Origin: Thiomicrorhabdus lithotrophica
GTDB lineage: Bacteria; Pseudomonadota; Gammaproteobacteria; Thiomicrospirales; Thiomicrospiraceae
Direction of reading: 5' to 3'
Length of the DNA stretch: 64,000 bases
Assembly (NCBI RefSeq): GCF_029201445.1
Contig: NZ_CP102381.1
Location: forward strand, 744,001-808,000
The notes beneath the pieces were generated by a model. That model worked only from the letters and a program-made list of their open reading frames with translations, was not told the origin of the DNA and made no database searches. The position numbers were made by a program, and so were the translations under genes. This document shows, piece by piece, positions 1 through 64,000 of this stretch (positions are counted from its first letter, which is position 1; each line of letters starts with the position of its first letter).

Positions 1-1
1 G

Positions 2-193
2 GCATGTAGCGGTATTGCAGGACCTTCAGGCGGTTCACCTGATAAACCTGTGGGTACGGTATGGGTGGCTTGGGCTGTTCAGGGTCAAGAAGAGGTGGTT
101 TCACAGCAATTTCATTTTGATGGCGACAGGCAGGCCGTAAGAGAAAAAACGACTGAAACCGCCTTAATGGGAATAATGAAACTTATCGCTTAA
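2..193 (+). CDS. pncC: Nicotinamide-nucleotide amidohydrolase (CinA C-terminal family), 3' end only
   Basis: This is the last 63 codons of a gene that begins before the window. The visible protein starts ACSGIAGPSGGSPDKPVGTV, which carries the conserved G-I-A-G-P-x-G-G-S-P-x-K-P-x-G-T-V signature of the CinA C-terminal/PncC amidohydrolase family. These enzymes deamidate nicotinamide mononucleotide to nicotinate mononucleotide in pyridine nucleotide salvage. The gene lies directly upstream of recA on the same strand, as in many Gammaproteobacteria. Whether an N-terminal CinA domain is present cannot be seen here. Confidence 0.88.
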   Translation, partial: ACSGIAGPSGGSPDKPVGTVWVAWAVQGQEEVVSQQFHFDGDRQAVREKTTETALMGIMKLIA

Positions 194-639
194 TCTTTAA
201 TGCATTATCTCTGAGCTAATCTAGGCAGATGACTAGGATTTGCAATTAAATTATGGGATAATTTAACGCTTAAATTTGACTGGGATCGTTATAGTAATCA
301 TCCCTGATAAATTACAATGTTTAAAAGCCTATTAAAACGACTGTTTAAAGGCCGTTACGTTGAAAAATAATTTGCTAAACCTTTGTTTTAGCCAAACATT
401 TTGTCTATTAAAAAAGAGATAATCTTTGATGCGATAGGCAGGTTGGCGAACAAGGGTTTTTTATTGGAAACGATAAAGTTAGTTTCTAAGTAAAATCAAA
501 ATGCAAAGCTTTTCAAAAGCTTGAAGGAGGCAATGTAGAACGGGTGTTAATTCACAGTTCTAACTTGTCATGAATTAAAGCGCTAAAGCTAAGCAAAACA
601 GACTTAGGTCAACGCCGAAACCAAAAGGATATGCACTAG
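194..639. other. 446-bp non-coding leader between pncC and recA
   Basis: No convincing gene. The stretch holds an inverted repeat with 8-bp arms, AAGCTTTT-c-AAAAGCTT, at 506-522. It is followed at once by a Shine-Dalgarno-like GAAGGAGG (523-530) and an ATG TAG minimal start-stop at 533-538. A 17-codon ORF (317-370) encodes a very basic peptide but has no clear ribosome binding site. I did not find an E. coli-type LexA box (CTGT-N8-ACAG) or a clean sigma-70 promoter, so how recA is switched on by damage cannot be read from this stretch. Confidence 0.5.
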
Positions 640-1665
640 ATGGATGATAATAAGAAAAAAGCATTAGACGCCGCTTTAGGTCAAATTGAAAAACAATTTG
701 GTAAAGGTTCCGTCATGCGTATGGGCGACAGTACTGTGCCTCGTGATATTCAAGCCGTATCTACAGGTTCTTTAGGACTTGATATGGCGTTAGGCATAGG
801 CGGTTTACCAAAAGGACGTGTAGTTGAAATTTATGGTCCAGAGTCTTCAGGTAAAACAACATTAACGTTACATGCTATTGCTGAAATGCAGAAAGCTGGT
901 GGTACAGCAGCATTTATTGATGCTGAGCATGCACTTGATCCAATTTATGCTGAAAAGCTAGGGGTTGATGTGGATAACCTTTTAGTTTCTCAGCCAGATA
1001 CGGGTGAGCAAGCGCTAGAGATTACAGACTCATTAGTACGTTCAGGTGCGGTTGATATCGTGGTTATTGACTCGGTTGCCGCTTTAACACCTAAAGCAGA
1101 AATTGAAGGCGACATGGGTGATTCACACATGGGTCTACAGGCACGTTTAATGTCTCAAGCTTTACGTAAGTTAACAGCTAATATTAAACGTACCAATACT
1201 TTGGTTATCTTCATTAACCAGATTCGTATGAAAATTGGTGTGATGTTTGGTAACCCTGAAACTACAACTGGTGGTAATGCACTTAAGTTCTACGCTTCTG
1301 TTCGTTTAGATATTCGTCGTATTGGTGCAATCAAAAAAGGCGATGAGATCTTAGGGAATGAGACTCGCGTTAAAGTGGTTAAAAACAAAGTTTCGCCGCC
1401 GTTTAAGCAGGTTGAATTTGATATTCTTTACGGAAAAGGAATCTCTCGTGAAGGTGAAATCATCGATTTAGGTGTGAAAGAAAAACTGATTGAAAAGTCA
1501 GGTTCTTGGTATGCCTACAACGGTGCAAAAATTGGTCAAGGTAAAGATAATGTTCGTCAGTACTTGATTGATAACCCTGAGATTGCTGAAGAGTTGATGG
1601 ATAAAATCAAAGTTGCACAGATGCCACAACCTAAAGTGGTTGAAGAAGTTGCTGAAGAAAAATAA
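640..1665 (+). CDS. recA: Recombinase RecA
   Basis: RecA is the ATP-dependent strand-exchange protein of homologous recombination and the co-protease that activates LexA in the SOS response. The 341-residue product has the usual length. The Walker A motif GPESSGKTT lies near residues 66-74, a Walker B-type [11 protein letters not shown] near 140-150, and the highly conserved [20 protein letters not shown] segment near 193-212. The C-terminal tail is acidic (EEVAEEK), as in other RecA proteins that self-modulate DNA binding. The gene is preceded by AAAGGAT and an ATG, and recX follows 33 bp downstream, so the two are probably co-transcribed. Confidence 0.99.
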
Positions 1666-1698
1666 ATATTATTAAAAAAGTAGAGTTTTGATACAACC

Positions 1699-2316
1699 TT
1701 GAAAAGTGCAGAAGAGTTTCTAGCTGAGTTAAATATTAAATCGGGTGCCGATTTAGGTGTTGAACCTGGCCTGGAGTTTGATAAGGATGACAAGGGCTTT
1801 TGGGGAAGTAAAGCCGAGTCTGAAACCTTAGCTGACTTATCTAAAAGAATCGAAGCGAAAGCAGTAGCACTTTTGGCTATGCGTGAGCATGGTTCTAAAG
1901 AGTTACAGCAGAAATTACTGAAGAAGTTTCCAGAAACACCTGAGTTTTTGTCTGAATATTCAGAACAACCAGGCCTGGTAAAACGGTTAGTAAATGACGT
2001 TCTAAGAACTTGCCAAGAGAATAATTGGCAAAGTGATGAGCGTTATCTTGAACAAGCTGTACGTAATTATGTTGATAAGGGGCATGGACCTCAAAAAATC
2101 AGACAAAAATTACAGCAAACTTGTTATGACTCAGATTTGATTTCGGCCGCTTTGGATTGGGATGAATCGGATTGGGCGGAGTTAGCACAAACGGTTTTAG
2201 AAAAAAAATACGGCAATGCTCAAAAGCCGGCAGAACAGAAAGAACAGGCAAAACGAATGCGGTTTTTACAAAGCAGAGGTTTTGCTCCCAGTACTATTTG
2301 GAAAGCATTTCGATAA
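1699..2316 (+). CDS. recX: Regulatory protein RecX
   Basis: RecX binds RecA filaments and limits their extension. The ORF can only start at TTG 1699, since a stop precedes it in frame and there is no early ATG. The product is 205 residues, longer than the usual 150-170. Residues 1-45 are an acidic N-terminal extension with no recognised motif. The RecX three-helix repeats then follow, with the characteristic C-terminal segment KRMRFLQSRGFAPSTIW near residues 185-201. Its position right after recA supports the call. An exact copy of the ACCAGGCCTGGT palindrome lies inside the gene at 1968-1979 and is read as Q-P-G-L-V. Confidence 0.9.
   Translation: MKSAEEFLAELNIKSGADLGVEPGLEFDKDDKGFWGSKAESETLADLSKRIEAKAVALLAMREHGSKELQQKLLKKFPETPEFLSEYSEQPGLVKRLVNDVLRTCQENNWQSDERYLEQAVRNYVDKGHGPQKIRQKLQQTCYDSDLISAALDWDESDWAELAQTVLEKKYGNAQKPAEQKEQAKRMRFLQSRGFAPSTIWKAFR
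1968..1979. repeat. Iterated palindrome ACCAGGCCTGGT (copy 1, within recX)
   Basis: Exact 12-bp copy inside recX, one of two exact copies located in a coding region. Confidence 0.9.
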
Positions 2317-2445
2317 TACAAAATTGCATTTATAGCGTGGTTTTTAAAACGGAATGTTCTGCAAATAGTCTGAAGATATTTAGCAGTTAAAAAATTTAAA
2401 TGTTTACAGATTTACATAGTTTATAAATTTAAGGTTATTTTCATT

Positions 2446-5037
2446 ATGACGAGTGCCGAACTCAGAAAAGCTTTTCTAGATTATTTCGTTAAGCAAAATC
2501 ATACAGCAGTGCATACTAGTCCTGTTGTGCCAGGTAATGATCCTACATTGTTATTTACGAATGCGGGAATGGTTCAGTTTAAAGAGACATTCTTGGGTCA
2601 AGAAACTCGTGACTACACTCGTGCTACGAGTGTACAGCGTTGTATTCGTGCTGGTGGTAAACACAATGACTTAGAAAATGTGGGTTATACCGCTCGTCAT
2701 CATACCTTTTTCGAAATGTTGGGTAACTTCAGTTTTGGTGACTACTTTAAGCAAGAAGCTATTAAGTTTGCGTGGGACTTTTTGACTAAAGAGCTTGGAT
2801 TACCAGAAGAAAAGTTATGGGTAACCGTTTTTGAAGAAGATGATGAAACGGCTGGCATTTGGCTAAACGAAATGGGAATAAGTTCTGAGCGTTTCTCTCG
2901 TTGTGGTGCAAAAGATAACTTCTGGCAGATGGGTGATACTGGTCCTTGTGGGCCTTGTACTGAAATCTTTTATGATCACGGTGAAGATGTAGCGGGTGGT
3001 CCTCCTGGTTCGCCAGATGAAGACGGTGACCGTTATATTGAAATCTGGAACTTAGTGTTTATGCAGTTTGATCGTGCGGCGGACGGAACTTTAACGCCGT
3101 TACCAAAGCCTTCTGTTGATACTGGTATGGGGCTTGAACGTTTAGCCGCTGTTATGCAAAACGTACATAACAACTACGAAATTGACTTGTTCCAAGCGAT
3201 TGTTAAAAAAGCCGCAGAGTTAACGAATCAAACTGATTTAACTAATAACTCACTACGTGTTATTGCAGACCATATTCGTTCATGCGCATTTACTATTGTA
3301 GATGGCGTCTTACCGTCAAACGAAGGCCGTGGTTATGTTTTACGTCGCATTATTCGTCGTGCTATCCGTCATGGTTACAAGCTTGGAATGAACGATGTGT
3401 TCTTCTATAAGTTAGTGCCAGTATTGGTAGAGCAGATGGGTGAAGCTTACCCTGAACTTGTTAAAGAACAGGCCAATGTTGAGCGTGCGTTAAAACTTGA
3501 AGAAGAGCGTTTTGCTGAAACCTTGGAAAATGGAATGAAGCTGTTAGAGGATTATATCACTGGCATGAAAGGGTCCGTGATTGAAGGTGAAATCGCATTC
3601 AAGTTATACGATACATATGGCTTCCCATTAGATTTAACCGCAGATGTGGCACGTGAGCGAGAATTGACTGTTGATGAAGCAGGATTTGAAAAATCAATGG
3701 AAGCGCAGCGTGAACGTGCGCGTTCAGCAAGTAACTTTGGCGCACAATCAGCAGGTAAAATTGACTACGCTGGTGAAACTCAGTTTGTTGGCTATGACCG
3801 AGATGAAGCTGAAGCTAAGGTAATGGCGATTTTTGTAGACGGAACTTCTGTTGACTCTATTGCAGAGGGTACAGAAGCGACTGTTATTCTTGGTAGAACA
3901 CCTTTCTACGCAGAATCGGGTGGACAAGTGGGAGATACTGGAAGTTTGACTGAAGGAATGCATAGCTTTCACGTAAACAATTGTCAAAAACAATCAAAGA
4001 CTTTCTTGCACATGGGTGTTGTAACAGCTGGAACCATTTCTGTTGGCCAGGTGCTTAACGCTCGTATCGATGTGGAGGGTCGTCGTTCTTCAGAACGTAA
4101 TCACTCAGCAACGCATTTATTACATGCGGCTTTAAGAACAGTTTTGGGTACGCATGTACAGCAAAAAGGTTCATTGGTAACACCTGATCGTTTACGCTTT
4201 GACTTCTCTCACTTTGAGCCTATTAAGCCTGAAAAGCTTCTTGAAATTGAAAAGCTCGTTAATAAAAATATCATGGAAAACAATGCCGTTGGTATGAATG
4301 AAATGGATATAGAAGCGGCTAAAGAGAAGGGCGCAATGGCACTGTTCGGAGAGAAGTATGGTGATGTTGTTCGTGTCGTTGATATGGGTGAATTCTCAGT
4401 AGAACTTTGTGGTGGTACTCATGTTTGTTCTACGGGTCAGATAGGGCCATTTAGATTGCTATCTGAAACAGGTATTGCTTCGGGTGTTCGTCGTGTTGAA
4501 GCGGTAACCGGTGAAGGTGCATGGGCAGCAATTTATGAAGATGATCAAACATTATTAAATGTCGCTTCAAGTGTTAAGTCCGATAAACAACAGGTTGAGG
4601 TAAAAGTAGCTCAGCTTGTAGCAGAGCATAAAGAGCTTGAAAAACAGTTTAAGCAATTGCAGTCTAAAATGGCTTCCTCTCAAGGTGATGATCTTGCAAA
4701 CCAGGCTACTAAAGTGGGTGATGTAAGTGTTTTAGCTGCTCAGTTAGAAGGTGCAGACGTTAATACACTTCGTGAAACGTTAGACAAGTTAAAAGACAAG
4801 TTAGCACCCGCGGCAATTGTATTAGCGGCCGTTGATGGAGAGAAGATTTCTCTTGTTGCAGGTGTGTCAAAAGATATTACAGGTACCTATAAAGCGGGTG
4901 AATTGGTTAATCATGTTGCACAGCAAGTTGGCGGTAAAGGGGGCGGACGCCCTGATATGGCTCAAGCTGGTGGTAATGATCCAAGTAAGTTGGCAGAGGC
5001 ATTGGCTTCTGTTCAGGCCTGGGCTGAATCGAAGTAA
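2446..5037 (+). CDS. alaS: Alanyl-tRNA synthetase
   Basis: This enzyme charges tRNA-Ala with alanine and hydrolyses mis-charged Ser- or Gly-tRNA-Ala. The protein has 863 residues, near the E. coli length of 876. An N-terminal class II catalytic domain begins with the conserved [10 protein letters not shown] region (about residues 36-45). The editing domain carries the zinc ligands HSATH near residues 553-557 and CGGTH near 654-658. The C-terminal C-Ala domain ends in a glycine-rich [15 protein letters not shown] motif. The gene sits between recX and lysC, the usual gammaproteobacterial order. It lies 129 bp downstream of recX and probably has its own promoter in the AT-rich spacer. Confidence 0.99.
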
Positions 5038-5085
5038 TTCTTGTAAATTGCGGTAAAGAAAAAATACAAATATAAAGATATAAAA

Positions 5086-6312
5086 ATGGCATTAATTGTT
5101 CAAAAATTTGGTGGAACTTCGGTAGGTAATGTCGAACGTATCCAGCATGTAGCAACACAAGTTGCAAAATCCGTAAGTGAAGGTAACCAGGTTGTGGTTG
5201 CGGTTTCCGCAATGAGTGGTGAAACAAACCGCTTAACGGCGTTAGCAAAAGAGATGCAAGCACGTCCCACTAAACGTGAAATGGATGTTTTGTTAACAAC
5301 GGGTGAGCAAGTAACCATAGCATTGCTAAGTATGGCACTACAAGAAAGAGGGTGCCCTGCAATCTCATATACAGGTTGGCAAGTACCTATTACAACGGAC
5401 AATGTTCACTCTAAAGCACGTATTGAACATATTGATGGTGATAAGATTTTAAATCAAGTTTCAAAGGGCAAGGTAGTCGTTGTTGCAGGTTTCCAAGGTG
5501 TTGGAGCCGACGGTGATATTACTACGTTAGGACGTGGTGGTTCAGACACTACCGCTGTAGCATTGGCTGCAGCTTTGAATGCGGATGAATGCCAAATTTA
5601 TACCGATGTGGATGGCGTTTACACAACCGATCCACGCGTTGTGCCAGAGGCTAAGCGATTAGATACGGTAACATATGATGAAATGTTGGAACTAGCCAGT
5701 TTAGGAGCCAAGGTTCTACAGATTCGTTCAGTAGAGTTTGCCAGTAAATACAATGTACCATTAAGAGTGTTGTCCTCCATGAAAGAAGGTGGTGGGACTT
5801 TAATAACGACAGAAGATAACTTTAAGGATAGTGATATGGAAAAGCCACTCATTTCAGGAATTGCATTTAGCCGAGATGAGGCAAAGTTAATGATTTTGGG
5901 TGTGCCAGATAAACCTGGTGTGGCTTATCAGATTCTTGGCCCTGTATCAGATGCCAATATTGAAATAGATATGATTATCCAGAACCAGGGCGTTGATGGT
6001 ACAACGGACTTTACCTTTACGGTAGGGCGTGGTGATATGGAAGCAGCGTTAGAAATTTTACAAAGTACGGCTAATCATTTAGGCGCTCGTGAGGTGATTT
6101 CAGACGATACAATCGTGAAAGTCTCTATGGTAGGTGTTGGTATGAAATCTCACTCTGGTATAGCAAGTAATATGTTTAAAACATTAGCGGACAACAATAT
6201 CAATATCCAGATGATTGGTACTACAGAGATTAAAATTTCAGTCATTATTGATGAGCCAAATTTAGAATTGGCTGTTCAGTCACTGCATGAAGCTTTTGAG
6301 TTAGATAAGTAA
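5086..6312 (+). CDS. lysC: Aspartate kinase
   Basis: Aspartokinase phosphorylates aspartate as the first step to lysine, threonine, methionine and diaminopimelate. The 408-residue protein begins with the family signature KFGGTSVGN at residues 7-15. It contains the nucleotide and aspartate binding segments TTLGRGGSDTTAVALAAALN and two C-terminal ACT domains (about residues 265-405) that usually mediate feedback inhibition. It is monofunctional, of the alpha-subunit type found in Pseudomonas and many other Gammaproteobacteria, not fused to homoserine dehydrogenase. It follows alaS by 48 bp and ends at a rho-independent terminator, so alaS and lysC probably form one unit. Confidence 0.97.
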   Translation: MALIVQKFGGTSVGNVERIQHVATQVAKSVSEGNQVVVAVSAMSGETNRLTALAKEMQARPTKREMDVLLTTGEQVTIALLSMALQERGCPAISYTGWQVPITTDNVHSKARIEHIDGDKILNQVSKGKVVVVAGFQGVGADGDITTLGRGGSDTTAVALAAALNADECQIYTDVDGVYTTDPRVVPEAKRLDTVTYDEMLELASLGAKVLQIRSVEFASKYNVPLRVLSSMKEGGGTLITTEDNFKDSDMEKPLISGIAFSRDEAKLMILGVPDKPGVAYQILGPVSDANIEIDMIIQNQGVDGTTDFTFTVGRGDMEAALEILQSTANHLGAREVISDDTIVKVSMVGVGMKSHSGIASNMFKTLADNNINIQMIGTTEIKISVIIDEPNLELAVQSLHEAFELDK

Positions 6313-6341
6313 CCAATTAGTTTTACTTTGAGTTTTGTGAG

Positions 6342-6365
6342 AAGCCTGCTTTTGCAGGTTTTTTT
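6342..6365 (+). terminator. Rho-independent terminator after lysC
   Basis: The stem is AAGCCTGC paired with GCAGGTTT (one G-T wobble) around a TTTT loop. A run of seven T residues overlaps and follows the right arm. Confidence 0.85.
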
Positions 6366-6494
6366 ATACGCGTTTAATTTGTTATCAAATATAAATAAGT
6401 ATTTACTTATCTGTTTTGATAAGCATTACTAATTATGCGTAGAGTTTAAAAGTTCTATACTAACTATACTTATAATTTTGTATGGGATTGAACA

Positions 6495-6734
6495 ATGTTG
6501 GTTTTAACTCGAAGAGAGAATGAGTCACTGATTATTGGTGATAATATCAAGTTAACCATCTTGGCTGTTAAAGGTGGGCAGGTACGCGTTGGCATAGAAG
6601 CTCCAAATGAAATTCCTATTCATAGAGAAGAGTTATTAATCGATGCAGAAGGTTTAGAAAAAGTTGTGACCACTGGAGACTTACCAGTAAATGACGCATC
6701 AAGCCATCATGTTATGGCTAACCATAAGCATTAA
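6495..6734 (+). CDS. csrA: Carbon storage regulator CsrA
   Basis: CsrA is a dimeric RNA-binding protein that represses or activates translation by binding GGA motifs in mRNA leaders. Targets in relatives include flagellar and central carbon genes. The first 50 residues are canonical: [20 protein letters not shown], then [21 protein letters not shown]. At 79 residues the protein is longer than the 61-residue E. coli protein because of a polar, histidine-rich C-terminal tail. The position between lysC and a tRNA-Ser gene is the typical one. A GGGATTG-type ribosome binding site precedes the ATG. Confidence 0.97.
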
Positions 6735-6823
6735 AGTTAGAGATTGTTTAGCTAACAGAATATCCTCATCCCCATTCCTTGGTTGTAAATCAAAAAGAAA
6801 ATTAAAAAAGTCTACTATCAGCG

Positions 6824-6852
6824 TTTACAACAAGGCCTGAACCTTGTATTAT
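6824..6852 (+). promoter_or_regulatory. Sigma-70 promoter for tRNA-Ser
   Basis: TTTACA (6824-6829) and TATTAT (6847-6852) are separated by 17 bp, placing the start a few bases before the tRNA at 6866. An inverted repeat ACAAGG-N6-CCTTGT (6830-6847) fills the spacer and may be coincidental. Confidence 0.7.
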
Positions 6853-6865
6853 ACGCGCAGAAATT

Positions 6866-6958
6866 GGAGACGTGGCCGAGAGGCTGAAGGCGCTCCCCTG
6901 CTAAGGGAGTATAGGGTTTGTAGCTCTATCGAGGGTTCGAATCCCTCCGTCTCCGCCA
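6866..6958 (+). tRNA. tRNA-Ser (anticodon GCT)
   Basis: The acceptor arms GGAGACG (6866-6872) and CGTCTCC (6948-6954) pair perfectly. The discriminator is G and CCA is encoded at 6956-6958. The anticodon stem-loop CTCCCCTGCTAAGGGAG gives GCT, which reads AGC and AGU. A long variable arm, as expected for tRNA-Ser, precedes a normal GGTTCGAATCC T-loop. Confidence 0.97.
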
Positions 6959-6992
6959 TTTCTAATCGTTGAAATTAAGTATTAAATTAAAG

Positions 6993-7020
6993 TTGACTCT
7001 TAGCAAATTAACTCTATAAT
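6993..7020 (+). promoter_or_regulatory. Sigma-70 promoter for tRNA-Arg
   Basis: A near-consensus promoter: TTGACT (6993-6998), a 16-bp spacer and TATAAT (7015-7020), followed 16 bp later by the mature tRNA 5' end at 7037. Confidence 0.85.
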
Positions 7021-7036
7021 ACGCCTCAACAACAAA

Positions 7037-7113
7037 GCGCCCGTAGCTCAATTGGATAGAGTACTCGGCTACGAACCGAGCGGTTAGGGGTTCGACTCCC
7101 TTCGGGCGCACCA
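7037..7113 (+). tRNA. tRNA-Arg (anticodon ACG)
   Basis: The acceptor stem GCGCCCG (7037-7043) pairs with CGGGCGC (7103-7109). The discriminator is A and CCA is encoded at 7111-7113. The anticodon arm CTCGGCTACGAACCGAG yields ACG, normally modified to ICG to read CGN codons. Confidence 0.97.
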
Positions 7114-7120
7114 TTATTCT

Positions 7121-7158
7121 AAAGGCTTGTAATGTTTTTTCATTACAGGCCTTTTTTA
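7121..7158 (+). terminator. Rho-independent terminator of the tRNA-Arg transcript
   Basis: A 14-bp stem (7121-7134 with 7141-7154, one mismatch-type pair) with a TTTTTT loop, followed by a T-rich tail. Confidence 0.85.
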
Positions 7159-7270
7159 TTTCCTGACGTTTTTTCTGTGTTTTTCTTGTCCGTTATTTTT
7201 TCTTTTTAATAGTTTGTTAAAATCAAACTTAGTAAGTTACCCGTTATGAAAATGGAGTTATAACGAAGTT

Positions 7271-8104
7271 ATGTTTGTATGGCAAAAAACGCACTATGTA
7301 ATCGCCGTTATTTCGGTTTTATTATCTTTTCAGGCTCACGCTCAACAGGCCTTGTTTGATAGTCACCTACATTACGGTGGCGAAGACGTTAAACACTATT
7401 CACCTAAACAGATCATTGAAATATTTGACCGTAATCAGGTTACATACGCTTTAGTTTCAAGTACGCCTAATGATGGTACTGAACGGTTATATCAATACGC
7501 TCCGCAAAGAATTATTCCGTTTTTAGGCTTATACCGCACTTTAGGTGATAAGCGTGACTGGATGTGGGATGAATCGGTTATTCCTCGTTTAGAAAAAGCT
7601 TTAGAAAGTGGGATATATCAAGGCATTGGTGAGTTTCATATTTTTGCTAAAGATCGTAAAAGCCCTGTCTTGAAGCGCGTTGTGGAGATAGCGGTTGAGC
7701 GTAATTTAATGCTTCAAGTCCATGGCGATGCGGACATATTAGACGAAATATTTGAACAGGCGCCTAATGTAACGATTTTATGGGCGCATATGGGAACGAA
7801 TCCTAATCCTGATTTTTTACGTTCTGTCTTAAAACGTCACTCGAAAAATCTTTATATTGATACTTCTGTTCGCGATAAACAGTTATTAAAAACGGGTAAG
7901 TTAACACCTGCGTGGCGTAAGTTGTTTATTGATTATCAAGATAACTTTACGGTAGCGGTTGATACTTTTAGTGTGAATCGTTGGAATACGTTTGATTTAG
8001 TGGTTAAAGATATTCATACCTGGTTAAGCGATTTACCACCAGAGGTCTCTAAGAAGCTAGCTTACGATAATGCGTACCAGTTGTTTAAAGTCAATCATAA
8101 TTAA
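7271..8104 (+). CDS. Exported amidohydrolase-like metal-dependent hydrolase
   Basis: A 277-residue protein of the amidohydrolase-2 (TIM-barrel, metal-dependent hydrolase) type. Residues 1-24 form a signal peptide ending AHA-Q, which predicts a periplasmic protein; most relatives are cytoplasmic. Candidate metal ligands follow the family order: D-S-H-L-H near residues 30-34, GEFH near 117-120, VHGD near 147-150, WAHMG near 168-172 and AVDTF near 237-241. The C-terminal KLAYDNAYQLF is the usual family ending. It stands alone between the tRNA-Arg terminator and convergent trpS. Substrate unknown. The stop codon TAA overlaps the first base of an ACCAGGCCTGGT palindrome. Confidence 0.75.
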   Translation: MFVWQKTHYVIAVISVLLSFQAHAQQALFDSHLHYGGEDVKHYSPKQIIEIFDRNQVTYALVSSTPNDGTERLYQYAPQRIIPFLGLYRTLGDKRDWMWDESVIPRLEKALESGIYQGIGEFHIFAKDRKSPVLKRVVEIAVERNLMLQVHGDADILDEIFEQAPNVTILWAHMGTNPNPDFLRSVLKRHSKNLYIDTSVRDKQLLKTGKLTPAWRKLFIDYQDNFTVAVDTFSVNRWNTFDLVVKDIHTWLSDLPPEVSKKLAYDNAYQLFKVNHN

Positions 8105-8115
8105 CCAGGCCTGGT
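8104..8115. repeat. Iterated palindrome ACCAGGCCTGGT (copy 2)
   Basis: Exact 12-bp palindrome whose first base is the last base of the amidohydrolase stop codon. It lies 43 bp before the convergent terminator. Confidence 0.9.
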
Positions 8116-8156
8116 AGATTGGTTTGGAGATTAATTTAGCAATTGTTTAACAAATA

Positions 8157-8183
8157 AAAAAGCCTCATAAAATGAGGCTTTTG
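8157..8183. terminator. Bidirectional terminator between the amidohydrolase gene and trpS
   Basis: AAAAGCCTCAT (8158-8168) pairs with ATGAGGCTTTT (8172-8182) around an AAA loop. A-rich flank to the left and T residues to the right let it serve both convergent genes. Confidence 0.85.
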
Positions 8184-8211
8184 ATTATGGATTTGTTTTC
8201 TTAGAAAGGGG

Positions 8212-9222
8212 CTAAGGTAAGACGAATCCAATGGCTTCATGAACTGATTTAAGCGTTTTTTGAGCTTGTTCACGAGCTGTTTCAGCGCCTGTTTTAAGAA
8301 TGCTACGCAGTTCAGTCTCTTCACTGCGAATCTCATGAAAACGGCTTTGCATTGGTTCTAGATAATCAACAACCAACTCACCTAATTCAACTTTTAAATG
8401 ACCATACATTTTGCCTTCAAAATGGGCTTCCACTTCAGGAATTGTTTTACCGCTTATGACAGAGTAAATCGTTAATAGGTTAGAAACACCAGGCTTATTT
8501 TCTAAGTCATAGTGAATTTCAGAACCGGAATCTGTCGTCGCCTTTTTAAACTTCTTAATGATTGTTTTAGGGTCATCTAACAGGCCAATAAAATTCCCTT
8601 TGTTCTCATCTGACTTAGACATTTTAGAAAGCGGGTCTTGTAGGCTCATAATGCGACCACCTGAAGTAGTCGGAGGGATAAATGGCTCAGGAACTTTAAA
8701 TAGCTCTTTTTCAAAGCGGTTGTTGTAACGTGTGGCTAAATCACGTGTTAATTCTAAGTGCTGTTTTTGGTCAGCGCCCACCGGAACCATTTCGGTTTGA
8801 TACAGCAAAATGTCGGCCGCCATTAATACTGGATAGTCATACAGGCCGACATTGATATTCTGTGAATGCTTTTGTGACTTGTCTTTAAACTGCGTCATAC
8901 GGTTTAGTTCACCCATATAAGTCGAACAGTTTAAAATCCAAGCTAGTTCTGAATGTTCTGGAACATGAGACTGGATAAATACCGTACTTTTATTTGGGTC
9001 AATTCCAGCCGCTAGGTAAAGTGCAACAAAATCTAAACTACGGTTGTGAAGTTCTTTTGGGTCTTGTTCAACGGTGATGGCGTGCATATTAACCAATGAA
9101 AAAAGGCAGTTGTAATCATCTTGCATTTTTACCCAGTTCTTAATCGAACCGATGTAGTTTCCAATCATTAAATCGCCAGAAGGCTGAATGCCGCTAAGTA
9201 GTGTAGGTTTAGAGTTTGTCAT
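8212..9222 (-). CDS. trpS: Tryptophanyl-tRNA synthetase
   Basis: A class I aminoacyl-tRNA synthetase that charges tRNA-Trp. The product is 336 residues, the usual bacterial length. The HIGH-equivalent motif is [16 protein letters not shown] near residues 11-26, and [12 protein letters not shown] near 200-211 contains a perfect KMSKS loop. The M-I-G-N version of the first motif lacks the histidine seen in some families but is common in TrpRS. The gene runs convergently toward the amidohydrolase gene and ends just before the bidirectional terminator. Confidence 0.97.
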
Positions 9223-9381
9223 AGTGTTTTTTCTTATCTTTGGCTCTATGTACGAGCGTTCACCAAAATTAATGGCCGTTATTTTCTCATTTTCTGGGGC
9301 TAATAACTAGGTGATAACGGAAGTTAGTCTTAGATTACTTTAATAAACAAGAGTTGGTATTTGAATACTCTCTGCAAAGTT

Positions 9382-9393
9382 ACCAGGCCTGGT
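9382..9393. repeat. Iterated palindrome ACCAGGCCTGGT (copy 3)
   Basis: Exact copy whose last base is the final base of the stop codon of the minus-strand methyltransferase-like gene (stop at 9395-9393). This mirrors the arrangement at 8104. Confidence 0.9.
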
Positions 9394-9842
9394 TAAAGTA
9401 TAAATGGAATGAGTCTTTTACTATTTTTTTGATAGATTTGATATTCGGATATTTTTTCAACCAGTAGGTGTTCTTCATAGCTGAGTTTAATAAAAAGAAT
9501 AATGAATAGGTTGGCATAGAGTGCAAGGTTTATCCAGTTGAGGTTTAACACGACTAATGGAAGGAAAAAAAGCACGATGGAGAAATACATGGGATGACGT
9601 ATCCAATGATATGGTCCATTGGTGATTAACTCCATATCAGGTTTTGGATCTGGAACGATATTGAAATTACCAATATGCATAACTTGAACAGCCCATAACC
9701 CGATTATGACGGCGACGGCTTGAACCAATAATACAAGTACGTTTAAGCTGATTGGTAAGACTAATAACAGAACGGCGATGAGTGAAAACTGTAACGCCAC
9801 TAAACTAAATGAAATAACGGGATGTTTGAGTTTTGTAATCAT
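9393..9842 (-). CDS. Isoprenylcysteine carboxyl methyltransferase-like membrane protein
   Basis: A 149-residue integral membrane protein with about four hydrophobic segments. The second half carries the pattern of the ICMT/phospholipid methyltransferase-like superfamily: GPYHWIRHPMYFSIVLFF near residues 91-108, then a conserved acidic pair in SYEEHLLVEK near 126-135. In characterised relatives these segments bind S-adenosylmethionine and the lipid-linked substrate. The real substrate here is unknown. It lies 86 bp downstream of the metallo-beta-lactamase-fold gene on the same strand, but a terminator-like hairpin separates them. Confidence 0.7.
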   Translation of the reverse strand: MITKLKHPVISFSLVALQFSLIAVLLLVLPISLNVLVLLVQAVAVIIGLWAVQVMHIGNFNIVPDPKPDMELITNGPYHWIRHPMYFSIVLFFLPLVVLNLNWINLALYANLFIILFIKLSYEEHLLVEKISEYQIYQKNSKRLIPFIL

Positions 9843-9861
9843 TTAAGTATTCTCAGAAAGT

Positions 9862-9894
9862 AAAAAAGTCCGTTCAGTATTTTGAACAGACTTT
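9862..9894 (-). terminator. Terminator after the MBL-fold gene
   Basis: Two 12-nt arms (9865-9876 and 9883-9894) pair with a single mismatch around GTATTT. Read on the minus strand the hairpin is followed by a T run, consistent with termination of the tetR-MBL operon. Confidence 0.65.
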
Positions 9895-9928
9895 AGTTTA
9901 CCGTGAATAAGGAATTGTATGAAATTTA

Positions 9929-11035
9929 TTACTCGTAGCTTTGACCCAAATCACCACCAGTAAATTCTTTATAGATATGCACACCATTGTGTTTATGAGT
10001 TTGTTCGTAAACAGGACGATCTTTATAAGCCGATTGGTCAATAGATGCGGTATCTTCAACAGAACCGCCAGCATCAATAATCTTTTGTACTTCAGCGTGC
10101 ATGAACTTTAAGTAGTCATAAGTGTCTTGTTTTATCTTAGCCATATTGGTTGGGCTACCATGTCCCGGAATGACCAAAACATCTGTTGGCATAGCGTTCA
10201 TAAACGTTTCAAATGTTTCTGTCCATTTTTGAGTGTTAGTATAAGAAAATAACGCTAACATTCTGTCGTTATAGGCTAAATCACCAGGTAGTACAATGTT
10301 GCGTTTAGGTAGATATACGATAGTTGAACCTGGGGTGTGTCCAGGGCCAAAGTTTAAAATCTCAACGCTTTCTCCACCACCAACATCAACGGTTATTTTG
10401 TCATCAAAGGTGGTGAATTTATCTGAGACATCTCGTGCCGTTTCGGTAATCTGGTGACCAACGCGATCGCCCCAGCTCTTTTTAATGAATTTATAACCAT
10501 TATGAAAATCTTGGTTTGCAACACTGTGTGAATACAGGTTTTTAACGCCTTGGTCTACCCAGTAGCTAGCACCTAAATAAGCATGACCTTGACTGTTTTC
10601 TACTGCAACCCACTTAACAGGCTTATTTGTGATTTTTTTGATTTGTTGATGAAAAGAGTAAGCTACCGCAGGATTTGGCCCAGCATTAAATACAAATACA
10701 CCATCTTCAAATTCGATAAAAGTCAGGTTGTTATTTAAGCCAAAGTTAGTTGGGTTATGCCAAATTAAACTACCAATAACGGTATAGACGCCTTCAGCTA
10801 CTTTGGTGGGTTCTGGCAGAGCCAAGGGTTTACCAATATAACCGACTTTACGTTGAGTCTTAGCCACCTCTTTTTGGTAAGAGTCAATGGTTTTTCCAAG
10901 ATCTTCACCGTCAGGGAAGTTTTGCATTTCTTTAGCATAGGTTTCAAAACTTTCTATATAAGCATCAGAGGCAATGGCTGCATTTGATATTCCTAAGGCG
11001 AGAATCAAAGCATTAATGATGGTAGTTTTTTTCAT
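9929..11035 (-). CDS. Exported metallo-beta-lactamase-fold protein with a degenerate first metal site
   Basis: A 368-residue protein with an N-terminal signal peptide (cleavage likely after SNAAIA, residue 22). It has an MBL-fold hydrolase domain from about residue 75 to 300. Second-half ligands are present: H233 in GPGHTPGS, D252 in LPGDLA and H292 in IPGHGSP. The expected HxHxDH motif is replaced by NSQGHAYLGA at 147-156, so most ligands of the first zinc site are missing. Either it binds one metal or it uses a different geometry. It is the last gene of a probable tetR - membrane protein - MBL unit (14-bp spacing to its neighbour). Substrate unknown; resistance should not be assumed from the fold. 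Confidence 0.75.
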   Translation of the reverse strand: MKKTTIINALILALGISNAAIASDAYIESFETYAKEMQNFPDGEDLGKTIDSYQKEVAKTQRKVGYIGKPLALPEPTKVAEGVYTVIGSLIWHNPTNFGLNNNLTFIEFEDGVFVFNAGPNPAVAYSFHQQIKKITNKPVKWVAVENSQGHAYLGASYWVDQGVKNLYSHSVANQDFHNGYKFIKKSWGDRVGHQITETARDVSDKFTTFDDKITVDVGGGESVEILNFGPGHTPGSTIVYLPKRNIVLPGDLAYNDRMLALFSYTNTQKWTETFETFMNAMPTDVLVIPGHGSPTNMAKIKQDTYDYLKFMHAEVQKIIDAGGSVEDTASIDQSAYKDRPVYEQTHKHNGVHIYKEFTGGDLGQSYE

Positions 11036-11049
11036 AATAATCTCTCTTA

Positions 11050-11466
11050 TTAAGATGGCTTTTTTATGGAGTGTTGAACGCTGCCATTAACAGGTTTTGA
11101 AAAAAAGGTTTCTTTAATCAAGTCTAGTGAAAAGTCTTTTGTATTATTCCATGGCATAAGCGACATAAGTCGTGCAAGGAAACAATAGTTACCTAAAACC
11201 ATTGCAGTGGTTCCAATGATTTGTAGGTAAAAAATGAAAAACAATGGAGGATACAGGGCGACGATAAGAAGAAGCAGATACGCTATTCTTACTTGTACGG
11301 CAAAATTGTTGACTTGTGGTGTTAACCAATAAAAATGGAAAACCTGAATAATATTAAAAGCAATTGCCCAATATAAAAACTGAGGATCAATGGTTACCCC
11401 AACGATCAGTAAAATATCTGTAATTGCCCAGTAAAACCAAATGAGATTAAACTTAATTGAAAACAT
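11050..11466 (-). CDS. Integral membrane protein of unknown function
   Basis: A 138-residue protein with about four predicted membrane helices: residues 6-25, 30-48, 58-76 and 78-97. It ends in a charged cytoplasmic or periplasmic tail rich in Ser, Lys and Pro. It is aromatic-rich and I recognise no family signature. It sits 8 bp from tetR and 14 bp from the MBL-fold gene, so the three are almost certainly one operon. A role in the pathway controlled by this TetR is likely but unspecified. Confidence 0.65.
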   Translation of the reverse strand: MFSIKFNLIWFYWAITDILLIVGVTIDPQFLYWAIAFNIIQVFHFYWLTPQVNNFAVQVRIAYLLLLIVALYPPLFFIFYLQIIGTTAMVLGNYCFLARLMSLMPWNNTKDFSLDLIKETFFSKPVNGSVQHSIKKPS

Positions 11467-11474
11467 ATCTTTCC

Positions 11475-12083
11475 TTATTGTTGAGCGATGCTACGCCAGC
11501 ATGTTTTGGTAATGCTGTCTAAGTAACTAGGTAATGGGTTATCGAGCATATTATCTAAACCTAATTGAATTAATCGCATGACGCCGCCAAAACTGCTGCT
11601 TGCTGCAACCATTAAGTCCATTTTGATTAAAACCTTTTCATCCATTCCTTGTTGAATCACCTTTCTTAAAGTTAAAAAAGGTTGAGAAGAGCATATGGGT
11701 GGAAGGTCTGGCATGAACTCTTTGTGTTGAGCGTTGAATATGAATTGCATCACCTGTGGGTGCTGGTCTGCGGTATTAATCATCCATTTAGAAAGTTCGT
11801 AAAACCGACTCCAACTATCTGCATTGTTGGCAAGGATTTCATGTTGTTCGCGATTGATTTGCTCAAGAAGTGTTTCCATTAATGATTCTGCAATGGATTG
11901 CTTATCTCTAAACGCATGATAAATTGAGCCTGTACTTACGCCAGAATCTTCTACTAAATCTGGGATAGAGGTGTTAAAAAAACCTTTTTTAACAAAAAGA
12001 GATAAAGCGCTCTCAAGTATTTTAATTTGCGTTTTTGATAACTTGGGGTTGACTAAGTACGGTTTCATTAAGATCTTTACCAT
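11475..12083 (-). CDS. TetR/AcrR-family transcriptional repressor
   Basis: A 202-residue regulator. The N-terminal helix-turn-helix (about residues 20-65) has the family pattern ILESALSLFVKKGF, then TSIPDLVEDSGVSTGSIYHAF. The C-terminal helical domain, which would bind a ligand and dimerise, is not assignable. Two starts are possible, ATG 12083 or ATG 12068 (MKPYLV). Neither has a strong Shine-Dalgarno. A double inverted repeat overlaps the promoter just upstream, strongly suggesting autorepression of this gene and the two behind it. The divergent pcnB starts 158 bp away. Confidence 0.85.
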   Translation of the reverse strand: MVKILMKPYLVNPKLSKTQIKILESALSLFVKKGFFNTSIPDLVEDSGVSTGSIYHAFRDKQSIAESLMETLLEQINREQHEILANNADSWSRFYELSKWMINTADQHPQVMQFIFNAQHKEFMPDLPPICSSQPFLTLRKVIQQGMDEKVLIKMDLMVAASSSFGGVMRLIQLGLDNMLDNPLPSYLDSITKTCWRSIAQQ

Positions 12084-12090
12084 TAATTTT

Positions 12091-12120
12091 TAGAATGTAT
12101 ATTCTAGAATACTTATTCTA
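12091..12120. promoter_or_regulatory. Double TetR-type operator TAGAAT-N4-ATTCTA
   Basis: Two perfect inverted repeats of identical form, 12091-12106 and 12105-12120, overlap by two bases, with their centres 14 bp apart. They lie over the -10 and spacer of the tetR promoter on the minus strand: -35 TTGCAT at 12129-12124, a 17-bp gap, -10 TAGAAT at 12106-12101. A repressor bound here would block its own promoter. Confidence 0.75.
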
Positions 12121-12175
12121 TAAATGCAATAAAGTCGCTAATACGTTATAAAACCTTAAAAAAATGGTGAATTCA

Positions 12176-12203
12176 TTGCAGTATCTTTAAAACACGCTAA
12201 AAT
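12176..12203 (+). promoter_or_regulatory. Putative sigma-70 promoter for pcnB
   Basis: TTGCAG (12176-12181), a 16-bp spacer and TAAAAT (12198-12203), about 30 bp before the pcnB ATG. Confidence 0.5.
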
Positions 12204-12241
12204 GAAACTTTACACTTTAGATACAAATTAATACTCAATAT

Positions 12242-13681
12242 ATGCAACGAATTATTCGTAAAATCAGCGCCTTCTTCTCAAGGACAAAACTTCTTCCTGA
12301 ACCTGCTTCAAGAGGAAACAACTCTCCCGTTATTGTTAAACGTCAAAAACACGGTATCTCTCGCAAACAAATTGATAAATCTGCATTGGATGTATTGTAT
12401 GGACTAAAGCGAGGTGGCTATGAGGGCTACCTAGTTGGTGGCTGTGTACGTGATCTATTGTTAGGTTTAGAGCCAAAAGATTTTGACGTGGTAACGGATG
12501 CGGAACCTGATCAAGTAAAGAGCGTTTTTAAACAGCGTTGTCGCCTTATTGGCCGTAGATTTAGACTTGCGCATGTTCGTTTTGGACGCATGATGATCGA
12601 AGTTGCTACTTTTAGAGGGCAGGGTGATGGCGATGGTCGTAAAGATCGTTTTGGCCGTAAAGGAAAGTTGTCTGGCCCTGCAAGAGAAGTAGATGATGCT
12701 GGCCGCTTACTGAGAGATAATGTCTACGGTACGATAGAAGAAGATGTGTGGCGTAGAGACTTTACTGTAAATGCCCTTTATTACGATATTAGAACTTTCT
12801 CGATTACGGATTATGCGGGTGGCCTGGAAGATATTAAAAAAGGCCAGTTACGTTTAATTGGTGATCCTAAAACACGTTATCGTGAAGATCCTGTTCGTAT
12901 GATTCGTGCAATTCGTTTTGCGGCAAAACTAGGTTTTAAGATTGAAAAACGTACTGAAAAACCGATAACCAGTTTAGCACCGCTGTTAAATGATGTTTCT
13001 AATGCCCGTATGTTTGAAGAGGTTTTGAAACTATTTCATAGCGGAGTTGCTATTGAAGTATTTGAAAAATTGCGCCACTACGGTTTATTTGAGCATCTAT
13101 TTCCATTAACAGAAGAAATTTTGTCAAAAGAAAAAGATGGTTTTCCTCGAATGTTGGTCATTGAAGCGCTGAAAAGTACTGATAGCCGTATTCAAGAAGG
13201 TAAGTCTGTTAACCCAGCCTTTTTGTTTGCTGCCATGTTATGGGAGCCAATGCTACAACGTAAGCAAGACTTTTTAGATGAAGGTTTTGCCCATCAGGAT
13301 GCCTTTTATGCAGCCTGTAATGACGTTATTGAACAGCAAATTAAACGTACGGCAATTCCTAAACGTTTTACGGCTCAAATGCGTGATATTTGGAATTTAC
13401 AGCATCGTTTGCCAAAGCGTCATGGTGATAGAGCTCAGAAAATTGTAGAACATCCGCGCTTTAGAGCAGCATATGATTTCTTAGGTGTTAGAGCCGCAGC
13501 AGGCGAGACTGAAGTACAGTCGATTTTTGATTGGTGGACAGCCTATCAAGAAAAAGATGCTGTAGAGCAAGTGGCTTTCGCAAATTCCGTCGCCAAGCCA
13601 GAACGTAAAAAACGCGTGCGCCGCAACCGAAATTTTTATCGTAAAAGAAGTCAGTCGGCTGAATCAGGATCTAAGCAATAA
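12242..13681 (+). CDS. pcnB: Poly(A) polymerase I
   Basis: PcnB adds 3' poly(A) tails that mark RNAs for decay. The 479-residue protein has the class II nucleotidyltransferase core GYLVGGCVRDLLLGLEPKDF near residues 60-79, with the catalytic Asp pair in KDFDVV. Next come the RRDFTVNALYYD motif (about 176-187) and the REDPVRMIRAIRFAAKLGF head-neck region (about 218-236). The C-terminal tail is strongly basic (ERKKRVRRNRNFYRKR), typical of PcnB and not of CCA-adding enzymes. It is followed 39 bp later by folK, the common gammaproteobacterial pair pcnB-folK, then the pan genes. Confidence 0.95.
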   Translation: MQRIIRKISAFFSRTKLLPEPASRGNNSPVIVKRQKHGISRKQIDKSALDVLYGLKRGGYEGYLVGGCVRDLLLGLEPKDFDVVTDAEPDQVKSVFKQRCRLIGRRFRLAHVRFGRMMIEVATFRGQGDGDGRKDRFGRKGKLSGPAREVDDAGRLLRDNVYGTIEEDVWRRDFTVNALYYDIRTFSITDYAGGLEDIKKGQLRLIGDPKTRYREDPVRMIRAIRFAAKLGFKIEKRTEKPITSLAPLLNDVSNARMFEEVLKLFHSGVAIEVFEKLRHYGLFEHLFPLTEEILSKEKDGFPRMLVIEALKSTDSRIQEGKSVNPAFLFAAMLWEPMLQRKQDFLDEGFAHQDAFYAACNDVIEQQIKRTAIPKRFTAQMRDIWNLQHRLPKRHGDRAQKIVEHPRFRAAYDFLGVRAAAGETEVQSIFDWWTAYQEKDAVEQVAFANSVAKPERKKRVRRNRNFYRKRSQSAESGSKQ

Positions 13682-13720
13682 GAGTTTAAATTTTAGGATG
13701 TTCTTTTTAAGTTATAGTTT

Positions 13721-14206
13721 ATGACTGATATCACCGCATACATAGGGTTGGGGAGCAACTTATCAAACCCTATAGAACAACTAAAAATAGCCCTTCAATC
13801 TATTGATACTTTACCTTCTACTCGGTTAGTGCAGAGTTCTTCTTTCTATGGTTCTAAGCCGTTAGGCCCTCAAGATCAGCCTGATTTTGTAAATGCGGTT
13901 TGCAAAATTAAAACGAAGTTATCCGCTGAAGAACTGTTGCATCACCTTCAAAAAATTGAGTTAGAGCAAGGGCGTATCAAAAAACGTCATTGGGGTGAAC
14001 GCTTGATTGATTTGGATATTTTACTGTTTGGTGATGACATTATTTCTACAGATGAATTAACCGTACCGCATAAACAGATTGCGTTACGAGACTTTGTATT
14101 AATCCCATTAGCTGAGATTGCACCAGGCCTGATAATTCCTAAACTTGGAAAAATTGAATCTTTAATTGCAGCTCTTGAAGATTCTTATTTAATAACACTG
14201 GATTAA
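13721..14206 (+). CDS. folK: 2-amino-4-hydroxy-6-hydroxymethyldihydropteridine pyrophosphokinase (HPPK)
   Basis: HPPK transfers pyrophosphate from ATP to 6-hydroxymethyl-dihydropterin in folate synthesis. The protein is 161 residues, the normal length. It shows YIGLGSNLSNP near the N-terminus, the QPDFVNAVCKIKT segment, and the signature RWGERLIDLDILLF-type motif (here HWGERLIDLDILLFGD, about residues 92-107) that binds two magnesium ions. It is the second gene of a pcnB-folK-panB-panC arrangement. Confidence 0.96.
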   Translation: MTDITAYIGLGSNLSNPIEQLKIALQSIDTLPSTRLVQSSSFYGSKPLGPQDQPDFVNAVCKIKTKLSAEELLHHLQKIELEQGRIKKRHWGERLIDLDILLFGDDIISTDELTVPHKQIALRDFVLIPLAEIAPGLIIPKLGKIESLIAALEDSYLITLD

Positions 14207-14321
14207 AAGCTCTAATTAGATAATTCAGCATGTCTTATTAAAATCTCTATAATATTCTTACTTACTTAAATTTATAAGTATCGTGTTAATTACGCACGAA
14301 TGATCTTCTTTAGGAAAAGCT

Positions 14322-15113
14322 ATGTCAGTCACACTTTCAAAACTCAAAAAAATGCATCAAGCTAAGCAAAAAATTGTCTGTTTAACCGCATACGATGCAA
14401 GTTTTGCGCACTGGGTTTCTGCTGCAGGTGTTGAGGTTATTTTAGTGGGTGATTCTTTAGGGATGGTTGTGCAAGGGCATGCTACAACCTTACCTGTGAC
14501 CTTAGATGAGATGGTTTATCACACTCAAATGGTGCAACGTGGTAATGAGCAGGCCTGGTGTATTGCTGATTTACCTTTTATGTCTGATACGACGATTGAG
14601 CAAACGATGCAAAGTGCAGCGCGTTTGATGAAAGAGGGCGGTGCGAATATGGTTAAGCTTGAAGGTGGGGTGCGTGTATTACAGTCAGTTTCGGCTCTTT
14701 CTGCTTTAGGTATTCCAGTGTGTGGTCATTTAGGTCTATTACCCCAATCTGTAGAAAAATACGGTTATAAAGTCCAAGGTAAAGATAGTGTTTCTGCTAA
14801 ACAGCTTGTTAATGAAGCTGTGGCTTTACAAGATTCGGGCGCTGAAATGTTGGTTTTGGAATGTGTTCCAGCTGAGTTAGCAAGAGAAATTACTGATTTA
14901 CTAAACATTCCTGTAATCGGTATCGGATCAGGAAAAAACACAAGTGGTCAAGTACTGGTGTTAAACGATATGCTGGGTATTACTGTTGGCAAATCACCAA
15001 AGTTTTCCAAAAACTTTATGCTTCAATCAACTTCTATTCAAGATGCATTAGCACATTATGTATCAGAGGTTAAAGCAGAAATTTTTCCTTCCGATACTCA
15101 CGTGATTGCTTAA
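14322..15113 (+). CDS. panB: 3-methyl-2-oxobutanoate hydroxymethyltransferase
   Basis: PanB makes ketopantoate from alpha-ketoisovalerate and methylene-tetrahydrofolate, the first committed step to pantothenate and coenzyme A. The 263-residue TIM-barrel protein has the metal-binding [13 protein letters not shown] motif (about residues 43-55), [12 protein letters not shown] near 134-145 and [18 protein letters not shown] near 203-220. AGGAAAAGCT precedes the ATG. A TATAAT near 14249 in the spacer after folK may be its -10. The core palindrome CAGGCCTG occurs inside the gene at 14550-14557. Confidence 0.97.
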
Positions 15114-15226
15114 TGAGTTATCTCTTTAATCCCTTTCAATATTGTCTTATTATTCATTGAAATCCCTCTCGGATGTAAGGCCTCTTAGTATTATTCTTTT
15201 TAAACTTAATTTTGTAGTAGGTTGCC

Positions 15227-16078
15227 ATGCAAGTTTTTGAACAAGTTAATGATTTACGTAAACAGGTTGCTAGTTGGAAAAAAACGGGCCATACAGTTGG
15301 TTTTGTGCCAACAATGGGTAATTTGCATCAAGGACATTTAAATCTTGTCAAAATTGCTCAACAAACCTGCGATAAGGTTGTTGTCAGTGTTTTTGTTAAT
15401 CCAATGCAGTTTGGACCAAATGAAGACTTTGATAGTTATCCACGTACTTTTACAGAAGACCAAGCAAAACTAGCCAGTTTGCAAACAGATGCAGTTTTTT
15501 ATCCAACAGTCGAAGCCATATACCCAAATGGAATCAATCAAACCAAAGTTATAGTTCCTGGGGCTTTAACCGGAGTGTTGGAAGGGGCTAATCGTCCTGG
15601 ACATTTCGATGGTGTTGCGACGGTTGTGGCTAAACTCTTTAATATGGTACAGCCCGATAAAGCAGTATTCGGTCAAAAGGATTTTCAGCAATTGAGCGTA
15701 ATTCGAACTATGGTCGAAGAATTGGCGTTGCCTATTGAGATTATTTCGGCTCCGATTGGAAGAGATGTTGATGGTTTAGCGTTAAGCTCTAGAAATCAAT
15801 ATCTAAATACTGAGCAAAGAAATATTGCACCTAAATTGTTTACAAAATTGCAAGATGTTGCAAAAGCTATCCAATCGGGAAATCAAGATTTTTTAGCTTT
15901 GGCTCAAGTGGCAAAGCAAAACCTAATTATGGAAGGTTTTGATGCTGTCGATTACATTGAAATTTGTAACCCTATCACACTTTTACCAGCAGAAATGAAT
16001 GATAAAGACGTTGTGATATTAGCGGTAGCGCGTTTAGGTAAAACACGTCTTTTGGATAACATTTTGCTGTTGAGTTAG
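15227..16078 (+). CDS. panC: Pantoate-beta-alanine ligase (pantothenate synthetase)
   Basis: PanC joins pantoate and beta-alanine with ATP to form pantothenate. The protein is 283 residues, the standard length. It contains VGFVPTMGNLHQGHLNLV near residues 23-40 (HxGH-type nucleotide motif), VSVFVNPMQFGPNEDF near 54-69, VFGQKDFQQL near 149-158 and the KMSKS-like LALSSRNQYL near 184-193. It follows panB by 113 bp. The third pathway gene, panD, lies 1.6 kb downstream on the opposite strand beyond pomAB. Confidence 0.97.
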   Translation: MQVFEQVNDLRKQVASWKKTGHTVGFVPTMGNLHQGHLNLVKIAQQTCDKVVVSVFVNPMQFGPNEDFDSYPRTFTEDQAKLASLQTDAVFYPTVEAIYPNGINQTKVIVPGALTGVLEGANRPGHFDGVATVVAKLFNMVQPDKAVFGQKDFQQLSVIRTMVEELALPIEIISAPIGRDVDGLALSSRNQYLNTEQRNIAPKLFTKLQDVAKAIQSGNQDFLALAQVAKQNLIMEGFDAVDYIEICNPITLLPAEMNDKDVVILAVARLGKTRLLDNILLLS

Positions 16079-16117
16079 CCCAAACTTTTAATTATATAAA
16101 TTTAACAGAATCAACTT

Positions 16118-16891
16118 ATGAGCTTTTCTACTTTAATCGGTTTAGTCGCGGGTATTGCTATTGTGCTTATTGCAATGGCAATGGGGTCGTCTATTTCTAT
16201 GTTTGTCAATATACCAGGCCTGATGATTGTTGTAGGAGGGACTATCGCTGCAACTATGATCCGTTATTCTATGGCGGATAGTTTTAAAGCTTGGGGTATG
16301 TCATTTAGTGCTTTGAAAGTGAGTTCTGAAGTTAAAGATTTTAACGAGTTAGTTGATATTACCGAGGATTTATTGCGGTTAGTACGTGCTAAAGGGCTTT
16401 TAGCAATGGAAAGCTATGAACTCAATAACAGCTTTTATAATACTGGTGTGCGCATGTTAGTGGATGGCTATTCAGTAGATTTGGTGAAGCAGACTTTGCG
16501 TGAGAAAAATAAATTATTGATTGAAAAAGCAGAAACGAGTGCAGGTGTATTTCGTTCAGTTGGTGAAGCCGCTCCTGCTTTTGGAATGATTGGTACACTG
16601 GTAGGTTTGATTCAAATGCTCTCAAATTTAAGCGATCCTTCTGCCATTGGGCCTGCAATGGCTGTAGCGATGTTAACGACGTTATATGGTGCTATGATTG
16701 CAAATCTTGTGGCTCTTCCAATTGCAGATAAAATTGAGTCATGGGCTCAAAATGAATCTGATAGAGAGATTTTAATCATTGAAGCCATTGATAGTATCGG
16801 TCAAGGGCATAATCCTGCTGTAATGCGTGATTTACTTGCTCCATTTTTACAAGCTAGCAAGCAAGTGAAGCAAAGTGCCAAAGAAGGTTAA
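16118..16891 (+). CDS. pomA: Flagellar motor stator protein, PomA/MotA family
   Basis: MotA-family stator subunit of the flagellar motor, 257 residues with four predicted membrane helices. The N-terminal segment SFSTLIGLVAGIAIVLIAMA and IPGLMIVVGGTIAATMIRYS resemble PomA of sodium-driven Vibrio motors more than E. coli MotA, which is longer. The conserved EAAPAFGMIGTLVGLIQML segment (about residues 150-168) contains the stator prolines and pore-lining helix. It lies between panC and panD, 39 bp after panC, and overlaps pomB by 17 nt. The sodium specificity is inferred from resemblance only. Confidence 0.9.
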   Translation: MSFSTLIGLVAGIAIVLIAMAMGSSISMFVNIPGLMIVVGGTIAATMIRYSMADSFKAWGMSFSALKVSSEVKDFNELVDITEDLLRLVRAKGLLAMESYELNNSFYNTGVRMLVDGYSVDLVKQTLREKNKLLIEKAETSAGVFRSVGEAAPAFGMIGTLVGLIQMLSNLSDPSAIGPAMAVAMLTTLYGAMIANLVALPIADKIESWAQNESDREILIIEAIDSIGQGHNPAVMRDLLAPFLQASKQVKQSAKEG

Positions 16892-17612
16892 GTCTTGTCC
16901 AGCTTGGCTGGCAACTTTTGCAGACTTAATGTCACTCCTTATGGCATTGTTTGTACTTTTGTACGCTATGTCGAGTACTGATATTCCAAAATATAAAGCG
17001 GTGGTTGAATCTTTAACAGAAGCTTTGGGTAATGGCAGTGAATTGACTCCTGAGCAAGAGCAGTTTTTTCAATCTTTGCAACCAGCCTCAGAAAGTGAGC
17101 GAGCACAAGAGCCGACTCCTATTGTTTTTGAACAAAGCACTATTCAAGACCTAAAACCTTTGTTTAAAGACTTAATTAAAACCTATTCTGAAGCGGATAA
17201 AAATAGTGAAATTAAGATAGATTATGATGATGACAAAAATCAAATACGCTTAATTTTTCCTGAGCAAATTGCATTTGATCCTGGCCGTGCTGATCTAAAA
17301 CCGCGTTTTGTTGAGCTGTTGCAAAAGTTTTTTGCTTTTAAAAATGAGAAGGTCGCTTTACAAGTCATTGGTCATACCGACAGTAGACCCATATCAGGTG
17401 GTCGTTTTAAATCTAACTGGGAGCTGTCTAGTGCACGAGCGGCTAGCGTTATAGAGCAGTTGGTACGAGATGAAACCATTAGGGCTGAACAAGCGCAAGC
17501 AATAGGGTTGGCTGATACACAGCCTGTATCAAAAGGAATAACGCCTTTAGATTATGCCAAAAATCGCAGGGTTGAGGTTCTTATTACACCTGAAGATTTA
17601 AGACCTAGATAA
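16875..17612 (+). CDS. pomB: Flagellar motor stator protein, PomB/MotB family (OmpA domain)
   Basis: Partner of the MotA-family protein, 245 residues, starting at GTG 16875 inside the end of pomA. One membrane helix (about residues 10-32) carries PAWLATFADLMSLLMALFVLLYAMS. D17 is the conserved ion-binding aspartate and the LMSLLM context resembles PomB. The periplasmic part has a plug-like region and an OmpA/MotB peptidoglycan-binding domain (about 130-240) with IGHTDSRPISGGRFKSNWELSSARA and YAKNRRVEV. The overlap suggests translational coupling for equal subunit output. Confidence 0.92.
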   Translation: MPKKVKSCPAWLATFADLMSLLMALFVLLYAMSSTDIPKYKAVVESLTEALGNGSELTPEQEQFFQSLQPASESERAQEPTPIVFEQSTIQDLKPLFKDLIKTYSEADKNSEIKIDYDDDKNQIRLIFPEQIAFDPGRADLKPRFVELLQKFFAFKNEKVALQVIGHTDSRPISGGRFKSNWELSSARAASVIEQLVRDETIRAEQAQAIGLADTQPVSKGITPLDYAKNRRVEVLITPEDLRPR

Positions 17613-17625
17613 TTATTAGATTCTT

Positions 17626-17662
17626 AAACAAAAAAGCTGACATAAAGTCAGCTTTTTTGTTT
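17626..17662. terminator. Bidirectional terminator between pomB and panD
   Basis: Perfect 16-bp arms (17626-17641 and 17647-17662) around an ATAAA loop. A and T runs within the arms make it usable in both directions for the convergent genes. Confidence 0.92.
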
Positions 17663-17678
17663 AGAGCTAAGAGTCAAA

Positions 17679-18077
17679 TTAACTCGCTTTTGATATATTA
17701 GAAGCTTGTGTTGGCAGAGTGTTACGAGTGTGAGTGATTTTGTTGTTTTCATCAAAATACACTAACTTTGGCTTAAAACTTTCAGCTTCAGCTTCATCCA
17801 TTGCCGCATAGGTTGCAATGATGAGTAAATCATTTGGATTAGCCTTGTGAGCAGCCGCACCATTCACTGAGATAATTCCACTATGATCTTCGGCGCGAAT
17901 TGCATAAGTTGTAAAACGTTCACCATTATTGATGTTATAGATCTGGATTTGTTCGTATTCTCGAATCCCTGCCACCTCTAATAAGTGACCATCAATAGCA
18001 CATGAGCCTTCATAGTCTAGCTCAGCATGTGTTGTTGTGACACGATGTAGTTTCGATTTTAATAGCGTTACTTGCAT
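17679..18077 (-). CDS. panD: Aspartate 1-decarboxylase proenzyme
   Basis: PanD decarboxylates aspartate to beta-alanine, the second substrate of PanC. The 132-residue proenzyme has the self-cleavage site Gly24-Ser25 in YEGSCAID, which generates the pyruvoyl cofactor. The conserved [20 protein letters not shown] start and [20 protein letters not shown] core are both present. It is read convergently to pomB, so the pantothenate genes are split around the stator genes. The ACTTGCAT leader offers only a weak Shine-Dalgarno on the minus strand. Confidence 0.96.
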
Positions 18078-18180
18078 ATAGTTCTCTTTTGATCGAAGAA
18101 TGGGATCACCATTACTCAGTTCAAGACCTGTTTTTAGACTTAAACAGCGATAATTTGGTTTTGGCTGACCATTATACTGT

Positions 18181-18212
18181 TATTTTCTTAAAATTCTAAT
18201 TTTAAGAAAATA
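18181..18212. repeat. Perfect 13-bp inverted repeat upstream of panD
   Basis: TATTTTCTTAAAA (18181-18193) and TTTTAAGAAAATA (18200-18212) form a perfect AT-only stem around TTCTAA. It covers the -35 zone of a minus-strand -10 element TATAAT (18176-18171) that would serve panD, so it could be an operator. Without a T tail it is a poor terminator. Confidence 0.55.
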
Positions 18213-18230
18213 ATGCATAAAGTCCATTTA

Positions 18231-18257
18231 ATAAAAACCCCACTGAAAGGTGGGGTT
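18231..18257 (-). terminator. Rho-independent terminator of ppc
   Basis: AACCCCAC (18236-18243) pairs with GTGGGGTT (18250-18257) around TGAAAG. On the minus strand it is followed by TTTTTAT. Confidence 0.85.
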
Positions 18258-18287
18258 GTAGATTAATTGCTTTGTATGGTAATTAAA

Positions 18288-21077
18288 TTAACCTGTGTTG
18301 CGCATTCCTGCAGCAATAGCGTTGATACTGTTAAGAAGAGGAGGTAACCACATATCTCGTTCCTCGTCAGTAGCCGTTTCTGATTTATAACGTTCAAGCA
18401 AAACAATTTGAATATTGTTTAATGGGACTAGATAAGGATTACGTCTTTTCAAAGATAGCGCTAAAGTTGGTGTTTCAGACATTAAATATTTATTACCCGT
18501 AATTTCTAAAATACGCTTTACAGAACGTCTATGTTCATCTGCAATCATGTTGTAAACTTTTTGGGCAACTTCTTGGTTTTGTCCTAGTTTGCTGTATTCT
18601 TCACCGATACTTAAGTCGGTTTTGAATAACGCCATTTGGATATTGCTAATTAGTGCTCTAAAGAAAGGCCAGTTTTCATGCATTTCTTTTAATTGTTCAT
18701 CACTATGTTGTTTAATCCAACTATCTAAGGCATAACCTGTTCCTTGCCAAGCTGGAAAGGTTAATCGAGCTTGAGCCCAGCCAAATATCCATGGAATGGC
18801 TCGGATTGATGATTTTGATAGGTTTCCTTTCTTACGATGAGAAGGTCGTGAACCAATATTTAATAAGCCAATTTCCGTGACAGGTGTCGCTTCATAGAAG
18901 AATTCAAAGAAGCCTTCAGTATGATCTGTAAGTTCACGGAAGTTGTACTCACTATCTTTTGCCAGTTTAGACATAGACTCAAGATATTCTGGCTTGTCTT
19001 CTGTGATTGTTTGTACAATACCTGTACTGGCTTTCATTAAGCCTGTAACACCCAGTGAGAGTTCATACATTGCTGTTTCAGAGTTACTGTATTTGTATGA
19101 TAGAACTTCACCTTGTTCGGTAAATTTAATTGAGCCTCTAACGGTACCAGTAGGTTGGGATAGAATGGCAAAATGAGTTGGGCCTCCACCGCGACCTACC
19201 GTACCACCGCGACCGTGGAATAAACGGCAGTCAACTTCGTGGGCATCGGCCAGCTTCATAATTTGTTGCTGAGCTTGGTACAGGCTCCATGCTGAAGAAA
19301 GATTACCACCGTCTTTAGCTGAATCAGAATAACCTAGCATGATTTCTTGTTCGTTACCTGATGCTTTAAGCAAGGCTTTATAGGTTGCGTTTTCAAATAA
19401 GGCTTCCGTTACTGGAACAATGTGCTCTAAATCTTCAATTGTTTCAAAAAGTGGAGCAATTTGAATATCACAGTAAGGTTCACCAGCGTTATAACCTGCC
19501 AGGCCTGCTTGGTGTGCTAAAAATAACACTTCCATTACATGGCTAGCTTCGTGTGTCATTGAAATAACATAGTTATTGAATGCTTTAGGGCTAATCTCTT
19601 TACGCATTTCACGAACGACATTGAAGACTTCAAGGACTTCTTTTGTCATGTCTTTCAGTGATAAGTGTTGCGTATCAATAATAGTTGCAGCAGCAACATG
19701 TTCAGCAAGTAAATCGAGTTTTTCAGATTCACTTAGACTGTTATAGTCAATACCAAGGTGGGAAAGTAGGTCTGCCACAGCATCGCTATGTACATTAGAC
19801 TCTTGACGAATGTCTAAGCGCATTAAGAAGAAGCCAAAAGTCTTAACAAGGCGAATTAAGTCTTGAAGTTCTTCGTTAGCTACGTTCTCATCACCATGGT
19901 TACATAGAGAGCTATAAATCAATTCTAAATCTTCAAGCAATTCATCTTCAGATTGATACGCAAAAGGGCTTTTGTCAACAGGGGAGTCATCTAACCATGC
20001 TTCAATATATTTAAGGTTTTCCTTTAAACGGCCTTCCATTAGGTATAAGAAACGGCGATATGGTTCGTCTTTAAAGCGGTCCGAACGCTTCTTAAATACA
20101 GCTTTAATTAAGTCCGTATCTACGATCATAGCGCGATTAATAATCTCTTTTGAGATGTCGCAAAGATGACGTGAATGAGTTAGTTTTGAACTTAAGTCAA
20201 AAATACGTTTTTGATATTCGTAAATTGCCGCACGACTTTGTAATAAAAGCGCTCTAACGGTTGTGTCGTGAGTGACAAAAGGGTTTCCATCACGATCTCC
20301 ACCAATCCAAGAACCAAAGGTCAAGAAGTTAGGTGTTTCAATTTTGTCATCAGGATAATGTTTGGCTAAGGCGCGTTCCATGTAGTTATAAACAACAGGT
20401 ACGGCATCAAATAATGATTTACGGAAGTAATAGATACCGTTACGAATTTCATCTTCTACAGTCGGTTTGTGACGACGAACTTCATCCGTCTGCCAAAGAA
20501 CTTGAATTTGAGATTCTAGTTGCTGGTATAACGATTCTTTGACGTATTCGTTGTTGTAGGTGTCGGCTTCGTTGAGTGTTCCAATATCCAAGAAGATTCT
20601 TCTTAAGTTATCCATAACTGAACGTCGTTTTGATTCAGTAGGATGCGCCGTAAAAACTGGAATGTAGTGAAGTTTGTTTAACAATTCTTGAACCTGAGAA
20701 GCATCCATTCCTTGTTCTTTAAACTCACCAACAGTATTTAGCACTGAGCCAGTCCATAAAGGACCATCTGATTTTAACTGACTTTGTCTTTCGTAATAAT
20801 GGTGTTCTTCTTCAGCAAGGTTTACAAGGCTGAAATATAGGTTGAAGGCACGAATAATAAGGTTTAATTCATCAGAGTTTCTAGATTCAATGAAAGCCTT
20901 AAGTTCTTGGCGCAATTCTGGATCATCTTCTTTTTGAAGTTTGATATAACCTTTACGAAGCTTTTCAATAGCACTATAGGTGTCTTCACCTACTTGCGAA
21001 GTGATGACTTTTCCTAAGATATTTCCTAATAGTTTTACGCGCGCTCTTAACTGCTTATCACGATTTTCAGCTGCCAT
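18288..21077 (-). CDS. ppc: Phosphoenolpyruvate carboxylase
   Basis: PEPC adds bicarbonate to phosphoenolpyruvate to give oxaloacetate, the anaplerotic entry to the citric acid cycle. The 929-residue protein has VFTAHPTESKRRSV near residues 143-156 (catalytic His), FHGRGGTVGRGGGP near 622-635 (substrate loop), GYSDSAKDGG near 584-593, and the C-terminal RNTG common to bacterial PEPC. In an autotroph lacking a full cycle this would be the main source of C4 acids; that metabolic reading is inference. It is monocistronic, with its own terminator. Confidence 0.97.
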   Translation of the reverse strand: MAAENRDKQLRARVKLLGNILGKVITSQVGEDTYSAIEKLRKGYIKLQKEDDPELRQELKAFIESRNSDELNLIIRAFNLYFSLVNLAEEEHHYYERQSQLKSDGPLWTGSVLNTVGEFKEQGMDASQVQELLNKLHYIPVFTAHPTESKRRSVMDNLRRIFLDIGTLNEADTYNNEYVKESLYQQLESQIQVLWQTDEVRRHKPTVEDEIRNGIYYFRKSLFDAVPVVYNYMERALAKHYPDDKIETPNFLTFGSWIGGDRDGNPFVTHDTTVRALLLQSRAAIYEYQKRIFDLSSKLTHSRHLCDISKEIINRAMIVDTDLIKAVFKKRSDRFKDEPYRRFLYLMEGRLKENLKYIEAWLDDSPVDKSPFAYQSEDELLEDLELIYSSLCNHGDENVANEELQDLIRLVKTFGFFLMRLDIRQESNVHSDAVADLLSHLGIDYNSLSESEKLDLLAEHVAAATIIDTQHLSLKDMTKEVLEVFNVVREMRKEISPKAFNNYVISMTHEASHVMEVLFLAHQAGLAGYNAGEPYCDIQIAPLFETIEDLEHIVPVTEALFENATYKALLKASGNEQEIMLGYSDSAKDGGNLSSAWSLYQAQQQIMKLADAHEVDCRLFHGRGGTVGRGGGPTHFAILSQPTGTVRGSIKFTEQGEVLSYKYSNSETAMYELSLGVTGLMKASTGIVQTITEDKPEYLESMSKLAKDSEYNFRELTDHTEGFFEFFYEATPVTEIGLLNIGSRPSHRKKGNLSKSSIRAIPWIFGWAQARLTFPAWQGTGYALDSWIKQHSDEQLKEMHENWPFFRALISNIQMALFKTDLSIGEEYSKLGQNQEVAQKVYNMIADEHRRSVKRILEITGNKYLMSETPTLALSLKRRNPYLVPLNNIQIVLLERYKSETATDEERDMWLPPLLNSINAIAAGMRNTG

Positions 21078-21226
21078 TTTTACTCTCAGTTTTTCTAAAC
21101 AAAATTAGCAACTATTATATCAGAAATTCCTGATTAGTTGAGTTAACAAAGGGGATTAAGTGTTAACAAATGACGGTTAGAGAAGATTGGTTAATGAATG
21201 GGTTAAATAATTTACTGAAGTTAATA

Positions 21227-21252
21227 AAAAAGCCCTCTAAAAGAGGGCTTTA
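21227..21252 (-). terminator. Rho-independent terminator of ppa
   Basis: AAAGCCCTCT (21229-21238) pairs with AGAGGGCTTT (21242-21251) around AAA, followed on the minus strand by a T run. Confidence 0.85.
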
Positions 21253-21284
21253 GTAACGAGGATAATAGTCTTTTAAATTAGGTT

Positions 21285-21812
21285 CTATTTCGCTTCGTAG
21301 GCTTTAACACCGTTTAGGATTTCTTGACGTGCAGCTTCAACATCACCCCATCCATCAACTTTAACCCATTTACCTGGTTCTAGATCTTTATAGTGGCTGA
21401 AGAAATGCTCTACTTGTTCTTTTAACAGAGGGATGTCTTCTACTTTTTCAATTTTTGAATAGATAGGTGATAGTTTATCAACAGGTACTGCGATAACTTT
21501 AGCGTCTTCACCACCGTCATCAGTCATATTGAAGATGCCGATAGGACGACAACGAATAACTGAACCAACTAGTAATGGATGTGGTGTGACTACTAGTACA
21601 TCAACTGGATCGCCATCATCAGATAATGTGTCGTTAATGTAACCGTAGTTTGCTGGGTATGCCATTGTTGCACCCTGAAGACGGTCAACCCATACTAAGT
21701 CCGTATCTTTGTCTACTTCATATTTAACTGGCGCTGCAAAAGCTGGAATTTCGATAATAACGTTTACGTCATTTGGTACGTCTTTACCTGCTGGAACTGC
21801 TGAATATCCCAT
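21285..21812 (-). CDS. ppa: Inorganic pyrophosphatase (family I)
   Basis: Soluble magnesium-dependent PPase that hydrolyses pyrophosphate from biosynthetic reactions. The 175-residue protein has the family signature [10 protein letters not shown] (about residues 66-75) with its three catalytic aspartates, ANYGYINDT before it, and [17 protein letters not shown] near the C-terminus. Length and motifs match E. coli Ppa. It is transcribed alone between ppc and fbp, with terminators on both sides. AAGGAAAAT on the minus strand precedes the ATG. Confidence 0.97.
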
Positions 21813-21870
21813 TTTATTTTCCTTATTAATTCTTTAAATCAAATTTAATTATAATCTTTGTAAAACCAAA

Positions 21871-21891
21871 ACACCCGCTTAGAGCGGGTGC
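21871..21891 (-). terminator. Terminator of fbp
   Basis: CACCCGCT (21872-21879) pairs with AGCGGGTG (21883-21890) around TAG. On the minus strand the tail is TGTTTTGG, only moderately T-rich. Confidence 0.7.
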
Positions 21892-21916
21892 TTATATTGT
21901 TCAAGATATGAACGAA

Positions 21917-22885
21917 TTACTTGTGGTATGCAACCACTTTAGCCACTTCGTTTTTAGATCCTAAAACAACTGGAACGCGGTCATGGATACCTTCAGGCTG
22001 AACATCCATAATGTCCATACGACCAGTAGAAGATGCACCACCAGCTTGTTCAACAATCATTGACATTGGGTTACCTTCGTACATTAGACGAAGTTTACCA
22101 GCTTTTGACGGATCACGGCTATCGTAAGGGTACATGAAGATACCACCACGGATAAGGATACGGTGAACTTCAGCAACCATAGATGCAACCCAGCGCATGT
22201 TGTAGCGCTTACCTAGAGGACCTTCTTCACCTTGTAGGCAGTCATCAATATACTGCTTCATTTCTGGTTCCCAGAAACGCTGGTTAGACATATTAATAGC
22301 AAATTCAGCTGTGTCTTCAGGAATCTGTAAAGCTTCTTTAGTTAAAACGAACTCACCAATGTTTGTATCTAGAGTGAATAAGTTAACGCCTTTACCAGTA
22401 GTCATTACTAATAACGAAGATGGTCCGTAAAGAACGTAACCAGCAGCTACTTGCTTACGACCAGTCTGTAAGAATACTTCTTGATTGTCGCCAGCTGTGT
22501 CGTCTTGAGCCTCTAAAACTGAGAAGATTGTACCAACAGAAAGGTTAACATCGATGTTTGAAGAACCATCTAGTGGATCAAAAGTAACAAGGTATTTACC
22601 GTCAGAGTTAGCTGCGATAGTGTAATCTTCTTCTTCAGAACCAACACCACGTACATATGGGTTCGCAACTAAGATGTCTTTTAGAAGGTCGTTAGAGATA
22701 ACATCTAACATTTTTTGAGTTTCACCTTGAACGTTTTCGTCTTCAGTTGCACCTAAGATACCAGCTAGCTCACCTTGACTTAATTTGTATGCGATGTCTT
22801 TACATGCAACCATTACGTCTTTAATAACTAGTTCTAGTTCAGCATTAACACCATCAGCGGCAAGTACTTGATCTAATCTTTTCAT
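21917..22885 (-). CDS. fbp: Class I fructose-1,6-bisphosphatase
   Basis: FBPase removes the 1-phosphate of fructose-1,6-bisphosphate in gluconeogenesis and in the Calvin cycle. The 322-residue protein carries VTFDPLDGSSNIDVNLSVGTIFSV near residues 104-127, the catalytic metal-binding core. MRWVASMVAEVHRIL and GGIFMYPYDSRDPSKAGKLRLMYE, the sugar-phosphate site, lie near 229-265. GSEEED near 87-92 supplies further metal ligands. No Calvin-cycle operon is present in this window, so the autotrophic role rests on context elsewhere. Confidence 0.97.
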   Translation of the reverse strand: MKRLDQVLAADGVNAELELVIKDVMVACKDIAYKLSQGELAGILGATEDENVQGETQKMLDVISNDLLKDILVANPYVRGVGSEEEDYTIAANSDGKYLVTFDPLDGSSNIDVNLSVGTIFSVLEAQDDTAGDNQEVFLQTGRKQVAAGYVLYGPSSLLVMTTGKGVNLFTLDTNIGEFVLTKEALQIPEDTAEFAINMSNQRFWEPEMKQYIDDCLQGEEGPLGKRYNMRWVASMVAEVHRILIRGGIFMYPYDSRDPSKAGKLRLMYEGNPMSMIVEQAGGASSTGRMDIMDVQPEGIHDRVPVVLGSKNEVAKVVAYHK

Positions 22886-23199
22886 CGAGGTTCTCTCTGT
22901 TTTTAAATTGAAATTGTAAACTTTTCAATTCTAACATTTTGTTAGTGGATATATCAATTGAATATCGCCATAGAAGTTTTGTAACAATTCTTATTTATTT
23001 GGATTGTTAGGGTTGGGTGTTTGCTGATTTATCCGATAATAGCAGTCATGAAGGTTTTGCGTTACTGTTGTACAATATGCGCCAATCTATTAAAAGTAGT
23101 ATTGATATTTTCGGCGGATTTTATCTGCTGGAAATGACTAAAGAGTAACCAGGCCTGGTTACTTTATTGAAATACTTAAATTGTCTAAAAGAGTTTGAA
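22886..23199. other. 314-bp divergent region between fbp and thiI
   Basis: Contains the promoter regions of two divergent genes, but I could not fix -35/-10 pairs with confidence. The only clear element is the ACCAGGCCTGGT copy at 23148. No coding potential; the short upstream extension of thiI from TTG 23167 is not thought to be translated. Confidence 0.5.
23144..23163. repeat. Iterated palindrome, extended to 20 bp (copy 4)
   Basis: The exact ACCAGGCCTGGT core (23148-23159) is extended symmetrically to a perfect 20-bp palindrome AGTAACCAGG/CCTGGTTACT, 37 bp before the thiI start. Confidence 0.9.
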
Positions 23200-24636
23200 A
23201 TGAAATTTATTGTTAAATTATTCCCAGAAATCATGATTAAGGGTGGTCCTGTTAAAAAACGCATGATCAATATGCTAAATGAAAATTTGCGTACCTTACT
23301 CTTTAGGATTGATGATTCTATAGAAATTAAGCGGTTTTTTGACAAAATTGAAGTTCAAACTAAAGACGAATTTACTGATTCTGTGCGTAAAGTGCTTCAA
23401 CAAACACCTGGAATTGAACAATATTTGGAAGTTGTTCAGTATGAAACGGGAGACGATTTAGAGGCTATTGCTGAAAAAGTTGCTGAACACAACTTGAATC
23501 TGATTAATGGAAAAACATTTGTTGTTAGAGCTAAACGTAATGGCGAACACCAGGTAACTTCATCGGAAATAGAAAGATTTGTCGGGTCTTATATGTATAA
23601 GCATGGGGAGTCAGCTGGAGTTGATTTACGCAACCCTGAAGTGAAGGTTGAATTCGAACTGATTCAAAATACTTTAAATGTCATTACAAAACGTCAATCA
23701 GGCCTGGGTGGTTTTCCGATTGGGATGCAGGGGGATGTGCTTTCTTTGATGTCAGGTGGATTTGACTCAACTGTAGCGAGTTATCTCACCATGAAGCGTG
23801 GTATCAAAACACATTTTATCTTTTTCAATCTGGGAGGGGCTGCACATGAAGTTGGGGTAAAGCAGGTCGCTCTTTATTTGTGGAGTCAGTTTGGAGCTTC
23901 TCACCGAGTGCAGTTTATTTCGGTGCCGTTTGAAGAAGTGGTAGAAGAAATTTTTAGATCGACCCATGAAAGCTATATGGGCGTTACATTAAAGCGTCTA
24001 ATGATTATGGCATCTGAAAAAATCGCGGAGGTAATGGGAATAGACGCTCTAGTTACAGGTGAAAGTGTGGCGCAAGTGAGTAGTCAAACTTTACGTAATT
24101 TGGCCATTATTGACGAGGTTTCAAATAAGCTTATTCTGAGACCTTTGGCAACGATGAATAAGCCTGAAATTGTCAAAATTGCCGATAAGATTGGTACCCG
24201 TGAGTTTGCTGAAAACATGCCTGAATATTGTGGTGTTATCTCTAAAAACCCAGTAACAAATGGCTCGTTTAGTCGTATGGCAAAAGAGGCTAGTCGTTTT
24301 GATTATGATGTTCTGGAGAAAGCTGTAGAACAATCGATAACGATTCCTGTAGATAAAATCATTGAAGATGTTAATACCACAGCGCCTGTAGAGGTGGTAA
24401 ATACTCCAGATGGCGCTATTGTGATTGATATTCGTAGAGAATCTGAAGCATCACATGCTCCATTAGATATTGAAAATGTGAATATTCCATTTAATGAGCT
24501 CAATAGAACGTATAAAAAATTAGATCAGTCTCAGCAATATTTGTTGTATTGTGAGAAAGGTGTGATGAGTCAGCTACACGCTCAATATTTAAGAGATGCT
24601 GGCTTTGAAAATATTAGGGTTTATCGTCCAAAATAA
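23200..24636 (+). CDS. thiI: tRNA 4-thiouridine synthase ThiI with rhodanese domain
   Basis: ThiI transfers sulfur to U8 of tRNAs and, in many bacteria, to ThiS for thiamine synthesis. I place the start at ATG 23200 (MKFIVKLFPEIMIKGG), which aligns with the E. coli start and has AGAG upstream. An in-frame TTG at 23167 would add 11 residues with no support. Domains of the 478-residue protein: a THUMP region (about 60-165), the PP-loop SLMSGGFDSTVASY (about 180-193), YCGVISK near 342, and a C-terminal rhodanese domain with the persulfide cysteine in LLYCEKGVMS. Confidence 0.95.
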   Translation: MKFIVKLFPEIMIKGGPVKKRMINMLNENLRTLLFRIDDSIEIKRFFDKIEVQTKDEFTDSVRKVLQQTPGIEQYLEVVQYETGDDLEAIAEKVAEHNLNLINGKTFVVRAKRNGEHQVTSSEIERFVGSYMYKHGESAGVDLRNPEVKVEFELIQNTLNVITKRQSGLGGFPIGMQGDVLSLMSGGFDSTVASYLTMKRGIKTHFIFFNLGGAAHEVGVKQVALYLWSQFGASHRVQFISVPFEEVVEEIFRSTHESYMGVTLKRLMIMASEKIAEVMGIDALVTGESVAQVSSQTLRNLAIIDEVSNKLILRPLATMNKPEIVKIADKIGTREFAENMPEYCGVISKNPVTNGSFSRMAKEASRFDYDVLEKAVEQSITIPVDKIIEDVNTTAPVEVVNTPDGAIVIDIRRESEASHAPLDIENVNIPFNELNRTYKKLDQSQQYLLYCEKGVMSQLHAQYLRDAGFENIRVYRPK

Positions 24637-24653
24637 AGACGGGTTTAGTTTTT

Positions 24654-26168
24654 TTAATTATTGAGTTGCGACAAAATGTCTTCTTTATAAGCATCTATTT
24701 TTTGTTCTTTTAAGTGATGCTTTTTCTCCGCTAATTCTTTAGATAGTTTTAGCGCTATTTTGGTCTTTTGAATTTTGGTGACATAGTTCACGGTTTCTTG
24801 ACCAATTTCTTGTCTAGCCATAACTTCTACATTGTAGTGCCATTTATGAGGGTCTAAACCTCTTGCTTCTGCCATGCGTTGAAGTTTACGAATACGTCCT
24901 GGTCCAGCGTTATATGCCGCAAGCGTAAAGTTGATACGGTCTTCTTCCGAATATTCTGGTTTAGTGAAGTAAAAGTCTCTTATAAAAGCAAGATACTTTA
25001 TCCCCGCTAAAATATTGGTTTCCAGATCGTAGATGTTTGGAATGTTTACAATTTTTGACTTTGCTGTTGAGGGTTTAATTTGCATTATTCCGACTGCGTT
25101 TGCCCGGCTGACCAGGTTTTGTTTAAAGCCAGACTCTTGATAGGCTTGTGAGGCAATCAAGTACCAATCAAAATCAAAAAACTCTGAATATTTTTCAAAA
25201 TAATATTGTAAGCATGGTGTGTCATTTAGTGCATTTAATGAAAGTGGCTGCTTAATCCAAAAAGGATTTTTGAAATACTTTTTATAGAGGCTGTTGCCTA
25301 ATAATCTACCAGGTTTAGCATATTTTTTTATAAAGCGGTTTAGTGTGCTTTTTAGTTCTGGTAAGTTTTGATTAATAGCCCATGCGATTTTTCCACCGTG
25401 ATGAAAAATAAAGTTTTTCTGTAAGCGAATTTTTGGAAATGTGTTTTGGTAAATTTCTGCAATGTGGCTATCTACAACGGTGTAATCAAACAGCCCAGCA
25501 TTGACCATTTCTAATAGGTCTTCAGATTCAAGTAATGGGTCTGCCTTAACGATTTCAATTGCTGGCAGTCCAAGTCTTCCTAAGGCTTGGTTGGCTTGTT
25601 CAAGATGAATGATGTAGCTACTGTTTGATACCACGATAATCTGTTGTCCAGATAGCTCCTGTAGGCTTTTTGGAGGGGGGGTATTCTTATTAGATATTAA
25701 AATTTCTTTGATATCGGTAATGTAAGGCTCTGTGAAGTCTATGAGGGCCGCTCGTTCAGGGGTAATGGTTAATCCAGAAGCCGCAATGTCACCGAGGCCT
25801 GCTTTTAAATCAGAGATAAGTCTTTCAAAGGGACGGGCTAAAAAGACAATGTGGGTTTTATAGCGTTTTTTTCTAGGGCCACGATTTATATACTTTTCAA
25901 ATTCTTTCATTAAATCGTGCTCAATACCTCTGTCGCCACGAGTAGTATGAAAAAAATTAGTTCGATTGTAGCTGACCAGTACTCTAAGGATACGCCGTTC
26001 TTTAATTTCTTTGAAGTCACCAATAAAAGATTGATTAATACGCTCGCTAATTGTCTCAGCTTGGGTATTGGCTAATACCGAATGGCTAGCAAGCATTAAC
26101 AGGACAAGCAGTGCACTGGATATTGAAGCTGCCTTTATAAGTAGTAAAGCCGACTTGTTCAAAAGCAT
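24654..26168 (-). CDS. MltF-like membrane-bound lytic transglycosylase with solute-binding domain
   Basis: A 504-residue envelope protein. Residues 1-34 are a signal peptide (ending VLANTQA). Residues about 55-300 are an SBP-bac-3-like domain (LRVLVSYNRTNFFH, GDIAASGLTITPERA), and 315-450 a soluble-lytic-transglycosylase domain. The catalytic Glu is in AYQESGF, followed by NAVGIMQIKPSTA and NFTLAAYNAGPGRIRK. This two-domain layout is that of MltF, which cleaves peptidoglycan and whose N-terminal domain senses muropeptides. A coiled, lysine-rich tail ends the protein. It is convergent with thiI (17 bp apart) without an evident terminator. The symbol is withheld because several MltF-like paralogues exist in this group. 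Confidence 0.85.
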   Translation of the reverse strand: MLLNKSALLLIKAASISSALLVLLMLASHSVLANTQAETISERINQSFIGDFKEIKERRILRVLVSYNRTNFFHTTRGDRGIEHDLMKEFEKYINRGPRKKRYKTHIVFLARPFERLISDLKAGLGDIAASGLTITPERAALIDFTEPYITDIKEILISNKNTPPPKSLQELSGQQIIVVSNSSYIIHLEQANQALGRLGLPAIEIVKADPLLESEDLLEMVNAGLFDYTVVDSHIAEIYQNTFPKIRLQKNFIFHHGGKIAWAINQNLPELKSTLNRFIKKYAKPGRLLGNSLYKKYFKNPFWIKQPLSLNALNDTPCLQYYFEKYSEFFDFDWYLIASQAYQESGFKQNLVSRANAVGIMQIKPSTAKSKIVNIPNIYDLETNILAGIKYLAFIRDFYFTKPEYSEEDRINFTLAAYNAGPGRIRKLQRMAEARGLDPHKWHYNVEVMARQEIGQETVNYVTKIQKTKIALKLSKELAEKKHHLKEQKIDAYKEDILSQLNN

Positions 26169-26504
26169 GTCCTGTTGGAGTTAAGTCATCTTATTCTAGT
26201 GGAGTTACGGGGGGAATAAAACCCAAATTTTCATCGCATATTGATTAGCTTGGTTTTGTTGTAACTTTTATGGGGATTGTGGTTTTTTAACGACTGTTTT
26301 TGAGAGTAAGTCTGTAGTTGAATCTCTACTTAATGATATGAATTAACTTTTAAGTGAAATTTGTTCTATTTTTCAGTTAATTAAATTCTATGTACCTTGT
26401 AACAGGGGTACAATTTTTAAATAAAGAATGTTTGATATAAATCTAATTTTTGATCTAGCGTTTAGTAACATTTGATATGACAAAACCAATATTTGGAGAG
26501 AATG
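26169..26504. other. 336-bp divergent promoter region
   Basis: Non-coding, AT-rich spacer between the MltF-like gene and the flavoprotein gene. The only structure I see is a nested inverted repeat near 26392-26413: GTACC/GGTAC, with TTGTA/TACAA offset inside it. It lies about 90 bp before the flavoprotein start and could be an operator. No obvious -35/-10 pair. Confidence 0.4.
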
Positions 26505-27917
26505 ATGCGAACAGTAAAATATGCCATTTTAGGTGCAGGGACATCTGGTTTAACTGCGATGGGAGTGATTCGTAAACAAACTGATGATTTTGTCATAATC
26601 AATGGTGGGGCCTTAGGAACAACTTGTGCAAGGGTTGGTTGTATGCCTTCAAAAGCGATGATTCAGTCTGCAAATCTTTATCATAAACGTCATATGTTAA
26701 GTGAGTTTGGTTTAAGTGGTGCTGAAAAGTTAGATATTGACACGCAAAAAGTGCTTGAAAGAGTAAGGCGTTTAAGAGATCGTTTTACAAAAGGCGTTCA
26801 GTCTGGCTCAACCGATACATTGACGGAAGACCAGTTCATAAATGGTTATGCAAAATTTGTTGGTCCTAATACTCTTGAAGTAAACGGAGAGGTAATTCAA
26901 GCAGAAAGGGTGATTATTGCAACAGGTTCCAGGCCAGTCGTTCCCGAGCCTTGGAAGGCACTTGGAGACAAGCTGGTAACGAGTGATGAAATTTTTGAAT
27001 TAACAGAGTTGCCAAAGCGCATTGCGGTGGTCGGTTTGGGTATTATCGGTTTAGAGCTAGGTCAGGCATTATCAAGACTTGGTGTTGAGGTCGTTGGATT
27101 TGAGATGCTGAAAAGCGTAGGGGGGCTTTCGGCTCCAGTAGCAATTGATAAGGCTATTGAATTGTTCTCGAAAGATTTTCCAATACATTTGGGTGCCGCA
27201 GCACAGTTAGAAAACACTGACAAAGGTGTTTTGGTTAAGCTAGAAAATGAATCATTTGAAGTTGATATGGTTCTTGCTTCTCTTGGAAGACGTCCAAATA
27301 TAGACTTGCTTCAATTAGAGAAAGCGGGGGTTGTTCTAAATGAAAGAGGAATGCCTTCATTTAATATTAATACTATGCAAATAGAGGATAAACCGTTATT
27401 TATTGCAGGGGATGTTAATACCTATAGACCTATACTTCATGAAGCAAGCCATGAAGGAAAAATTGCCGTACTCAATGCTATTTCTTATCCGCAAGTAAAA
27501 GGATATGAAAGAAAAACGCCTTTAGGTATTGCTTTTACAGACCCTGATATTGGATTTTTTGGGGTGAGTTATCGTGATTTGGATTTATCTAGTTCAAAGG
27601 TTGTAGACTTTAATCTAGAAAGGAATAACGGTAGAGCCATTGTTATGGCAGAAGATTATGGCGTTATTTGTTTGTTTGGGGATAAAGAGACACGTCGTTT
27701 AATTGGCGGTGAGATAGTTATGCCGCATGCAGAGCATTTTACGCATTTGCTTGCTTGGGCAGTAGAACAAGACATGACATTGTTGGAATTAATTAAAATG
27801 CCTTTCTATCACCCCGTGTTGGAAGAGGCGATTCAGTCGGCACTTTATAAGCTATATATTGCTCTATATTCTGAAGAAGAAAGAGGAATGGAAGCAGAGT
27901 TAACAGTAATAAAATAA
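26505..27917 (+). CDS. Dihydrolipoamide dehydrogenase-like pyridine nucleotide-disulfide oxidoreductase
   Basis: A 470-residue FAD-dependent disulfide oxidoreductase. It has an N-terminal FAD motif GAGTSG (residues 10-15) and the redox-active pair in GTTCARVGCMPSKAMI (C-x4-C, about 42-47). An NAD motif GLGIIGLELGQALSRLG lies near 180-196, FAD-binding FIAGDVNTYRP near 304-314, and the C-terminal HP-x-x-E base in FYHPVLEEA. The start is chosen at ATG 26505 because GGAG sits six bases before it; ATG 26502 is also possible. No lipoyl or E1/E2 gene is adjacent, so its partner is unknown. It could serve 2-oxoacid dehydrogenases, glycine cleavage or a lipoate-dependent sulfur pathway. Confidence 0.85.
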   Translation: MRTVKYAILGAGTSGLTAMGVIRKQTDDFVIINGGALGTTCARVGCMPSKAMIQSANLYHKRHMLSEFGLSGAEKLDIDTQKVLERVRRLRDRFTKGVQSGSTDTLTEDQFINGYAKFVGPNTLEVNGEVIQAERVIIATGSRPVVPEPWKALGDKLVTSDEIFELTELPKRIAVVGLGIIGLELGQALSRLGVEVVGFEMLKSVGGLSAPVAIDKAIELFSKDFPIHLGAAAQLENTDKGVLVKLENESFEVDMVLASLGRRPNIDLLQLEKAGVVLNERGMPSFNINTMQIEDKPLFIAGDVNTYRPILHEASHEGKIAVLNAISYPQVKGYERKTPLGIAFTDPDIGFFGVSYRDLDLSSSKVVDFNLERNNGRAIVMAEDYGVICLFGDKETRRLIGGEIVMPHAEHFTHLLAWAVEQDMTLLELIKMPFYHPVLEEAIQSALYKLYIALYSEEERGMEAELTVIK

Positions 27918-27995
27918 TTCGCTAACTATTTGTTATAATAGCGCCAATTTTTCAATATAACGCGCTGAAATTTATCACTTAGTGGAGTTTTTTAA

Positions 27996-28025
27996 GTGAC
28001 AAAATATGGGCGTTTTCAATTTTAG
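27996..28025 (+). CDS. Possible 9-codon leader ORF coupled to rnr
   Basis: GTG start with a well-spaced Shine-Dalgarno GGAG eight bases upstream encodes MTKYGRFQF. Its stop TAG is directly adjacent to the rnr ATG at 28026, which lacks a ribosome binding site of its own. Ribosomes finishing here could restart on rnr. This is seen only from spacing and is too short for composition tests. Confidence 0.35.
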   Translation: MTKYGRFQF

Positions 28026-30368
28026 ATGGTATTCGTGAGTAAAGAAAGTACATCGGGTCAGCAGGATCCACATGCACAGCGTGAAGCTGATAAGTATGAA
28101 AACCCAATCCCTAGTCGTGAGTTTATTTTAGAAGCATTAGAAGAAGCTCAGAAGCCTTTAAGGCTCTATCAAGTGGCTAAAATTGTCGACGTAGATGAAG
28201 ACGATGAAGAACGTTTTGAAGCATTGTCTCGCCGAATGAAAGCAATGGTGCGTGACGGTCAATTAATCCGTAATCGTCGAGGCGCATTTGGTTTGTTAAA
28301 GAAGATGGATCTTATCAAGGGACGTGTTTTAGGGCATCCTGATGGATATGGTTTTTTAGTGCCTGATGAGGGTGGTAAAGACTTGTTTCTTTCTGAAAAA
28401 GAGATGCATAAAGTGTTACATGGCGATATTGTTATCGCTTCTGTCATTGGTGAAGATCGTCGTGGCCGTCAAGAGGGTGCGATTGTTGAAGTTACTGAGC
28501 ATAATACAACTCAAGTATTAGGTCGCTTGAACCATGAAGATGGTTTGTCATGGGTTCGTCCTAACAATAATCGTCTTACCCAAGACATTTTTATCCCTAA
28601 AGATGGTTTGTTAGAAGCAAAAGAAGAGCAAGTTGTTCTTGTTGAGGTTCTTCATCAGCCTACAGCGCGTTCAGGGCCAATTGGTAAAATCGTCGATGTG
28701 GTTGGTGATTACATGTCCGCTGGTATGGAAATCGAATCAGCTATCCACGCTTACGGTATTCCAAATTCATGGAATGAAGAGTTGGAAGCTGAATTAGCAA
28801 AAATTCCTGATGAAGTGATTGAGTCAGACCTGAAAGATCGTAAGGATTTACGTGGGCTTCAGTTGGTAACGATTGATGGTTCAGATACTAAAGACTTTGA
28901 CGATGCGGTGTTTGCTAAACGACGTAAGAATGGTTGGCGTTTAGTTGTGGCTATTGCTGATGTCTCTCATTATGTTAAACCTGGAACAGAGCTAGATAAA
29001 GAAGCTTTCAAACGCGGTAATTCTGTTTACTTCCCTCAGCGTGTTGTACCAATGCTACCTTCTAAGTTATCAGATGGTCTTTGCTCTTTAAATCCGCACG
29101 TTGATCGTTTGTGTATGGTGGCTGATTTAACGATTACCGAAGATGGTAAATTAGAAAAGAGTCAGTTCTATCAAGCCGTAATGAACTCCAAAGCGCGTTT
29201 GACCTATACTCAGGTTCACGAGATGTTGACAGATAACAAGTCTAAATACCGTGAAGAGTTTGCAGATCAACTATCAAATGTAGAAGAGCTTTATAACTTA
29301 TATAAAGTGTTAAAAGTCGCTCGTGCAGAGCGTGGTGCTTTAGAGTTTGAAACCACTGAAACACGTATGGTGTTTGATGAGAACCGTAAGATTCAAGAAA
29401 TTGTACCAGTTTACCGTAATGACGCTCATAAGTTGATTGAAGAGTGTATGTTAATGGCTAACGTTGCAACAGCACGTTATCTAAAATGGCATAAGATGCC
29501 AATATTGTATCGAGTTCATGAAAAGCCTCTAGAAGAGCGTTTGAAGAACTTAAGAACCTTCTTAGGTGACTTTGGATTAACGCTTGAAGGTGGTGATGAG
29601 CCTACGGCTCATGATTACGCTAAAGTATCTGAACAAGTTGCTGGCGAACCACATGAACACTTAGTGCAGACTGTATTATTGAGAAGTATGAATCAAGCTG
29701 TGTATCAGCCTGAAAATAAAGGTCATTTTGGTTTGAATTATGAGCATTATGCTCACTTTACCTCTCCGATTCGTCGTTACCCTGATTTGCTTATTCACCG
29801 TGCGCTTCGTCATGTATGGACTAAAAAGGGTGTTGAGAACTTTGACTACAATGAATCTGATATGGTTGATTTGGGTCAGCACTGTTCTGATACCGAAAGA
29901 CGTGCAGATGAAGCGACACGTGACTCAGTAACTTTCTTGAAATGTGAATTCCTATCTCACCGCATTGGTGAAGAGTATGAAGCTGTGGTTTCAGCCGCAA
30001 CAAACTTTGGTTTGTTTGTTGAATTACAACCATTGTTTGTTGAAGGTTTAGTGCACATTACTGAGCTGGGTGAAGATTACTTCCATTATGATAATGCTCG
30101 TCACTGCTTGAAAGGTGAGCGTACTGGCAAGGTTTATCGATTAGGTGACAGAATTAAAGTGCAAGTTGCGCAAGTAAACTTGGATGATCGTAAGGTAGAT
30201 TTACGTTTCATTGAAAGCTTAACCGAGCATGCTGAGCCTGAAGCAACGGGTTCTGATATTGAGGAATCTTCTACTGATGAACAGTCTTCAGATGAAGCTA
30301 AACCAGCACGTAAAAAACGTTATTATCGTAAAAAGAAGCGTTCAAGCTCAAAGCCTAAGGCCGATTAA
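28026..30368 (+). CDS. rnr: Ribonuclease R
   Basis: RNase R is a processive 3'-5' exoribonuclease able to degrade structured RNA. The 780-residue protein has an N-terminal winged-helix segment (about 25-95) and cold-shock domains (about 95-235). The RNB catalytic domain follows (about 265-600), with TIDGSDTKDFDDAVFAK carrying the catalytic aspartates. Near its end it has HYAHFTSPIRRYPDLLIHRAL. An S1 domain (about 645-730) precedes a highly basic tail (KPARKKRYYRKKKRSSSKPK). It overlaps rlmB by one base (TAATG), the conserved rnr-rlmB operon. A GTG at 28035 is an alternative start. Confidence 0.97.
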   Translation: MVFVSKESTSGQQDPHAQREADKYENPIPSREFILEALEEAQKPLRLYQVAKIVDVDEDDEERFEALSRRMKAMVRDGQLIRNRRGAFGLLKKMDLIKGRVLGHPDGYGFLVPDEGGKDLFLSEKEMHKVLHGDIVIASVIGEDRRGRQEGAIVEVTEHNTTQVLGRLNHEDGLSWVRPNNNRLTQDIFIPKDGLLEAKEEQVVLVEVLHQPTARSGPIGKIVDVVGDYMSAGMEIESAIHAYGIPNSWNEELEAELAKIPDEVIESDLKDRKDLRGLQLVTIDGSDTKDFDDAVFAKRRKNGWRLVVAIADVSHYVKPGTELDKEAFKRGNSVYFPQRVVPMLPSKLSDGLCSLNPHVDRLCMVADLTITEDGKLEKSQFYQAVMNSKARLTYTQVHEMLTDNKSKYREEFADQLSNVEELYNLYKVLKVARAERGALEFETTETRMVFDENRKIQEIVPVYRNDAHKLIEECMLMANVATARYLKWHKMPILYRVHEKPLEERLKNLRTFLGDFGLTLEGGDEPTAHDYAKVSEQVAGEPHEHLVQTVLLRSMNQAVYQPENKGHFGLNYEHYAHFTSPIRRYPDLLIHRALRHVWTKKGVENFDYNESDMVDLGQHCSDTERRADEATRDSVTFLKCEFLSHRIGEEYEAVVSAATNFGLFVELQPLFVEGLVHITELGEDYFHYDNARHCLKGERTGKVYRLGDRIKVQVAQVNLDDRKVDLRFIESLTEHAEPEATGSDIEESSTDEQSSDEAKPARKKRYYRKKKRSSSKPKAD

Positions 30369-31111
30369 TGAAACAGGAAGTTATTTATGGTTTACATGCA
30401 GTAGAGAAGTTTATTAAACAATCTCCACAGTCGGTTTATACCATTAGCTTTCTTAAGGGGCGATTAAATAATCGTCAGCAAGCTTTACATAATCAAGCTA
30501 AATCCTTAGGGTTAAATTTAGAGTTAGTGACTAAGTTAGCTTTCAATAAAATTGATGGGAATCATCAAGGTGTGATGGCAATGGTTGCAAAGCAAGCTGA
30601 TTTAACTGAGTCCGATCTCAAAAAATTGGTTGAAGAAACCACTAATCCATTATTTATCTTTTTAGACGAAGTCCAAGATCCGCATAACTTGGGTGCGATT
30701 TTGCGAACTGCTGATGCGGTTGGTGTGAATGCTGTTATTATTCCAAAGCATAATTCGGTAGGTATGAATCCAACTGTGCGTAAAGTCGCTTCTGGAGCGG
30801 CTGACAACGTTAAACTGATTGTCGTGTCTAACCTAGTTAGAACTATGAAGGATATGCAGCAAGCGGGTATGTGGATGATTGGATTGGCTGGCGAGACAGA
30901 TCAGACTATTTATGATCATGACCTTACCGGTTCTATTGGGATTGTGATGGGAACAGAAGGAAGTGGTTTACGTCGTTTGACTAAAGAAGCTTGTGACCAC
31001 CTTGCAGCCATACCTATGGTAGGCGTTGTAGAAAGTTTAAATGTTTCTGTCGCAACGGGTGTAACCGTTTATGAAGCTTTTAGACAGCGTAAAATCAAAG
31101 TGACTAGCTAG
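30368..31111 (+). CDS. rlmB: 23S rRNA (guanosine-2'-O-)-methyltransferase RlmB
   Basis: A SPOUT-family enzyme that methylates G2251 of 23S rRNA. The 247-residue protein has an N-terminal L30e-like RNA-binding domain (about 1-75). The knotted methyltransferase domain shows FLDEVQDPHNLGAILRTADAVGV (about residues 95-117), GTEGSGLRRL (about 195-204) and ESLNVSVATGVTVYEAFRQR near the end. The start codon shares its A with the rnr stop codon, implying coupled translation. Confidence 0.97.
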   Translation: MKQEVIYGLHAVEKFIKQSPQSVYTISFLKGRLNNRQQALHNQAKSLGLNLELVTKLAFNKIDGNHQGVMAMVAKQADLTESDLKKLVEETTNPLFIFLDEVQDPHNLGAILRTADAVGVNAVIIPKHNSVGMNPTVRKVASGAADNVKLIVVSNLVRTMKDMQQAGMWMIGLAGETDQTIYDHDLTGSIGIVMGTEGSGLRRLTKEACDHLAAIPMVGVVESLNVSVATGVTVYEAFRQRKIKVTS

Positions 31112-31177
31112 TGTCATTCTAAATAGAGATACCATATAGTTTACCCATATTCTTCTAAGAAATTCTAATTTAAAATC

Positions 31178-31199
31178 AACCTACCAGGCCTGGTAGGTT
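31178..31199. repeat. Iterated palindrome, extended to 22 bp (copy 5)
   Basis: The ACCAGGCCTGGT core (31183-31194) sits in a perfect 22-bp palindrome with arms AACCTACCAGG/CCTGGTAGGTT between the convergent rlmB and kinase-Rieske genes, where no classical terminator is visible. It could fold as a hairpin at both transcripts' 3' ends. Confidence 0.92.
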
Positions 31200-31242
31200 T
31201 ATATATCATTCATTACCTCTAATATTTATAGCCTAGTACTGA

Positions 31243-32448
31243 TTAAGCTAAAAATATATCACCTGAGTCATCAATTTTAACCGGCACGCTTTGTAGAGAT
31301 TCATCCCAGCATGGTCCATCAATACATAACCCATCTTCTATGTTGAAATAAGCATCATGTACTGAGCATTTCATGGTTTTTTCGAATGGGTTTACATCAA
31401 TTTTATAAGCTTCATCTAGCGGAACATCTTGATGTGGGCAGTTGTTAACATAACAACGTACACTGTCTTCATATTTGATTAATACTAAGGACTGACCAGA
31501 GTCACTGTTAACGACCATGGTTTTAGCATTACTAAGTTGTTTAATATTCGTTAATGGCTTGCTGTTTTCAGATGTTGTTAATAAATTATCTAAGCCAGAT
31601 TGTCTACATTTTTTTGCGGCTAATTCACTAGCAAAAATAACGGCATCTCTCAGTGTGTTTTTTTCAATTAAAGAGTGAATAAGTGCTGCATTGAACGTGT
31701 CCCCAGCACCTAGGGTATCTATTGCAGAATTAACTACTTCGGCTTCGATATGTTCTATAGAACCATTGATAGGTTTTAACCAAGCGCCATCAGTACCCCA
31801 TGTGCAGACTATATTAACACTTGGTAGCTCTAGACTTTCCAAAAGAGCCTGTCCATTTTTAAACCCTTTTGCTTTAGCGTAATGGTGAGAAAATATAAGT
31901 AAATTAACACTTGAAAAAAGAGCTTCAATACCCTCACGCGGTTTCTCAACTTCAAGAGAAATAGGCTGATAAGTTAGGAAAGTCTTTGCAATATTTAACA
32001 TTCCAGGTAGTTGCGATGTATTGCGTCCTTCAAAATGTAACCAATCATATTCTTCGATTTCAATTTTGGCAAAAAAATCAAAGCTTATTTCAGGAAGGTC
32101 GCGGTAATGGACAATCGTACGATGACCATTTTGAGCATTTAATGTTACAAAAGAGGTGGGTGTGCGTCCTTTAATAAATTTTTGGGTGTGTTCAGTAGAA
32201 ATATTTCTAGCTTTTAAGCCTGAAATAAGCTGTTTTGCTTCACTGTCTGCTGCAAGAGTAGTGCAGATATCGGTGGAGTGTCCAAGCTGGTTCAGTACAT
32301 ATAATGTATTGTTAACATTTCCACCCGTTTCAATTTGCTTATTTTGAGCACGTAGTTCTTCATCTTCTTTAGGGTGATGATCAACCGTTAAAATAATGTC
32401 GAGAACAGCATTTCCAATTCCTAAAATCTTTGACATACCCATTTCCAT
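31243..32448 (-). CDS. PfkB-family sugar kinase fused to a Rieske [2Fe-2S] domain
   Basis: A 401-residue protein with two parts. Residues 5-290 are a ribokinase/PfkB-type carbohydrate kinase, with the N-terminal ETGGNVNNTLYVLNQLG motif (about 40-56) and the anion-hole/catalytic motif DTLGAGDTFNAAL at 244-256 (D250 as base). This resembles the ketohexokinase branch. Residues 305-401 are a Rieske-type ferredoxin domain: C337-P-H339 and C361-S-V-H364 supply the 2Fe-2S ligands. Cytoplasmic, since no signal peptide is present. Three in-frame ATGs (32448, 32442, 32436) are possible; 32436 has the best spaced upstream purines. I know of no characterised protein with this fusion, so the pathway is open. 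Confidence 0.85.
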   Translation of the reverse strand: MEMGMSKILGIGNAVLDIILTVDHHPKEDEELRAQNKQIETGGNVNNTLYVLNQLGHSTDICTTLAADSEAKQLISGLKARNISTEHTQKFIKGRTPTSFVTLNAQNGHRTIVHYRDLPEISFDFFAKIEIEEYDWLHFEGRNTSQLPGMLNIAKTFLTYQPISLEVEKPREGIEALFSSVNLLIFSHHYAKAKGFKNGQALLESLELPSVNIVCTWGTDGAWLKPINGSIEHIEAEVVNSAIDTLGAGDTFNAALIHSLIEKNTLRDAVIFASELAAKKCRQSGLDNLLTTSENSKPLTNIKQLSNAKTMVVNSDSGQSLVLIKYEDSVRCYVNNCPHQDVPLDEAYKIDVNPFEKTMKCSVHDAYFNIEDGLCIDGPCWDESLQSVPVKIDDSGDIFLA

Positions 32449-33006
32449 AAATAAATTAAATTGAAGTAACGCAGTAAACTTGAATGTAAACGGCTTTGAA
32501 ATTTTGCTGGAAATTCTAACATACGTTTAAAAACCCTGCTTTGACTTGTGTTTTTAAAATTAAAAGTGAATAAATCAAAAAAAAAGCTTGACACGGTATT
32601 AGTGTCAGTTAAATTTTATTGTCTATAATATTTGTTAACAGTGTTGTTTAACGTATTGTTTTTTAAGTTATATAGGTAAACTTTATGAGGCAATATTATA
32701 CAGTGTTTATTTATTGATTCTTTTCCACAAAAGCTGTGGATAACTTTGTGCGTAAAGTTTATAAAAGTAGCTTAAGTACTTTATATTAGCCATGAAATAT
32801 TAAGTTGCTTAAATTTTAAGCAGCTTGTAAAACTCGCGAATCAAGTAGGATTTTATAAGGTCATAAAGACAATATAAGTAAATTACTATCAACTAAAGAT
32901 GACAAAATAAATAAAACCGATACAATCACTAAATAAAAACAAAAAATTAGAAAAAATAGAGTTAGGTCATTAGTGATCTATTCAAAATTAAATTCATTGG
33001 GCTATT
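32449..33006. other. 558-bp divergent regulatory region before fnr
   Basis: No gene seen. It contains three inverted repeats: TGACAC-N7-GTGTCA (32589-32607), TCCACA-N5-TGTGGA (32724-32740) and TGCTTAAA-t-TTTAAGCA (32806-32822). The middle one contains a perfect DnaA-box-like TTATCCACA on the minus strand (32743-32735). A TTGACA and a TATAAT are present near 32588 and 32624, but 30 bp apart, so they are not a normal promoter pair. No FNR half-sites in proper array were found here. Confidence 0.5.
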
Positions 33007-33750
33007 ATGAATGAAGTGAAATCTGCATTTAATGCAAGTTGTTTAAACTGTGGACTCCAGAAGATATGTTTTCCAACAGGTCTGCTTAAGGCTGATATTG
33101 ATCGTTTGGATGATATCGTTGAACGCAAATCCCCTCTTAAAAAGAACCAGCATTTATATGAAACAGGACAAAAATTTAATGCAATTTTTGCTATTCGTGC
33201 TGGTGCCGTAAAGCTCTACTCTTACTCTGATTCTGGAGAAGAGATTGTTCATGGTTTTTACTTACCTGGAGACGTGGTTGGGTTTGATGGGTTGATTGAA
33301 AATACCTATCTGTATAATGCGGTTGCCTTAGATAGCACTAGTGTTTGTACTTTACCCTATGATCAGTTGAGTGATTTATCACTTAAAATTCCTAATCTAA
33401 ACAAGCAAATAATGTCGGTTATGAGTAAAAAGTTACAGGATGGCCAGCTTCATTCTGAACTCCTTATAAAGCGTAATGCAGATCAGCGGGTTGCACAGTT
33501 CATTTGGAATATGGCTGAACGCTACAAAAACCGTGGTTATGCATACGATGAGTTTCGTTTGAGTATTCTGCATCGTGACGTTGCATTGTATTTAGGGTTA
33601 ACGCCTGAAACGGTATCTCGAATACTTGCTAAGTTTAATAGTGATGGAATTGTCAGTTGGAAGAAAAAAGAAGTTATTATTTATAGCGAAAACAAATTGA
33701 AGGCTGTTGCAGGTATTAGTAACGGTGAAGTTTGTAAGGAAGTTGGATAA
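33007..33750 (+). CDS. fnr: FNR-type oxygen-sensing transcriptional regulator
   Basis: A CRP/FNR-family regulator that in E. coli holds an oxygen-labile [4Fe-4S] cluster and activates anaerobic genes. The 247-residue protein keeps all four ligands: C12, C15, C21 and C114. The C21-C114 distance equals that between C29 and C122 of E. coli Fnr. The effector domain shows IFAIRAGAVKLYSYSDSGEE and FYLPGDVVGFDGL. The helix-turn-helix DVALYLGLTPETVSRILAKF has the E..SR recognition residues for TTGAT half-sites. A perfect site of that kind lies just after the gene. Orthologues are called anr or etrA in some genera. Confidence 0.95.
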   Translation: MNEVKSAFNASCLNCGLQKICFPTGLLKADIDRLDDIVERKSPLKKNQHLYETGQKFNAIFAIRAGAVKLYSYSDSGEEIVHGFYLPGDVVGFDGLIENTYLYNAVALDSTSVCTLPYDQLSDLSLKIPNLNKQIMSVMSKKLQDGQLHSELLIKRNADQRVAQFIWNMAERYKNRGYAYDEFRLSILHRDVALYLGLTPETVSRILAKFNSDGIVSWKKKEVIIYSENKLKAVAGISNGEVCKEVG

Positions 33751-33783
33751 AATCCTAATGGTTGTGTGGTTTTATCTTGTTAA

Positions 33784-33825
33784 TTGATTTAAATCAATAA
33801 GAGTATTTTACAGCTATGCTTTAAT
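33784..33825 (+). promoter_or_regulatory. Class II FNR-activated promoter downstream of fnr
   Basis: TTGAT-N4-ATCAA at 33784-33797 is a perfect FNR box. Its centre lies 41.5 bp before a predicted start at A33832. The -10 TTTAAT at 33820-33825 (five of six matches to TATAAT) is exactly where class II FNR promoters need it. There is no -35 consensus, as expected for activator-dependent promoters. Confidence 0.75.
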
Positions 33826-33831
33826 TGGCAC

Positions 33832-33909
33832 ATGCAAAACGTTTTTAATTGAATTTACGTTTTTCATAATGTAGCCCGCTTACCCGGCTTTATGGCCGGG
33901 GTCTTTTTA
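33832..33909 (+). ncRNA. Predicted FNR-dependent small RNA (about 77 nt)
   Basis: Bounded by the class II FNR promoter and a rho-independent terminator, with no ORF of note between (the in-frame start at 33832 gives only MQNVFN). The 5' part has a possible weak stem AAAACG/CGTTTT (33837-33842 with 33868-33873 region), then a single-stranded U- and A-rich stretch and the terminator hairpin, the typical plan of Hfq-binding sRNAs. By analogy with FNR-controlled sRNAs such as FnrS of enterics, it could repress aerobic functions. No sequence homology to those is claimed. Confidence 0.5.
33882..33909 (+). terminator. Terminator of the predicted sRNA (and of fnr)
   Basis: CCCGGC (33883-33888) pairs with GCCGGG (33895-33900) around TTTATG, followed by GTCTTTTTA. 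It stops both fnr read-through and the short transcript. Confidence 0.85.
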
Positions 33910-34066
33910 TAAAAAAGATTCTTATTTTTACTAGTTTTTTCTCAAAAATCTTTCAAATATCATATAAAACTCAAAAATATGTTAAATCCATTCTTTATTG
34001 ACTAGAGTTTTTTATATAATCTATGTATATTAGTTATCAACATTTTCAAATTTCAGGAAGAATATA

Positions 34067-34603
34067 ATGTCTATCAAAAACATTTCACAGTTATTTTTAG
34101 TTGGTTTTTTAGGTTTCGCATTAGTTGGTTGTAGTTCTACACCTAAAACTGATGGTATGGATGGTAAAGATGCCGCTTCTAGTCAGGTTGATGCTGATAT
34201 TGAAGCTGCAAAACGTGCAGCAGCAGAACGTGCAGCAGCAGACTTAGCAGCTAAAAAAGCTGAAATTAAGGCTATAATTGATGGTAATGTTGTTCATTTC
34301 GATTTTGATATGTCTGATATTCCTCCAAGTGATTATGAATTAATTAAAGCCCACGCTGATTACATGTCTCTTGAGTCTGATCTAAAAATTACTGTTAGTG
34401 GTTATGCTGATGAAAGAGGAACTCGTGAATATAACTTAGCACTTGGTGAGCGTCGTGCTCAAGCAGTAAAAAATGCTTTGATTGCTGAGGGTGTTAGTCC
34501 AAGTCGTATTAGCGTTATAAGTTTTGGTGAAGATAATCCAGTTGACGAAGGTCACTCTGAAGCTGCATGGTCTAAAAACCGTCGTGCAGAATTTTCTTAC
34601 TAA
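34067..34603 (+). CDS. pal: Peptidoglycan-associated lipoprotein (Pal/OmpA family)
   Basis: An outer-membrane lipoprotein of 178 residues. Signal peptide with lipobox LVGC; the lipidated Cys is about residue 22. An Ala/Lys-rich linker (40-70) follows, then an OmpA-like domain (about 72-178) with VHFDFDMSDIPPSDY, VSGYADERGTREYNLALGERRA and KNRRAEF. These match Pal, which links outer membrane and peptidoglycan with the Tol system. The usual tolB neighbour is absent, so this is a lone copy and could be a Pal-like paralogue. It follows a good AGGAAGA ribosome binding site and has its own terminator. Confidence 0.85.
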   Translation: MSIKNISQLFLVGFLGFALVGCSSTPKTDGMDGKDAASSQVDADIEAAKRAAAERAAADLAAKKAEIKAIIDGNVVHFDFDMSDIPPSDYELIKAHADYMSLESDLKITVSGYADERGTREYNLALGERRAQAVKNALIAEGVSPSRISVISFGEDNPVDEGHSEAAWSKNRRAEFSY

Positions 34604-34631
34604 TTTAATTATTTAGTTTTACCCTTTTAAT

Positions 34632-34666
34632 AAAAGCCTTTCTGCTTATGGCAGGAAGGCTTTTTT
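34632..34666 (+). terminator. Rho-independent terminator after pal
   Basis: A 12-14 bp stem, AAGCCTTTCTGC with GCAGGAAGGCTT (one wobble), loop TTATG, followed by six Ts. Confidence 0.9.
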
Positions 34667-34690
34667 GTTTTTAACCTATTAGAGTTAAAT

Positions 34691-37333
34691 ATGAAAAAAG
34701 ATACCCCAGTAGTTCATCACCTTAAAGATTATCAGACACCCCAGTTTGATATAGTTTCTGTATTTCTAGAGTTTGATTTAAAGCCTGAAAATACCAATGT
34801 CACGAATGTTATGCAGGTTAAGAATCTAAATCATGCTAGTTTGATGCAGTTAGATGGAGAGGATTTAGAGTTAAAATCTATATTAATTGATGGTGTTGAT
34901 ATTACACAGAAGTGTGAGCAGACGGCAGAAACTCTACAGATACCTACAGCTGGCTTAGACACATTTGAACTCAATATTACAACAAGTGTTGACCCACAGG
35001 GAAATACAGCGCTTGAAGGATTATATAGAACAAGTGGCAACTACTGTACTCAATGTGAGGCAGAAGGTTTTCGGAAGATAACTTACTTTTTAGACAGGCC
35101 TGATGTTTTAACCTTGTTTACTACCAAAATCATAGCAGATAAAGCCGATAATTCAGTATTGTTGTCAAATGGTAATTTGATTGAATCTGGTGAACTTGAA
35201 AATAATCGTCACTATGCAGTCTGGCAAGACCCATTTAAGAAGCCGTGTTATTTGTTTGCATTGGTAGCGGGTAATTTAGAGTGTGTTCAAGACACTTACC
35301 GTACGTTAGACAATCGTGATATTGATTTGAGAATTTACGTAGAGCCTAAAAACATAGATAAGTGTGATCACGCTATGGCTTCTTTAATCAAATCGATGAA
35401 GTGGGATGAAGAGCGTTTTGGTTTAATTTACGATTTGGATATCTATATGATTGTTGCCGTGGACGATTTTAATATGGGGGCCATGGAAAATAAGGGTTTA
35501 AATGTATTTAACTCCAAGTTTGTTTTAGCTAAACCTGAAACCGCGACGGATGTTGACTATGAAGGTATTGAAGCGGTTATTGGTCATGAGTACTTCCATA
35601 ACTGGACAGGGAACCGTGTAACATGTCGAGATTGGTTTCAGTTAACCTTGAAAGAGGGATTGACTGTGTTTCGTGACCAGGAATTTACGGCTGATATGCT
35701 ATCTCCGGCAGTTAAGCGTATTGAAGATGTCAAACGCTTAAGGAGTAATCAATTTCCTGAGGATGCTGGACCTATGTCGCATCCGATTCAGCCCCAATCG
35801 TATATTGAAATGAATAACTTTTACACTATGACAGTTTATGAAAAGGGAGCAGAAGTCGTTAGACTCTACCATTCATTGCTAGGTGAAGATGGCTTTAGAA
35901 AAGGAATGGACCTCTATTTTGAGCGCCATGATGGACAAGCGGTCACTGTTGAAGATTTTAGAAATGCTATGGCAGATGCAAATAATGTTGATCTTGTTCA
36001 GATGCATCAATGGTACTTACAAAGTGGAACACCAGTGTTGTCCGTCAAGACTGAATATGATTCTGTAACAAAAAAGTTGATAGTGAATTGCTCTCAAAAT
36101 ATTCCAAAGTTAGCAGATAAATTTCCCCCTTTGTTAATGCCAATTAAAATTGCTCTATATTCTGATGATGGCAATATACTGCCTTTACACCCTTACGAGG
36201 GGGATATGGAAAAGATTGTGGTTAAAGGTCACGAAGCTATCCTCAAGTTGTCTCATAAATCTGAGAGTTTTGTATTTGAAAAAATAGAAGTTGAGCCAGT
36301 AGTTTCATTGTTAAGAGGTTTTTCAGCCCCTGTTATTTTAGAGTATGACCAGAGTAATGAAGATTTGGCTAAGTTGGTCACATTTGATTCTGATAGTTTT
36401 GTGCGATGGGAATCAATTCAAACTTTGGCTTTAAAAGAGATAACAAGAAATATTGCTCAACTTGAATCAGGCCAAGCTTTAGAGCTTTCAAATGAATTTA
36501 CTACAGCTTTTGAAGGCGTACTAAAAGACTCTAGTTTAGATAATGCATTAAGAGCACTTGCTTTGACGCTTCCGGAGATGACGTATATTGGTGAGCAATA
36601 TCAGCAAGTCAATGTAGATGCTGTTTATCATGTACATCGATGGTTGAAAATTCAATTAGCAACAAAATACGAAGGACTGTTTTTAGAGCAGTACTTACAG
36701 TTGAATAAGCTAAATGAAGAATACCATTACCAAAAAACTGATATTGCTAACCGTAAACTTAAAAACGTTTGTTTACAGTATTTGATGCTGCTACCTCATC
36801 AAATTAAATTAGGTGAGCAGCAATTTAACCATAGTCAGAATATGACAGATGTACTGGCGGCTTTAGACAGTTTATCTCATACCGATAGTCTTGAACGAGA
36901 AGCTTGTTTAGAATCTTTTTATCGCAAATGGAAAGATGATGCTTTAGTTTTGGACAAATGGTTTGCGCTTCAAGCGGCCTCACACCATATTCACTCATTG
37001 GCACATGTCAAAGAGCTGGTAAAACACCCTGATTTTGTATATACCAATCCTAATAGAGTAAGAAGTGTTTTAGGTGTGTTTGGTCGTTTGAATATGCTTG
37101 GTTTCCATCAGCCTGATGGAGAGGGTTACCATTTTCTTGCTGAACAAATTATGAAACTTGATGCAATCAATCCACAAGTCTCCGCCCGTATTGTTGCTCC
37201 GTTTACACATTGGCAACATTTTGATGGTGAGCGTCAAACTCTGATGAAAAAGGCCCTACAATCGATTTTGGATAATGATAACCTTTCAAAAGATACGTAT
37301 GAAATTGTTTCTAAGTCATTGAGTTTGTCTTAA
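34691..37333 (+). CDS. pepN: Aminopeptidase N (M1 family)
   Basis: A cytoplasmic zinc aminopeptidase of broad specificity, 880 residues like E. coli PepN. The exopeptidase motif GAMENKG lies near residues 260-266. The zinc site HEYFHNWTGNRVTCRDWFQLTLKEGLTVFRDQEF is near 297-330 (HExxH-x18-E). The C-terminal half is the all-helical domain specific to the bacterial PepN subgroup. It starts 25 bp after the pal terminator and is followed by the LpoA-like gene after 32 bp, so the two may be co-transcribed. Confidence 0.97.
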   Translation: MKKDTPVVHHLKDYQTPQFDIVSVFLEFDLKPENTNVTNVMQVKNLNHASLMQLDGEDLELKSILIDGVDITQKCEQTAETLQIPTAGLDTFELNITTSVDPQGNTALEGLYRTSGNYCTQCEAEGFRKITYFLDRPDVLTLFTTKIIADKADNSVLLSNGNLIESGELENNRHYAVWQDPFKKPCYLFALVAGNLECVQDTYRTLDNRDIDLRIYVEPKNIDKCDHAMASLIKSMKWDEERFGLIYDLDIYMIVAVDDFNMGAMENKGLNVFNSKFVLAKPETATDVDYEGIEAVIGHEYFHNWTGNRVTCRDWFQLTLKEGLTVFRDQEFTADMLSPAVKRIEDVKRLRSNQFPEDAGPMSHPIQPQSYIEMNNFYTMTVYEKGAEVVRLYHSLLGEDGFRKGMDLYFERHDGQAVTVEDFRNAMADANNVDLVQMHQWYLQSGTPVLSVKTEYDSVTKKLIVNCSQNIPKLADKFPPLLMPIKIALYSDDGNILPLHPYEGDMEKIVVKGHEAILKLSHKSESFVFEKIEVEPVVSLLRGFSAPVILEYDQSNEDLAKLVTFDSDSFVRWESIQTLALKEITRNIAQLESGQALELSNEFTTAFEGVLKDSSLDNALRALALTLPEMTYIGEQYQQVNVDAVYHVHRWLKIQLATKYEGLFLEQYLQLNKLNEEYHYQKTDIANRKLKNVCLQYLMLLPHQIKLGEQQFNHSQNMTDVLAALDSLSHTDSLEREACLESFYRKWKDDALVLDKWFALQAASHHIHSLAHVKELVKHPDFVYTNPNRVRSVLGVFGRLNMLGFHQPDGEGYHFLAEQIMKLDAINPQVSARIVAPFTHWQHFDGERQTLMKKALQSILDNDNLSKDTYEIVSKSLSLS

Positions 37334-37365
37334 TTACCTTGGAAGTGAATAGTGAGTAAAAGACT

Positions 37366-38808
37366 ATGAAATATTTTGCTTTTCTGTTTGTTTGGTTAAT
37401 AGTGAATTTGCCTATGGCAAGCTTTGCCTATGCAGAAGAGTGGGATGATTTTTTTAGAGATAGCAACCCTAGAGATTTTTTAGGAATTGGTAAGCAAAAC
37501 AGGCCATTATCAAATAAACATTCGATTGAAAACAATCGTTTACGCGAGGTTAAGAGATTAGATCAAGAAATCTTAATTCTGCGTGCTGAAATGTCAAAAA
37601 AAAATGGAGATATAAAGCAGGTCAGGCAATATATATCTGAGCTTAATCGTCAGTACATTATTCCAGCCTTCAAGGGGCGGGTAGATGCTCTAAGAAAATA
37701 TATAGACTCAGCACCAACGTCCTCCTTGTTATCATTTTTTTCTTTTTCAAAAACGATTGAATTTCCATTGAATGATACAAACTCAGTGGTTGCTGTTTTG
37801 TTACCAACGACTGGTGATTATGGAGCGGTGGGTTTGGAGCTTCAAGAATCGTTACAAAATGGTTTAGCAGAGGCTGGGTTTCAAGGTAAGTTAATAGCCT
37901 TAGACTCGGCTTTGTATGATTCAGCTTTTGAAATGTGGGAAGTGCTTAAATTTTATGAACCAAGTTTCATTTTTGGCCCCCTAAAAAAACAGCGAATCGC
38001 TCAATGGCAACAGCTTAATACTGGTGTATCTACACTGTATTTTAATGATACAGGTTCATTGGGTTCGGGGGAGTATAGTCTATCTCCCAGTAAGCAATCT
38101 GGCTTAGAGCAGGTTTTTCAGGTTCTAAATCAAGCACAATATCAAAAGATATTAGTTCTTAGCAATGATAGCGTAGCATCCCAAAAACTTGAACGAACTT
38201 TTCACCAGGCCTGGTTAAACTCCAATAACACAGCAGATTATGTGCTTCAAAATATTGTTGAAAATGTGGGGCAAACTATAGATAAGGGCTTAAATGTTCA
38301 ATCTTCCAAAGATCGTTACCGTTGGTTACAAAGTGTTTTGAAGCAACCGATAGAATTTGCTCCACGAGTTCGTAAGGATATTGAGGCGGTTATTTCCTTT
38401 GTCCCTGAACAGCAAGCCATTCAAGTTGCACCTTATTTAAACTTTTTGCCATTGGAAAAAGCTATTACACATATATGGTATCCAAGTGAGACACCTAGCA
38501 TATCTTATTTAAAGGCCAACTTGGATGCTTGGCAGCAAACCTTTGCAATTTTACCTTTATCGCTGCCAAGTGATTTGGGTAAGAAAAATATACTTCAAAC
38601 CAATAAATTAAAAAATGGCCTGTTTTATGCTTTAGGACGTGTGGCGATTGAAATTGTCAAAAATCCTGATCTATCTTCTTCTGTTGATACATTAGTGGAT
38701 ACTGAGTATGGAACTTATGTTCGAGACTCTAATGGACAATTTAATCTTTTGCCAATTATTTATTGGGCAGACAGTGGTGTTTTTGAAAAGTTTAATGCAC
38801 AACAATAA
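37366..38808 (+). CDS. LpoA-like penicillin-binding-protein activator
   Basis: A 480-residue exported protein with a signal peptide (residues 1-23, ASFAYA-E). A helical region (about 50-115) is followed by a periplasmic-binding-protein fold (about 130-470) beginning with SVVAVLLPTTGDYGAVGLELQESLQNGL. This resembles the C-terminal domain of LpoA, the outer-membrane activator of PBP1A. Unlike LpoA it has no lipobox, so it may be soluble or anchored differently. An exact ACCAGGCCTGGT copy (38204-38215) is read as H-Q-A-W-L. The assignment is by fold resemblance and moderate. Confidence 0.65.
   Translation: MKYFAFLFVWLIVNLPMASFAYAEEWDDFFRDSNPRDFLGIGKQNRPLSNKHSIENNRLREVKRLDQEILILRAEMSKKNGDIKQVRQYISELNRQYIIPAFKGRVDALRKYIDSAPTSSLLSFFSFSKTIEFPLNDTNSVVAVLLPTTGDYGAVGLELQESLQNGLAEAGFQGKLIALDSALYDSAFEMWEVLKFYEPSFIFGPLKKQRIAQWQQLNTGVSTLYFNDTGSLGSGEYSLSPSKQSGLEQVFQVLNQAQYQKILVLSNDSVASQKLERTFHQAWLNSNNTADYVLQNIVENVGQTIDKGLNVQSSKDRYRWLQSVLKQPIEFAPRVRKDIEAVISFVPEQQAIQVAPYLNFLPLEKAITHIWYPSETPSISYLKANLDAWQQTFAILPLSLPSDLGKKNILQTNKLKNGLFYALGRVAIEIVKNPDLSSSVDTLVDTEYGTYVRDSNGQFNLLPIIYWADSGVFEKFNAQQ
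38204..38215. repeat. Iterated palindrome ACCAGGCCTGGT (copy 6, within the LpoA-like gene)
   Basis: Exact 12-bp copy inside the LpoA-like coding region, read in a different frame from the recX copy. Confidence 0.9.
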
Positions 38809-38906
38809 AATCGGTTGTACTCTTCAATATCCTTCCTGTTCAAACTTACGAATTCACAATGATAGATGAGTAATATCTATTTAAAGTGTTGTTAAGGAAT
38901 TAATTA

Positions 38907-39977
38907 GTGGCTACCACAGATGAAACATTTGATCCTAATGACTTGGATAGTATTGATGCTTTGTTAGATGAGGCTGAGTTAGAAGCCTCACCCGATGACT
39001 TGGATGGTTTGGATGATGAGTTTCCTGATAAAGAGGTTTCTGCAGAAGCAGAAACAGTGGATAGCAACGCAGAAAAACCCATGCCTGAGGAGGATTTATT
39101 AGACTCTTTAGATGATTCGGTTGCTGATGATGAGCCAGAAGTTGTGGCAGTATCTGAACCAATAATGGAAGAGTCTGCAAAGAAGGAAGTTGTTTCTGAT
39201 TCTGATACTGATGACTTTTTTGCTAAACGTGCAGCTGCTCAGTCAGCACAAAATACAAATATGGCGACGAAAGATATGGATTCTATAAAAAAACTTATCA
39301 TTATATTTGGTTCAGTATTAAGTGTATTGGCCTTAACTGGAATTGGAATTGGTGTATGGGGGGCTTTATCGGCATCTTCAGCTGGAATGAGTGAAGAGAC
39401 GCAAACCTTAATTGAATCGATCAAAGTTTCGTCGGAGCAAAATGGTTCTGCCGTTGAAGCGACTGAAAAAACATCAAAGTCTTTAGAGAAAAAATTGGAT
39501 GCAATTAATTTTCAACTTGAACAGTTAGCTACTGATATGGCAAAGCTAGATTCAACTGCTGATAAAAAAGAAGAGAGTATTGATCCTTTAGGGTTGAACT
39601 CTCAGCAGCCGACACAAAATACTAAAGATAATGGTCAGTCAAAAGCAGGTAATCATTCGGTCGCTAATGCGCATGCAATGCCGGCAATGTCTGCCGAAAA
39701 TCCAGAATTCATGAAAAAAATGGATTCGGTTAATAGTAAATTAATTAAGGCACAACGTCGCATTGATGAAGTTAATAGTCGAGTTAAGAAAATTCAAAAT
39801 CATTACCAAGCCTTGGTTCATAGTGTGAAAACGGTTGAAAAGCAAGTTTTACTTGAGCAAGCTGAAAAGGCTGAAAAAGCAGCTCTTGCTAAGGAAGCTG
39901 GAAATAAGAATAGATATCAGTACTCTGCGCCAGATGGAGGTTTTTATGATCAGTCAGTTTCAGATTCCTATCCATAG
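38907..39977 (+). CDS. Acidic single-pass membrane protein with coiled coil, unknown function
   Basis: A 356-residue protein starting at GTG 38907. Residues 1-110 are very acidic and low in complexity, with DDLDGLDDEF, EEDLLDSLDD and similar segments. One membrane helix spans about 129-153. The remainder is a periplasmic coiled coil (about 165-215 and 270-340) with a Ser/Gln-rich linker. The layout is cytoplasmic acidic tail, helix, long periplasmic helices. It is the first of four envelope genes that include flgP, so a role at the flagellar base or pole is plausible but not shown. I recognise no family. Confidence 0.7.
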   Translation: MATTDETFDPNDLDSIDALLDEAELEASPDDLDGLDDEFPDKEVSAEAETVDSNAEKPMPEEDLLDSLDDSVADDEPEVVAVSEPIMEESAKKEVVSDSDTDDFFAKRAAAQSAQNTNMATKDMDSIKKLIIIFGSVLSVLALTGIGIGVWGALSASSAGMSEETQTLIESIKVSSEQNGSAVEATEKTSKSLEKKLDAINFQLEQLATDMAKLDSTADKKEESIDPLGLNSQQPTQNTKDNGQSKAGNHSVANAHAMPAMSAENPEFMKKMDSVNSKLIKAQRRIDEVNSRVKKIQNHYQALVHSVKTVEKQVLLEQAEKAEKAALAKEAGNKNRYQYSAPDGGFYDQSVSDSYP

Positions 39978-39997
39978 AAAATATAGTTGGAAAGCTT

Positions 39998-40249
39998 ATG
40001 AAGTTTGGGATTTGGTTGTTTAGTTTCATTGTTGGGTTGTTATTGTCGGGTTGCGGAAATACTCAGCCTATTGAAATGGTAAAAGATACCGCAACTAAAG
40101 TTGGAAAGTCAGTAGGTTTGGTTACGACTACCTATATGAAAACACCTGATTATTATTCAACTAAGCAGTTAGAAAAAAAATACGAGTTTGGTTCTATGTA
40201 TGACGTCAGTCATATCGATTGTGCAAAAGCATCGAATCGTTGCCAATAG
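39998..40249 (+). CDS. Small lipoprotein next to flgP, unknown function
   Basis: An 83-residue predicted lipoprotein. The signal peptide ends in lipobox LSGC (lipidated Cys about residue 20), then a short polar region with two cysteines at the end (DCAKASNRC). Vibrio polar flagellar loci encode the lipoprotein FlgO next to FlgP, but FlgO is much longer, so this is not called FlgO. It starts 20 bp after the coiled-coil membrane protein gene. Confidence 0.65.
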   Translation: MKFGIWLFSFIVGLLLSGCGNTQPIEMVKDTATKVGKSVGLVTTTYMKTPDYYSTKQLEKKYEFGSMYDVSHIDCAKASNRCQ

Positions 40250-40303
40250 AATTTGATAAAAATATTAACTTACAGTTTTGAGTAGATAGTGGAGTATATC
40301 ACC

Positions 40304-40855
40304 ATGAAGAAGATACCTTTTTTAATTGCTGGAATTGCCAGCTCAATAGCGTTAACAGGTTGTATGCAAACCAAACCTGCTAATGAACCACAGGCTGTTC
40401 AAGCGCAGCCAACTAAAGTGGTAGAGCCTCAAGCTCAAGTCATGCCTGTTGCTCCTCCAGTACAAAAACCAGAATTGCTAAAGATTTCAGGCATTGGTTA
40501 TGGTGCAGAAAGTACATTTGCTCCATATACACCTGGTCAACGCCGTTTAATGGCAATTCGTTCTTCAAAGCTTGATGCGTATAGAGCGCTTGCAGAACAG
40601 CTATATGGTATTAAAATTGATAGTAATACTTCAGTCTCAACATTAACGGCAAAAAACGATAGCTTTAGAGCGCGTGTAAATGCTGTTGTAAGAGGTGCTA
40701 GAGTTGTTAGTGTTACTCCGATGGCCGATCATAACTATGAAACGGTATTAGAAGTGTATGTTGATAAAAAGTTCTTTGAAGAAGCTTTTGTTTACACTGC
40801 CTCTAAAGCGGCCGCAGTAGATCCAGAAGCCGCTTATAAAGTGAGTGCATACTAA
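40304..40855 (+). CDS. flgP: FlgP-like outer-membrane lipoprotein (LPP20 family)
   Basis: A 183-residue lipoprotein, lipobox LTGC, with the LPP20 domain: GIGYGAESTF, then RRLMAIRSSKLDAYRALAEQLYG (about residues 81-103) and RGARVVSVTPMADHNYETVLEVYV. In Vibrio and Campylobacter FlgP forms an outer-membrane disk or H-ring component of the polar motor. Presence of flgT, cheV and PomAB-like stators in the window supports that role. I start at ATG 40304 rather than GTG 40289 because GTGGAG lies nine bases upstream and the signal peptide then begins MKKIPF. Confidence 0.8.
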   Translation: MKKIPFLIAGIASSIALTGCMQTKPANEPQAVQAQPTKVVEPQAQVMPVAPPVQKPELLKISGIGYGAESTFAPYTPGQRRLMAIRSSKLDAYRALAEQLYGIKIDSNTSVSTLTAKNDSFRARVNAVVRGARVVSVTPMADHNYETVLEVYVDKKFFEEAFVYTASKAAAVDPEAAYKVSAY

Positions 40856-40864
40856 ATTCAACTT

Positions 40865-40876
40865 ACCAGGCCTGGT
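40865..40876. repeat. Iterated palindrome ACCAGGCCTGGT (copy 7)
   Basis: Exact copy ten bases after the flgP stop codon and 49 bp before the next gene. Confidence 0.9.
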
Positions 40877-40924
40877 GTTAGCTTATTGCTAGCTAGAGTG
40901 TAAGTGAATAATAGGATCCTTATT

Positions 40925-41212
40925 ATGGTGTTAAAAAGAATTATCATCGCTACAGTATTATCTTTGTTTGTATGGCAAGGAGTGGCTGATGCTGCAAGTA
41001 TTAGTACTCGAGTAAGAATACTAGAGAGTAAGGTTGCTAAACAGCATAAGCAGATAAAATCATCAGTAGAATCTCAAAAAAATAGTGCTGCTAAGGTGGA
41101 TAAAAGTTTAGCTAAAATGCAGGCTTTAGAAAAAAAACTGGCAAAACTTTTAAAAGATGAAAAAAAAGGGGCTTCTGCTGAGCGGACTGATAAGCGCTAC
41201 GCTTTTCCTTAA
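40925..41212 (+). CDS. Small exported coiled-coil protein
   Basis: A 95-residue protein from ATG 40925, preceded by AGGATCC; GTG 40904 would add seven residues. It has a signal peptide (cleavage near VADA-A), then an almost uninterrupted Lys/Gln/Ala helix with heptad spacing (about 25-85), ending in RYAFP. It may be a periplasmic filamentous adaptor near the flagellar base, but no family is recognised. Last gene of the flgP group; a strong terminator follows. Confidence 0.6.
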   Translation: MVLKRIIIATVLSLFVWQGVADAASISTRVRILESKVAKQHKQIKSSVESQKNSAAKVDKSLAKMQALEKKLAKLLKDEKKGASAERTDKRYAFP

Positions 41213-41241
41213 AGAAATCTATAATTCAATGCTATCAATTC

Positions 41242-41277
41242 AAATAAAAAACCCCATTTAGATGGGGTTTTTTATTT
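41242..41277. terminator. Bidirectional terminator between the coiled-coil gene and the PilZ gene
   Basis: Perfect 16-bp arms (41242-41257 and 41262-41277) around TTAG, with A and T runs built into the arms for convergent use. Confidence 0.92.
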
Positions 41278-41332
41278 GATCTAAAAACTGTTTAAAATGT
41301 TAGATTGTTTTAAAATTATTGAGCGTATTAGA

Positions 41333-41923
41333 CTAGCTTTGTTGAGTTAGGTCTTGATCACGATTCTTTTGGGCAAACTCTATCTCTTTAGCTTGGATGA
41401 AGTAAACCAGCTTACGGCGATCATCTTCAGATAATGATTGATATGACAGGGCAATGCTTGAACCCCCAGATCCATTAGTAAGTGGTGTGATTTTGACAAT
41501 GTCGCAACGAACCAAGATTGGAGATTCATTTTGAAGGGGTTTTATAAGTAAGTCTACTTTATCGGTTAGCTGAACCTTTTCGACCACATCAATAGCAATA
41601 CCACCACCACTTAAGTTAACTAAGCGTTGTGGGATAGCGCGTGCTAATTGTTTCTCATCAATAGTTTGTAATACAAAGTTTATTTTACTATTCATGGCGG
41701 TTAAAGCTGTTGCGAGTAAAGAGCTTTTTTGATTGATGTGCGAGATAACTTCATTAATTTGTTCATCAAGCTGGGAAAGGTTCTCCATGAAATATTCTTC
41801 AATATACTTAGAGTCTGGCGAAGAGGGTAGTAAAGTTTCTTCAGCTTGTTGAAGTGTTAATATGCGGTAGCTACAAGGCATAATCACATCAATTCGATAA
41901 TAAGAGCGTTGATCTTTACGCAT
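41333..41923 (-). CDS. PilZ-domain protein (probable c-di-GMP receptor)
   Basis: A 196-residue cytoplasmic protein. An N-terminal RxxxR-like segment RKDQRSYYRIDVIMPCSYR (residues 2-20) and NLSGGGIAIDV (about 103-113, the N/DxSxxG part) match the two c-di-GMP binding motifs of PilZ domains. The unusual spacing reflects a helical insert (about 30-95) between the motif halves. It lies at the start of the flagellar cluster on the same strand as flgN-flgM-flgA. A role linking c-di-GMP to motility is likely, as for YcgR-type proteins, though it lacks a full YcgR N-terminal domain. Confidence 0.75.
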   Translation of the reverse strand: MRKDQRSYYRIDVIMPCSYRILTLQQAEETLLPSSPDSKYIEEYFMENLSQLDEQINEVISHINQKSSLLATALTAMNSKINFVLQTIDEKQLARAIPQRLVNLSGGGIAIDVVEKVQLTDKVDLLIKPLQNESPILVRCDIVKITPLTNGSGGSSIALSYQSLSEDDRRKLVYFIQAKEIEFAQKNRDQDLTQQS

Positions 41924-42136
41924 AAATTTTCTCTCTAATCATGAAAATGGTACTGTTAAAGACTTAAGTAAAAGCCTAAACAACTATATTGCATTAGTGT
42001 ATTACAAATGAGGTTTTGAAGGAAAACTCTTTCATGTTTTTAGCTAATATGTGAATGATGTAAGCAGAAAATAAGCCAATCTTAAATATCTTACAGGAGT
42101 GGGAGTTCATTGAACAAAGATAGAGTTTCAAGAAGG

Positions 42137-42625
42137 TTAGGCTTTGCCTAAAGTACTTTGATTTCCAGTCGTTGTTTTCTCGCCACTTGAACTGTAAAGC
42201 TTTACGTCTTGCTGATGTTTGCCTGAAATCAAATCTAGGGTATGTTTGTTGATGTTGCTTAAAATTTGAATAGACATGCCATTAGCTAGATTTTTATCAT
42301 GACATTGCTGAATCAGCTCTAACAATTGTTTGATTTCAGCTTGCTGTTCCTGTGAAAATAAAGTGAAAGAAGGAGAGCTTACTAAAGAGGAGAGGTTTAG
42401 ATTTTGATTAGCTAATGTTTGATCTAACTCATTTGTTAACGAATTTAGTTGTTCTGCCAAATCTTGTTTGGATTGAGTTATTTGAACGAGTTGATTAGCT
42501 TGGTTTTTCTTAATGACGTCAGATTCTTGGTCAAGAATCTCTGAAAATTGTTTTAACAGATGCGTTAATCCTACAATTTGTGAGGAAAATTGCTTTAAAT
42601 TTAGTTCACCTGTGTTTTGACTCAT
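42137..42625 (-). CDS. flgN: Flagellar export chaperone FlgN
   Basis: FlgN escorts the hook-filament junction proteins FlgK and FlgL to the export gate. The 162-residue protein is largely alpha-helical and Gln/Leu-rich. It has the FlgN pattern LTHLLKQFSEILDQESDVIK early on (about 17-36) and IQQCHDKNLANGMSIQIL near 107-124. Weak sequence conservation is normal for FlgN; position directly after flgM supports it. Its clients FlgK and FlgL are encoded at 54.8-57.7 kb. Confidence 0.85.
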   Translation of the reverse strand: MSQNTGELNLKQFSSQIVGLTHLLKQFSEILDQESDVIKKNQANQLVQITQSKQDLAEQLNSLTNELDQTLANQNLNLSSLVSSPSFTLFSQEQQAEIKQLLELIQQCHDKNLANGMSIQILSNINKHTLDLISGKHQQDVKLYSSSGEKTTTGNQSTLGKA

Positions 42626-42634
42626 TGTCTTTCT

Positions 42635-42943
42635 TTAGGCCTTTGCAAAAAGAGCTTCAGTTTGAATGAGTTTATCCGCAATACGTTGAGCATCGACCTG
42701 GTAAGAACCTTCTTGAATAGCCGCTTTAATTTCAGCAATTCGTGCAGAATTATCTACATTAACATCTCGTGATTTTGTTTCAAGTTCTCGAGCTTGCGAT
42801 AAAACATCCGTTAAAGTGACTTTGTCTACAGGTTTATTGGGAGCTGTTGGTTTTGTTCCACCATCAACATCTTTTGACAGCGCTTTAACAGAGTCGTTTG
42901 AACGTCCCGGTAGCACACTGTTTGTATAGTTTTTAATATCCAT
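42635..42943 (-). CDS. flgM: Anti-sigma-28 factor FlgM
   Basis: FlgM binds and inhibits sigma-28 (FliA) until the hook is complete, then is exported. The 102-residue protein is unfolded-type and polar in its first half. The conserved C-terminal helices are IAEIKAAIQEGSYQVDAQRIADKLIQTE (about 67-94). A sigma-28 promoter lies just upstream, the usual feedback arrangement, and flgN follows by 9 bp. Confidence 0.93.
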   Translation of the reverse strand: MDIKNYTNSVLPGRSNDSVKALSKDVDGGTKPTAPNKPVDKVTLTDVLSQARELETKSRDVNVDNSARIAEIKAAIQEGSYQVDAQRIADKLIQTEALFAKA

Positions 42944-43006
42944 ATTTTGGCCTCACACCTAGTATTGTTTGATATTTTAACAGCATTTTTGTTGTTTCTA
43001 CTATAT

Positions 43007-43032
43007 CTATCGGCAAAATATTGAAAGCTTTA
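43007..43032 (-). promoter_or_regulatory. Sigma-28 promoter of flgMN
   Basis: On the minus strand, TAAA (43032-43029), 14 bp and GCCGATAG (43014-43007) match the FliA consensus apart from a one-base shorter spacer. The start would be about 55 bp before flgM. Confidence 0.75.
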
Positions 43033-43074
43033 GAAAAAAAGCTAAAAAATTGTTGTTATTGTCAATACTTTGTC

Positions 43075-43821
43075 TTATGGAACTAATACCGTGTTGGGAG
43101 CAATAACTATGCCCTTTACAACTTTATCTGAAGACAAGTTTTTGACAGGGACTTGTTCTTGCTCAACGCCGCTTTGCAGTGCTAGTCCTTTTACTTTTAC
43201 TTCAATACTCCCAATGCGAGTGATTAAATTTACTTGTTGATCTTTAAAAACCCAAAAAGGTGGTTGTAGATCTCTAATTTTGAGGACTTTGTTAGGTGGT
43301 ATAGCTTTGGTGGTTCTCATGCCAATTGCCGTGGCAATATTTACCATACTGCCTTTGGGAACTTTTTTATAGGGTAAAAGTATTTGTTGTATATCTTCAG
43401 GTTTTATAACGGTTAATTTGAGGATTCCTTTAACACTGATAACAACTGGTAGTTTACCATCGACTACAACAGGAACGAATACTCGCCATTTGGGGGATTC
43501 GCAAGAAATGCTGATTGTCATTCTACCAGTGGTGGTGTTAGGGTTTCTATCTTGTAGAAGTAATGGCTTGCTACATAGGGGTAATTTTAAATTTGAACTT
43601 AATTTTCGAATTTGAATTTTGGGCTCAAAAATTTTTTGGTCAATTTTTTGCTTAACGTGATTATTAACTAATTGATGAATCTCATCCAGTGATTGGTACA
43701 TTGGGTTGACCGGGTATGAATGCAGAGTTTCGGCGCTTTGTTGAGCGCTTGCACTTAAGCTAGTCAATATCAAGCTGTTCATTAAAGTGGAAATTGTAAT
43801 TAAACGAATCGTCTTTTTCAT
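43075..43821 (-). CDS. flgA: P-ring assembly chaperone FlgA
   Basis: A periplasmic chaperone needed for FlgI to polymerise into the P-ring. The 248-residue protein has a signal peptide (ending SASA-Q, about residue 26). The C-terminal SAF/FlgA domain includes GSMVNIATAIGMRTTKAIPPNKVLKIRDLQPP (about 156-187) and VNLITRIGSIEVKVKGLALQSG. It is transcribed away from cheV in the same order as in Vibrio polar flagellar loci. Confidence 0.93.
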   Translation of the reverse strand: MKKTIRLITISTLMNSLILTSLSASAQQSAETLHSYPVNPMYQSLDEIHQLVNNHVKQKIDQKIFEPKIQIRKLSSNLKLPLCSKPLLLQDRNPNTTTGRMTISISCESPKWRVFVPVVVDGKLPVVISVKGILKLTVIKPEDIQQILLPYKKVPKGSMVNIATAIGMRTTKAIPPNKVLKIRDLQPPFWVFKDQQVNLITRIGSIEVKVKGLALQSGVEQEQVPVKNLSSDKVVKGIVIAPNTVLVP

Positions 43822-43977
43822 GTTGCCAGTCTAACATGAGTACAAAAGGCATTTAAAGAAGTGTTGCGATAGAGCAATATTGTTTTAATTCTTCAATATA
43901 ATAAATGAAATGGATATTTGAATTCTTGTCTTGGTTGCAGAATCATATAACGATAAATGGAATAAGGTGGCGTTAAC

Positions 43978-44949
43978 ATGTCGAGCTTTTTAAAAGGTGT
44001 TGATCAAAGAACATCCCTGGCAGGTATGAACCGAATGGAGTTGCTTCTTTTTACAATAAAAGGAAAGCAGTTATTTGGTATTAATGTATTTAAAGTCCGT
44101 GAAGTCATTCGAACACCTGAAATTTCAGTAGTGCCTAAGTCGGATTCTAGGGTGGTTGGAGTGTCAGATATTCGTGGTCAGACGATGCCAATGATAGATT
44201 TAGCAAAGGCTCTAGACCTTGAGCCAGTAGACCCGGCGCAGTATTCAAAAAGCTTAACGATTGTCACAGAGTTTAATAGCTCAGTGCAGGGGTTTTTGGT
44301 TGAGGATGTGGATAGAATTGTACACTTGCGCTGGGAAGATATTTTAGCACCACCAGATTCATTACAAAACGTAAATTATTTGACTGGAATTACTCGTGCA
44401 CAAGAACAGATTGTGCAAATTGTTGATGTGGAAAAGGTCTTAGCAGAAGTTTCTGGTACGCCTAAAGAAATGTCAGATGAGTTCATATCTCAAAACATCT
44501 CCAAAACTAAAAACCAAGACTTTTTTGTTCTTGGTGCGGATGATTCAACCGTTGCTCGTTCACAGTTGAAGAATGTTCTGGATAAAATGGGCATAGCTCA
44601 TAAGATTGTTAATAACGGTAAGTTGGCTTTAGATTTTTTACAAAAGTGGGCTGATGATGCTGATAAGGGAATTTCACCAAGAGTAAGTGATAGGATCTTA
44701 ATGGTAATTTCAGATATAGAAATGCCTGAAATGGATGGTTACACCTTAACCACAAGTATTCGTAAAGATGAACGCTTGAAAGACTTATTTGTTGTTTTAA
44801 ATTCGTCATTGAGTGGTGGTTTTAATGAAACACTAACGGACAAAGTTGGAGCAAACGTATTCTTATCTAAATGGCACGCTGACGAATTGGCCAATACGAT
44901 TGTTGAGCGTATTGATGCGGTTACGAGTGCATCTCAAAAGCAAGCGTAG
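43978..44949 (+). CDS. cheV: Chemotaxis coupling protein CheV
   Basis: CheV couples chemoreceptors to CheA and carries a receiver domain for adaptation. The 323-residue protein has a CheW domain (about 20-165, with RMELLLFTIKGKQLFGINVFKVREVI and DIRGQTMPMIDL). A response-regulator domain follows (about 180-315) with acidic pocket GADDS and phosphoacceptor Asp in ISDIEMPEMDGYTL, about residue 246. Location between flgA and flgT/flgB is the polar flagellar order. It is followed by flgT after 9 bp. Confidence 0.95.
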   Translation: MSSFLKGVDQRTSLAGMNRMELLLFTIKGKQLFGINVFKVREVIRTPEISVVPKSDSRVVGVSDIRGQTMPMIDLAKALDLEPVDPAQYSKSLTIVTEFNSSVQGFLVEDVDRIVHLRWEDILAPPDSLQNVNYLTGITRAQEQIVQIVDVEKVLAEVSGTPKEMSDEFISQNISKTKNQDFFVLGADDSTVARSQLKNVLDKMGIAHKIVNNGKLALDFLQKWADDADKGISPRVSDRILMVISDIEMPEMDGYTLTTSIRKDERLKDLFVVLNSSLSGGFNETLTDKVGANVFLSKWHADELANTIVERIDAVTSASQKQA

Positions 44950-44958
44950 AGAGTTTAT

Positions 44959-46308
44959 ATGCAGCTAATTCATTTTACTTTTGCAGCGTTATTACTAGCT
45001 ATGAGTCTTCATGCTCATGCTGAGGTTATGGATAATCTTTGTATTGATAATCCAAATTCTGATAAATCATGTTCTGAAGAATTTTCTATGGGCTCTAATG
45101 GTCAATCTGAAGGCTATGCTGGAAATCAACCTGGTCAAAAGTCAGTTGGTTCATCTGAACAATGCGTTGTGGTAAAAGGTGTGGCACCATCTAAAGATGT
45201 GAGTAAAGCATTTGCTCGCAAAATGGCTATTCGTGATGCTTTACAGCAAGCGAGTTTAAAAAATAATGTTGTTGTGCAGACGGATCAATCTGTTGAGTCT
45301 TATCAACTAAAGTTGGATAGCACACGCTTTACCTCTACTAGCAAAGTTAAAAGTTTTACGGTATTAAAAGAAGGGTTTGAAGACTCTGAAAATAAGTACG
45401 GTGAAACCAAGAAAGGCGCATTGAACTACGAAGTAACTATGAATGTTTGTCTGACTGAAGAGCGTGGTGTGTGTACGAATTTACCTGGTAACCATTATCA
45501 AACGCGTTTAGCGATTGCTCCGATCGTTTTTCCGCACGCTTACCAAGCAAATGATGTTTCTAATTTATTACATGGCTATCAACAAGAGTTGGAAAGGCGT
45601 GTTCGTAATCAAGGTTATAAAAACTATACTTTGTTAAACCAGGTAGTTGATATTCAGCCGAATGTGCAAGTGGCACCTAATTTAAATCCAGATGTTATTG
45701 CTTCAGTAAGGGATAAAACAGGGGCTCAATATCTATTGATGACCGTAATTCGTTCTATGTCTTCCCATGCTGAAAGCGGTATGAAAAATGACGTTAAGCG
45801 TTTTTATAATTTAGAAGTGCAACCTAATAGCCGTTTTATAGAAGCAGATTGGTATATTGTAGACTTAATGCGTAATGAGATTGTTCATCAAGCTCGTGGA
45901 GGGTTTGATGTAGAGGGAGATGTGAATGTTGGTAGAGATCGACCGTTTGGTTCAAATGCCTTTTTTGCGACGAACACGGGCAAAGTATTTCATGCTTTAT
46001 TAGAGCAACAAGTAACGGATACGATTGATTATTTACATTGTAAGTCATTCAAAAGTGAAATTATTGATGTGCGTGATAATGAATATATTATCTACCTAAA
46101 CGCTAATTCAGGCGCTAAGGTTGGCGACGATCTAGCGGTTTATCATAAGGTTGGCAGGCCTGTACGTTTTAACGGGGCTGTTTTAGGCACGGATTTGGTT
46201 CCTGGCGCTTTTTTGAAAATTAAACGCATTATGCCAAGATTTGCCGTAGCAGAATTGACAGCTAAAAAAGGTTTGGTTCAAGTCGGCGATATTGTTAAGG
46301 CTTGGTAG
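44959..46308 (+). CDS. flgT: Flagellar H-ring protein FlgT
   Basis: FlgT forms the H-ring around the basal body and helps recruit stators in Vibrio. The 449-residue protein has a signal peptide (to HAHA-E, about residue 21), then a 40-residue polar extension not usual in FlgT. An LPP20-like N-domain follows with KDVSKAFARKMAIRDALQQASL (about 76-97). The middle domain has TRLAIAPIVFPHAYQ, and the C-terminal part is NANSGAKVGDDLAVYHKVG. Together with the FlgP-like lipoprotein it points to a large outer ring complex on a fast polar motor. Confidence 0.85.
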   Translation: MQLIHFTFAALLLAMSLHAHAEVMDNLCIDNPNSDKSCSEEFSMGSNGQSEGYAGNQPGQKSVGSSEQCVVVKGVAPSKDVSKAFARKMAIRDALQQASLKNNVVVQTDQSVESYQLKLDSTRFTSTSKVKSFTVLKEGFEDSENKYGETKKGALNYEVTMNVCLTEERGVCTNLPGNHYQTRLAIAPIVFPHAYQANDVSNLLHGYQQELERRVRNQGYKNYTLLNQVVDIQPNVQVAPNLNPDVIASVRDKTGAQYLLMTVIRSMSSHAESGMKNDVKRFYNLEVQPNSRFIEADWYIVDLMRNEIVHQARGGFDVEGDVNVGRDRPFGSNAFFATNTGKVFHALLEQQVTDTIDYLHCKSFKSEIIDVRDNEYIIYLNANSGAKVGDDLAVYHKVGRPVRFNGAVLGTDLVPGAFLKIKRIMPRFAVAELTAKKGLVQVGDIVKAW

Positions 46309-46338
46309 TTACGTTATTAATTTTTTCTGTTTGTTCTT

Positions 46339-46364
46339 AAAGCCCGCTATACAGCGGGTTTTTT
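46339..46364 (+). terminator. Terminator after flgT
   Basis: Stem CCCGCT/AGCGGG (46343-46348 with 46353-46358) extended by A-T pairs, loop ATAC, followed by six Ts. Confidence 0.88.
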
Positions 46365-46391
46365 AATGCCTAATCTTTCGTTATATTCAAT

Positions 46392-46409
46392 CTTACCAGG
46401 CCTGGTAAG
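46392..46409. repeat. Iterated palindrome, extended to 18 bp (copy 8)
   Basis: Core ACCAGGCCTGGT at 46395-46406 inside a perfect 18-bp palindrome CTTACCAGG/CCTGGTAAG, 28 bp after the flgT terminator. Confidence 0.92.
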
Positions 46410-46480
46410 TTGTATTTTTTCTAATTAAATCAATGCTTTTTTATGAAGTTTTACTATGCGGCAATTTTTTCCTCTTTTTT

Positions 46481-46530
46481 CTAAAGTTTTAGAAAATCAG
46501 CCGATAACTGTTAATTTTCTAAAACTTTAG
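46481..46530. promoter_or_regulatory. Sigma-28 promoter enclosed in a 16-bp perfect inverted repeat
   Basis: Arms CTAAAGTTTTAGAAAA (46481-46496) and TTTTCTAAAACTTTAG (46515-46530) flank an 18-bp centre. On the plus strand TAAAGTTT (46482-46489), 10 bp and GCCGATAA (46500-46507) form a consensus FliA promoter with the same spacing as the flgM promoter. Transcription would begin near 46514, at the edge of the right arm, which is followed by a seven-T run. Confidence 0.7.
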
Positions 46531-46566
46531 TGTTTTTTTAGTTAAAAATGTCAAAAAAATCATGGT

Positions 46567-46581
46567 TGGCACTTCTGTTGC
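46567..46581 (+). promoter_or_regulatory. Sigma-54 promoter of flgBCD
   Basis: TGGCAC-N5-TTGC with GG (46568-46569) and GC (46580-46581) exactly 12 bp apart, preceded by T. Predicted start near 46593, 60 bp before flgB. Confidence 0.88.
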
Positions 46582-46653
46582 TATTTCAAACTCATAAATA
46601 AAAAGGTGTCAAAGAACACACATATTAAATAACACCGGAAAAAGGGAAGAGTG

Positions 46654-47061
46654 ATGGCAGAATCAATTTTTGGCATACATGAACAAGCCTTACGCGTTAG
46701 GACAAAGCGTGCAGAGGTATTAGCAAATAACCTGGCAAATGCTGATACACCTAGTTTTAAGGCAAAAGATATCGACTTTAGAAAAGCCTTGCAAGATGCA
46801 AGTGGTGAAATGAAAAATTCATATCAAACAGAGATGAGAAAAACTAACCCCGGTCATATTGATGGTGATAGTAATGGCTTCTCCTCAACTTCCCAGTACC
46901 TAATGTACAGACAACCAACTCAGCCTTCGTTGGATGGCAATACAGTTGAAACACATATTGAAAAAGTGCAATTTATGGAAAATGCGATGCAGCAGCAGGC
47001 AACGCTTGAATTTATAGATGGCAAAATTTCAAGCATTCGTAGCGCTATTCAAGGTCAATAG
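46654..47061 (+). CDS. flgB: Flagellar proximal rod protein FlgB
   Basis: Rod component closest to the MS ring. The protein is 135 residues from ATG 46654 (GGGAAGAG upstream; GTG 46651 would add one residue). The N-terminal rod/hook signature LRVRTKRAEVLANNLANADTPSFKAKDIDF spans about residues 13-42. The QATLEFIDGKISSIRSAIQGQ ending is family-typical. First gene of flgBCD, separated from flgC by 23 bp. Confidence 0.96.
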   Translation: MAESIFGIHEQALRVRTKRAEVLANNLANADTPSFKAKDIDFRKALQDASGEMKNSYQTEMRKTNPGHIDGDSNGFSSTSQYLMYRQPTQPSLDGNTVETHIEKVQFMENAMQQQATLEFIDGKISSIRSAIQGQ

Positions 47062-47084
47062 GTCAGTGAGTTAGGAGAATAAAT

Positions 47085-47495
47085 ATGTCAATGTTCAATA
47101 TTTTAGATATTTCAGCGACTGGTATGCATGCGCAGACAGTACGTTTGAACACCATTGCATCCAATATGGCTAACGTCGATAGCATTAGTTCAAATGCAGA
47201 AGATACTTACCGCTCAAAACAACCTGTTTTTCAAACCATTTTGGAAGGTAATAAAATGGAGCCAACAGGTGGGGTTCGCGTTAAAGAGATTGTTGAGAAT
47301 CAAGAGCCTCTCAAAATGGAATATCACCCAAATCATCCTATGGCAAATGAAGAAGGTTATATTTTTAGACCGAATGTCAATGTGGTGGAAGAGATGGCTA
47401 ATATGATGTCTGCCTCGCGATCATATGAAACCAATATTGAAGTGATGAATACCTCAAAGCAATTGCTTTTAAGAACTATACAACTAGGTAAATAA
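47085..47495 (+). CDS. flgC: Flagellar proximal rod protein FlgC
   Basis: Rod protein of 136 residues. The start SMFNILDISATGMHAQTVRLNTIASNMANVDS contains the flagella basal body rod signature. The C-terminus YETNIEVMNTSKQLLLRTIQLGK holds the helix that packs with the N-terminal helix in the rod. It lies directly between flgB and flgD. Confidence 0.96.
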   Translation: MSMFNILDISATGMHAQTVRLNTIASNMANVDSISSNAEDTYRSKQPVFQTILEGNKMEPTGGVRVKEIVENQEPLKMEYHPNHPMANEEGYIFRPNVNVVEEMANMMSASRSYETNIEVMNTSKQLLLRTIQLGK

Positions 47496-47506
47496 GGGGA
47501 TAAATC

Positions 47507-48199
47507 ATGGCTGATTTTTTACCAGATATTACAACCGGTAATCAGGATTATTTAACGGCTTTGCAACAGAATACAAGTTCATCAACTTCTAATCCAGAAA
47601 ATGTAATGGGTCAGGCTGATTTTTTGATGTTGCTAACGACGCAGTTACAAAACCAAGACCCTTCGAAACCTATGGATCCGACCAGTTTTGTAACCGATTT
47701 AACGCAGATGAGTCAGTTGGAAGCGACGACAACAATGAATCAATCCATCTTAGCGATGGCAACTAGCTTTCAAAATATGCAAACCATGCAGGGGGCATCA
47801 TTGATTGGTAAGAATGTACAGGTAACAGGTGAGGACTTTTCACATGTGCAAGGCCAAGATTCACAATTTAGATTAAATACCGATATCCCGTTAAGCGATG
47901 TCAAAGTTGTGATTAGTGATGAAGATGGCATCGTAAAGGAAATTTCAGTTTCCAGTTTGCCGTCAGGAGAAAAGATCATTGATTGGGATGGTTTAGATGA
48001 TGTTGGTGCTAATCGACCTAGCGGAATTTACTCTTTGACAGCTTATGGTACTGATGCCGATGGAGAGTTAAAATCGGTAGATACAGTCGTGGCTTCTCGC
48101 GTTAACTCCGTTGGTATTGGTAGTGATGGGAATATGACCTTAACATTAGCGACGGGCGAACGAGTAGCGATGGATACGGTTCGTGAAATTAGTGGTTAA
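47507..48199 (+). CDS. flgD: Hook-capping scaffold protein FlgD
   Basis: FlgD caps the growing hook and is later replaced by FlgK. The 230-residue protein has the conserved export/assembly segment MGQADFLMLLTTQLQNQDPSKPMDPTSFVTDLTQMSQLE (about residues 34-72). C-terminal Tudor-like and FnIII-like parts follow, with IDWDGLDDVGANRPSGIYSLTAYG near 151-174. It starts 11 bp after flgC. Confidence 0.95.
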   Translation: MADFLPDITTGNQDYLTALQQNTSSSTSNPENVMGQADFLMLLTTQLQNQDPSKPMDPTSFVTDLTQMSQLEATTTMNQSILAMATSFQNMQTMQGASLIGKNVQVTGEDFSHVQGQDSQFRLNTDIPLSDVKVVISDEDGIVKEISVSSLPSGEKIIDWDGLDDVGANRPSGIYSLTAYGTDADGELKSVDTVVASRVNSVGIGSDGNMTLTLATGERVAMDTVREISG

Positions 48200-48310
48200 A
48201 CGTAATAGTTTTGATGGATTGTAGTAGTTTTTTAAAACAGAACACAGAATAGAACAAATTAAAAGCCTCTCGTTTTGAGGTGTTAATAAAGAATACACAA
48301 GGAGAACATT

Positions 48311-49921
48311 ATGGGTGTATCGTACGATTTAAATGCGTTAAGTGGTATTAATGCTGCTTCGAATGGCCTGGCCGTTATTTCCAATAACTTGGCTAACGCA
48401 CAGTCAGCTGGCTTTAAAAGCTCACGTGCAGAGTTTGCAGATATGTTCTCAGGTGCTCAAACATCGCCTGGTAATGGGGTAAGGGTAGAGGCTATTACAC
48501 AAGATTTTACCCAAGGAACCCTTACGGGAACAGGGCGAGAGTTAGATATGGCTATTGATGGAGAGGGGTTGTTTGTTTTAGAAGATCCTAGTGGAAAGTA
48601 TCCCGCGTTATATACTCGTAATGGTTCATTTAATTTAGATAAAGACGGCATTTTGGTAAATCAAAGTGGATATCCTGTGCAAGGTTACTTGCGTAATGAG
48701 TTGGCACATTTAGCGGATCCTAGCCTTGTTGACCCAATTTTCGAAACGACTTTAAGTACGATTGATTTGGACGACGCTAACAAAGATCCGCGTGCGACGT
48801 CAGAGATGAATTTTGATCTCAATGTCGATGGTCAAGAGCAGGATAATATTAACTTGGACAATGTTTCTGTTGGTTTGAATTCCACTGGTCTTCTGAGCTT
48901 GGCGAATGCCGATAATAACAACATGTTAAAGTTGGCACACCCGGCTGGAACTGATACTGGGTTAGCTACGGGGATTCCTTCTGTTGGCGATACACCAGCA
49001 GATGATACGCCTTACACAGGTTTTCCAGACTTCTCGACTAACAAAATTGTCTTTGACTCTTTAGGAGGAGAGCATCGTTTAACGGCTAGCTTCTATAAGC
49101 GTACAGTAGTAGCAGAAGGGGTTGATCCTGCCTTTAATGCTGGGGAGAAATATACCAGTTGGCTTGCACAGTACACCATGCAAGATTTTGATGAAAAGAG
49201 TAATTCTTGGATTCCAAGTGGTTTTTTTGATAGCAACCCTGCATCGCCAGCGCTAAGTCCTTCTGATCCGGAAGCGGGGGACGCCTCCGCAAAACTGTAT
49301 GAATTGCGTTTTGATACAGATGGTAATTTGGCAGGTGTGTTTGAGCCAGCTAGTGCCAATCAACCTACCAGTGCTGATATCGGTCAATCACTCAGCGTGA
49401 CAGGTGCTTGGGTTGCTACCGGTACCACGCAGCCGAATATGAATTGGACCGTCACAGATCCATTGACAGGTGCTTCTGATCCGATTTCTATTGATATTGA
49501 TTTTGCGAATATGACCGGTTTCTCTGGTTCTTATGATATTCGTGGTGTTTCACAAAATGGTTATAGTGTTGGGGATTTGGTAGGTTTAACGACTTCTAAA
49601 GATGGAATTATAGAAGCTCGTTACTCTAATGGACGTTCGGTTGAAATCGCTCAGTTGGCGATAGCTGATTTTAACCATAAAGATAAGATGCAAAAATTGG
49701 GTGGGCAGACCTATGCAGAGTCATTTGAGTCTGGTACTGCGCAGATTGGTAGGCCGAGTGAAAATGGAATGGGGGCTATATTGGCAGGCTCTTTGGAATA
49801 TTCCAATGTGGATGTTGCAGGTGAGTTGGTTAATATGATTCAAACTCAAAGAACTTACCAGGCCTCTGCTCAAGTTATTTCAACTTCTCAAACATTAACA
49901 CAAACAATTTTAAACTTGTAA
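48311..49921 (+). CDS. flgE: Flagellar hook protein FlgE
   Basis: Structural subunit of the hook. At 536 residues it is longer than the roughly 400-residue enteric FlgE; the extra length lies in the variable surface domains (about 190-400). The N-terminal rod/hook signature is ALSGINAASNGLAVISNNLANAQSAGFKSSRAEFADMF (about residues 8-45). The C-terminal EYSNVDVAGELVNMIQTQRTYQASAQVISTSQTLTQTILNL is canonical. It is separated from flgD by 111 bp that include a small hairpin, and AAGGAGAAC provides a strong ribosome binding site suited to a high-copy product. Confidence 0.96.
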   Translation: MGVSYDLNALSGINAASNGLAVISNNLANAQSAGFKSSRAEFADMFSGAQTSPGNGVRVEAITQDFTQGTLTGTGRELDMAIDGEGLFVLEDPSGKYPALYTRNGSFNLDKDGILVNQSGYPVQGYLRNELAHLADPSLVDPIFETTLSTIDLDDANKDPRATSEMNFDLNVDGQEQDNINLDNVSVGLNSTGLLSLANADNNNMLKLAHPAGTDTGLATGIPSVGDTPADDTPYTGFPDFSTNKIVFDSLGGEHRLTASFYKRTVVAEGVDPAFNAGEKYTSWLAQYTMQDFDEKSNSWIPSGFFDSNPASPALSPSDPEAGDASAKLYELRFDTDGNLAGVFEPASANQPTSADIGQSLSVTGAWVATGTTQPNMNWTVTDPLTGASDPISIDIDFANMTGFSGSYDIRGVSQNGYSVGDLVGLTTSKDGIIEARYSNGRSVEIAQLAIADFNHKDKMQKLGGQTYAESFESGTAQIGRPSENGMGAILAGSLEYSNVDVAGELVNMIQTQRTYQASAQVISTSQTLTQTILNL

Positions 49922-49946
49922 AAGCGTTTAACACTTTTTCTGGTCT

Positions 49947-49973
49947 TGCCGGTATATTTTTGCCGGCTTTTTT
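49947..49973 (+). terminator. Terminator after flgE
   Basis: GCCGG (49948-49952) pairs with CCGGC (49963-49967) across a T-rich loop, followed by seven Ts. Confidence 0.78.
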
Positions 49974-50043
49974 ATTTCTAAAACTCCTCTATATTGGCTT
50001 ATCGGCCATATTCTAAATTCTTTAGTGTAAATAAAAATTATTT

Positions 50044-50058
50044 TGGCATAGTCTCTGC
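50044..50058 (+). promoter_or_regulatory. Sigma-54 promoter of flgFG
   Basis: TGGCAT-N5-CTGC, with GG (50045-50046) and GC (50057-50058) 12 bp apart. Predicted start near 50070, giving a 160-nt untranslated leader before flgF. Confidence 0.75.
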
Positions 50059-50107
50059 TATGAGATAGTTGAGCGTAAATAGCGTGTCAAAATGCTAACA
50101 CACAAGG

Positions 50108-50195
50108 GAAACACATTCGGGCGATAGACCCAATCATATAAGTGTTTCAGTTTATAAGGGATGATATTTGTTAAGTAAATAATCATCCCATTTTT
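50108..50195 (+). promoter_or_regulatory. Structured flgF leader with terminator-like hairpin
   Basis: GAAACAC (50108-50114) can pair with GTGTTTC (50142-50148). Downstream GGGATGAT (50158-50165) pairs with ATCATCCC (50182-50189), extended inward by ATTT/AAAT with one bulge, and is followed by ATTTTTGA. GGA motifs at 50107-50109, 50159-50161 and 50216-50218 resemble CsrA contact points. Between the sigma-54 start and the flgF ATG, this could act as an attenuator or a CsrA-controlled leader. Confidence 0.5.
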
Positions 50196-50229
50196 GACTA
50201 GATAGTAATTAATCCTGGAGTAAGTTGTC

Positions 50230-50973
50230 ATGGACCGTATGTTGTATGTTGCAATGAGTGGCGCTAAAGAGGTCATGCTTTCGCAAGCGAACAATGCCAA
50301 TAATTTGGCCAATGCGAATACGGATGGTTTTAAACAAGATTTTAATATCTTTAGAGCACAGCACATGCAAGGTCCTGGTTGGAACTCTCGTGCTTATTCA
50401 ATGGATGAAAGACCTGCGACAGATTTCTCCCCGGGCGCCATCAAGGTTACGGGTCGTGGTTTAGATGTGGTTACCAAAGAAGACGGTTTCATAGGAATTC
50501 AGTCTCCAACAGGGGATGAAGCTTTTATTCGCAGTGCGAGTTTGCAGGTGCTAGAAGATGGTAGTTTAGTAGATGTTAAGGGAAATCCTATTTTAAATGA
50601 GGGAGGTGCACCGATAAATGTGCCACCTTCTAAAACGATTACCATTGGTGACGACGGCACAATTTCGATAGTGCCTGCAGATTCTCCCAGTAATCAGTTG
50701 GTTGTTTTGGATCAGCTACGATTAGTTAAACCGAATACACAAGACTTGGAAAAAGGGTTAGATGGTTTTACTCGTTTAAAGGCGGATGCTCAGCCCGTTA
50801 ATCAGGAGTTTGTTTCTGTGGTAAGCGGTGCTTTAGAAAGCAGTAATGTGAATACGGCAGAGGCTTTGGTGAATATGATTGAACTGTCTCGTAAATATGA
50901 GTTGCAAGTAAAAATGATGTCGACCACCAAAACGCATGCGCAGAAATCAGATCAATTACTGTCGCTTAGATAA
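50230..50973 (+). CDS. flgF: Flagellar proximal rod protein FlgF
   Basis: Rod protein of 247 residues. The N-terminus is RMLYVAMSGAKEVMLSQANNANNLANANTDGFKQDFNIF (rod/hook signature). The C-terminus SGALESSNVNTAEALVNMIELSRKYELQVKMMSTT is characteristic of the FlgF/FlgG/FlgE fold. AATCCTGGAGTAAG precedes the ATG. flgG follows after 17 bp, so the two share the sigma-54 transcript that starts near 50070. Confidence 0.95.
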   Translation: MDRMLYVAMSGAKEVMLSQANNANNLANANTDGFKQDFNIFRAQHMQGPGWNSRAYSMDERPATDFSPGAIKVTGRGLDVVTKEDGFIGIQSPTGDEAFIRSASLQVLEDGSLVDVKGNPILNEGGAPINVPPSKTITIGDDGTISIVPADSPSNQLVVLDQLRLVKPNTQDLEKGLDGFTRLKADAQPVNQEFVSVVSGALESSNVNTAEALVNMIELSRKYELQVKMMSTTKTHAQKSDQLLSLR

Positions 50974-50990
50974 GTAGAAGGAAGTAGATT

Positions 50991-51782
50991 ATGAATAGAG
51001 CATTGTATGTAGCAAAAACTGGTTTGGAAGCACAACAGTTCCGTTTGGCGGCTATTTCAAACAACTTAGCAAATGCTAACACTTACGCTTATAAAACGGG
51101 ACGCGCAGAGTTTGATGATTTGCTGTATCAAAATGTACGTCAGCCAGGTGCACAAGCCGGTCAAGATGAGGCGAATACCTTACCATCTGGTTTACAGCTA
51201 GGAACAGGTGTAAAGGCTATTGGGGTTCAGAAGATCCATACTCAAGGAAACTTGATGGTGACGGATAACCAGTTGGATATCGCCATTGAAGGTAAGGGTT
51301 TTTTTCAAGTATTAGATCAGGAAGGTAATCTTACCTATACTCGTGATGGTTCTTTTCAGGTGAATCAAAATGGGGATGTAGTTACATCATCGGGATACTT
51401 ACTTGAACCGAACATCAATATTCCGCAAGACGTGACTGAAATTTCGATTACTCGTGATGGTGCGGTGTTTGTACAGCAGCCTGGAAACGTTGCTCAAAAC
51501 CAGGTGGGACAGATTGAGCTGTCAACTTTTATCAATCCAGCTGGTTTGGAGTCAATTGGTCATAACTTTTATGTAGAAACGACTGCAAGCGGCGTGCCTA
51601 ATGTTAATAATCCGCAAACTGCAGAGGCAGGTGGATTGACACAAGGTGCATTAGAAGCTTCAAACGTTAATACTGTGGAAGAGCTGATTGGTATGATTGA
51701 AGCTCAGCGAACCTATGAGATGAACTCTAAGGCGATTTCTGCAGCAGACGGTATGATGCAGTATTTGAATAACAATACTTAA
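50991..51782 (+). CDS. flgG: Flagellar distal rod protein FlgG
   Basis: Distal rod subunit, 263 residues, close to the near-invariant family length of about 260. It contains RALYVAKTGLEAQQFRLAAISNNLANANTYAYKTGRAEFDDLLYQNVRQPGAQ, where the second half is the FlgG-specific segment that makes the rod straight. The TQGALEASNVNTVEELIGMIEAQRTYEMNSKAISAADGMMQYLNNNT ending is canonical. It is followed by 119 bp carrying a stem-loop before flgH. Confidence 0.97.
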   Translation: MNRALYVAKTGLEAQQFRLAAISNNLANANTYAYKTGRAEFDDLLYQNVRQPGAQAGQDEANTLPSGLQLGTGVKAIGVQKIHTQGNLMVTDNQLDIAIEGKGFFQVLDQEGNLTYTRDGSFQVNQNGDVVTSSGYLLEPNINIPQDVTEISITRDGAVFVQQPGNVAQNQVGQIELSTFINPAGLESIGHNFYVETTASGVPNVNNPQTAEAGGLTQGALEASNVNTVEELIGMIEAQRTYEMNSKAISAADGMMQYLNNNT

Positions 51783-51810
51783 ATAAGAATACTTAAAGAA
51801 TAACAAGTGA

Positions 51811-51832
51811 CCAATAAGGATGAGCTTATTGG
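51811..51832 (+). repeat. Stem-loop in the flgG-flgH spacer
   Basis: Perfect 8-bp arms CCAATAAG (51811-51818) and CTTATTGG (51825-51832) around GATGAG. Without a T tract it looks like an RNA-stabilising or processing hairpin rather than a terminator. Confidence 0.55.
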
Positions 51833-51901
51833 GAGTAAAGAAAGAAATAGAAAATAAGAGCTATATTAAAACAGCCAAACTCCAAACACAGGATGAGAGA
51901 A

Positions 51902-52627
51902 ATGAACAAGATAACTCTTAAATATAGTGGTTTATTCAGCCTTGCCTTAAGTATAGTTGCTTTAACAGGTTGTTCAGGCGCACCAGAGCGAATGCAGCAA
52001 ATGAGTTACGCGCCAAGCTATCCGTTAAATATTCCACAAGCGGCTCAGCCACAAAATGGATCACTTTACCAGACTGGTGCAATGACATTGTTTAATGATG
52101 CCCGAGCCCATAGAGTGGGCGATATTATTACAATTTCCCTAAGCGAAAGTATGTCGGCCAAGAAGAAAGATGAAGCAAAATACGATAAATCTAACAGCCA
52201 AGATTACGGTATTACCACGCCGTTTAGTGTAACCACTCCTAATAATATTGTAGGTAATGCGATTAATACGCTTACTTCGCCAGTGCAGGGTTTAAGCATT
52301 GGGTATGGATCTGAAGGTTCATTTTCAGGAAAGAGTGATGTTAAACAAAATTCAAGTTTAACAGGGTCGATTGCGGTTACGGTAGTTGAAGTGATTCCAA
52401 ATGGCAATTTAGTTATCCGAGGTGAGAAGTGGATTACAATTCATGACGGTGATGAGGTTGTGCAATTTGCTGGAATTATTCGTCCTGAGGATATTCAGCC
52501 AGATAATACTATTGCGTCTGAGAAAGTGGCCGATGTCCGTTTGGTTTATAAGGATGTGGGAATGACTGGTGATACAGCGAGAGCTGGAGTAGGAAGTCAG
52601 TGGTTAACTAAGTATTGGCCATTATAA
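51902..52627 (+). CDS. flgH: Flagellar L-ring protein FlgH
   Basis: Outer-membrane lipoprotein forming the L-ring bushing. About 241 residues from ATG 51902 (AGGATGAG upstream; ATG 51893 is the alternative). Signal peptide with lipobox LTGC. Conserved segments: GAMTLFNDARAHRVGDIITISLSES, EVIPNGNLVIRGEKWITIHDGDEVVQFAGIIRPEDIQPDN, and DVRLVYKDVGMTGDTARAGVGSQWLTKYWPL at the end. The 538-bp spacer and separate sigma-54 promoter after it suggest flgH ends the flgFGH transcript. Confidence 0.96.
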   Translation: MNKITLKYSGLFSLALSIVALTGCSGAPERMQQMSYAPSYPLNIPQAAQPQNGSLYQTGAMTLFNDARAHRVGDIITISLSESMSAKKKDEAKYDKSNSQDYGITTPFSVTTPNNIVGNAINTLTSPVQGLSIGYGSEGSFSGKSDVKQNSSLTGSIAVTVVEVIPNGNLVIRGEKWITIHDGDEVVQFAGIIRPEDIQPDNTIASEKVADVRLVYKDVGMTGDTARAGVGSQWLTKYWPL

Positions 52628-52867
52628 TAAAATAAAAATTAAACATCTTCAGTTAATCTTTAATGCAATTTTTCACTCATGTTTAGGTTAACTGTTTGGA
52701 ATGTAGTAATAAATTGATTAGAGTGTTTTAGTCTAATCTAGCTACTATCTTACAATAATAGGGTGCCGTTTTTTAAGGTATCTTTTACTTGTTCAGTTTC
52801 TACCGGCTTGTTTTTAAATCTCCTTTTTGGCAGGTCGGTTTTTTCTTAAACGATTCAAAAGTCAATG

Positions 52868-52883
52868 TTACCAGGCCTGGTAA
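52868..52883. repeat. Iterated palindrome, extended to 16 bp (copy 9)
   Basis: Core ACCAGGCCTGGT at 52870-52881 within the perfect palindrome TTACCAGGCCTGGTAA in the flgH-flgI spacer. Confidence 0.92.
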
Positions 52884-53043
52884 TATAGATTTTTTTGACA
52901 TCAAATGCACCGTTTTTTCTGGTCTTTGGGGGTGAATGTTGCCCCATTCTTTTATTAACCTATCTTTTTGTTATGCTGTTTTTAGAGATTAAGGCAAGTT
53001 TATCGGCTGTAATCATGAAATCTTTAGCTAAATTTTAAATATT

Positions 53044-53058
53044 TGGCATAGCGTATGC
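53044..53058 (+). promoter_or_regulatory. Sigma-54 promoter of flgIJKL
   Basis: TGGCAT-N5-ATGC, GG (53045-53046) and GC (53057-53058) 12 bp apart, flanked by TT and TA like the flgF promoter. Predicted start near 53070, 96 bp before flgI. Confidence 0.72.
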
Positions 53059-53165
53059 TAATAGATTTTATAGCAAATGCCATGTTTCCGTTAGAGTGAC
53101 AGGTTTCAAATAAATATAAGCTAAATAAACCAGAATAAAGCGCCTAATAGGCAAGGGAAGTTCAA

Positions 53166-54266
53166 ATGTATAGCAAAATGATAGTCATGTTTTTGACGTT
53201 ACTGCTCTCATGGAGTGGTTATAGTTATGCAGAAAGGGTTAAGGATATCGCTGAGGTGGGTGGTGTACGTTCTAACCAATTAGTAGGTTATGGATTAGTT
53301 GTCGGTCTAAATGGGTCTGGTGATAAAACACCCTTTGCTGAGCAAAGTTTACTGAGTATGTTGAATAAGTTTGGCATTAAAGTTCCGGCTGGTGTTAAAA
53401 CCAATTCTAAAAACATTGCAGCCGTTGCTGTGCATGCTGAACTTCCCGCCTTTGCAAAATCAGGCCAAAAAATTGATATTACGGTTTCATCATTAGGTAA
53501 TGCAAAAAGCCTTCGTGGAGGCACCTTGTTACTGACACCCTTAAAAGGGGTAGATGGGAATGTCTATGCCCTTGGGCAGGGAAACCTTGTTGTTGGTGGT
53601 TTAGATGCCAGTGGTGCAGATGGTTCAAGAATTACCATTAATGTTCCAAGTGTTGGACGTATCCCTGATGGCGCAATGGTAGAGCGTACTGTGAATACAG
53701 GGTTTGATTTAGGTAACACCATTACCTTAAATTTAAAAGATGCTGACTTTACAACAGCAACCAATTTAGTGAATGCAATTAATGAACAGTTAGGAGCCGG
53801 AACAGCAAGTGCCTTGGATGGTGAATCTGTAGAAGTCATGGCTCCAAGATTGCCCAATCAGCGAGTGGCTTTTTTATCAGTGCTAGAAAATATTGAAGTT
53901 ATTCCAGGTCAAGAGTCCGCTAGGATTATCGTCAACTCCAGAACTGGTACAGTCGTGATTGGTCAGCACGTTCGCGTTAGCCCTGCTGCGGTTACGCACG
54001 GCGGTTTGACGGTGAAAATCACTGAAAACCAAGACGTGTCACAACCAAATGCTTTTGCTGGCGGTAACACTGCTGTTACACCAGATTCGGGGATTGATGT
54101 TCAGGAAAATGGTGATGCGCGCATGTTTAAATTCCCAAAAGGGGTTTCTTTAAATGACATCGTGCAGGCTGTGAATAATGTCGGGGCTGCCCCTGGTGAT
54201 TTGGTAGCTATTTTGGAAGCACTTAAGCAAGCTGGCGCTTTAAAAGCTGACTTGATGATTATTTAG
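53166..54266 (+). CDS. flgI: Flagellar P-ring protein FlgI
   Basis: Periplasmic ring protein around the rod. The 366-residue protein has a signal peptide (to SYAE, about residue 22). Canonical blocks follow: [80 protein letters not shown], and the ending [27 protein letters not shown]. It is probably assembled with FlgA, encoded at 43 kb. flgJ follows after 20 bp. Confidence 0.97.
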
Positions 54267-54286
54267 CGGTAAGCTTGGAGAGATTT

Positions 54287-54745
54287 ATGGAAGTTCCAAA
54301 ATTAGATACAACGCAACCTAATCAAAGTTCAAATGTTCAAACGTATCATAACTATACTGATGTGAATGCGTTAAGCGGTTTGAAAAAGCAGGCGCGTGAT
54401 GACCAGGCATCTGCATTAAGACCAGTTGCTGAACAATTTGAAGCGCTCTTTGTCCAGCAGATATTGAAAGAATCTAGAAAAGTTAGTTTTGATGAAGGCT
54501 GGCTTGATAGTGGGCAGGGTGACTTTTATAAAGACTGGTCAGATAAACAGTTGTCATTAGACTTATCTTCTAAAGGAACGCTTGGTTTTGCCGATAGTAT
54601 AGTTGAGCAACTTGCTCCGACACTACCTAAAATGGCACAATTAAAACAAGAGTCTGTTTATTCAGATCCTCAGAAACCGCTAGATAATACTGTAAGCCCC
54701 TTGTCAACTGAGCAAGTCGTTGCCTTTAGACAATTGAGCAAGTAA
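54287..54745 (+). CDS. flgJ: Short FlgJ: rod-binding domain only
   Basis: A 152-residue protein from ATG 54287 with GGAGA upstream; TTG 54275 is less likely. It matches the FlgJ rod-binding (rod-cap) domain: ALRPVAEQFEALFVQQILKESRKVSFDEGW (about residues 43-72), then YKDWSDKQLSLDLSSKGTLGFADSIVEQL. The C-terminal glucosaminidase domain of enteric FlgJ is absent. The rod must therefore pass through peptidoglycan cut by another enzyme; two lytic transglycosylases are encoded in this window, one immediately after flgL. Confidence 0.9.
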   Translation: MEVPKLDTTQPNQSSNVQTYHNYTDVNALSGLKKQARDDQASALRPVAEQFEALFVQQILKESRKVSFDEGWLDSGQGDFYKDWSDKQLSLDLSSKGTLGFADSIVEQLAPTLPKMAQLKQESVYSDPQKPLDNTVSPLSTEQVVAFRQLSK

Positions 54746-54787
54746 TTTGAAGCGAGTGTTGTTAAAGACTGAAAAAAGGAAAGCATT

Positions 54788-56623
54788 ATGAGTGACATGT
54801 TAATGATTGGTTCAACAGCCACAAGTGCTTTCAGAAGGGCGCTTGAGGTTACTGGGCATAATGTCGCTAACGTTGCGACGGACGGTTACAGTCGTCAACG
54901 TGCTGAATTCGTTAATAACTCCGCTCAGATTGTTGGGCCGATTCAGAAGGGTGGTGGAGTGCGTGTTGACAATGTCATGCGTGTTCAAGCGGATTATATT
55001 CAGTCTCAACTGGTTAATTCAAGCTCTACGAAATCTCGTTATGATGAAAGTCTACAGCAGTCGAAACAAGTTGAAGGTCTCATTGCGGGGAATGATGAAG
55101 GTGTTCAGCAAGTGTTGCAACAGTTTTTTGACTCAATACAGAACCTGGCAAGCAACCCGACATCAAACGTAAATAGACAGTTAGTCGTGGATGAAGCATC
55201 TAAACTAGAGAGTCATATCGAGAACTTAACTTCCGTTTTGATTAGTAATGAAGATGACGTTAATAACCAAATTGATAGTATGGTTTTAGAAATTAATGCG
55301 CGAGTAGATTTGGTTGCGCGTGTTAATGCTGAAGTGGGTAAAACATTAAATAATGGTGGCCAGTTACCGAATGATTTACTTGATCAAAGAGACCAAGCTA
55401 TTTTGGAGTTGAGTGAGTTTATTGATATTAAAGCGCATCAAACTGAAAATGGTGGTATTGATATTTATACCGCAAGTGGTAAATTTCCATTGGTCAGTGA
55501 TGGTACGGTGACTCGAATTGACTCCAGATTAAGTGAGTTTTCGAATGAAAACAGAAAAGAAGTTTATATGACAATTTCTGGTCAGAGTCGTGATATTGGT
55601 GAATTCATTACGGGTGGAAGTTTAGGTGGAATTTTAGACTTTCGAAGTGAAATGTTAGATTCAGCTAAAAATGAATTAGGTGTCATGTTAAATGGCTTAG
55701 TTGCGAGCACTAATTGGCAGAACTACCAGGGCTATGATGTAAATGGTGATGCAGGTGAAGAAATATTCACTCCTTTGACAGTCTCGGGAACAAAAAGTAT
55801 TAATAATGCCACTGGAAGCAACGATGGTTCCGCGATTCTAGTTCAGTTTAATCCCACTGCTCCAGCAGGCGCTCCAAATCCACCACCTTTCAACCCTGCT
55901 GGATTACAGCCTTTAACTTACGGTGATAAGGAAGCTTATCTCGCCAATGCTTATGACAGTATGGGGAATATGAAGGCTAGTGAGTACATTATGACCCATG
56001 ACGGTACTAATTTTTTGGTCACAAATCGAGAAACTAATGCTTTATTGGGAACTGTGATACCTGGTACGCCAGTTGAAATTGATGGTTTAGAGTTTTCAGT
56101 ACCAGCTCCACCTGCAGCAATCTATCAGGCAGGGGATAGCTTTGTAATTAAACCACATCAAGCAATCTTGAAACAGTTTGAAGTTAGTTTAGATGATCCA
56201 GATAAAATTGCGGCTAGGGGTCAGTCACCTGTTGATACAAATGCAGATGGTTCAATTCTAGATGAGGTGCCAACAGCAGGTGCTCAAGGTGATAATGTCA
56301 ATGCGGCTAATCTCGCAAACCTAGGTTCGAAAAAAATTCTTTATTCGGATGCATTGAATCAGCCGACCGAAACTTTATTGGGTGGTTATTCAATTATGGC
56401 AACGGGTATCGGGATGTATGTACAAAGCTCTGACATTAAGCTGCAAGCACAAACTTCCGTATATGAAAATGTTCTCGACAGAAGAGAATCTCTGTCAGGT
56501 GTCAGTTTGGATGAGGAGGCTGCTAATTTAGTCCGATTCCAGCAGGCTTATGAAGCTGCTGCACAAGTTATTTCAACATCAAAGTCGATTTTTGATACAT
56601 TGCTTAGCGCAGTGAGAGGATAA
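54788..56623 (+). CDS. flgK: Hook-filament junction protein FlgK (HAP1)
   Basis: First junction protein, 611 residues. The N-terminal ATSAFRRALEVTGHNVANVATDGYSRQRAEFV is the rod/hook-type signature. The coiled region has SIQNLASNPTSNVNRQLVVDEASKLESHI, and the C-terminal ending SGVSLDEEAANLVRFQQAYEAAAQVISTSKSIFDTLLSAV is diagnostic. Exported with FlgN as chaperone. It follows flgJ by 42 bp and precedes flgL by 4 bp. Confidence 0.97.
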   Translation: MSDMLMIGSTATSAFRRALEVTGHNVANVATDGYSRQRAEFVNNSAQIVGPIQKGGGVRVDNVMRVQADYIQSQLVNSSSTKSRYDESLQQSKQVEGLIAGNDEGVQQVLQQFFDSIQNLASNPTSNVNRQLVVDEASKLESHIENLTSVLISNEDDVNNQIDSMVLEINARVDLVARVNAEVGKTLNNGGQLPNDLLDQRDQAILELSEFIDIKAHQTENGGIDIYTASGKFPLVSDGTVTRIDSRLSEFSNENRKEVYMTISGQSRDIGEFITGGSLGGILDFRSEMLDSAKNELGVMLNGLVASTNWQNYQGYDVNGDAGEEIFTPLTVSGTKSINNATGSNDGSAILVQFNPTAPAGAPNPPPFNPAGLQPLTYGDKEAYLANAYDSMGNMKASEYIMTHDGTNFLVTNRETNALLGTVIPGTPVEIDGLEFSVPAPPAAIYQAGDSFVIKPHQAILKQFEVSLDDPDKIAARGQSPVDTNADGSILDEVPTAGAQGDNVNAANLANLGSKKILYSDALNQPTETLLGGYSIMATGIGMYVQSSDIKLQAQTSVYENVLDRRESLSGVSLDEEAANLVRFQQAYEAAAQVISTSKSIFDTLLSAVRG

Positions 56624-56627
56624 AAAA

Positions 56628-57689
56628 ATGAGAATTTCTACAAATCAATTCCATAGCCAGGGTATCAATTCGATTCAAAAGCATCAAGAGAACTTGTTAG
56701 ACATACAGGTTAAATTGAGTACTGGTAAACGTGTTAATAAAGCCAGTGATGACCCGGTGGCGGCAGGTCAAATTCACTCTATGAATCGTACCATGAACAC
56801 TATTGATCAATACGCACGTAATGGCGAGTTTGCTAAAACTCAGCTAGTTTTAGAGGAAACTGCGATTGATGATACTACCAATTCATTACAGCGAGCACGT
56901 GAACTCGGTATACAGATGATTAATGGCACTTATAATCCAAGTAACAGGCAGGCAACAGCGCAAGAAATTGGTCAAATTATTAACCAAGTGCGTAATATGA
57001 TGAATTATAGAACTTCAGAGGGTGAGTCATTATTTGCTGGAAATGATGTTGATAAGCAGCCCTATGTTGTGGACGGTGGAACTTATGATGACACCACAAC
57101 CGTTCCGGTTGAAACCACAGGTGGTTTCTATTCTTATATAGGTAACTTGCCAGTAGCTGATCCTGATTACTCCCCGACCGCTAATTTTGGATCACGTTTT
57201 TTACAGATAGGATTTGATTCAGATAATAAATTAAGCTCTGATGATTCTGGGGATGCTTCGCGAGTTCGAGTCAGTGATAATGGTTCGGACGTATTCAATA
57301 TTCCTGGTGGTGCAACGTCTTTAACCAAATATGATGATGGAGCAGGTAATCCTCCTGACAGCAATATCTTGAATGTTTTGGTAGAAATGAAAAAGCAACT
57401 TGATGCGGGAGAACCAGTTTCACTGGAAGTGGTTGAAGATATCACAAGCAGTATCACTCAATTATCACAAGTTAGAGCTGAAATAGGCGGGCGTCAAAAC
57501 CGAATTGAAAATCAATATGAAGCGGGTGAGAATTTTAAACTTGCTTTGGCGGAGAGAAAATCCAATCTTGAAGACCAGGATGCTGTTACAGGGATTTCAG
57601 AGTTTACTCGCAATCAATCAGCCTTGCAGATGGCCCAACAAATATTTAGTAAGGTTCAGGACTTATCGCTTTTTAACTACATACGTTAG
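56628..57689 (+). CDS. flgL: Hook-filament junction protein FlgL (HAP3)
   Basis: Second junction protein, 353 residues. Flagellin-like N-terminus with RISTNQFHSQGINSIQKHQENLLDIQVKLSTGKRVNKASDDPVAAGQI, and a C-terminal helical end SEFTRNQSALQMAQQIFSKVQDLSLFNYIR. Longer than enteric FlgL because of its middle domain. A terminator follows that overlaps the promoter and ribosome binding site of the next gene. Confidence 0.96.
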   Translation: MRISTNQFHSQGINSIQKHQENLLDIQVKLSTGKRVNKASDDPVAAGQIHSMNRTMNTIDQYARNGEFAKTQLVLEETAIDDTTNSLQRARELGIQMINGTYNPSNRQATAQEIGQIINQVRNMMNYRTSEGESLFAGNDVDKQPYVVDGGTYDDTTTVPVETTGGFYSYIGNLPVADPDYSPTANFGSRFLQIGFDSDNKLSSDDSGDASRVRVSDNGSDVFNIPGGATSLTKYDDGAGNPPDSNILNVLVEMKKQLDAGEPVSLEVVEDITSSITQLSQVRAEIGGRQNRIENQYEAGENFKLALAERKSNLEDQDAVTGISEFTRNQSALQMAQQIFSKVQDLSLFNYIR

Positions 57690-57713
57690 CGCCAAGATTT
57701 TGGCATAAGTAGG

Positions 57714-57728
57714 TGGCATTGGAATTGC
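57714..57728 (+). promoter_or_regulatory. Sigma-54 promoter of the MltC-like gene
   Basis: TGGCAT-N5-TTGC; GG (57715-57716) and GC (57727-57728) are 12 bp apart. The predicted start is A57740, in the loop of the flgL terminator. Confidence 0.78.
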
Positions 57729-57729
57729 T

Positions 57730-57757
57730 AAAGCCTTCTATATGGAGGCTTTTTTTG
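57730..57757 (+). terminator. flgL terminator containing the next gene's Shine-Dalgarno
   Basis: AAAGCCTTC (57730-57738) pairs with GGAGGCTTT (57744-57752, one G-T wobble) around TATAT, followed by further Ts. GGAGG (57744-57748) in the right arm is spaced eight bases from GTG 57757. Confidence 0.8.
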
Positions 57758-59001
57758 TGAAAATAAAAAGGAATTTATTGTGGGTTTTTACTGGCGTATG
57801 GTTGCTAAGTGTTACGTTGAGTGTGTATATGCTTTTGCAGAAAGTAAAGCCTAAAGCTCAGTTCAAGTCAGTATCTCAAAATATTCTGAGGATGGATCAG
57901 CAAGCTGCTGAGATGAACATGCTTGCTAAAGGGTCTGAACTAGATGTTCGTCTACCTGCAAGAGTGTCTAATCTTGTTCAACGAGGTGAGGTTGTTGAGC
58001 CGATTAAGGCTAAACAAAAGGTTGCTGTATTATCAAAACTGCCTGATTTAGAGAATAGGCGAACGGCCTTAAATGCTAATAATACTTCGGTTTTGACATC
58101 GAACTCCAATGAACAGGTAGCTGAATTAGCCCCCTCTTTAGTGGTTTATCCTCAAGAATTAATTTTTGAATTTCCACGTGCAGTGGCAACAGAGCAGAAT
58201 ATCAAAAGAGCAATGGTAAGATTGCTTCTTAGTAAAACACCTTTTCAAGAGACTAATTGGCTGGATAAAAGCCCTATGTCTTTAAAGCAAAAACCTTTTT
58301 TCTACAAGAGAGTTTTGGACCATAATGGCCAGCCAATGCGCTATCCTATTGCGGTCTATAACTATGTTAATCACCTTTTGAAAACAGGCGCGGTTGAAGG
58401 ATTTACGACTCAATCTGAGTATGTTTTGCTGCATATTCCTATCGAAGATAAAAATGATTTAGTCCAAGTTGATAAATACAGCCACATTGTGGGAAACTAT
58501 GCGAAGCAGTTTAATATCTCGCCAAACCTAGTATTCGCTATTATGGAAGTCGAAAGTAATTTTAATCCAGAAGCAGTAAGTCCTTCAAATGCTTTAGGTT
58601 TAATGCAGCTTAAAGCGAATGCTGCTGGTCAAGATGTTTATAAACTGATTGACCAACGAGATGGCAGGCCTGGTAAAAAAGAATTATTTGATTCAGAAAA
58701 CAATATCCGGATGGGTACAGCTTATTTAGGTTTGCTTAAACACGACTATTTGTCGGGTGTACGGAATGCCAAAAGCAGAGAGTTTTTAACAATAGCTTCA
58801 TATAATGGTGGTTTGACGGCGGTTTTAGAAGCTTTTTCTGATTCAAAAGAGAAAGCGATTAACAAAATTAATCGCTTGCACCCTAATCAGGTTTATCGTA
58901 CCTTAAGATACGGCCTTAAATCTCAAGAAACCAGACTTTACATTGAGAAAGTTTTGAAGGCAAAAGATCGGTACCAGGAATTATTAGATAGTTATGTCTA
59001 A
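57757..59001 (+). CDS. MltC-like lytic transglycosylase, probably for flagellar assembly
   Basis: About 414 residues from GTG 57757 (MKIKRNLLWVF), chosen because GGAGG is eight bases upstream. ATG 57742 lies in the terminator loop and has no such site. One N-terminal hydrophobic segment (signal anchor, about 5-26), a variable region, and a transglycosylase domain (about 245-400). The catalytic Glu is in AIMEVESNFNPEAVSPSNALGLMQL, followed by IASYNGG. An MltC-like N-domain (FEFPRAVATEQNIKRAMVRLLLSK) precedes it. Its sigma-54 promoter and place after flgIJKL suggest it supplies the muramidase activity that FlgJ here lacks. Confidence 0.8.
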   Translation: MKIKRNLLWVFTGVWLLSVTLSVYMLLQKVKPKAQFKSVSQNILRMDQQAAEMNMLAKGSELDVRLPARVSNLVQRGEVVEPIKAKQKVAVLSKLPDLENRRTALNANNTSVLTSNSNEQVAELAPSLVVYPQELIFEFPRAVATEQNIKRAMVRLLLSKTPFQETNWLDKSPMSLKQKPFFYKRVLDHNGQPMRYPIAVYNYVNHLLKTGAVEGFTTQSEYVLLHIPIEDKNDLVQVDKYSHIVGNYAKQFNISPNLVFAIMEVESNFNPEAVSPSNALGLMQLKANAAGQDVYKLIDQRDGRPGKKELFDSENNIRMGTAYLGLLKHDYLSGVRNAKSREFLTIASYNGGLTAVLEAFSDSKEKAINKINRLHPNQVYRTLRYGLKSQETRLYIEKVLKAKDRYQELLDSYV

Positions 59002-59055
59002 GAGAATAAGTTGGAGAGTATGTTTGTATATTGTTTCTCGGATAAAGTTAGTCTT

Positions 59056-59083
59056 TTGCTTATTAAAGACCTTAAAATATAAT
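59056..59083 (+). promoter_or_regulatory. Putative sigma-70 promoter of the pse cluster
   Basis: TTGCTT (59056-59061), 16 bp, TATAAT (59078-59083), 25 bp before the pseC ATG. Confidence 0.6.
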
Positions 59084-59107
59084 CAAATAGCATAAGGTAT
59101 TAACTTC

Positions 59108-60256
59108 ATGATTCCTTATGGCAAACAGGATACTTCCCAAGCCGATATTGATGCTGTGGTTGAGGTTTTAAAATCAGATTATCTGACGCAAGGTCCTCAA
59201 GTTCCGCTGTTTGAAGAAGCCGTTGCAAGCTATTGTGGTGCTGAATATGGTGTGGCCGTAAATAGTGCTACTTCAGCACTACATATAGCTTGTTTAGCAC
59301 TAGGTTTAGGAGAAGGCGACCGGCTTTGGACTAGCCCTAATACTTTTGTAGCATCAGCAAATTGTGCTTTGTATTGTGGAGCACAGATTGACTTTGTTGA
59401 TATTAATCCGCAAACCTATAACATGTCGGTGTCTGCTTTAGAGCAGAAGCTCCAGCAAGCTAAAAAAACCAATACACTTCCTAAAATTGTTATTCCCGTC
59501 CACTTCGCAGGCCAATCTTGTGAGATGCAAGATATTTATGCTCTAAGTCTTGAGTACGGTTTTAAAGTTATTGAAGATGCAGCACATGCGATAGGTGGTA
59601 AATATTTGGGTAAGCCAATCGGAGGCTGTCAGTATTCTGATATTACGGTATTTAGTTTTCACCCTGTCAAAATCATAACCACCGCAGAAGGTGGCGTCGC
59701 TACTACTAATAGTCAACAACTCTCTGAGAAGATGGCTTTGTTACGCAGTCATGGGGTAACTCGTGATGTAGATTTAATTGATCGGTGTGATGGCCCTTGG
59801 TATTACCAGCAGGTTGATTTAGGTTTTAATTATCGTATGACTGAGTTGCAAGCTGCATTAGGATTAAGTCAATTTGAACGGTTAGATGAATTTGTCGTTA
59901 AACGTCACCAGTTAGCTAAAAAATATGATGAGTATTTGGCGAGCCTGCCTTTAATCCAGCCTTACCAGTCAGAAAACGCTCATTCCTCCTATCATTTGTA
60001 TCCAGTTTATTTAAATGCGGCCGATAAAGATAGAAAGACTGTTTTTGAAGCGCTTAGACAAGCAGGAATTGGCGTGAATGTTCACTATATTCCAATTCAT
60101 ACTCAGCCTTTTTACCAACGTTTGGGTTTTAAGCAAGGCGATTTTCCGATAGCCGAAGATTATTACCGTAATGCGATTAGTATTCCTTTGCATCAGAGTC
60201 TGTCTGAAGCTGATCAAAAAAAGGTTATCGCGTCATTGTATGAGGTATTAGCATGA
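59108..60256 (+). CDS. pseC: UDP-4-amino-4,6-dideoxy-N-acetyl-beta-L-altrosamine transaminase
   Basis: The PLP-dependent aminotransferase of pseudaminic acid synthesis, 382 residues. DegT/DnrJ/EryC1 family features: SDYLTQGPQVPLFEEAVASYCG, DAAHAIGGKY, and the PLP lysine in FSFHPVKIITTAEGG (about residue 187). The FHPVKIITTAEGG form is typical of PseC. Pseudaminic acid commonly decorates flagellins, and the cluster follows flagellar genes. pseB, the dehydratase that should act first, is not in the window. The stop overlaps pseF (ATGA). Confidence 0.92.
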   Translation: MIPYGKQDTSQADIDAVVEVLKSDYLTQGPQVPLFEEAVASYCGAEYGVAVNSATSALHIACLALGLGEGDRLWTSPNTFVASANCALYCGAQIDFVDINPQTYNMSVSALEQKLQQAKKTNTLPKIVIPVHFAGQSCEMQDIYALSLEYGFKVIEDAAHAIGGKYLGKPIGGCQYSDITVFSFHPVKIITTAEGGVATTNSQQLSEKMALLRSHGVTRDVDLIDRCDGPWYYQQVDLGFNYRMTELQAALGLSQFERLDEFVVKRHQLAKKYDEYLASLPLIQPYQSENAHSSYHLYPVYLNAADKDRKTVFEALRQAGIGVNVHYIPIHTQPFYQRLGFKQGDFPIAEDYYRNAISIPLHQSLSEADQKKVIASLYEVLA

Positions 60257-60969
60257 ATATTTGTGTCATTCCTGCCAGGGGCGGAAGTAAACGTATTCAA
60301 AACAAAAATATTAAAGAGTTTAGCGGTAAGCCGATTATCGCTTGGTCAATTGAAACGGCACTTGCGAGTGGTTGTTTCGATCAGGTTATCGTAACGACAG
60401 ATGATCCTAAAATTGCCGAAGTTGCTAGGTTTTACGGTGCAAAAGTACCTTTTTTCAGGCCAGCCGAGTTATCAGATGACTATACTGGCACGGTTGCAGT
60501 AATACAACATGCTGTTAATTGGTTTATTGAAAATGAGCGTGCGCCTGATTATGTCTGTTGCTTATATGCAACGGCACCTTTTGTACAGACTGAAGACCTA
60601 AGAGCAGGCCTGGCAAAAATTAAATCGACACAGTCAGATTATGTTTTTACTGTGGCCAGCTTTGAGTCGCCAATTCAACGTGCGATTAAAATCAATGCTC
60701 AAGGTCGAGTTGAGATGTTTTCGCCGGAACTTATAAACGAACGCTCCCAGGATTTGGATGAAGCTTACTACAATGCAGGCCAATTCTATTGGGGGCAAGC
60801 TGATGCTTGGCTCCAAGGTCGTCGAGTGATGACTGGAGATTCTGTACCTTTGGTTATTCCACGTGGGCAGGTTCAAGATATTGATACGCCAGAAGACTGG
60901 GAGCATGCAGAGCTTTTATTTGGTTGGTTACAAGACAAAGAAAAAATACAGCACTTAAAGTGTGTGTAA
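60253..60969 (+). CDS. pseF: Pseudaminic acid cytidylyltransferase
   Basis: PseF activates pseudaminic acid with CTP. The 238-residue protein has the CMP-sugar synthetase start VIPARGGSKRIQNKNIKEFSGKPIIAWSIETAL and later TDDPKIAEVARFYGA and DEAYYNAGQFYWG, matching PseF more than NeuA. It starts in the last codon of pseC and overlaps the upstream part of the next ORF, so the pse genes form one operon. Confidence 0.92.
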   Translation: MNICVIPARGGSKRIQNKNIKEFSGKPIIAWSIETALASGCFDQVIVTTDDPKIAEVARFYGAKVPFFRPAELSDDYTGTVAVIQHAVNWFIENERAPDYVCCLYATAPFVQTEDLRAGLAKIKSTQSDYVFTVASFESPIQRAIKINAQGRVEMFSPELINERSQDLDEAYYNAGQFYWGQADAWLQGRRVMTGDSVPLVIPRGQVQDIDTPEDWEHAELLFGWLQDKEKIQHLKCV

Positions 60970-60997
60970 CATTTTAGATTGCGAGGAGAGAGCAAAG

Positions 60998-61627
60998 ATG
61001 GCATATAAGACAGAGCAAGAAAAATTTTGGGCAGGTGAATTTGGAGATCAATATCTAATTAGGAATGATGGACCGGAGTTATTGGCATCTAATGTGGCAT
61101 TCTTTTCACGTGCCTTAAGAATGGCAGGTCAACCTCGGTCAATTATTGAGTTTGGTTCAAATATTGGCATGAACATGAAAGCCATTAAAGTGTTGTATCC
61201 TCATATGGATCGTTATGCTATTGAAATTCATAAAGAAGCCAGCGAAAAGCTAAAGTCTCACTTAGGTGAAGACAATGTCTATAACGGTTCAATCTTTGAT
61301 TTTGAAGTCACTAAACAGTACGATGTGGCTTTAATTCGTGGTGTATTGATTCACATTGATCCATCGATGTTACAGACGGTTTATGAAAAGCTGTATCAAG
61401 CAGCAAATAAATATGTTTTGTTGATTGAGTATTACAACCCAACACCTGTTGAAATTGATTACCGTGGCCACAAAGGCAAGCTTTATAAACGTGACTTTGC
61501 AGGTGAGATGATGGATAAATATCCAGACTTAAAGTTGGTTGATTACGGTTTTGGTTATCACCGAGATGCGAGTTTAGGAAATTTAGTTGGTGACGGAACT
61601 TGGTTTCTCATGGAAAAGTGCAGTTAA
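60998..61627 (+). CDS. Pseudaminic acid biosynthesis-associated methylase
   Basis: A 209-residue SAM-dependent methyltransferase from ATG 60998, preceded by AGGAGA. An upstream TTG/ATG-type extension overlapping pseF (from 60962) is rejected. It starts MAYKTEQEKFWAGEFGDQYL, and this TEQE-FWAG-FGD-Y start with SIIEFGSNIGMNMKAIKVLYP is typical of the methylase found in pse clusters. Its substrate, presumably an intermediate of or residue on the nonulosonate, is unproven. Confidence 0.85.
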   Translation: MAYKTEQEKFWAGEFGDQYLIRNDGPELLASNVAFFSRALRMAGQPRSIIEFGSNIGMNMKAIKVLYPHMDRYAIEIHKEASEKLKSHLGEDNVYNGSIFDFEVTKQYDVALIRGVLIHIDPSMLQTVYEKLYQAANKYVLLIEYYNPTPVEIDYRGHKGKLYKRDFAGEMMDKYPDLKLVDYGFGYHRDASLGNLVGDGTWFLMEKCS

Positions 61628-61641
61628 TCTGAATTGATTTA

Positions 61642-62766
61642 ATGAGACGTTGCTGGATTAGAGCGGATGCTTCTAAGTTAATTGGTACCGGGCACATCTA
61701 TCGTTGCTTGAGTATAGCTTCGTATCTTAAAAAACAAGCCATTGATGTACGTTTTGTTTGTCGAGCTATAGAAGGACACCTCTGTGCGTTGATTGAATCA
61801 AAGGGTTTTAGGGTGGTTCGTCTACCTGCAGATCTTATTAATCAGCGTATAGACTACACTGACCTTGCCGATGATACTCTACTGAAAGACATTCAATCTA
61901 ATTTACCTCATGCGCACTGGTTAGAAGCTTCACAAATTAAAGATGCTTTAGCCTCTATTCAAGCAATCAAACCTGAAAAACCCACTCAAGACGATTACTT
62001 AATCATCGATCATTTTGCGTTAGACTCACTCTGGGAAACGCAAGTTCGTAAAAAATTTCAATTCAAAATGGTGGCCATAGATGGACAAGCAGATCGTACC
62101 CATGCTGTGGATGCATTAATCGATCCTTCTGTGTCGATTTCGGAAACAAAGTGGTCAGGCCTGCTTAGCGTTGAAACTAAATTATTTACTGGGTTGTCTT
62201 TTGTTCCGATTCAGGAGCGTTATTACGCTATGAGCGAATCGGTTTCAAGAGGAAATGATTTGCATACTGTGTTGGTGGCCTTTGGAGGCGTTGATGCTGA
62301 AGAGTATTCGTTACTGACGCTTCAATCTTTAATTAAATTGCCGATACAGTTAAAAGTACTAATGGTGGTCGGACGGAACTATCCGAACTTAGAAGCGCTG
62401 AGTAAACTATGCGATCAATATGAACAGGTTGAATTGTTTGTGCAAACTGATTTAATGCCCGAGTTAATGTCTCAAGCAAATTTAGCTATTGGCGCAGGTG
62501 GCACTATGGCATGGGAGCGTTGTGTTATGACTCTACCGAGTTTAGTTGCTGAAATTGCAGATAATCAAAAACAGCAGGTTTTAAGTTTGGAAAAGCTTGG
62601 TCTTGCAATTAATTTAGGGCGGTCTAAAACCGATTATGTTGCAAATTTGGATGCGGCTTTAAATCTAATTATAAACCAGCCGAGTCTATTGCACGAGATG
62701 ACCAACAATCTTCAAACTTTGACGTCAAAAATCGAACCAAATGCTTGGAAAAAAGTATTTTTATAA
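61642..62766 (+). CDS. pseG: UDP-2,4-diacetamido-2,4,6-trideoxy-beta-L-altropyranose hydrolase
   Basis: PseG releases UDP from the nucleotide sugar before condensation with PEP. The 374-residue GT-B-fold protein starts RRCWIRADASKLIGTGHIYRCLSIASYLK, the GTGHxxRC motif of the family. It contains VLVAFGGVDAEEYSLLTL and the nucleotide-binding NLAIGAGGTMAWERCVMTLPSLV near 280-303. It lies 14 bp after the methylase gene, in the same operon. Confidence 0.92.
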   Translation: MRRCWIRADASKLIGTGHIYRCLSIASYLKKQAIDVRFVCRAIEGHLCALIESKGFRVVRLPADLINQRIDYTDLADDTLLKDIQSNLPHAHWLEASQIKDALASIQAIKPEKPTQDDYLIIDHFALDSLWETQVRKKFQFKMVAIDGQADRTHAVDALIDPSVSISETKWSGLLSVETKLFTGLSFVPIQERYYAMSESVSRGNDLHTVLVAFGGVDAEEYSLLTLQSLIKLPIQLKVLMVVGRNYPNLEALSKLCDQYEQVELFVQTDLMPELMSQANLAIGAGGTMAWERCVMTLPSLVAEIADNQKQQVLSLEKLGLAINLGRSKTDYVANLDAALNLIINQPSLLHEMTNNLQTLTSKIEPNAWKKVFL

Positions 62767-62777
62767 GGACTGTATAA

Positions 62778-63668
62778 ATGGAAAATAATACTTCTAAATT
62801 GAGCCAAAATTCGCTAGGTTACTGGGAAGTGACAGAAAAACCTACGGATGAGATGTTACAAGAATATTATGCTCAGAAGTATTATCAGCAATGTAAAGGC
62901 GCACATCAAAAAGTCTATAGTCAAGATGAACTTGCTTTTTATGAAGCTAAAGTCATACAACGTGCTGCGATGATCAATCGTTTATTACCAACGCTTGAGA
63001 ATAAGACTTGTTTGGATGTCGGTTGTGGAGAGGGTTTTGAATTGCAGTATTTTAAGAATAATGGTTGGGACGTTAAGGGTATAGATTTCAGTTCTGACGG
63101 TATGGCAAAGCAAAACCCTAGTTGTTTAAATTTACTTGAAACAGGCAATGTATACGAACTTTTGGATAAAGAAATTGAGTCTAATAAGAAGTACAGTGTT
63201 GTCTGGCTGCAGAATGTTTTAGAACACGTAATCGATCCCCAGGCATTATTACAAAAGTTATTAAAGTTAGTTGTACCTGATGGTTGTGCGGTTATAACTG
63301 TACCAAATGATTTTTCAGCTTTACAAAAACATGCCCTAGAAACAGGTAAAATTGATCGCGATTTTTGGGTAGCACTGCCAGACCATTTGTCTTATTTTGA
63401 CGCAAAAAGTCTGCGAGCCACTAGCGAAGCCAATGGTTGGTTTTGTCATTCAGTTACTGCGGACTTTCCAATTGATTGGTTTTTAATGAATGAGTCTTCA
63501 AATTATATTCAAAACAACCAAGTTGGTAAAGCGGCACATCACGCGCGTGTTGATTTAGAAAACTTGATTCAACAGCAAGATATGAATAAGGTGTTAGATT
63601 TTTGGGTGGCTTTAGCCGGCATTGGCATGGGACGCAATATTACAGCATTTATTAGTCCAAAAGATTAA
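62778..63668 (+). CDS. Class I SAM-dependent methyltransferase of the pse cluster
   Basis: A 296-residue protein with a methyltransferase domain (about 70-200): CLDVGCGEGFELQYF (motif I), WDVKGIDFSSDGM, VVWLQNVLEHVIDPQALLQKLLKLV and CAVITVPNDFSAL. An N-terminal helix-rich segment precedes it (EYYAQKYYQQCKG). Its substrate is unknown; by position it probably modifies the glycan or its lipid or sugar carrier. It is the second methyltransferase in the cluster. Confidence 0.75.
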   Translation: MENNTSKLSQNSLGYWEVTEKPTDEMLQEYYAQKYYQQCKGAHQKVYSQDELAFYEAKVIQRAAMINRLLPTLENKTCLDVGCGEGFELQYFKNNGWDVKGIDFSSDGMAKQNPSCLNLLETGNVYELLDKEIESNKKYSVVWLQNVLEHVIDPQALLQKLLKLVVPDGCAVITVPNDFSALQKHALETGKIDRDFWVALPDHLSYFDAKSLRATSEANGWFCHSVTADFPIDWFLMNESSNYIQNNQVGKAAHHARVDLENLIQQQDMNKVLDFWVALAGIGMGRNITAFISPKD

Positions 63669-63702
63669 TGCGGTTCAATCTGCAATAAGAGAAATCAAAT
63701 AT

Positions 63703-64000
63703 ATGAATAGTCAAAGTTTTCCATTTATTAATTTACCAGTGAGAACTCGTAAACCGAGAACTTCTGGTGTAACGATGGTGTTGGATAAACATCTGGGAAT
63801 GCATGAAGCAATGGACCTCGTGGAAACGGCTGGTGCATATATTGATATCGTCAAGCTGGGGTGGGGAAGTGCCTTGCTCTATGACGTTGAAATCTTAAAA
63901 AGTAAAATTCAACTGTATAAAAAACATAAGATAAAGGTTTGTACAGGAGGGACCTTTATGGAGCTAGCATTTGAACAAGACAAAGTTGACGAAATGCTGA
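63703..64000 (+). CDS. Phosphosulfolactate synthase-like protein (ComA family), truncated by the window
   Basis: The first 99 codons of a ComA-type TIM-barrel protein. Family blocks: TSGVTMVLDKHLGMHEAMDLVETAG, YIDIVKLGWGSALLY and KVCTGGTFMELAFEQDKV. Characterised ComA joins sulfite to phosphoenolpyruvate, forming phosphosulfolactate, for coenzyme M in methanogens and sulfolactate in Bacillus spores. Here it follows 34 bp after the methyltransferase in the pse operon. That suggests either a sulfonated substituent on the glycan or a repurposed PEP-dependent enzyme. The 3' end lies beyond the window. Confidence 0.8.
   Translation, partial: MNSQSFPFINLPVRTRKPRTSGVTMVLDKHLGMHEAMDLVETAGAYIDIVKLGWGSALLYDVEILKSKIQLYKKHKIKVCTGGTFMELAFEQDKVDEML

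Follow-up and report, generated by a model that had tools for sequence, protein, structure and literature searches.

The fnr gene of Thiomicrorhabdus lithotrophica is followed by a perfect binding site for its own product, which raises the question of what active FNR would switch on there. We analysed this locus within a 64 kb stretch of the genome, hereafter the window. An initial annotation of the same DNA had proposed a small RNA (sRNA) activated by FNR, and its description of the promoter is correct to the base: the box is centred at 33790.5, i.e. 41.5 bp before A33832, and TTTAAT (33820-33825) occupies positions -12 to -7, as expected of a class II site. A TG at 33817-33818 makes this an extended -10 element. 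The strong terminator that had been placed about 77 nt further on consists of a G+C-rich stem (33883-33900) and a T run (33904-33908), and there is no open reading frame (ORF) of at least 60 aa between fnr and pal, in agreement with the claim that no useful ORF lies there. The features of the locus are listed in Table 1. A scan of all 64 kb found no other perfect FNR box. Boxes with at most one mismatch number 7 in the window, against 6.0 expected; hence, an FNR box by itself is little proof of regulation. The window also holds two tRNA genes, at 6866-6955 and 7037-7110.

Table 1. Coordinates of the proposed sRNA gene, its neighbours and its putative pairing site, as positions of the window
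Feature	Position	Strand	Basis
Proposed sRNA pairing site on fnr mRNA, TTGGGCTATTATGAAT	32997..33012	+	Spans the start codon (33007-33009)
fnr, oxygen-sensing FNR (NCBIfam PRK11161)	33007..33750	+	NF008365, 234 bits (cut-off 228); cluster cysteines and E..SR
FNR box TTGATTTAAATCAA, class II (-41.5)	33784..33797	+	Kept in 30/30 loci with the RNA core
Extended -10, TGCTTTAAT	33817..33825	+	Spacing and TG conserved across RNA-bearing loci
Predicted FNR-activated sRNA, ~77 nt	33832..33908	+	5' end placed by promoter spacing
5' hairpin of the sRNA	33832..33867	+	Fold; sequence and length differ by lineage
Conserved core CATAATGTAGCCCGCTT, proposed seed	33865..33881	+	Columns without variation, or almost so, in 27 rows
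Intrinsic terminator of the sRNA, probably of the fnr mRNA too	33883..33908	+	Terminator scan; helix paired in relatives
pal (peptidoglycan-associated lipoprotein), next gene, outside the unit	34067..34603	+	TIGR02802, 134 bits; 158 nt past the terminator

We searched 62 genomes of the family with the FNR protein of the window. Matches were found in 58, yielding 57 FNR-grade loci, all of which were read; the only match in G014 (E 5.8e-4) was not counted as fnr, and a truncated locus (L064, genome G044) was omitted from the start-site and tree tests, which used 56 of the 57. A unit comprising an FNR box, an extended -10, a 5' hairpin, the motif TAGCCCG(C/T)T and a terminator lies behind fnr in 30 of the 57 loci, with 15 carriers among the 31 loci of the window's genus and 15 in four other genera. 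The initial annotation had made the presence of box and -10 in close relatives a test of its proposal. The seven loci closest in FNR identity (L010-L016, 72-89%) have both, as do the four further genera, but within the window's genus the unit is missing entirely from 16 of the 31 loci, which reads as loss. Promoter spacing is conserved along with the unit. The box has 0-1 mismatches in all 30 core-bearing loci and is perfect in 17; a hexamer ending in AAT starts 36 bases past the start of the box in 27 and 35 bases past it in three; and TG precedes this hexamer in 29, while in two loci (L020 and L057) a different hexamer in the interval outscores the matched -10. Core and terminator always come no more than about 150 nt past the box. 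Between the fnr stop codon and the box lie 0-208 nt, and the RNA is 65-95 nt long; both lengths vary freely, so the conservation is not due to a reading frame. The iron-sulphur cluster cysteines and E..SR residues that had been noted in the window's regulator are shared by all 56 full-length FNR proteins of the family.

These comparisons bear on the reading in which the box simply drives a protein-coding mRNA, or pal, and no sRNA exists. Such promoters have a precedent outside the family: among 153 genomes of the class with an FNR match we inspected 27 loci from other families, and in 10 of them an FNR box within 400 nt downstream of fnr seems to serve the next gene. Within the family, however, core and terminator accompany the box in 30 of 30 loci, a box with 0-1 mismatches occurs within 260 nt in merely 2 of the 27 core-less fnr loci, and the gap in the window has no 60-aa ORF. 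This reading was already disfavoured, and we regard it as extremely improbable. By eye, the next gene at the box-bearing loci outside the family is OmpW-like in L334, L335, L338, L340, L343 and L344, and CcoN-like in L339 and L341. As a guess, the sRNA may have evolved out of an FNR-type promoter of this sort behind fnr.

The predicted transcript has the layout of an Hfq-type sRNA, i.e. a hairpin, an open conserved seed and a U-tailed terminator, with a modest signal for the 5' hairpin (mean z -1.4 over 30 loci, and below -1 in 17). The fold of the window's RNA as a whole is moderately better than that of shuffled sequences (z -2.1; 6 of 200 shuffles were as good). In the isolated RNA, 33868-33881 (GTAGCCCGCTT) is open, with unpaired probabilities of 0.87-0.99, and the first three bases of the core, CAT, are mostly paired in the hairpin (0.09-0.23). 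The unpaired region had initially been placed at 33850-33875; the conserved open stretch is instead 33868-33881, within the core. TAGCCCG, the TT one base later and parts of the terminator are invariant in 27 aligned rows; part of the invariance of TAGCCCG(C/T)T follows from the use of the core motif to pick the 30 positives. L019, L058 and L060, of the 30, were left out of A1 and A2. The fold of the terminator is well established: across 13 rows from other genera all 91 cells of its helix are paired, and 14 of them have changed on both sides, compared with 5.2 in shuffles. The number of pairs with a two-sided change (4 of 7) is not clearly above that in shuffles (mean 3.3), whereas the cell and covariation counts are. 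Hfq scored over the cut-off in 58 of the 62 genomes and in 28 of the 30 with the RNA, the other two being incomplete genomes; an Hfq match was found in 50 of 50 good genomes.

A terminator scan of the window found no second terminator between fnr and the core. With no other terminator in this gap, the fnr mRNA probably ends here, and the element would then lie at its 3' end, from which it could also be released by processing. The same observation, together with the complementarity between the 5' and 3' ends of the fnr mRNA described below, would suit a purely cis-acting element, in which the end of the mRNA pairs with its own beginning and there is no separate sRNA. We consider this very unlikely, because it leaves unexplained why all 30 loci keep an FNR box and an extended -10 at a constant distance. 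The comparison strongly supports the proposal of an FNR-activated sRNA beside fnr (30 of 57 loci). Judged from conserved sequence, the locus very probably contains a real sRNA gene of this kind, and we infer both its transcription and the dependence of that transcription on FNR.

We also searched with R1, a covariance model made from the 13 rows of the other genera. R1 matched 30 of the 62 family genomes at E <=2.7e-7, every time beside fnr, with the next best match at 1.3e-5; these are the same 30 as found by the core motif, with no further members. The most altered core, TAGCCCGTTAGCCC, belongs to L058 (genome G016), which also has a long terminator stem and scores 34 bits, against at least 42 for the other 29; the genome is incomplete, and sequence errors are possible. 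At E 0.1 all 62 genomes gave some R1 match. Twelve weak matches away from fnr were inspected and resemble ordinary terminators; one weak match (L385) has a one-mismatch box nearby, and the others have none with fewer than two mismatches. A lone pattern match away from fnr, in G021, has no box. In a sample of the class (369 genomes from 271 genera, 4 of the family), R1 made three matches at E 1e-6, all within the family; the genomes covered from the order all belong to this one family. A pattern scan of a collection of named genomes gave 28 places, 16 of which were confirmed by R1, in records named Thiomicrorhabdus, Thiomicrospira, Sulfurivirga or Hydrogenovibrio or assigned to MAGs of higher rank. 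One contig labelled 'Lysobacterales' (L148) carries the sRNA as well as an FNR that shares 87% identity with the protein of L061, a Sulfurivirga-like member of the family, and is probably misbinned.

On a tree of 56 FNR proteins, presence of the sRNA requires 5 changes, compared with a mean of 18.8 for shuffled labels, and none of 500 shuffles was as low. The starred branches of this tree force only 2 changes, and long branches leave parts of it unsure. The simplest story is that the sRNA arose early in the family and was then lost several times. Just behind fnr in L017 (L017:2280-2443) we noted a MITE-like element with inverted ends of 22 nt that are 91% complementary, and a similar element is present in L029; both loci lack the sRNA, and the element is possibly linked to its loss there.

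Searches of Rfam 15 at gathering and loose thresholds returned no match at the sRNA apart from weak ones far below curated scores. Our literature search found no paper on an sRNA downstream of fnr or on an sRNA acting with fnr mRNA; most subscription papers lay outside this search, which carries little weight for print at large. Queries combining small RNA with Thiomicrospira and FNR, or with Thiomicrorhabdus, returned nothing on the subject as judged by titles and the beginnings of abstracts.

FNR-controlled sRNAs are known from other lineages. FnrS is described as a small RNA that FNR activates in the absence of oxygen, and a pulse of FnrS as reducing more than 30 other mRNAs (PMC8139620). 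The fnr-adjacent sRNA would share this trigger, FNR at low oxygen. The two differ in position, E. coli fnrS being about 9.6 kb from fnr while the family sRNA adjoins it, and we found no sign of common descent: FnrS is absent from the Rfam matches of the sRNA up to E 10, and R1 has no match in the E. coli fnr-fnrS region at E 0.001, in keeping with the initial view that the RNA is analogous to enteric FnrS and not homologous. Anr is an FNR homologue. In Pseudomonas aeruginosa, SicX is described as induced at low oxygen via Anr and as activating translation of ubiUVT (PMC10247376), and in Neisseria meningitidis AniS is described as induced by anoxia under FNR control (PMC4423775). Likened by description only, both share the low-oxygen trigger; SicX differs in its activation of ubiUVT, and AniS in its lineage. 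A resemblance of another kind is to OppZ and CarZ of Vibrio cholerae, reported as sRNAs from operon 3' ends that pair with their own transcript to inhibit translation and are made from mRNA by RNase E processing (PMC7398697, PMC9438474). The family sRNA likewise lies at the 3' end of its putative target gene, behind fnr at 30 of 30 loci; unlike OppZ and CarZ, it has a predicted promoter of its own that includes a site for the protein encoded by the parent gene, and this protein is a transcription factor.

The sequence of the core suggests a target. Its reverse complement, AAGCGGGCTACATTATG, has a start codon at its end, and GGGCUA lies 8 nt upstream of the fnr start codon in the window. With slightly longer flanks, TTGGGCTATTATGAAT and the core form 14 pairs across the start codon with a two-base bulge (-16.6 kcal/mol). 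A 20-nt core stretch against fnr from -30 to +21 gives -15.7 kcal/mol, ranking first of 54 gene starts in the window (the next reaches -13.4), and ranks second of 54 if the range is extended to +63; the 54 genes are mechanical ORFs of at least 110 aa, less two that overlap. At the fnr start GGGCTATT is mostly open (unpaired probability 0.49-0.98). Since this stretch and GTAGCCCGCTT are open and CAT is paired, first contact would be made by GGGCUAU with GUAGCCC.

If fnr is the target, core matches should be enriched at the fnr starts of loci that have the RNA. CAT was dropped from the core to keep start codons from favouring a match, and matches were counted between -30 and +63. Matches of at least 6 nt occur at 14 of 30 fnr starts of RNA-bearing loci and, with the consensus core, at none of 26 of RNA-less loci, at none of 26 starts of the next gene (four of the 30 loci gave no next gene), and in 79 of 976 other windows of 93 nt. 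Matches of 7 nt occur at 8 of 30 fnr starts and in 10 of 976 other windows, and of 8 nt at 4 of 30 and in 1 of 976. Relatedness inflates these counts, and kinship is allowed for only in the test that takes one row from each of 11 lineages, where a mean of 5.7 of 11 have a match (P ~0.001; 0.009 for the least favourable draw). If CAT is included and at least 7 nt required, the counts are 14 of 30 against 3 of 26, with a mean of 1.9 and a maximum of 5 of 30 for shuffled cores. Restricting the range to -30 to +33 retains a match in 13 of 30 loci. GGCT precedes the fnr start in 12 of 30 loci against 0 of 26, in a test chosen after the sequences had been seen. Start codons of L056, L058-L061 and L065, and the 11 lineages, were set by hand.

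Duplex energy, which rewards G-U pairs, separates the loci less sharply. From -30 to +63 the fnr start is among the best 5% of its own locus in 15 of 30 RNA-bearing and 5 of 26 RNA-less loci, and from -30 to +21 in 14 of 30 and 7 of 26; in four RNA-less loci (L025, L031, L043 and L044) the duplex is at least as strong as -18.5 kcal/mol. The median p is 0.02 for fnr, with 19 of 30 loci at 0.05. We also considered pal as a target and ruled it out (median p 0.385, 0 of 26 at 0.05).

Depending on the lineage, the matching site starts at -16, -9, -8, +3, +5, +27, +43 or +45, a spread as expected if pairing is kept despite turnover of the site. The window's clade has it at -8, and the distant genus g2 has it at -8 or -9. 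Sites at +43 and +45 overlap codons of a conserved C-G-L-Q motif and could reflect coding constraint. No 6-nt match is present at the fnr start in 16 of the 30 RNA-bearing loci. Among these is a subclade of g1 (L018-L021 and L024), although at +42 L024 offers a site rich in G-U pairs; this subclade may have other targets or use a weak site at that position. The excess of complementarity between core and fnr starts is clear against three controls, and we read it as a real signal, as far as sequence can tell, and not a universal one. On balance, fnr is probably a target and repressed.

The loci without a clear fnr site lend themselves to a different reading, in which the sRNA is a global regulator in the manner of FnrS, activated by FNR and repressing many genes dispensable without oxygen, so that the fnr match is minor or accidental. 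The trigger would be as described for FnrS and AniS (PMC8139620, PMC4423775), a core kept in five genera would suit many targets, and Hfq is found in nearly all of the genomes, as counted above. We looked for complements of the core elsewhere. In the 30 RNA-bearing genomes a perfect complement of 10 nt occurs at 81 places, 27 of which are the sRNA itself; the remaining 54 compare with 91 for a backward control. The window's genome has a single such place, the sRNA. Inspection of the 54 found no gene-start site that recurs beyond sister species; five pairs of similar proteins recur, and in the sister species L283 and L303 a gene that is peptidase-like by eye has a site near codons 9-11. Among the matches listed for the window's own genome, GCGGGCT or AGCGGGCT precedes ATG at 51 places, against 12 for the backward control. 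In 20 own-genome stretches with GCGGGCT near ATG, most sites, judged by eye, fall within coding frames or in stems that resemble terminators, and we put the excess down to these and not to trans targets. No conserved trans target was found in the 30 RNA-bearing genomes among the matches listed, in searches with low power for short seeds. Additional trans targets are possible, and we consider the global reading rather unlikely. The initial suggestion that the sRNA mediates indirect repression by FNR found no support in these searches of limited power, and the best-supported target is fnr.

The reading we favour, and hold to be reasonably probable from the sequence comparisons, is negative feedback in which FNR activates an sRNA gene nested at the 3' end of fnr and the sRNA represses fnr mRNA. 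At low oxygen, FNR carrying its iron-sulphur cluster would bind the box at -41.5 and switch on the promoter with the extended -10. The resulting transcript of about 77 nt would expose the open conserved core between its 5' hairpin and its terminator with U tail, and Hfq would assist its pairing. The core would pair with fnr mRNA just upstream of the start codon or, in other lineages, at or just within the coding region. Pairing would block translation of fnr, such that active FNR limits its own synthesis. Five of 30 RNA-bearing loci (L015, L021, L055, L056 and L057) and 2 of 26 RNA-less loci (L026 and L046) also have FNR boxes in the 250 nt upstream of fnr, and ordinary promoter autoregulation of fnr may coexist with the sRNA loop or replace it.

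Transcription factors that limit themselves usually act at their own promoter. If the favoured reading is true, FNR would instead limit itself by way of a small RNA kept at the 3' end of fnr. In its widest form, to which we give somewhat better than even chances, the proposal is of a transcription factor with its own brake behind its gene: an oxygen-gated, post-transcriptional loop that would have arisen early in the family and been lost several times, with a pairing site that moved and a core that stayed fixed. The finding adds an RNA family without an Rfam 15 match. This compact circuit would be present in part of the family and absent from close relatives that keep fnr, so that its effect on the oxygen response could be tested by comparison and by a change at one site.
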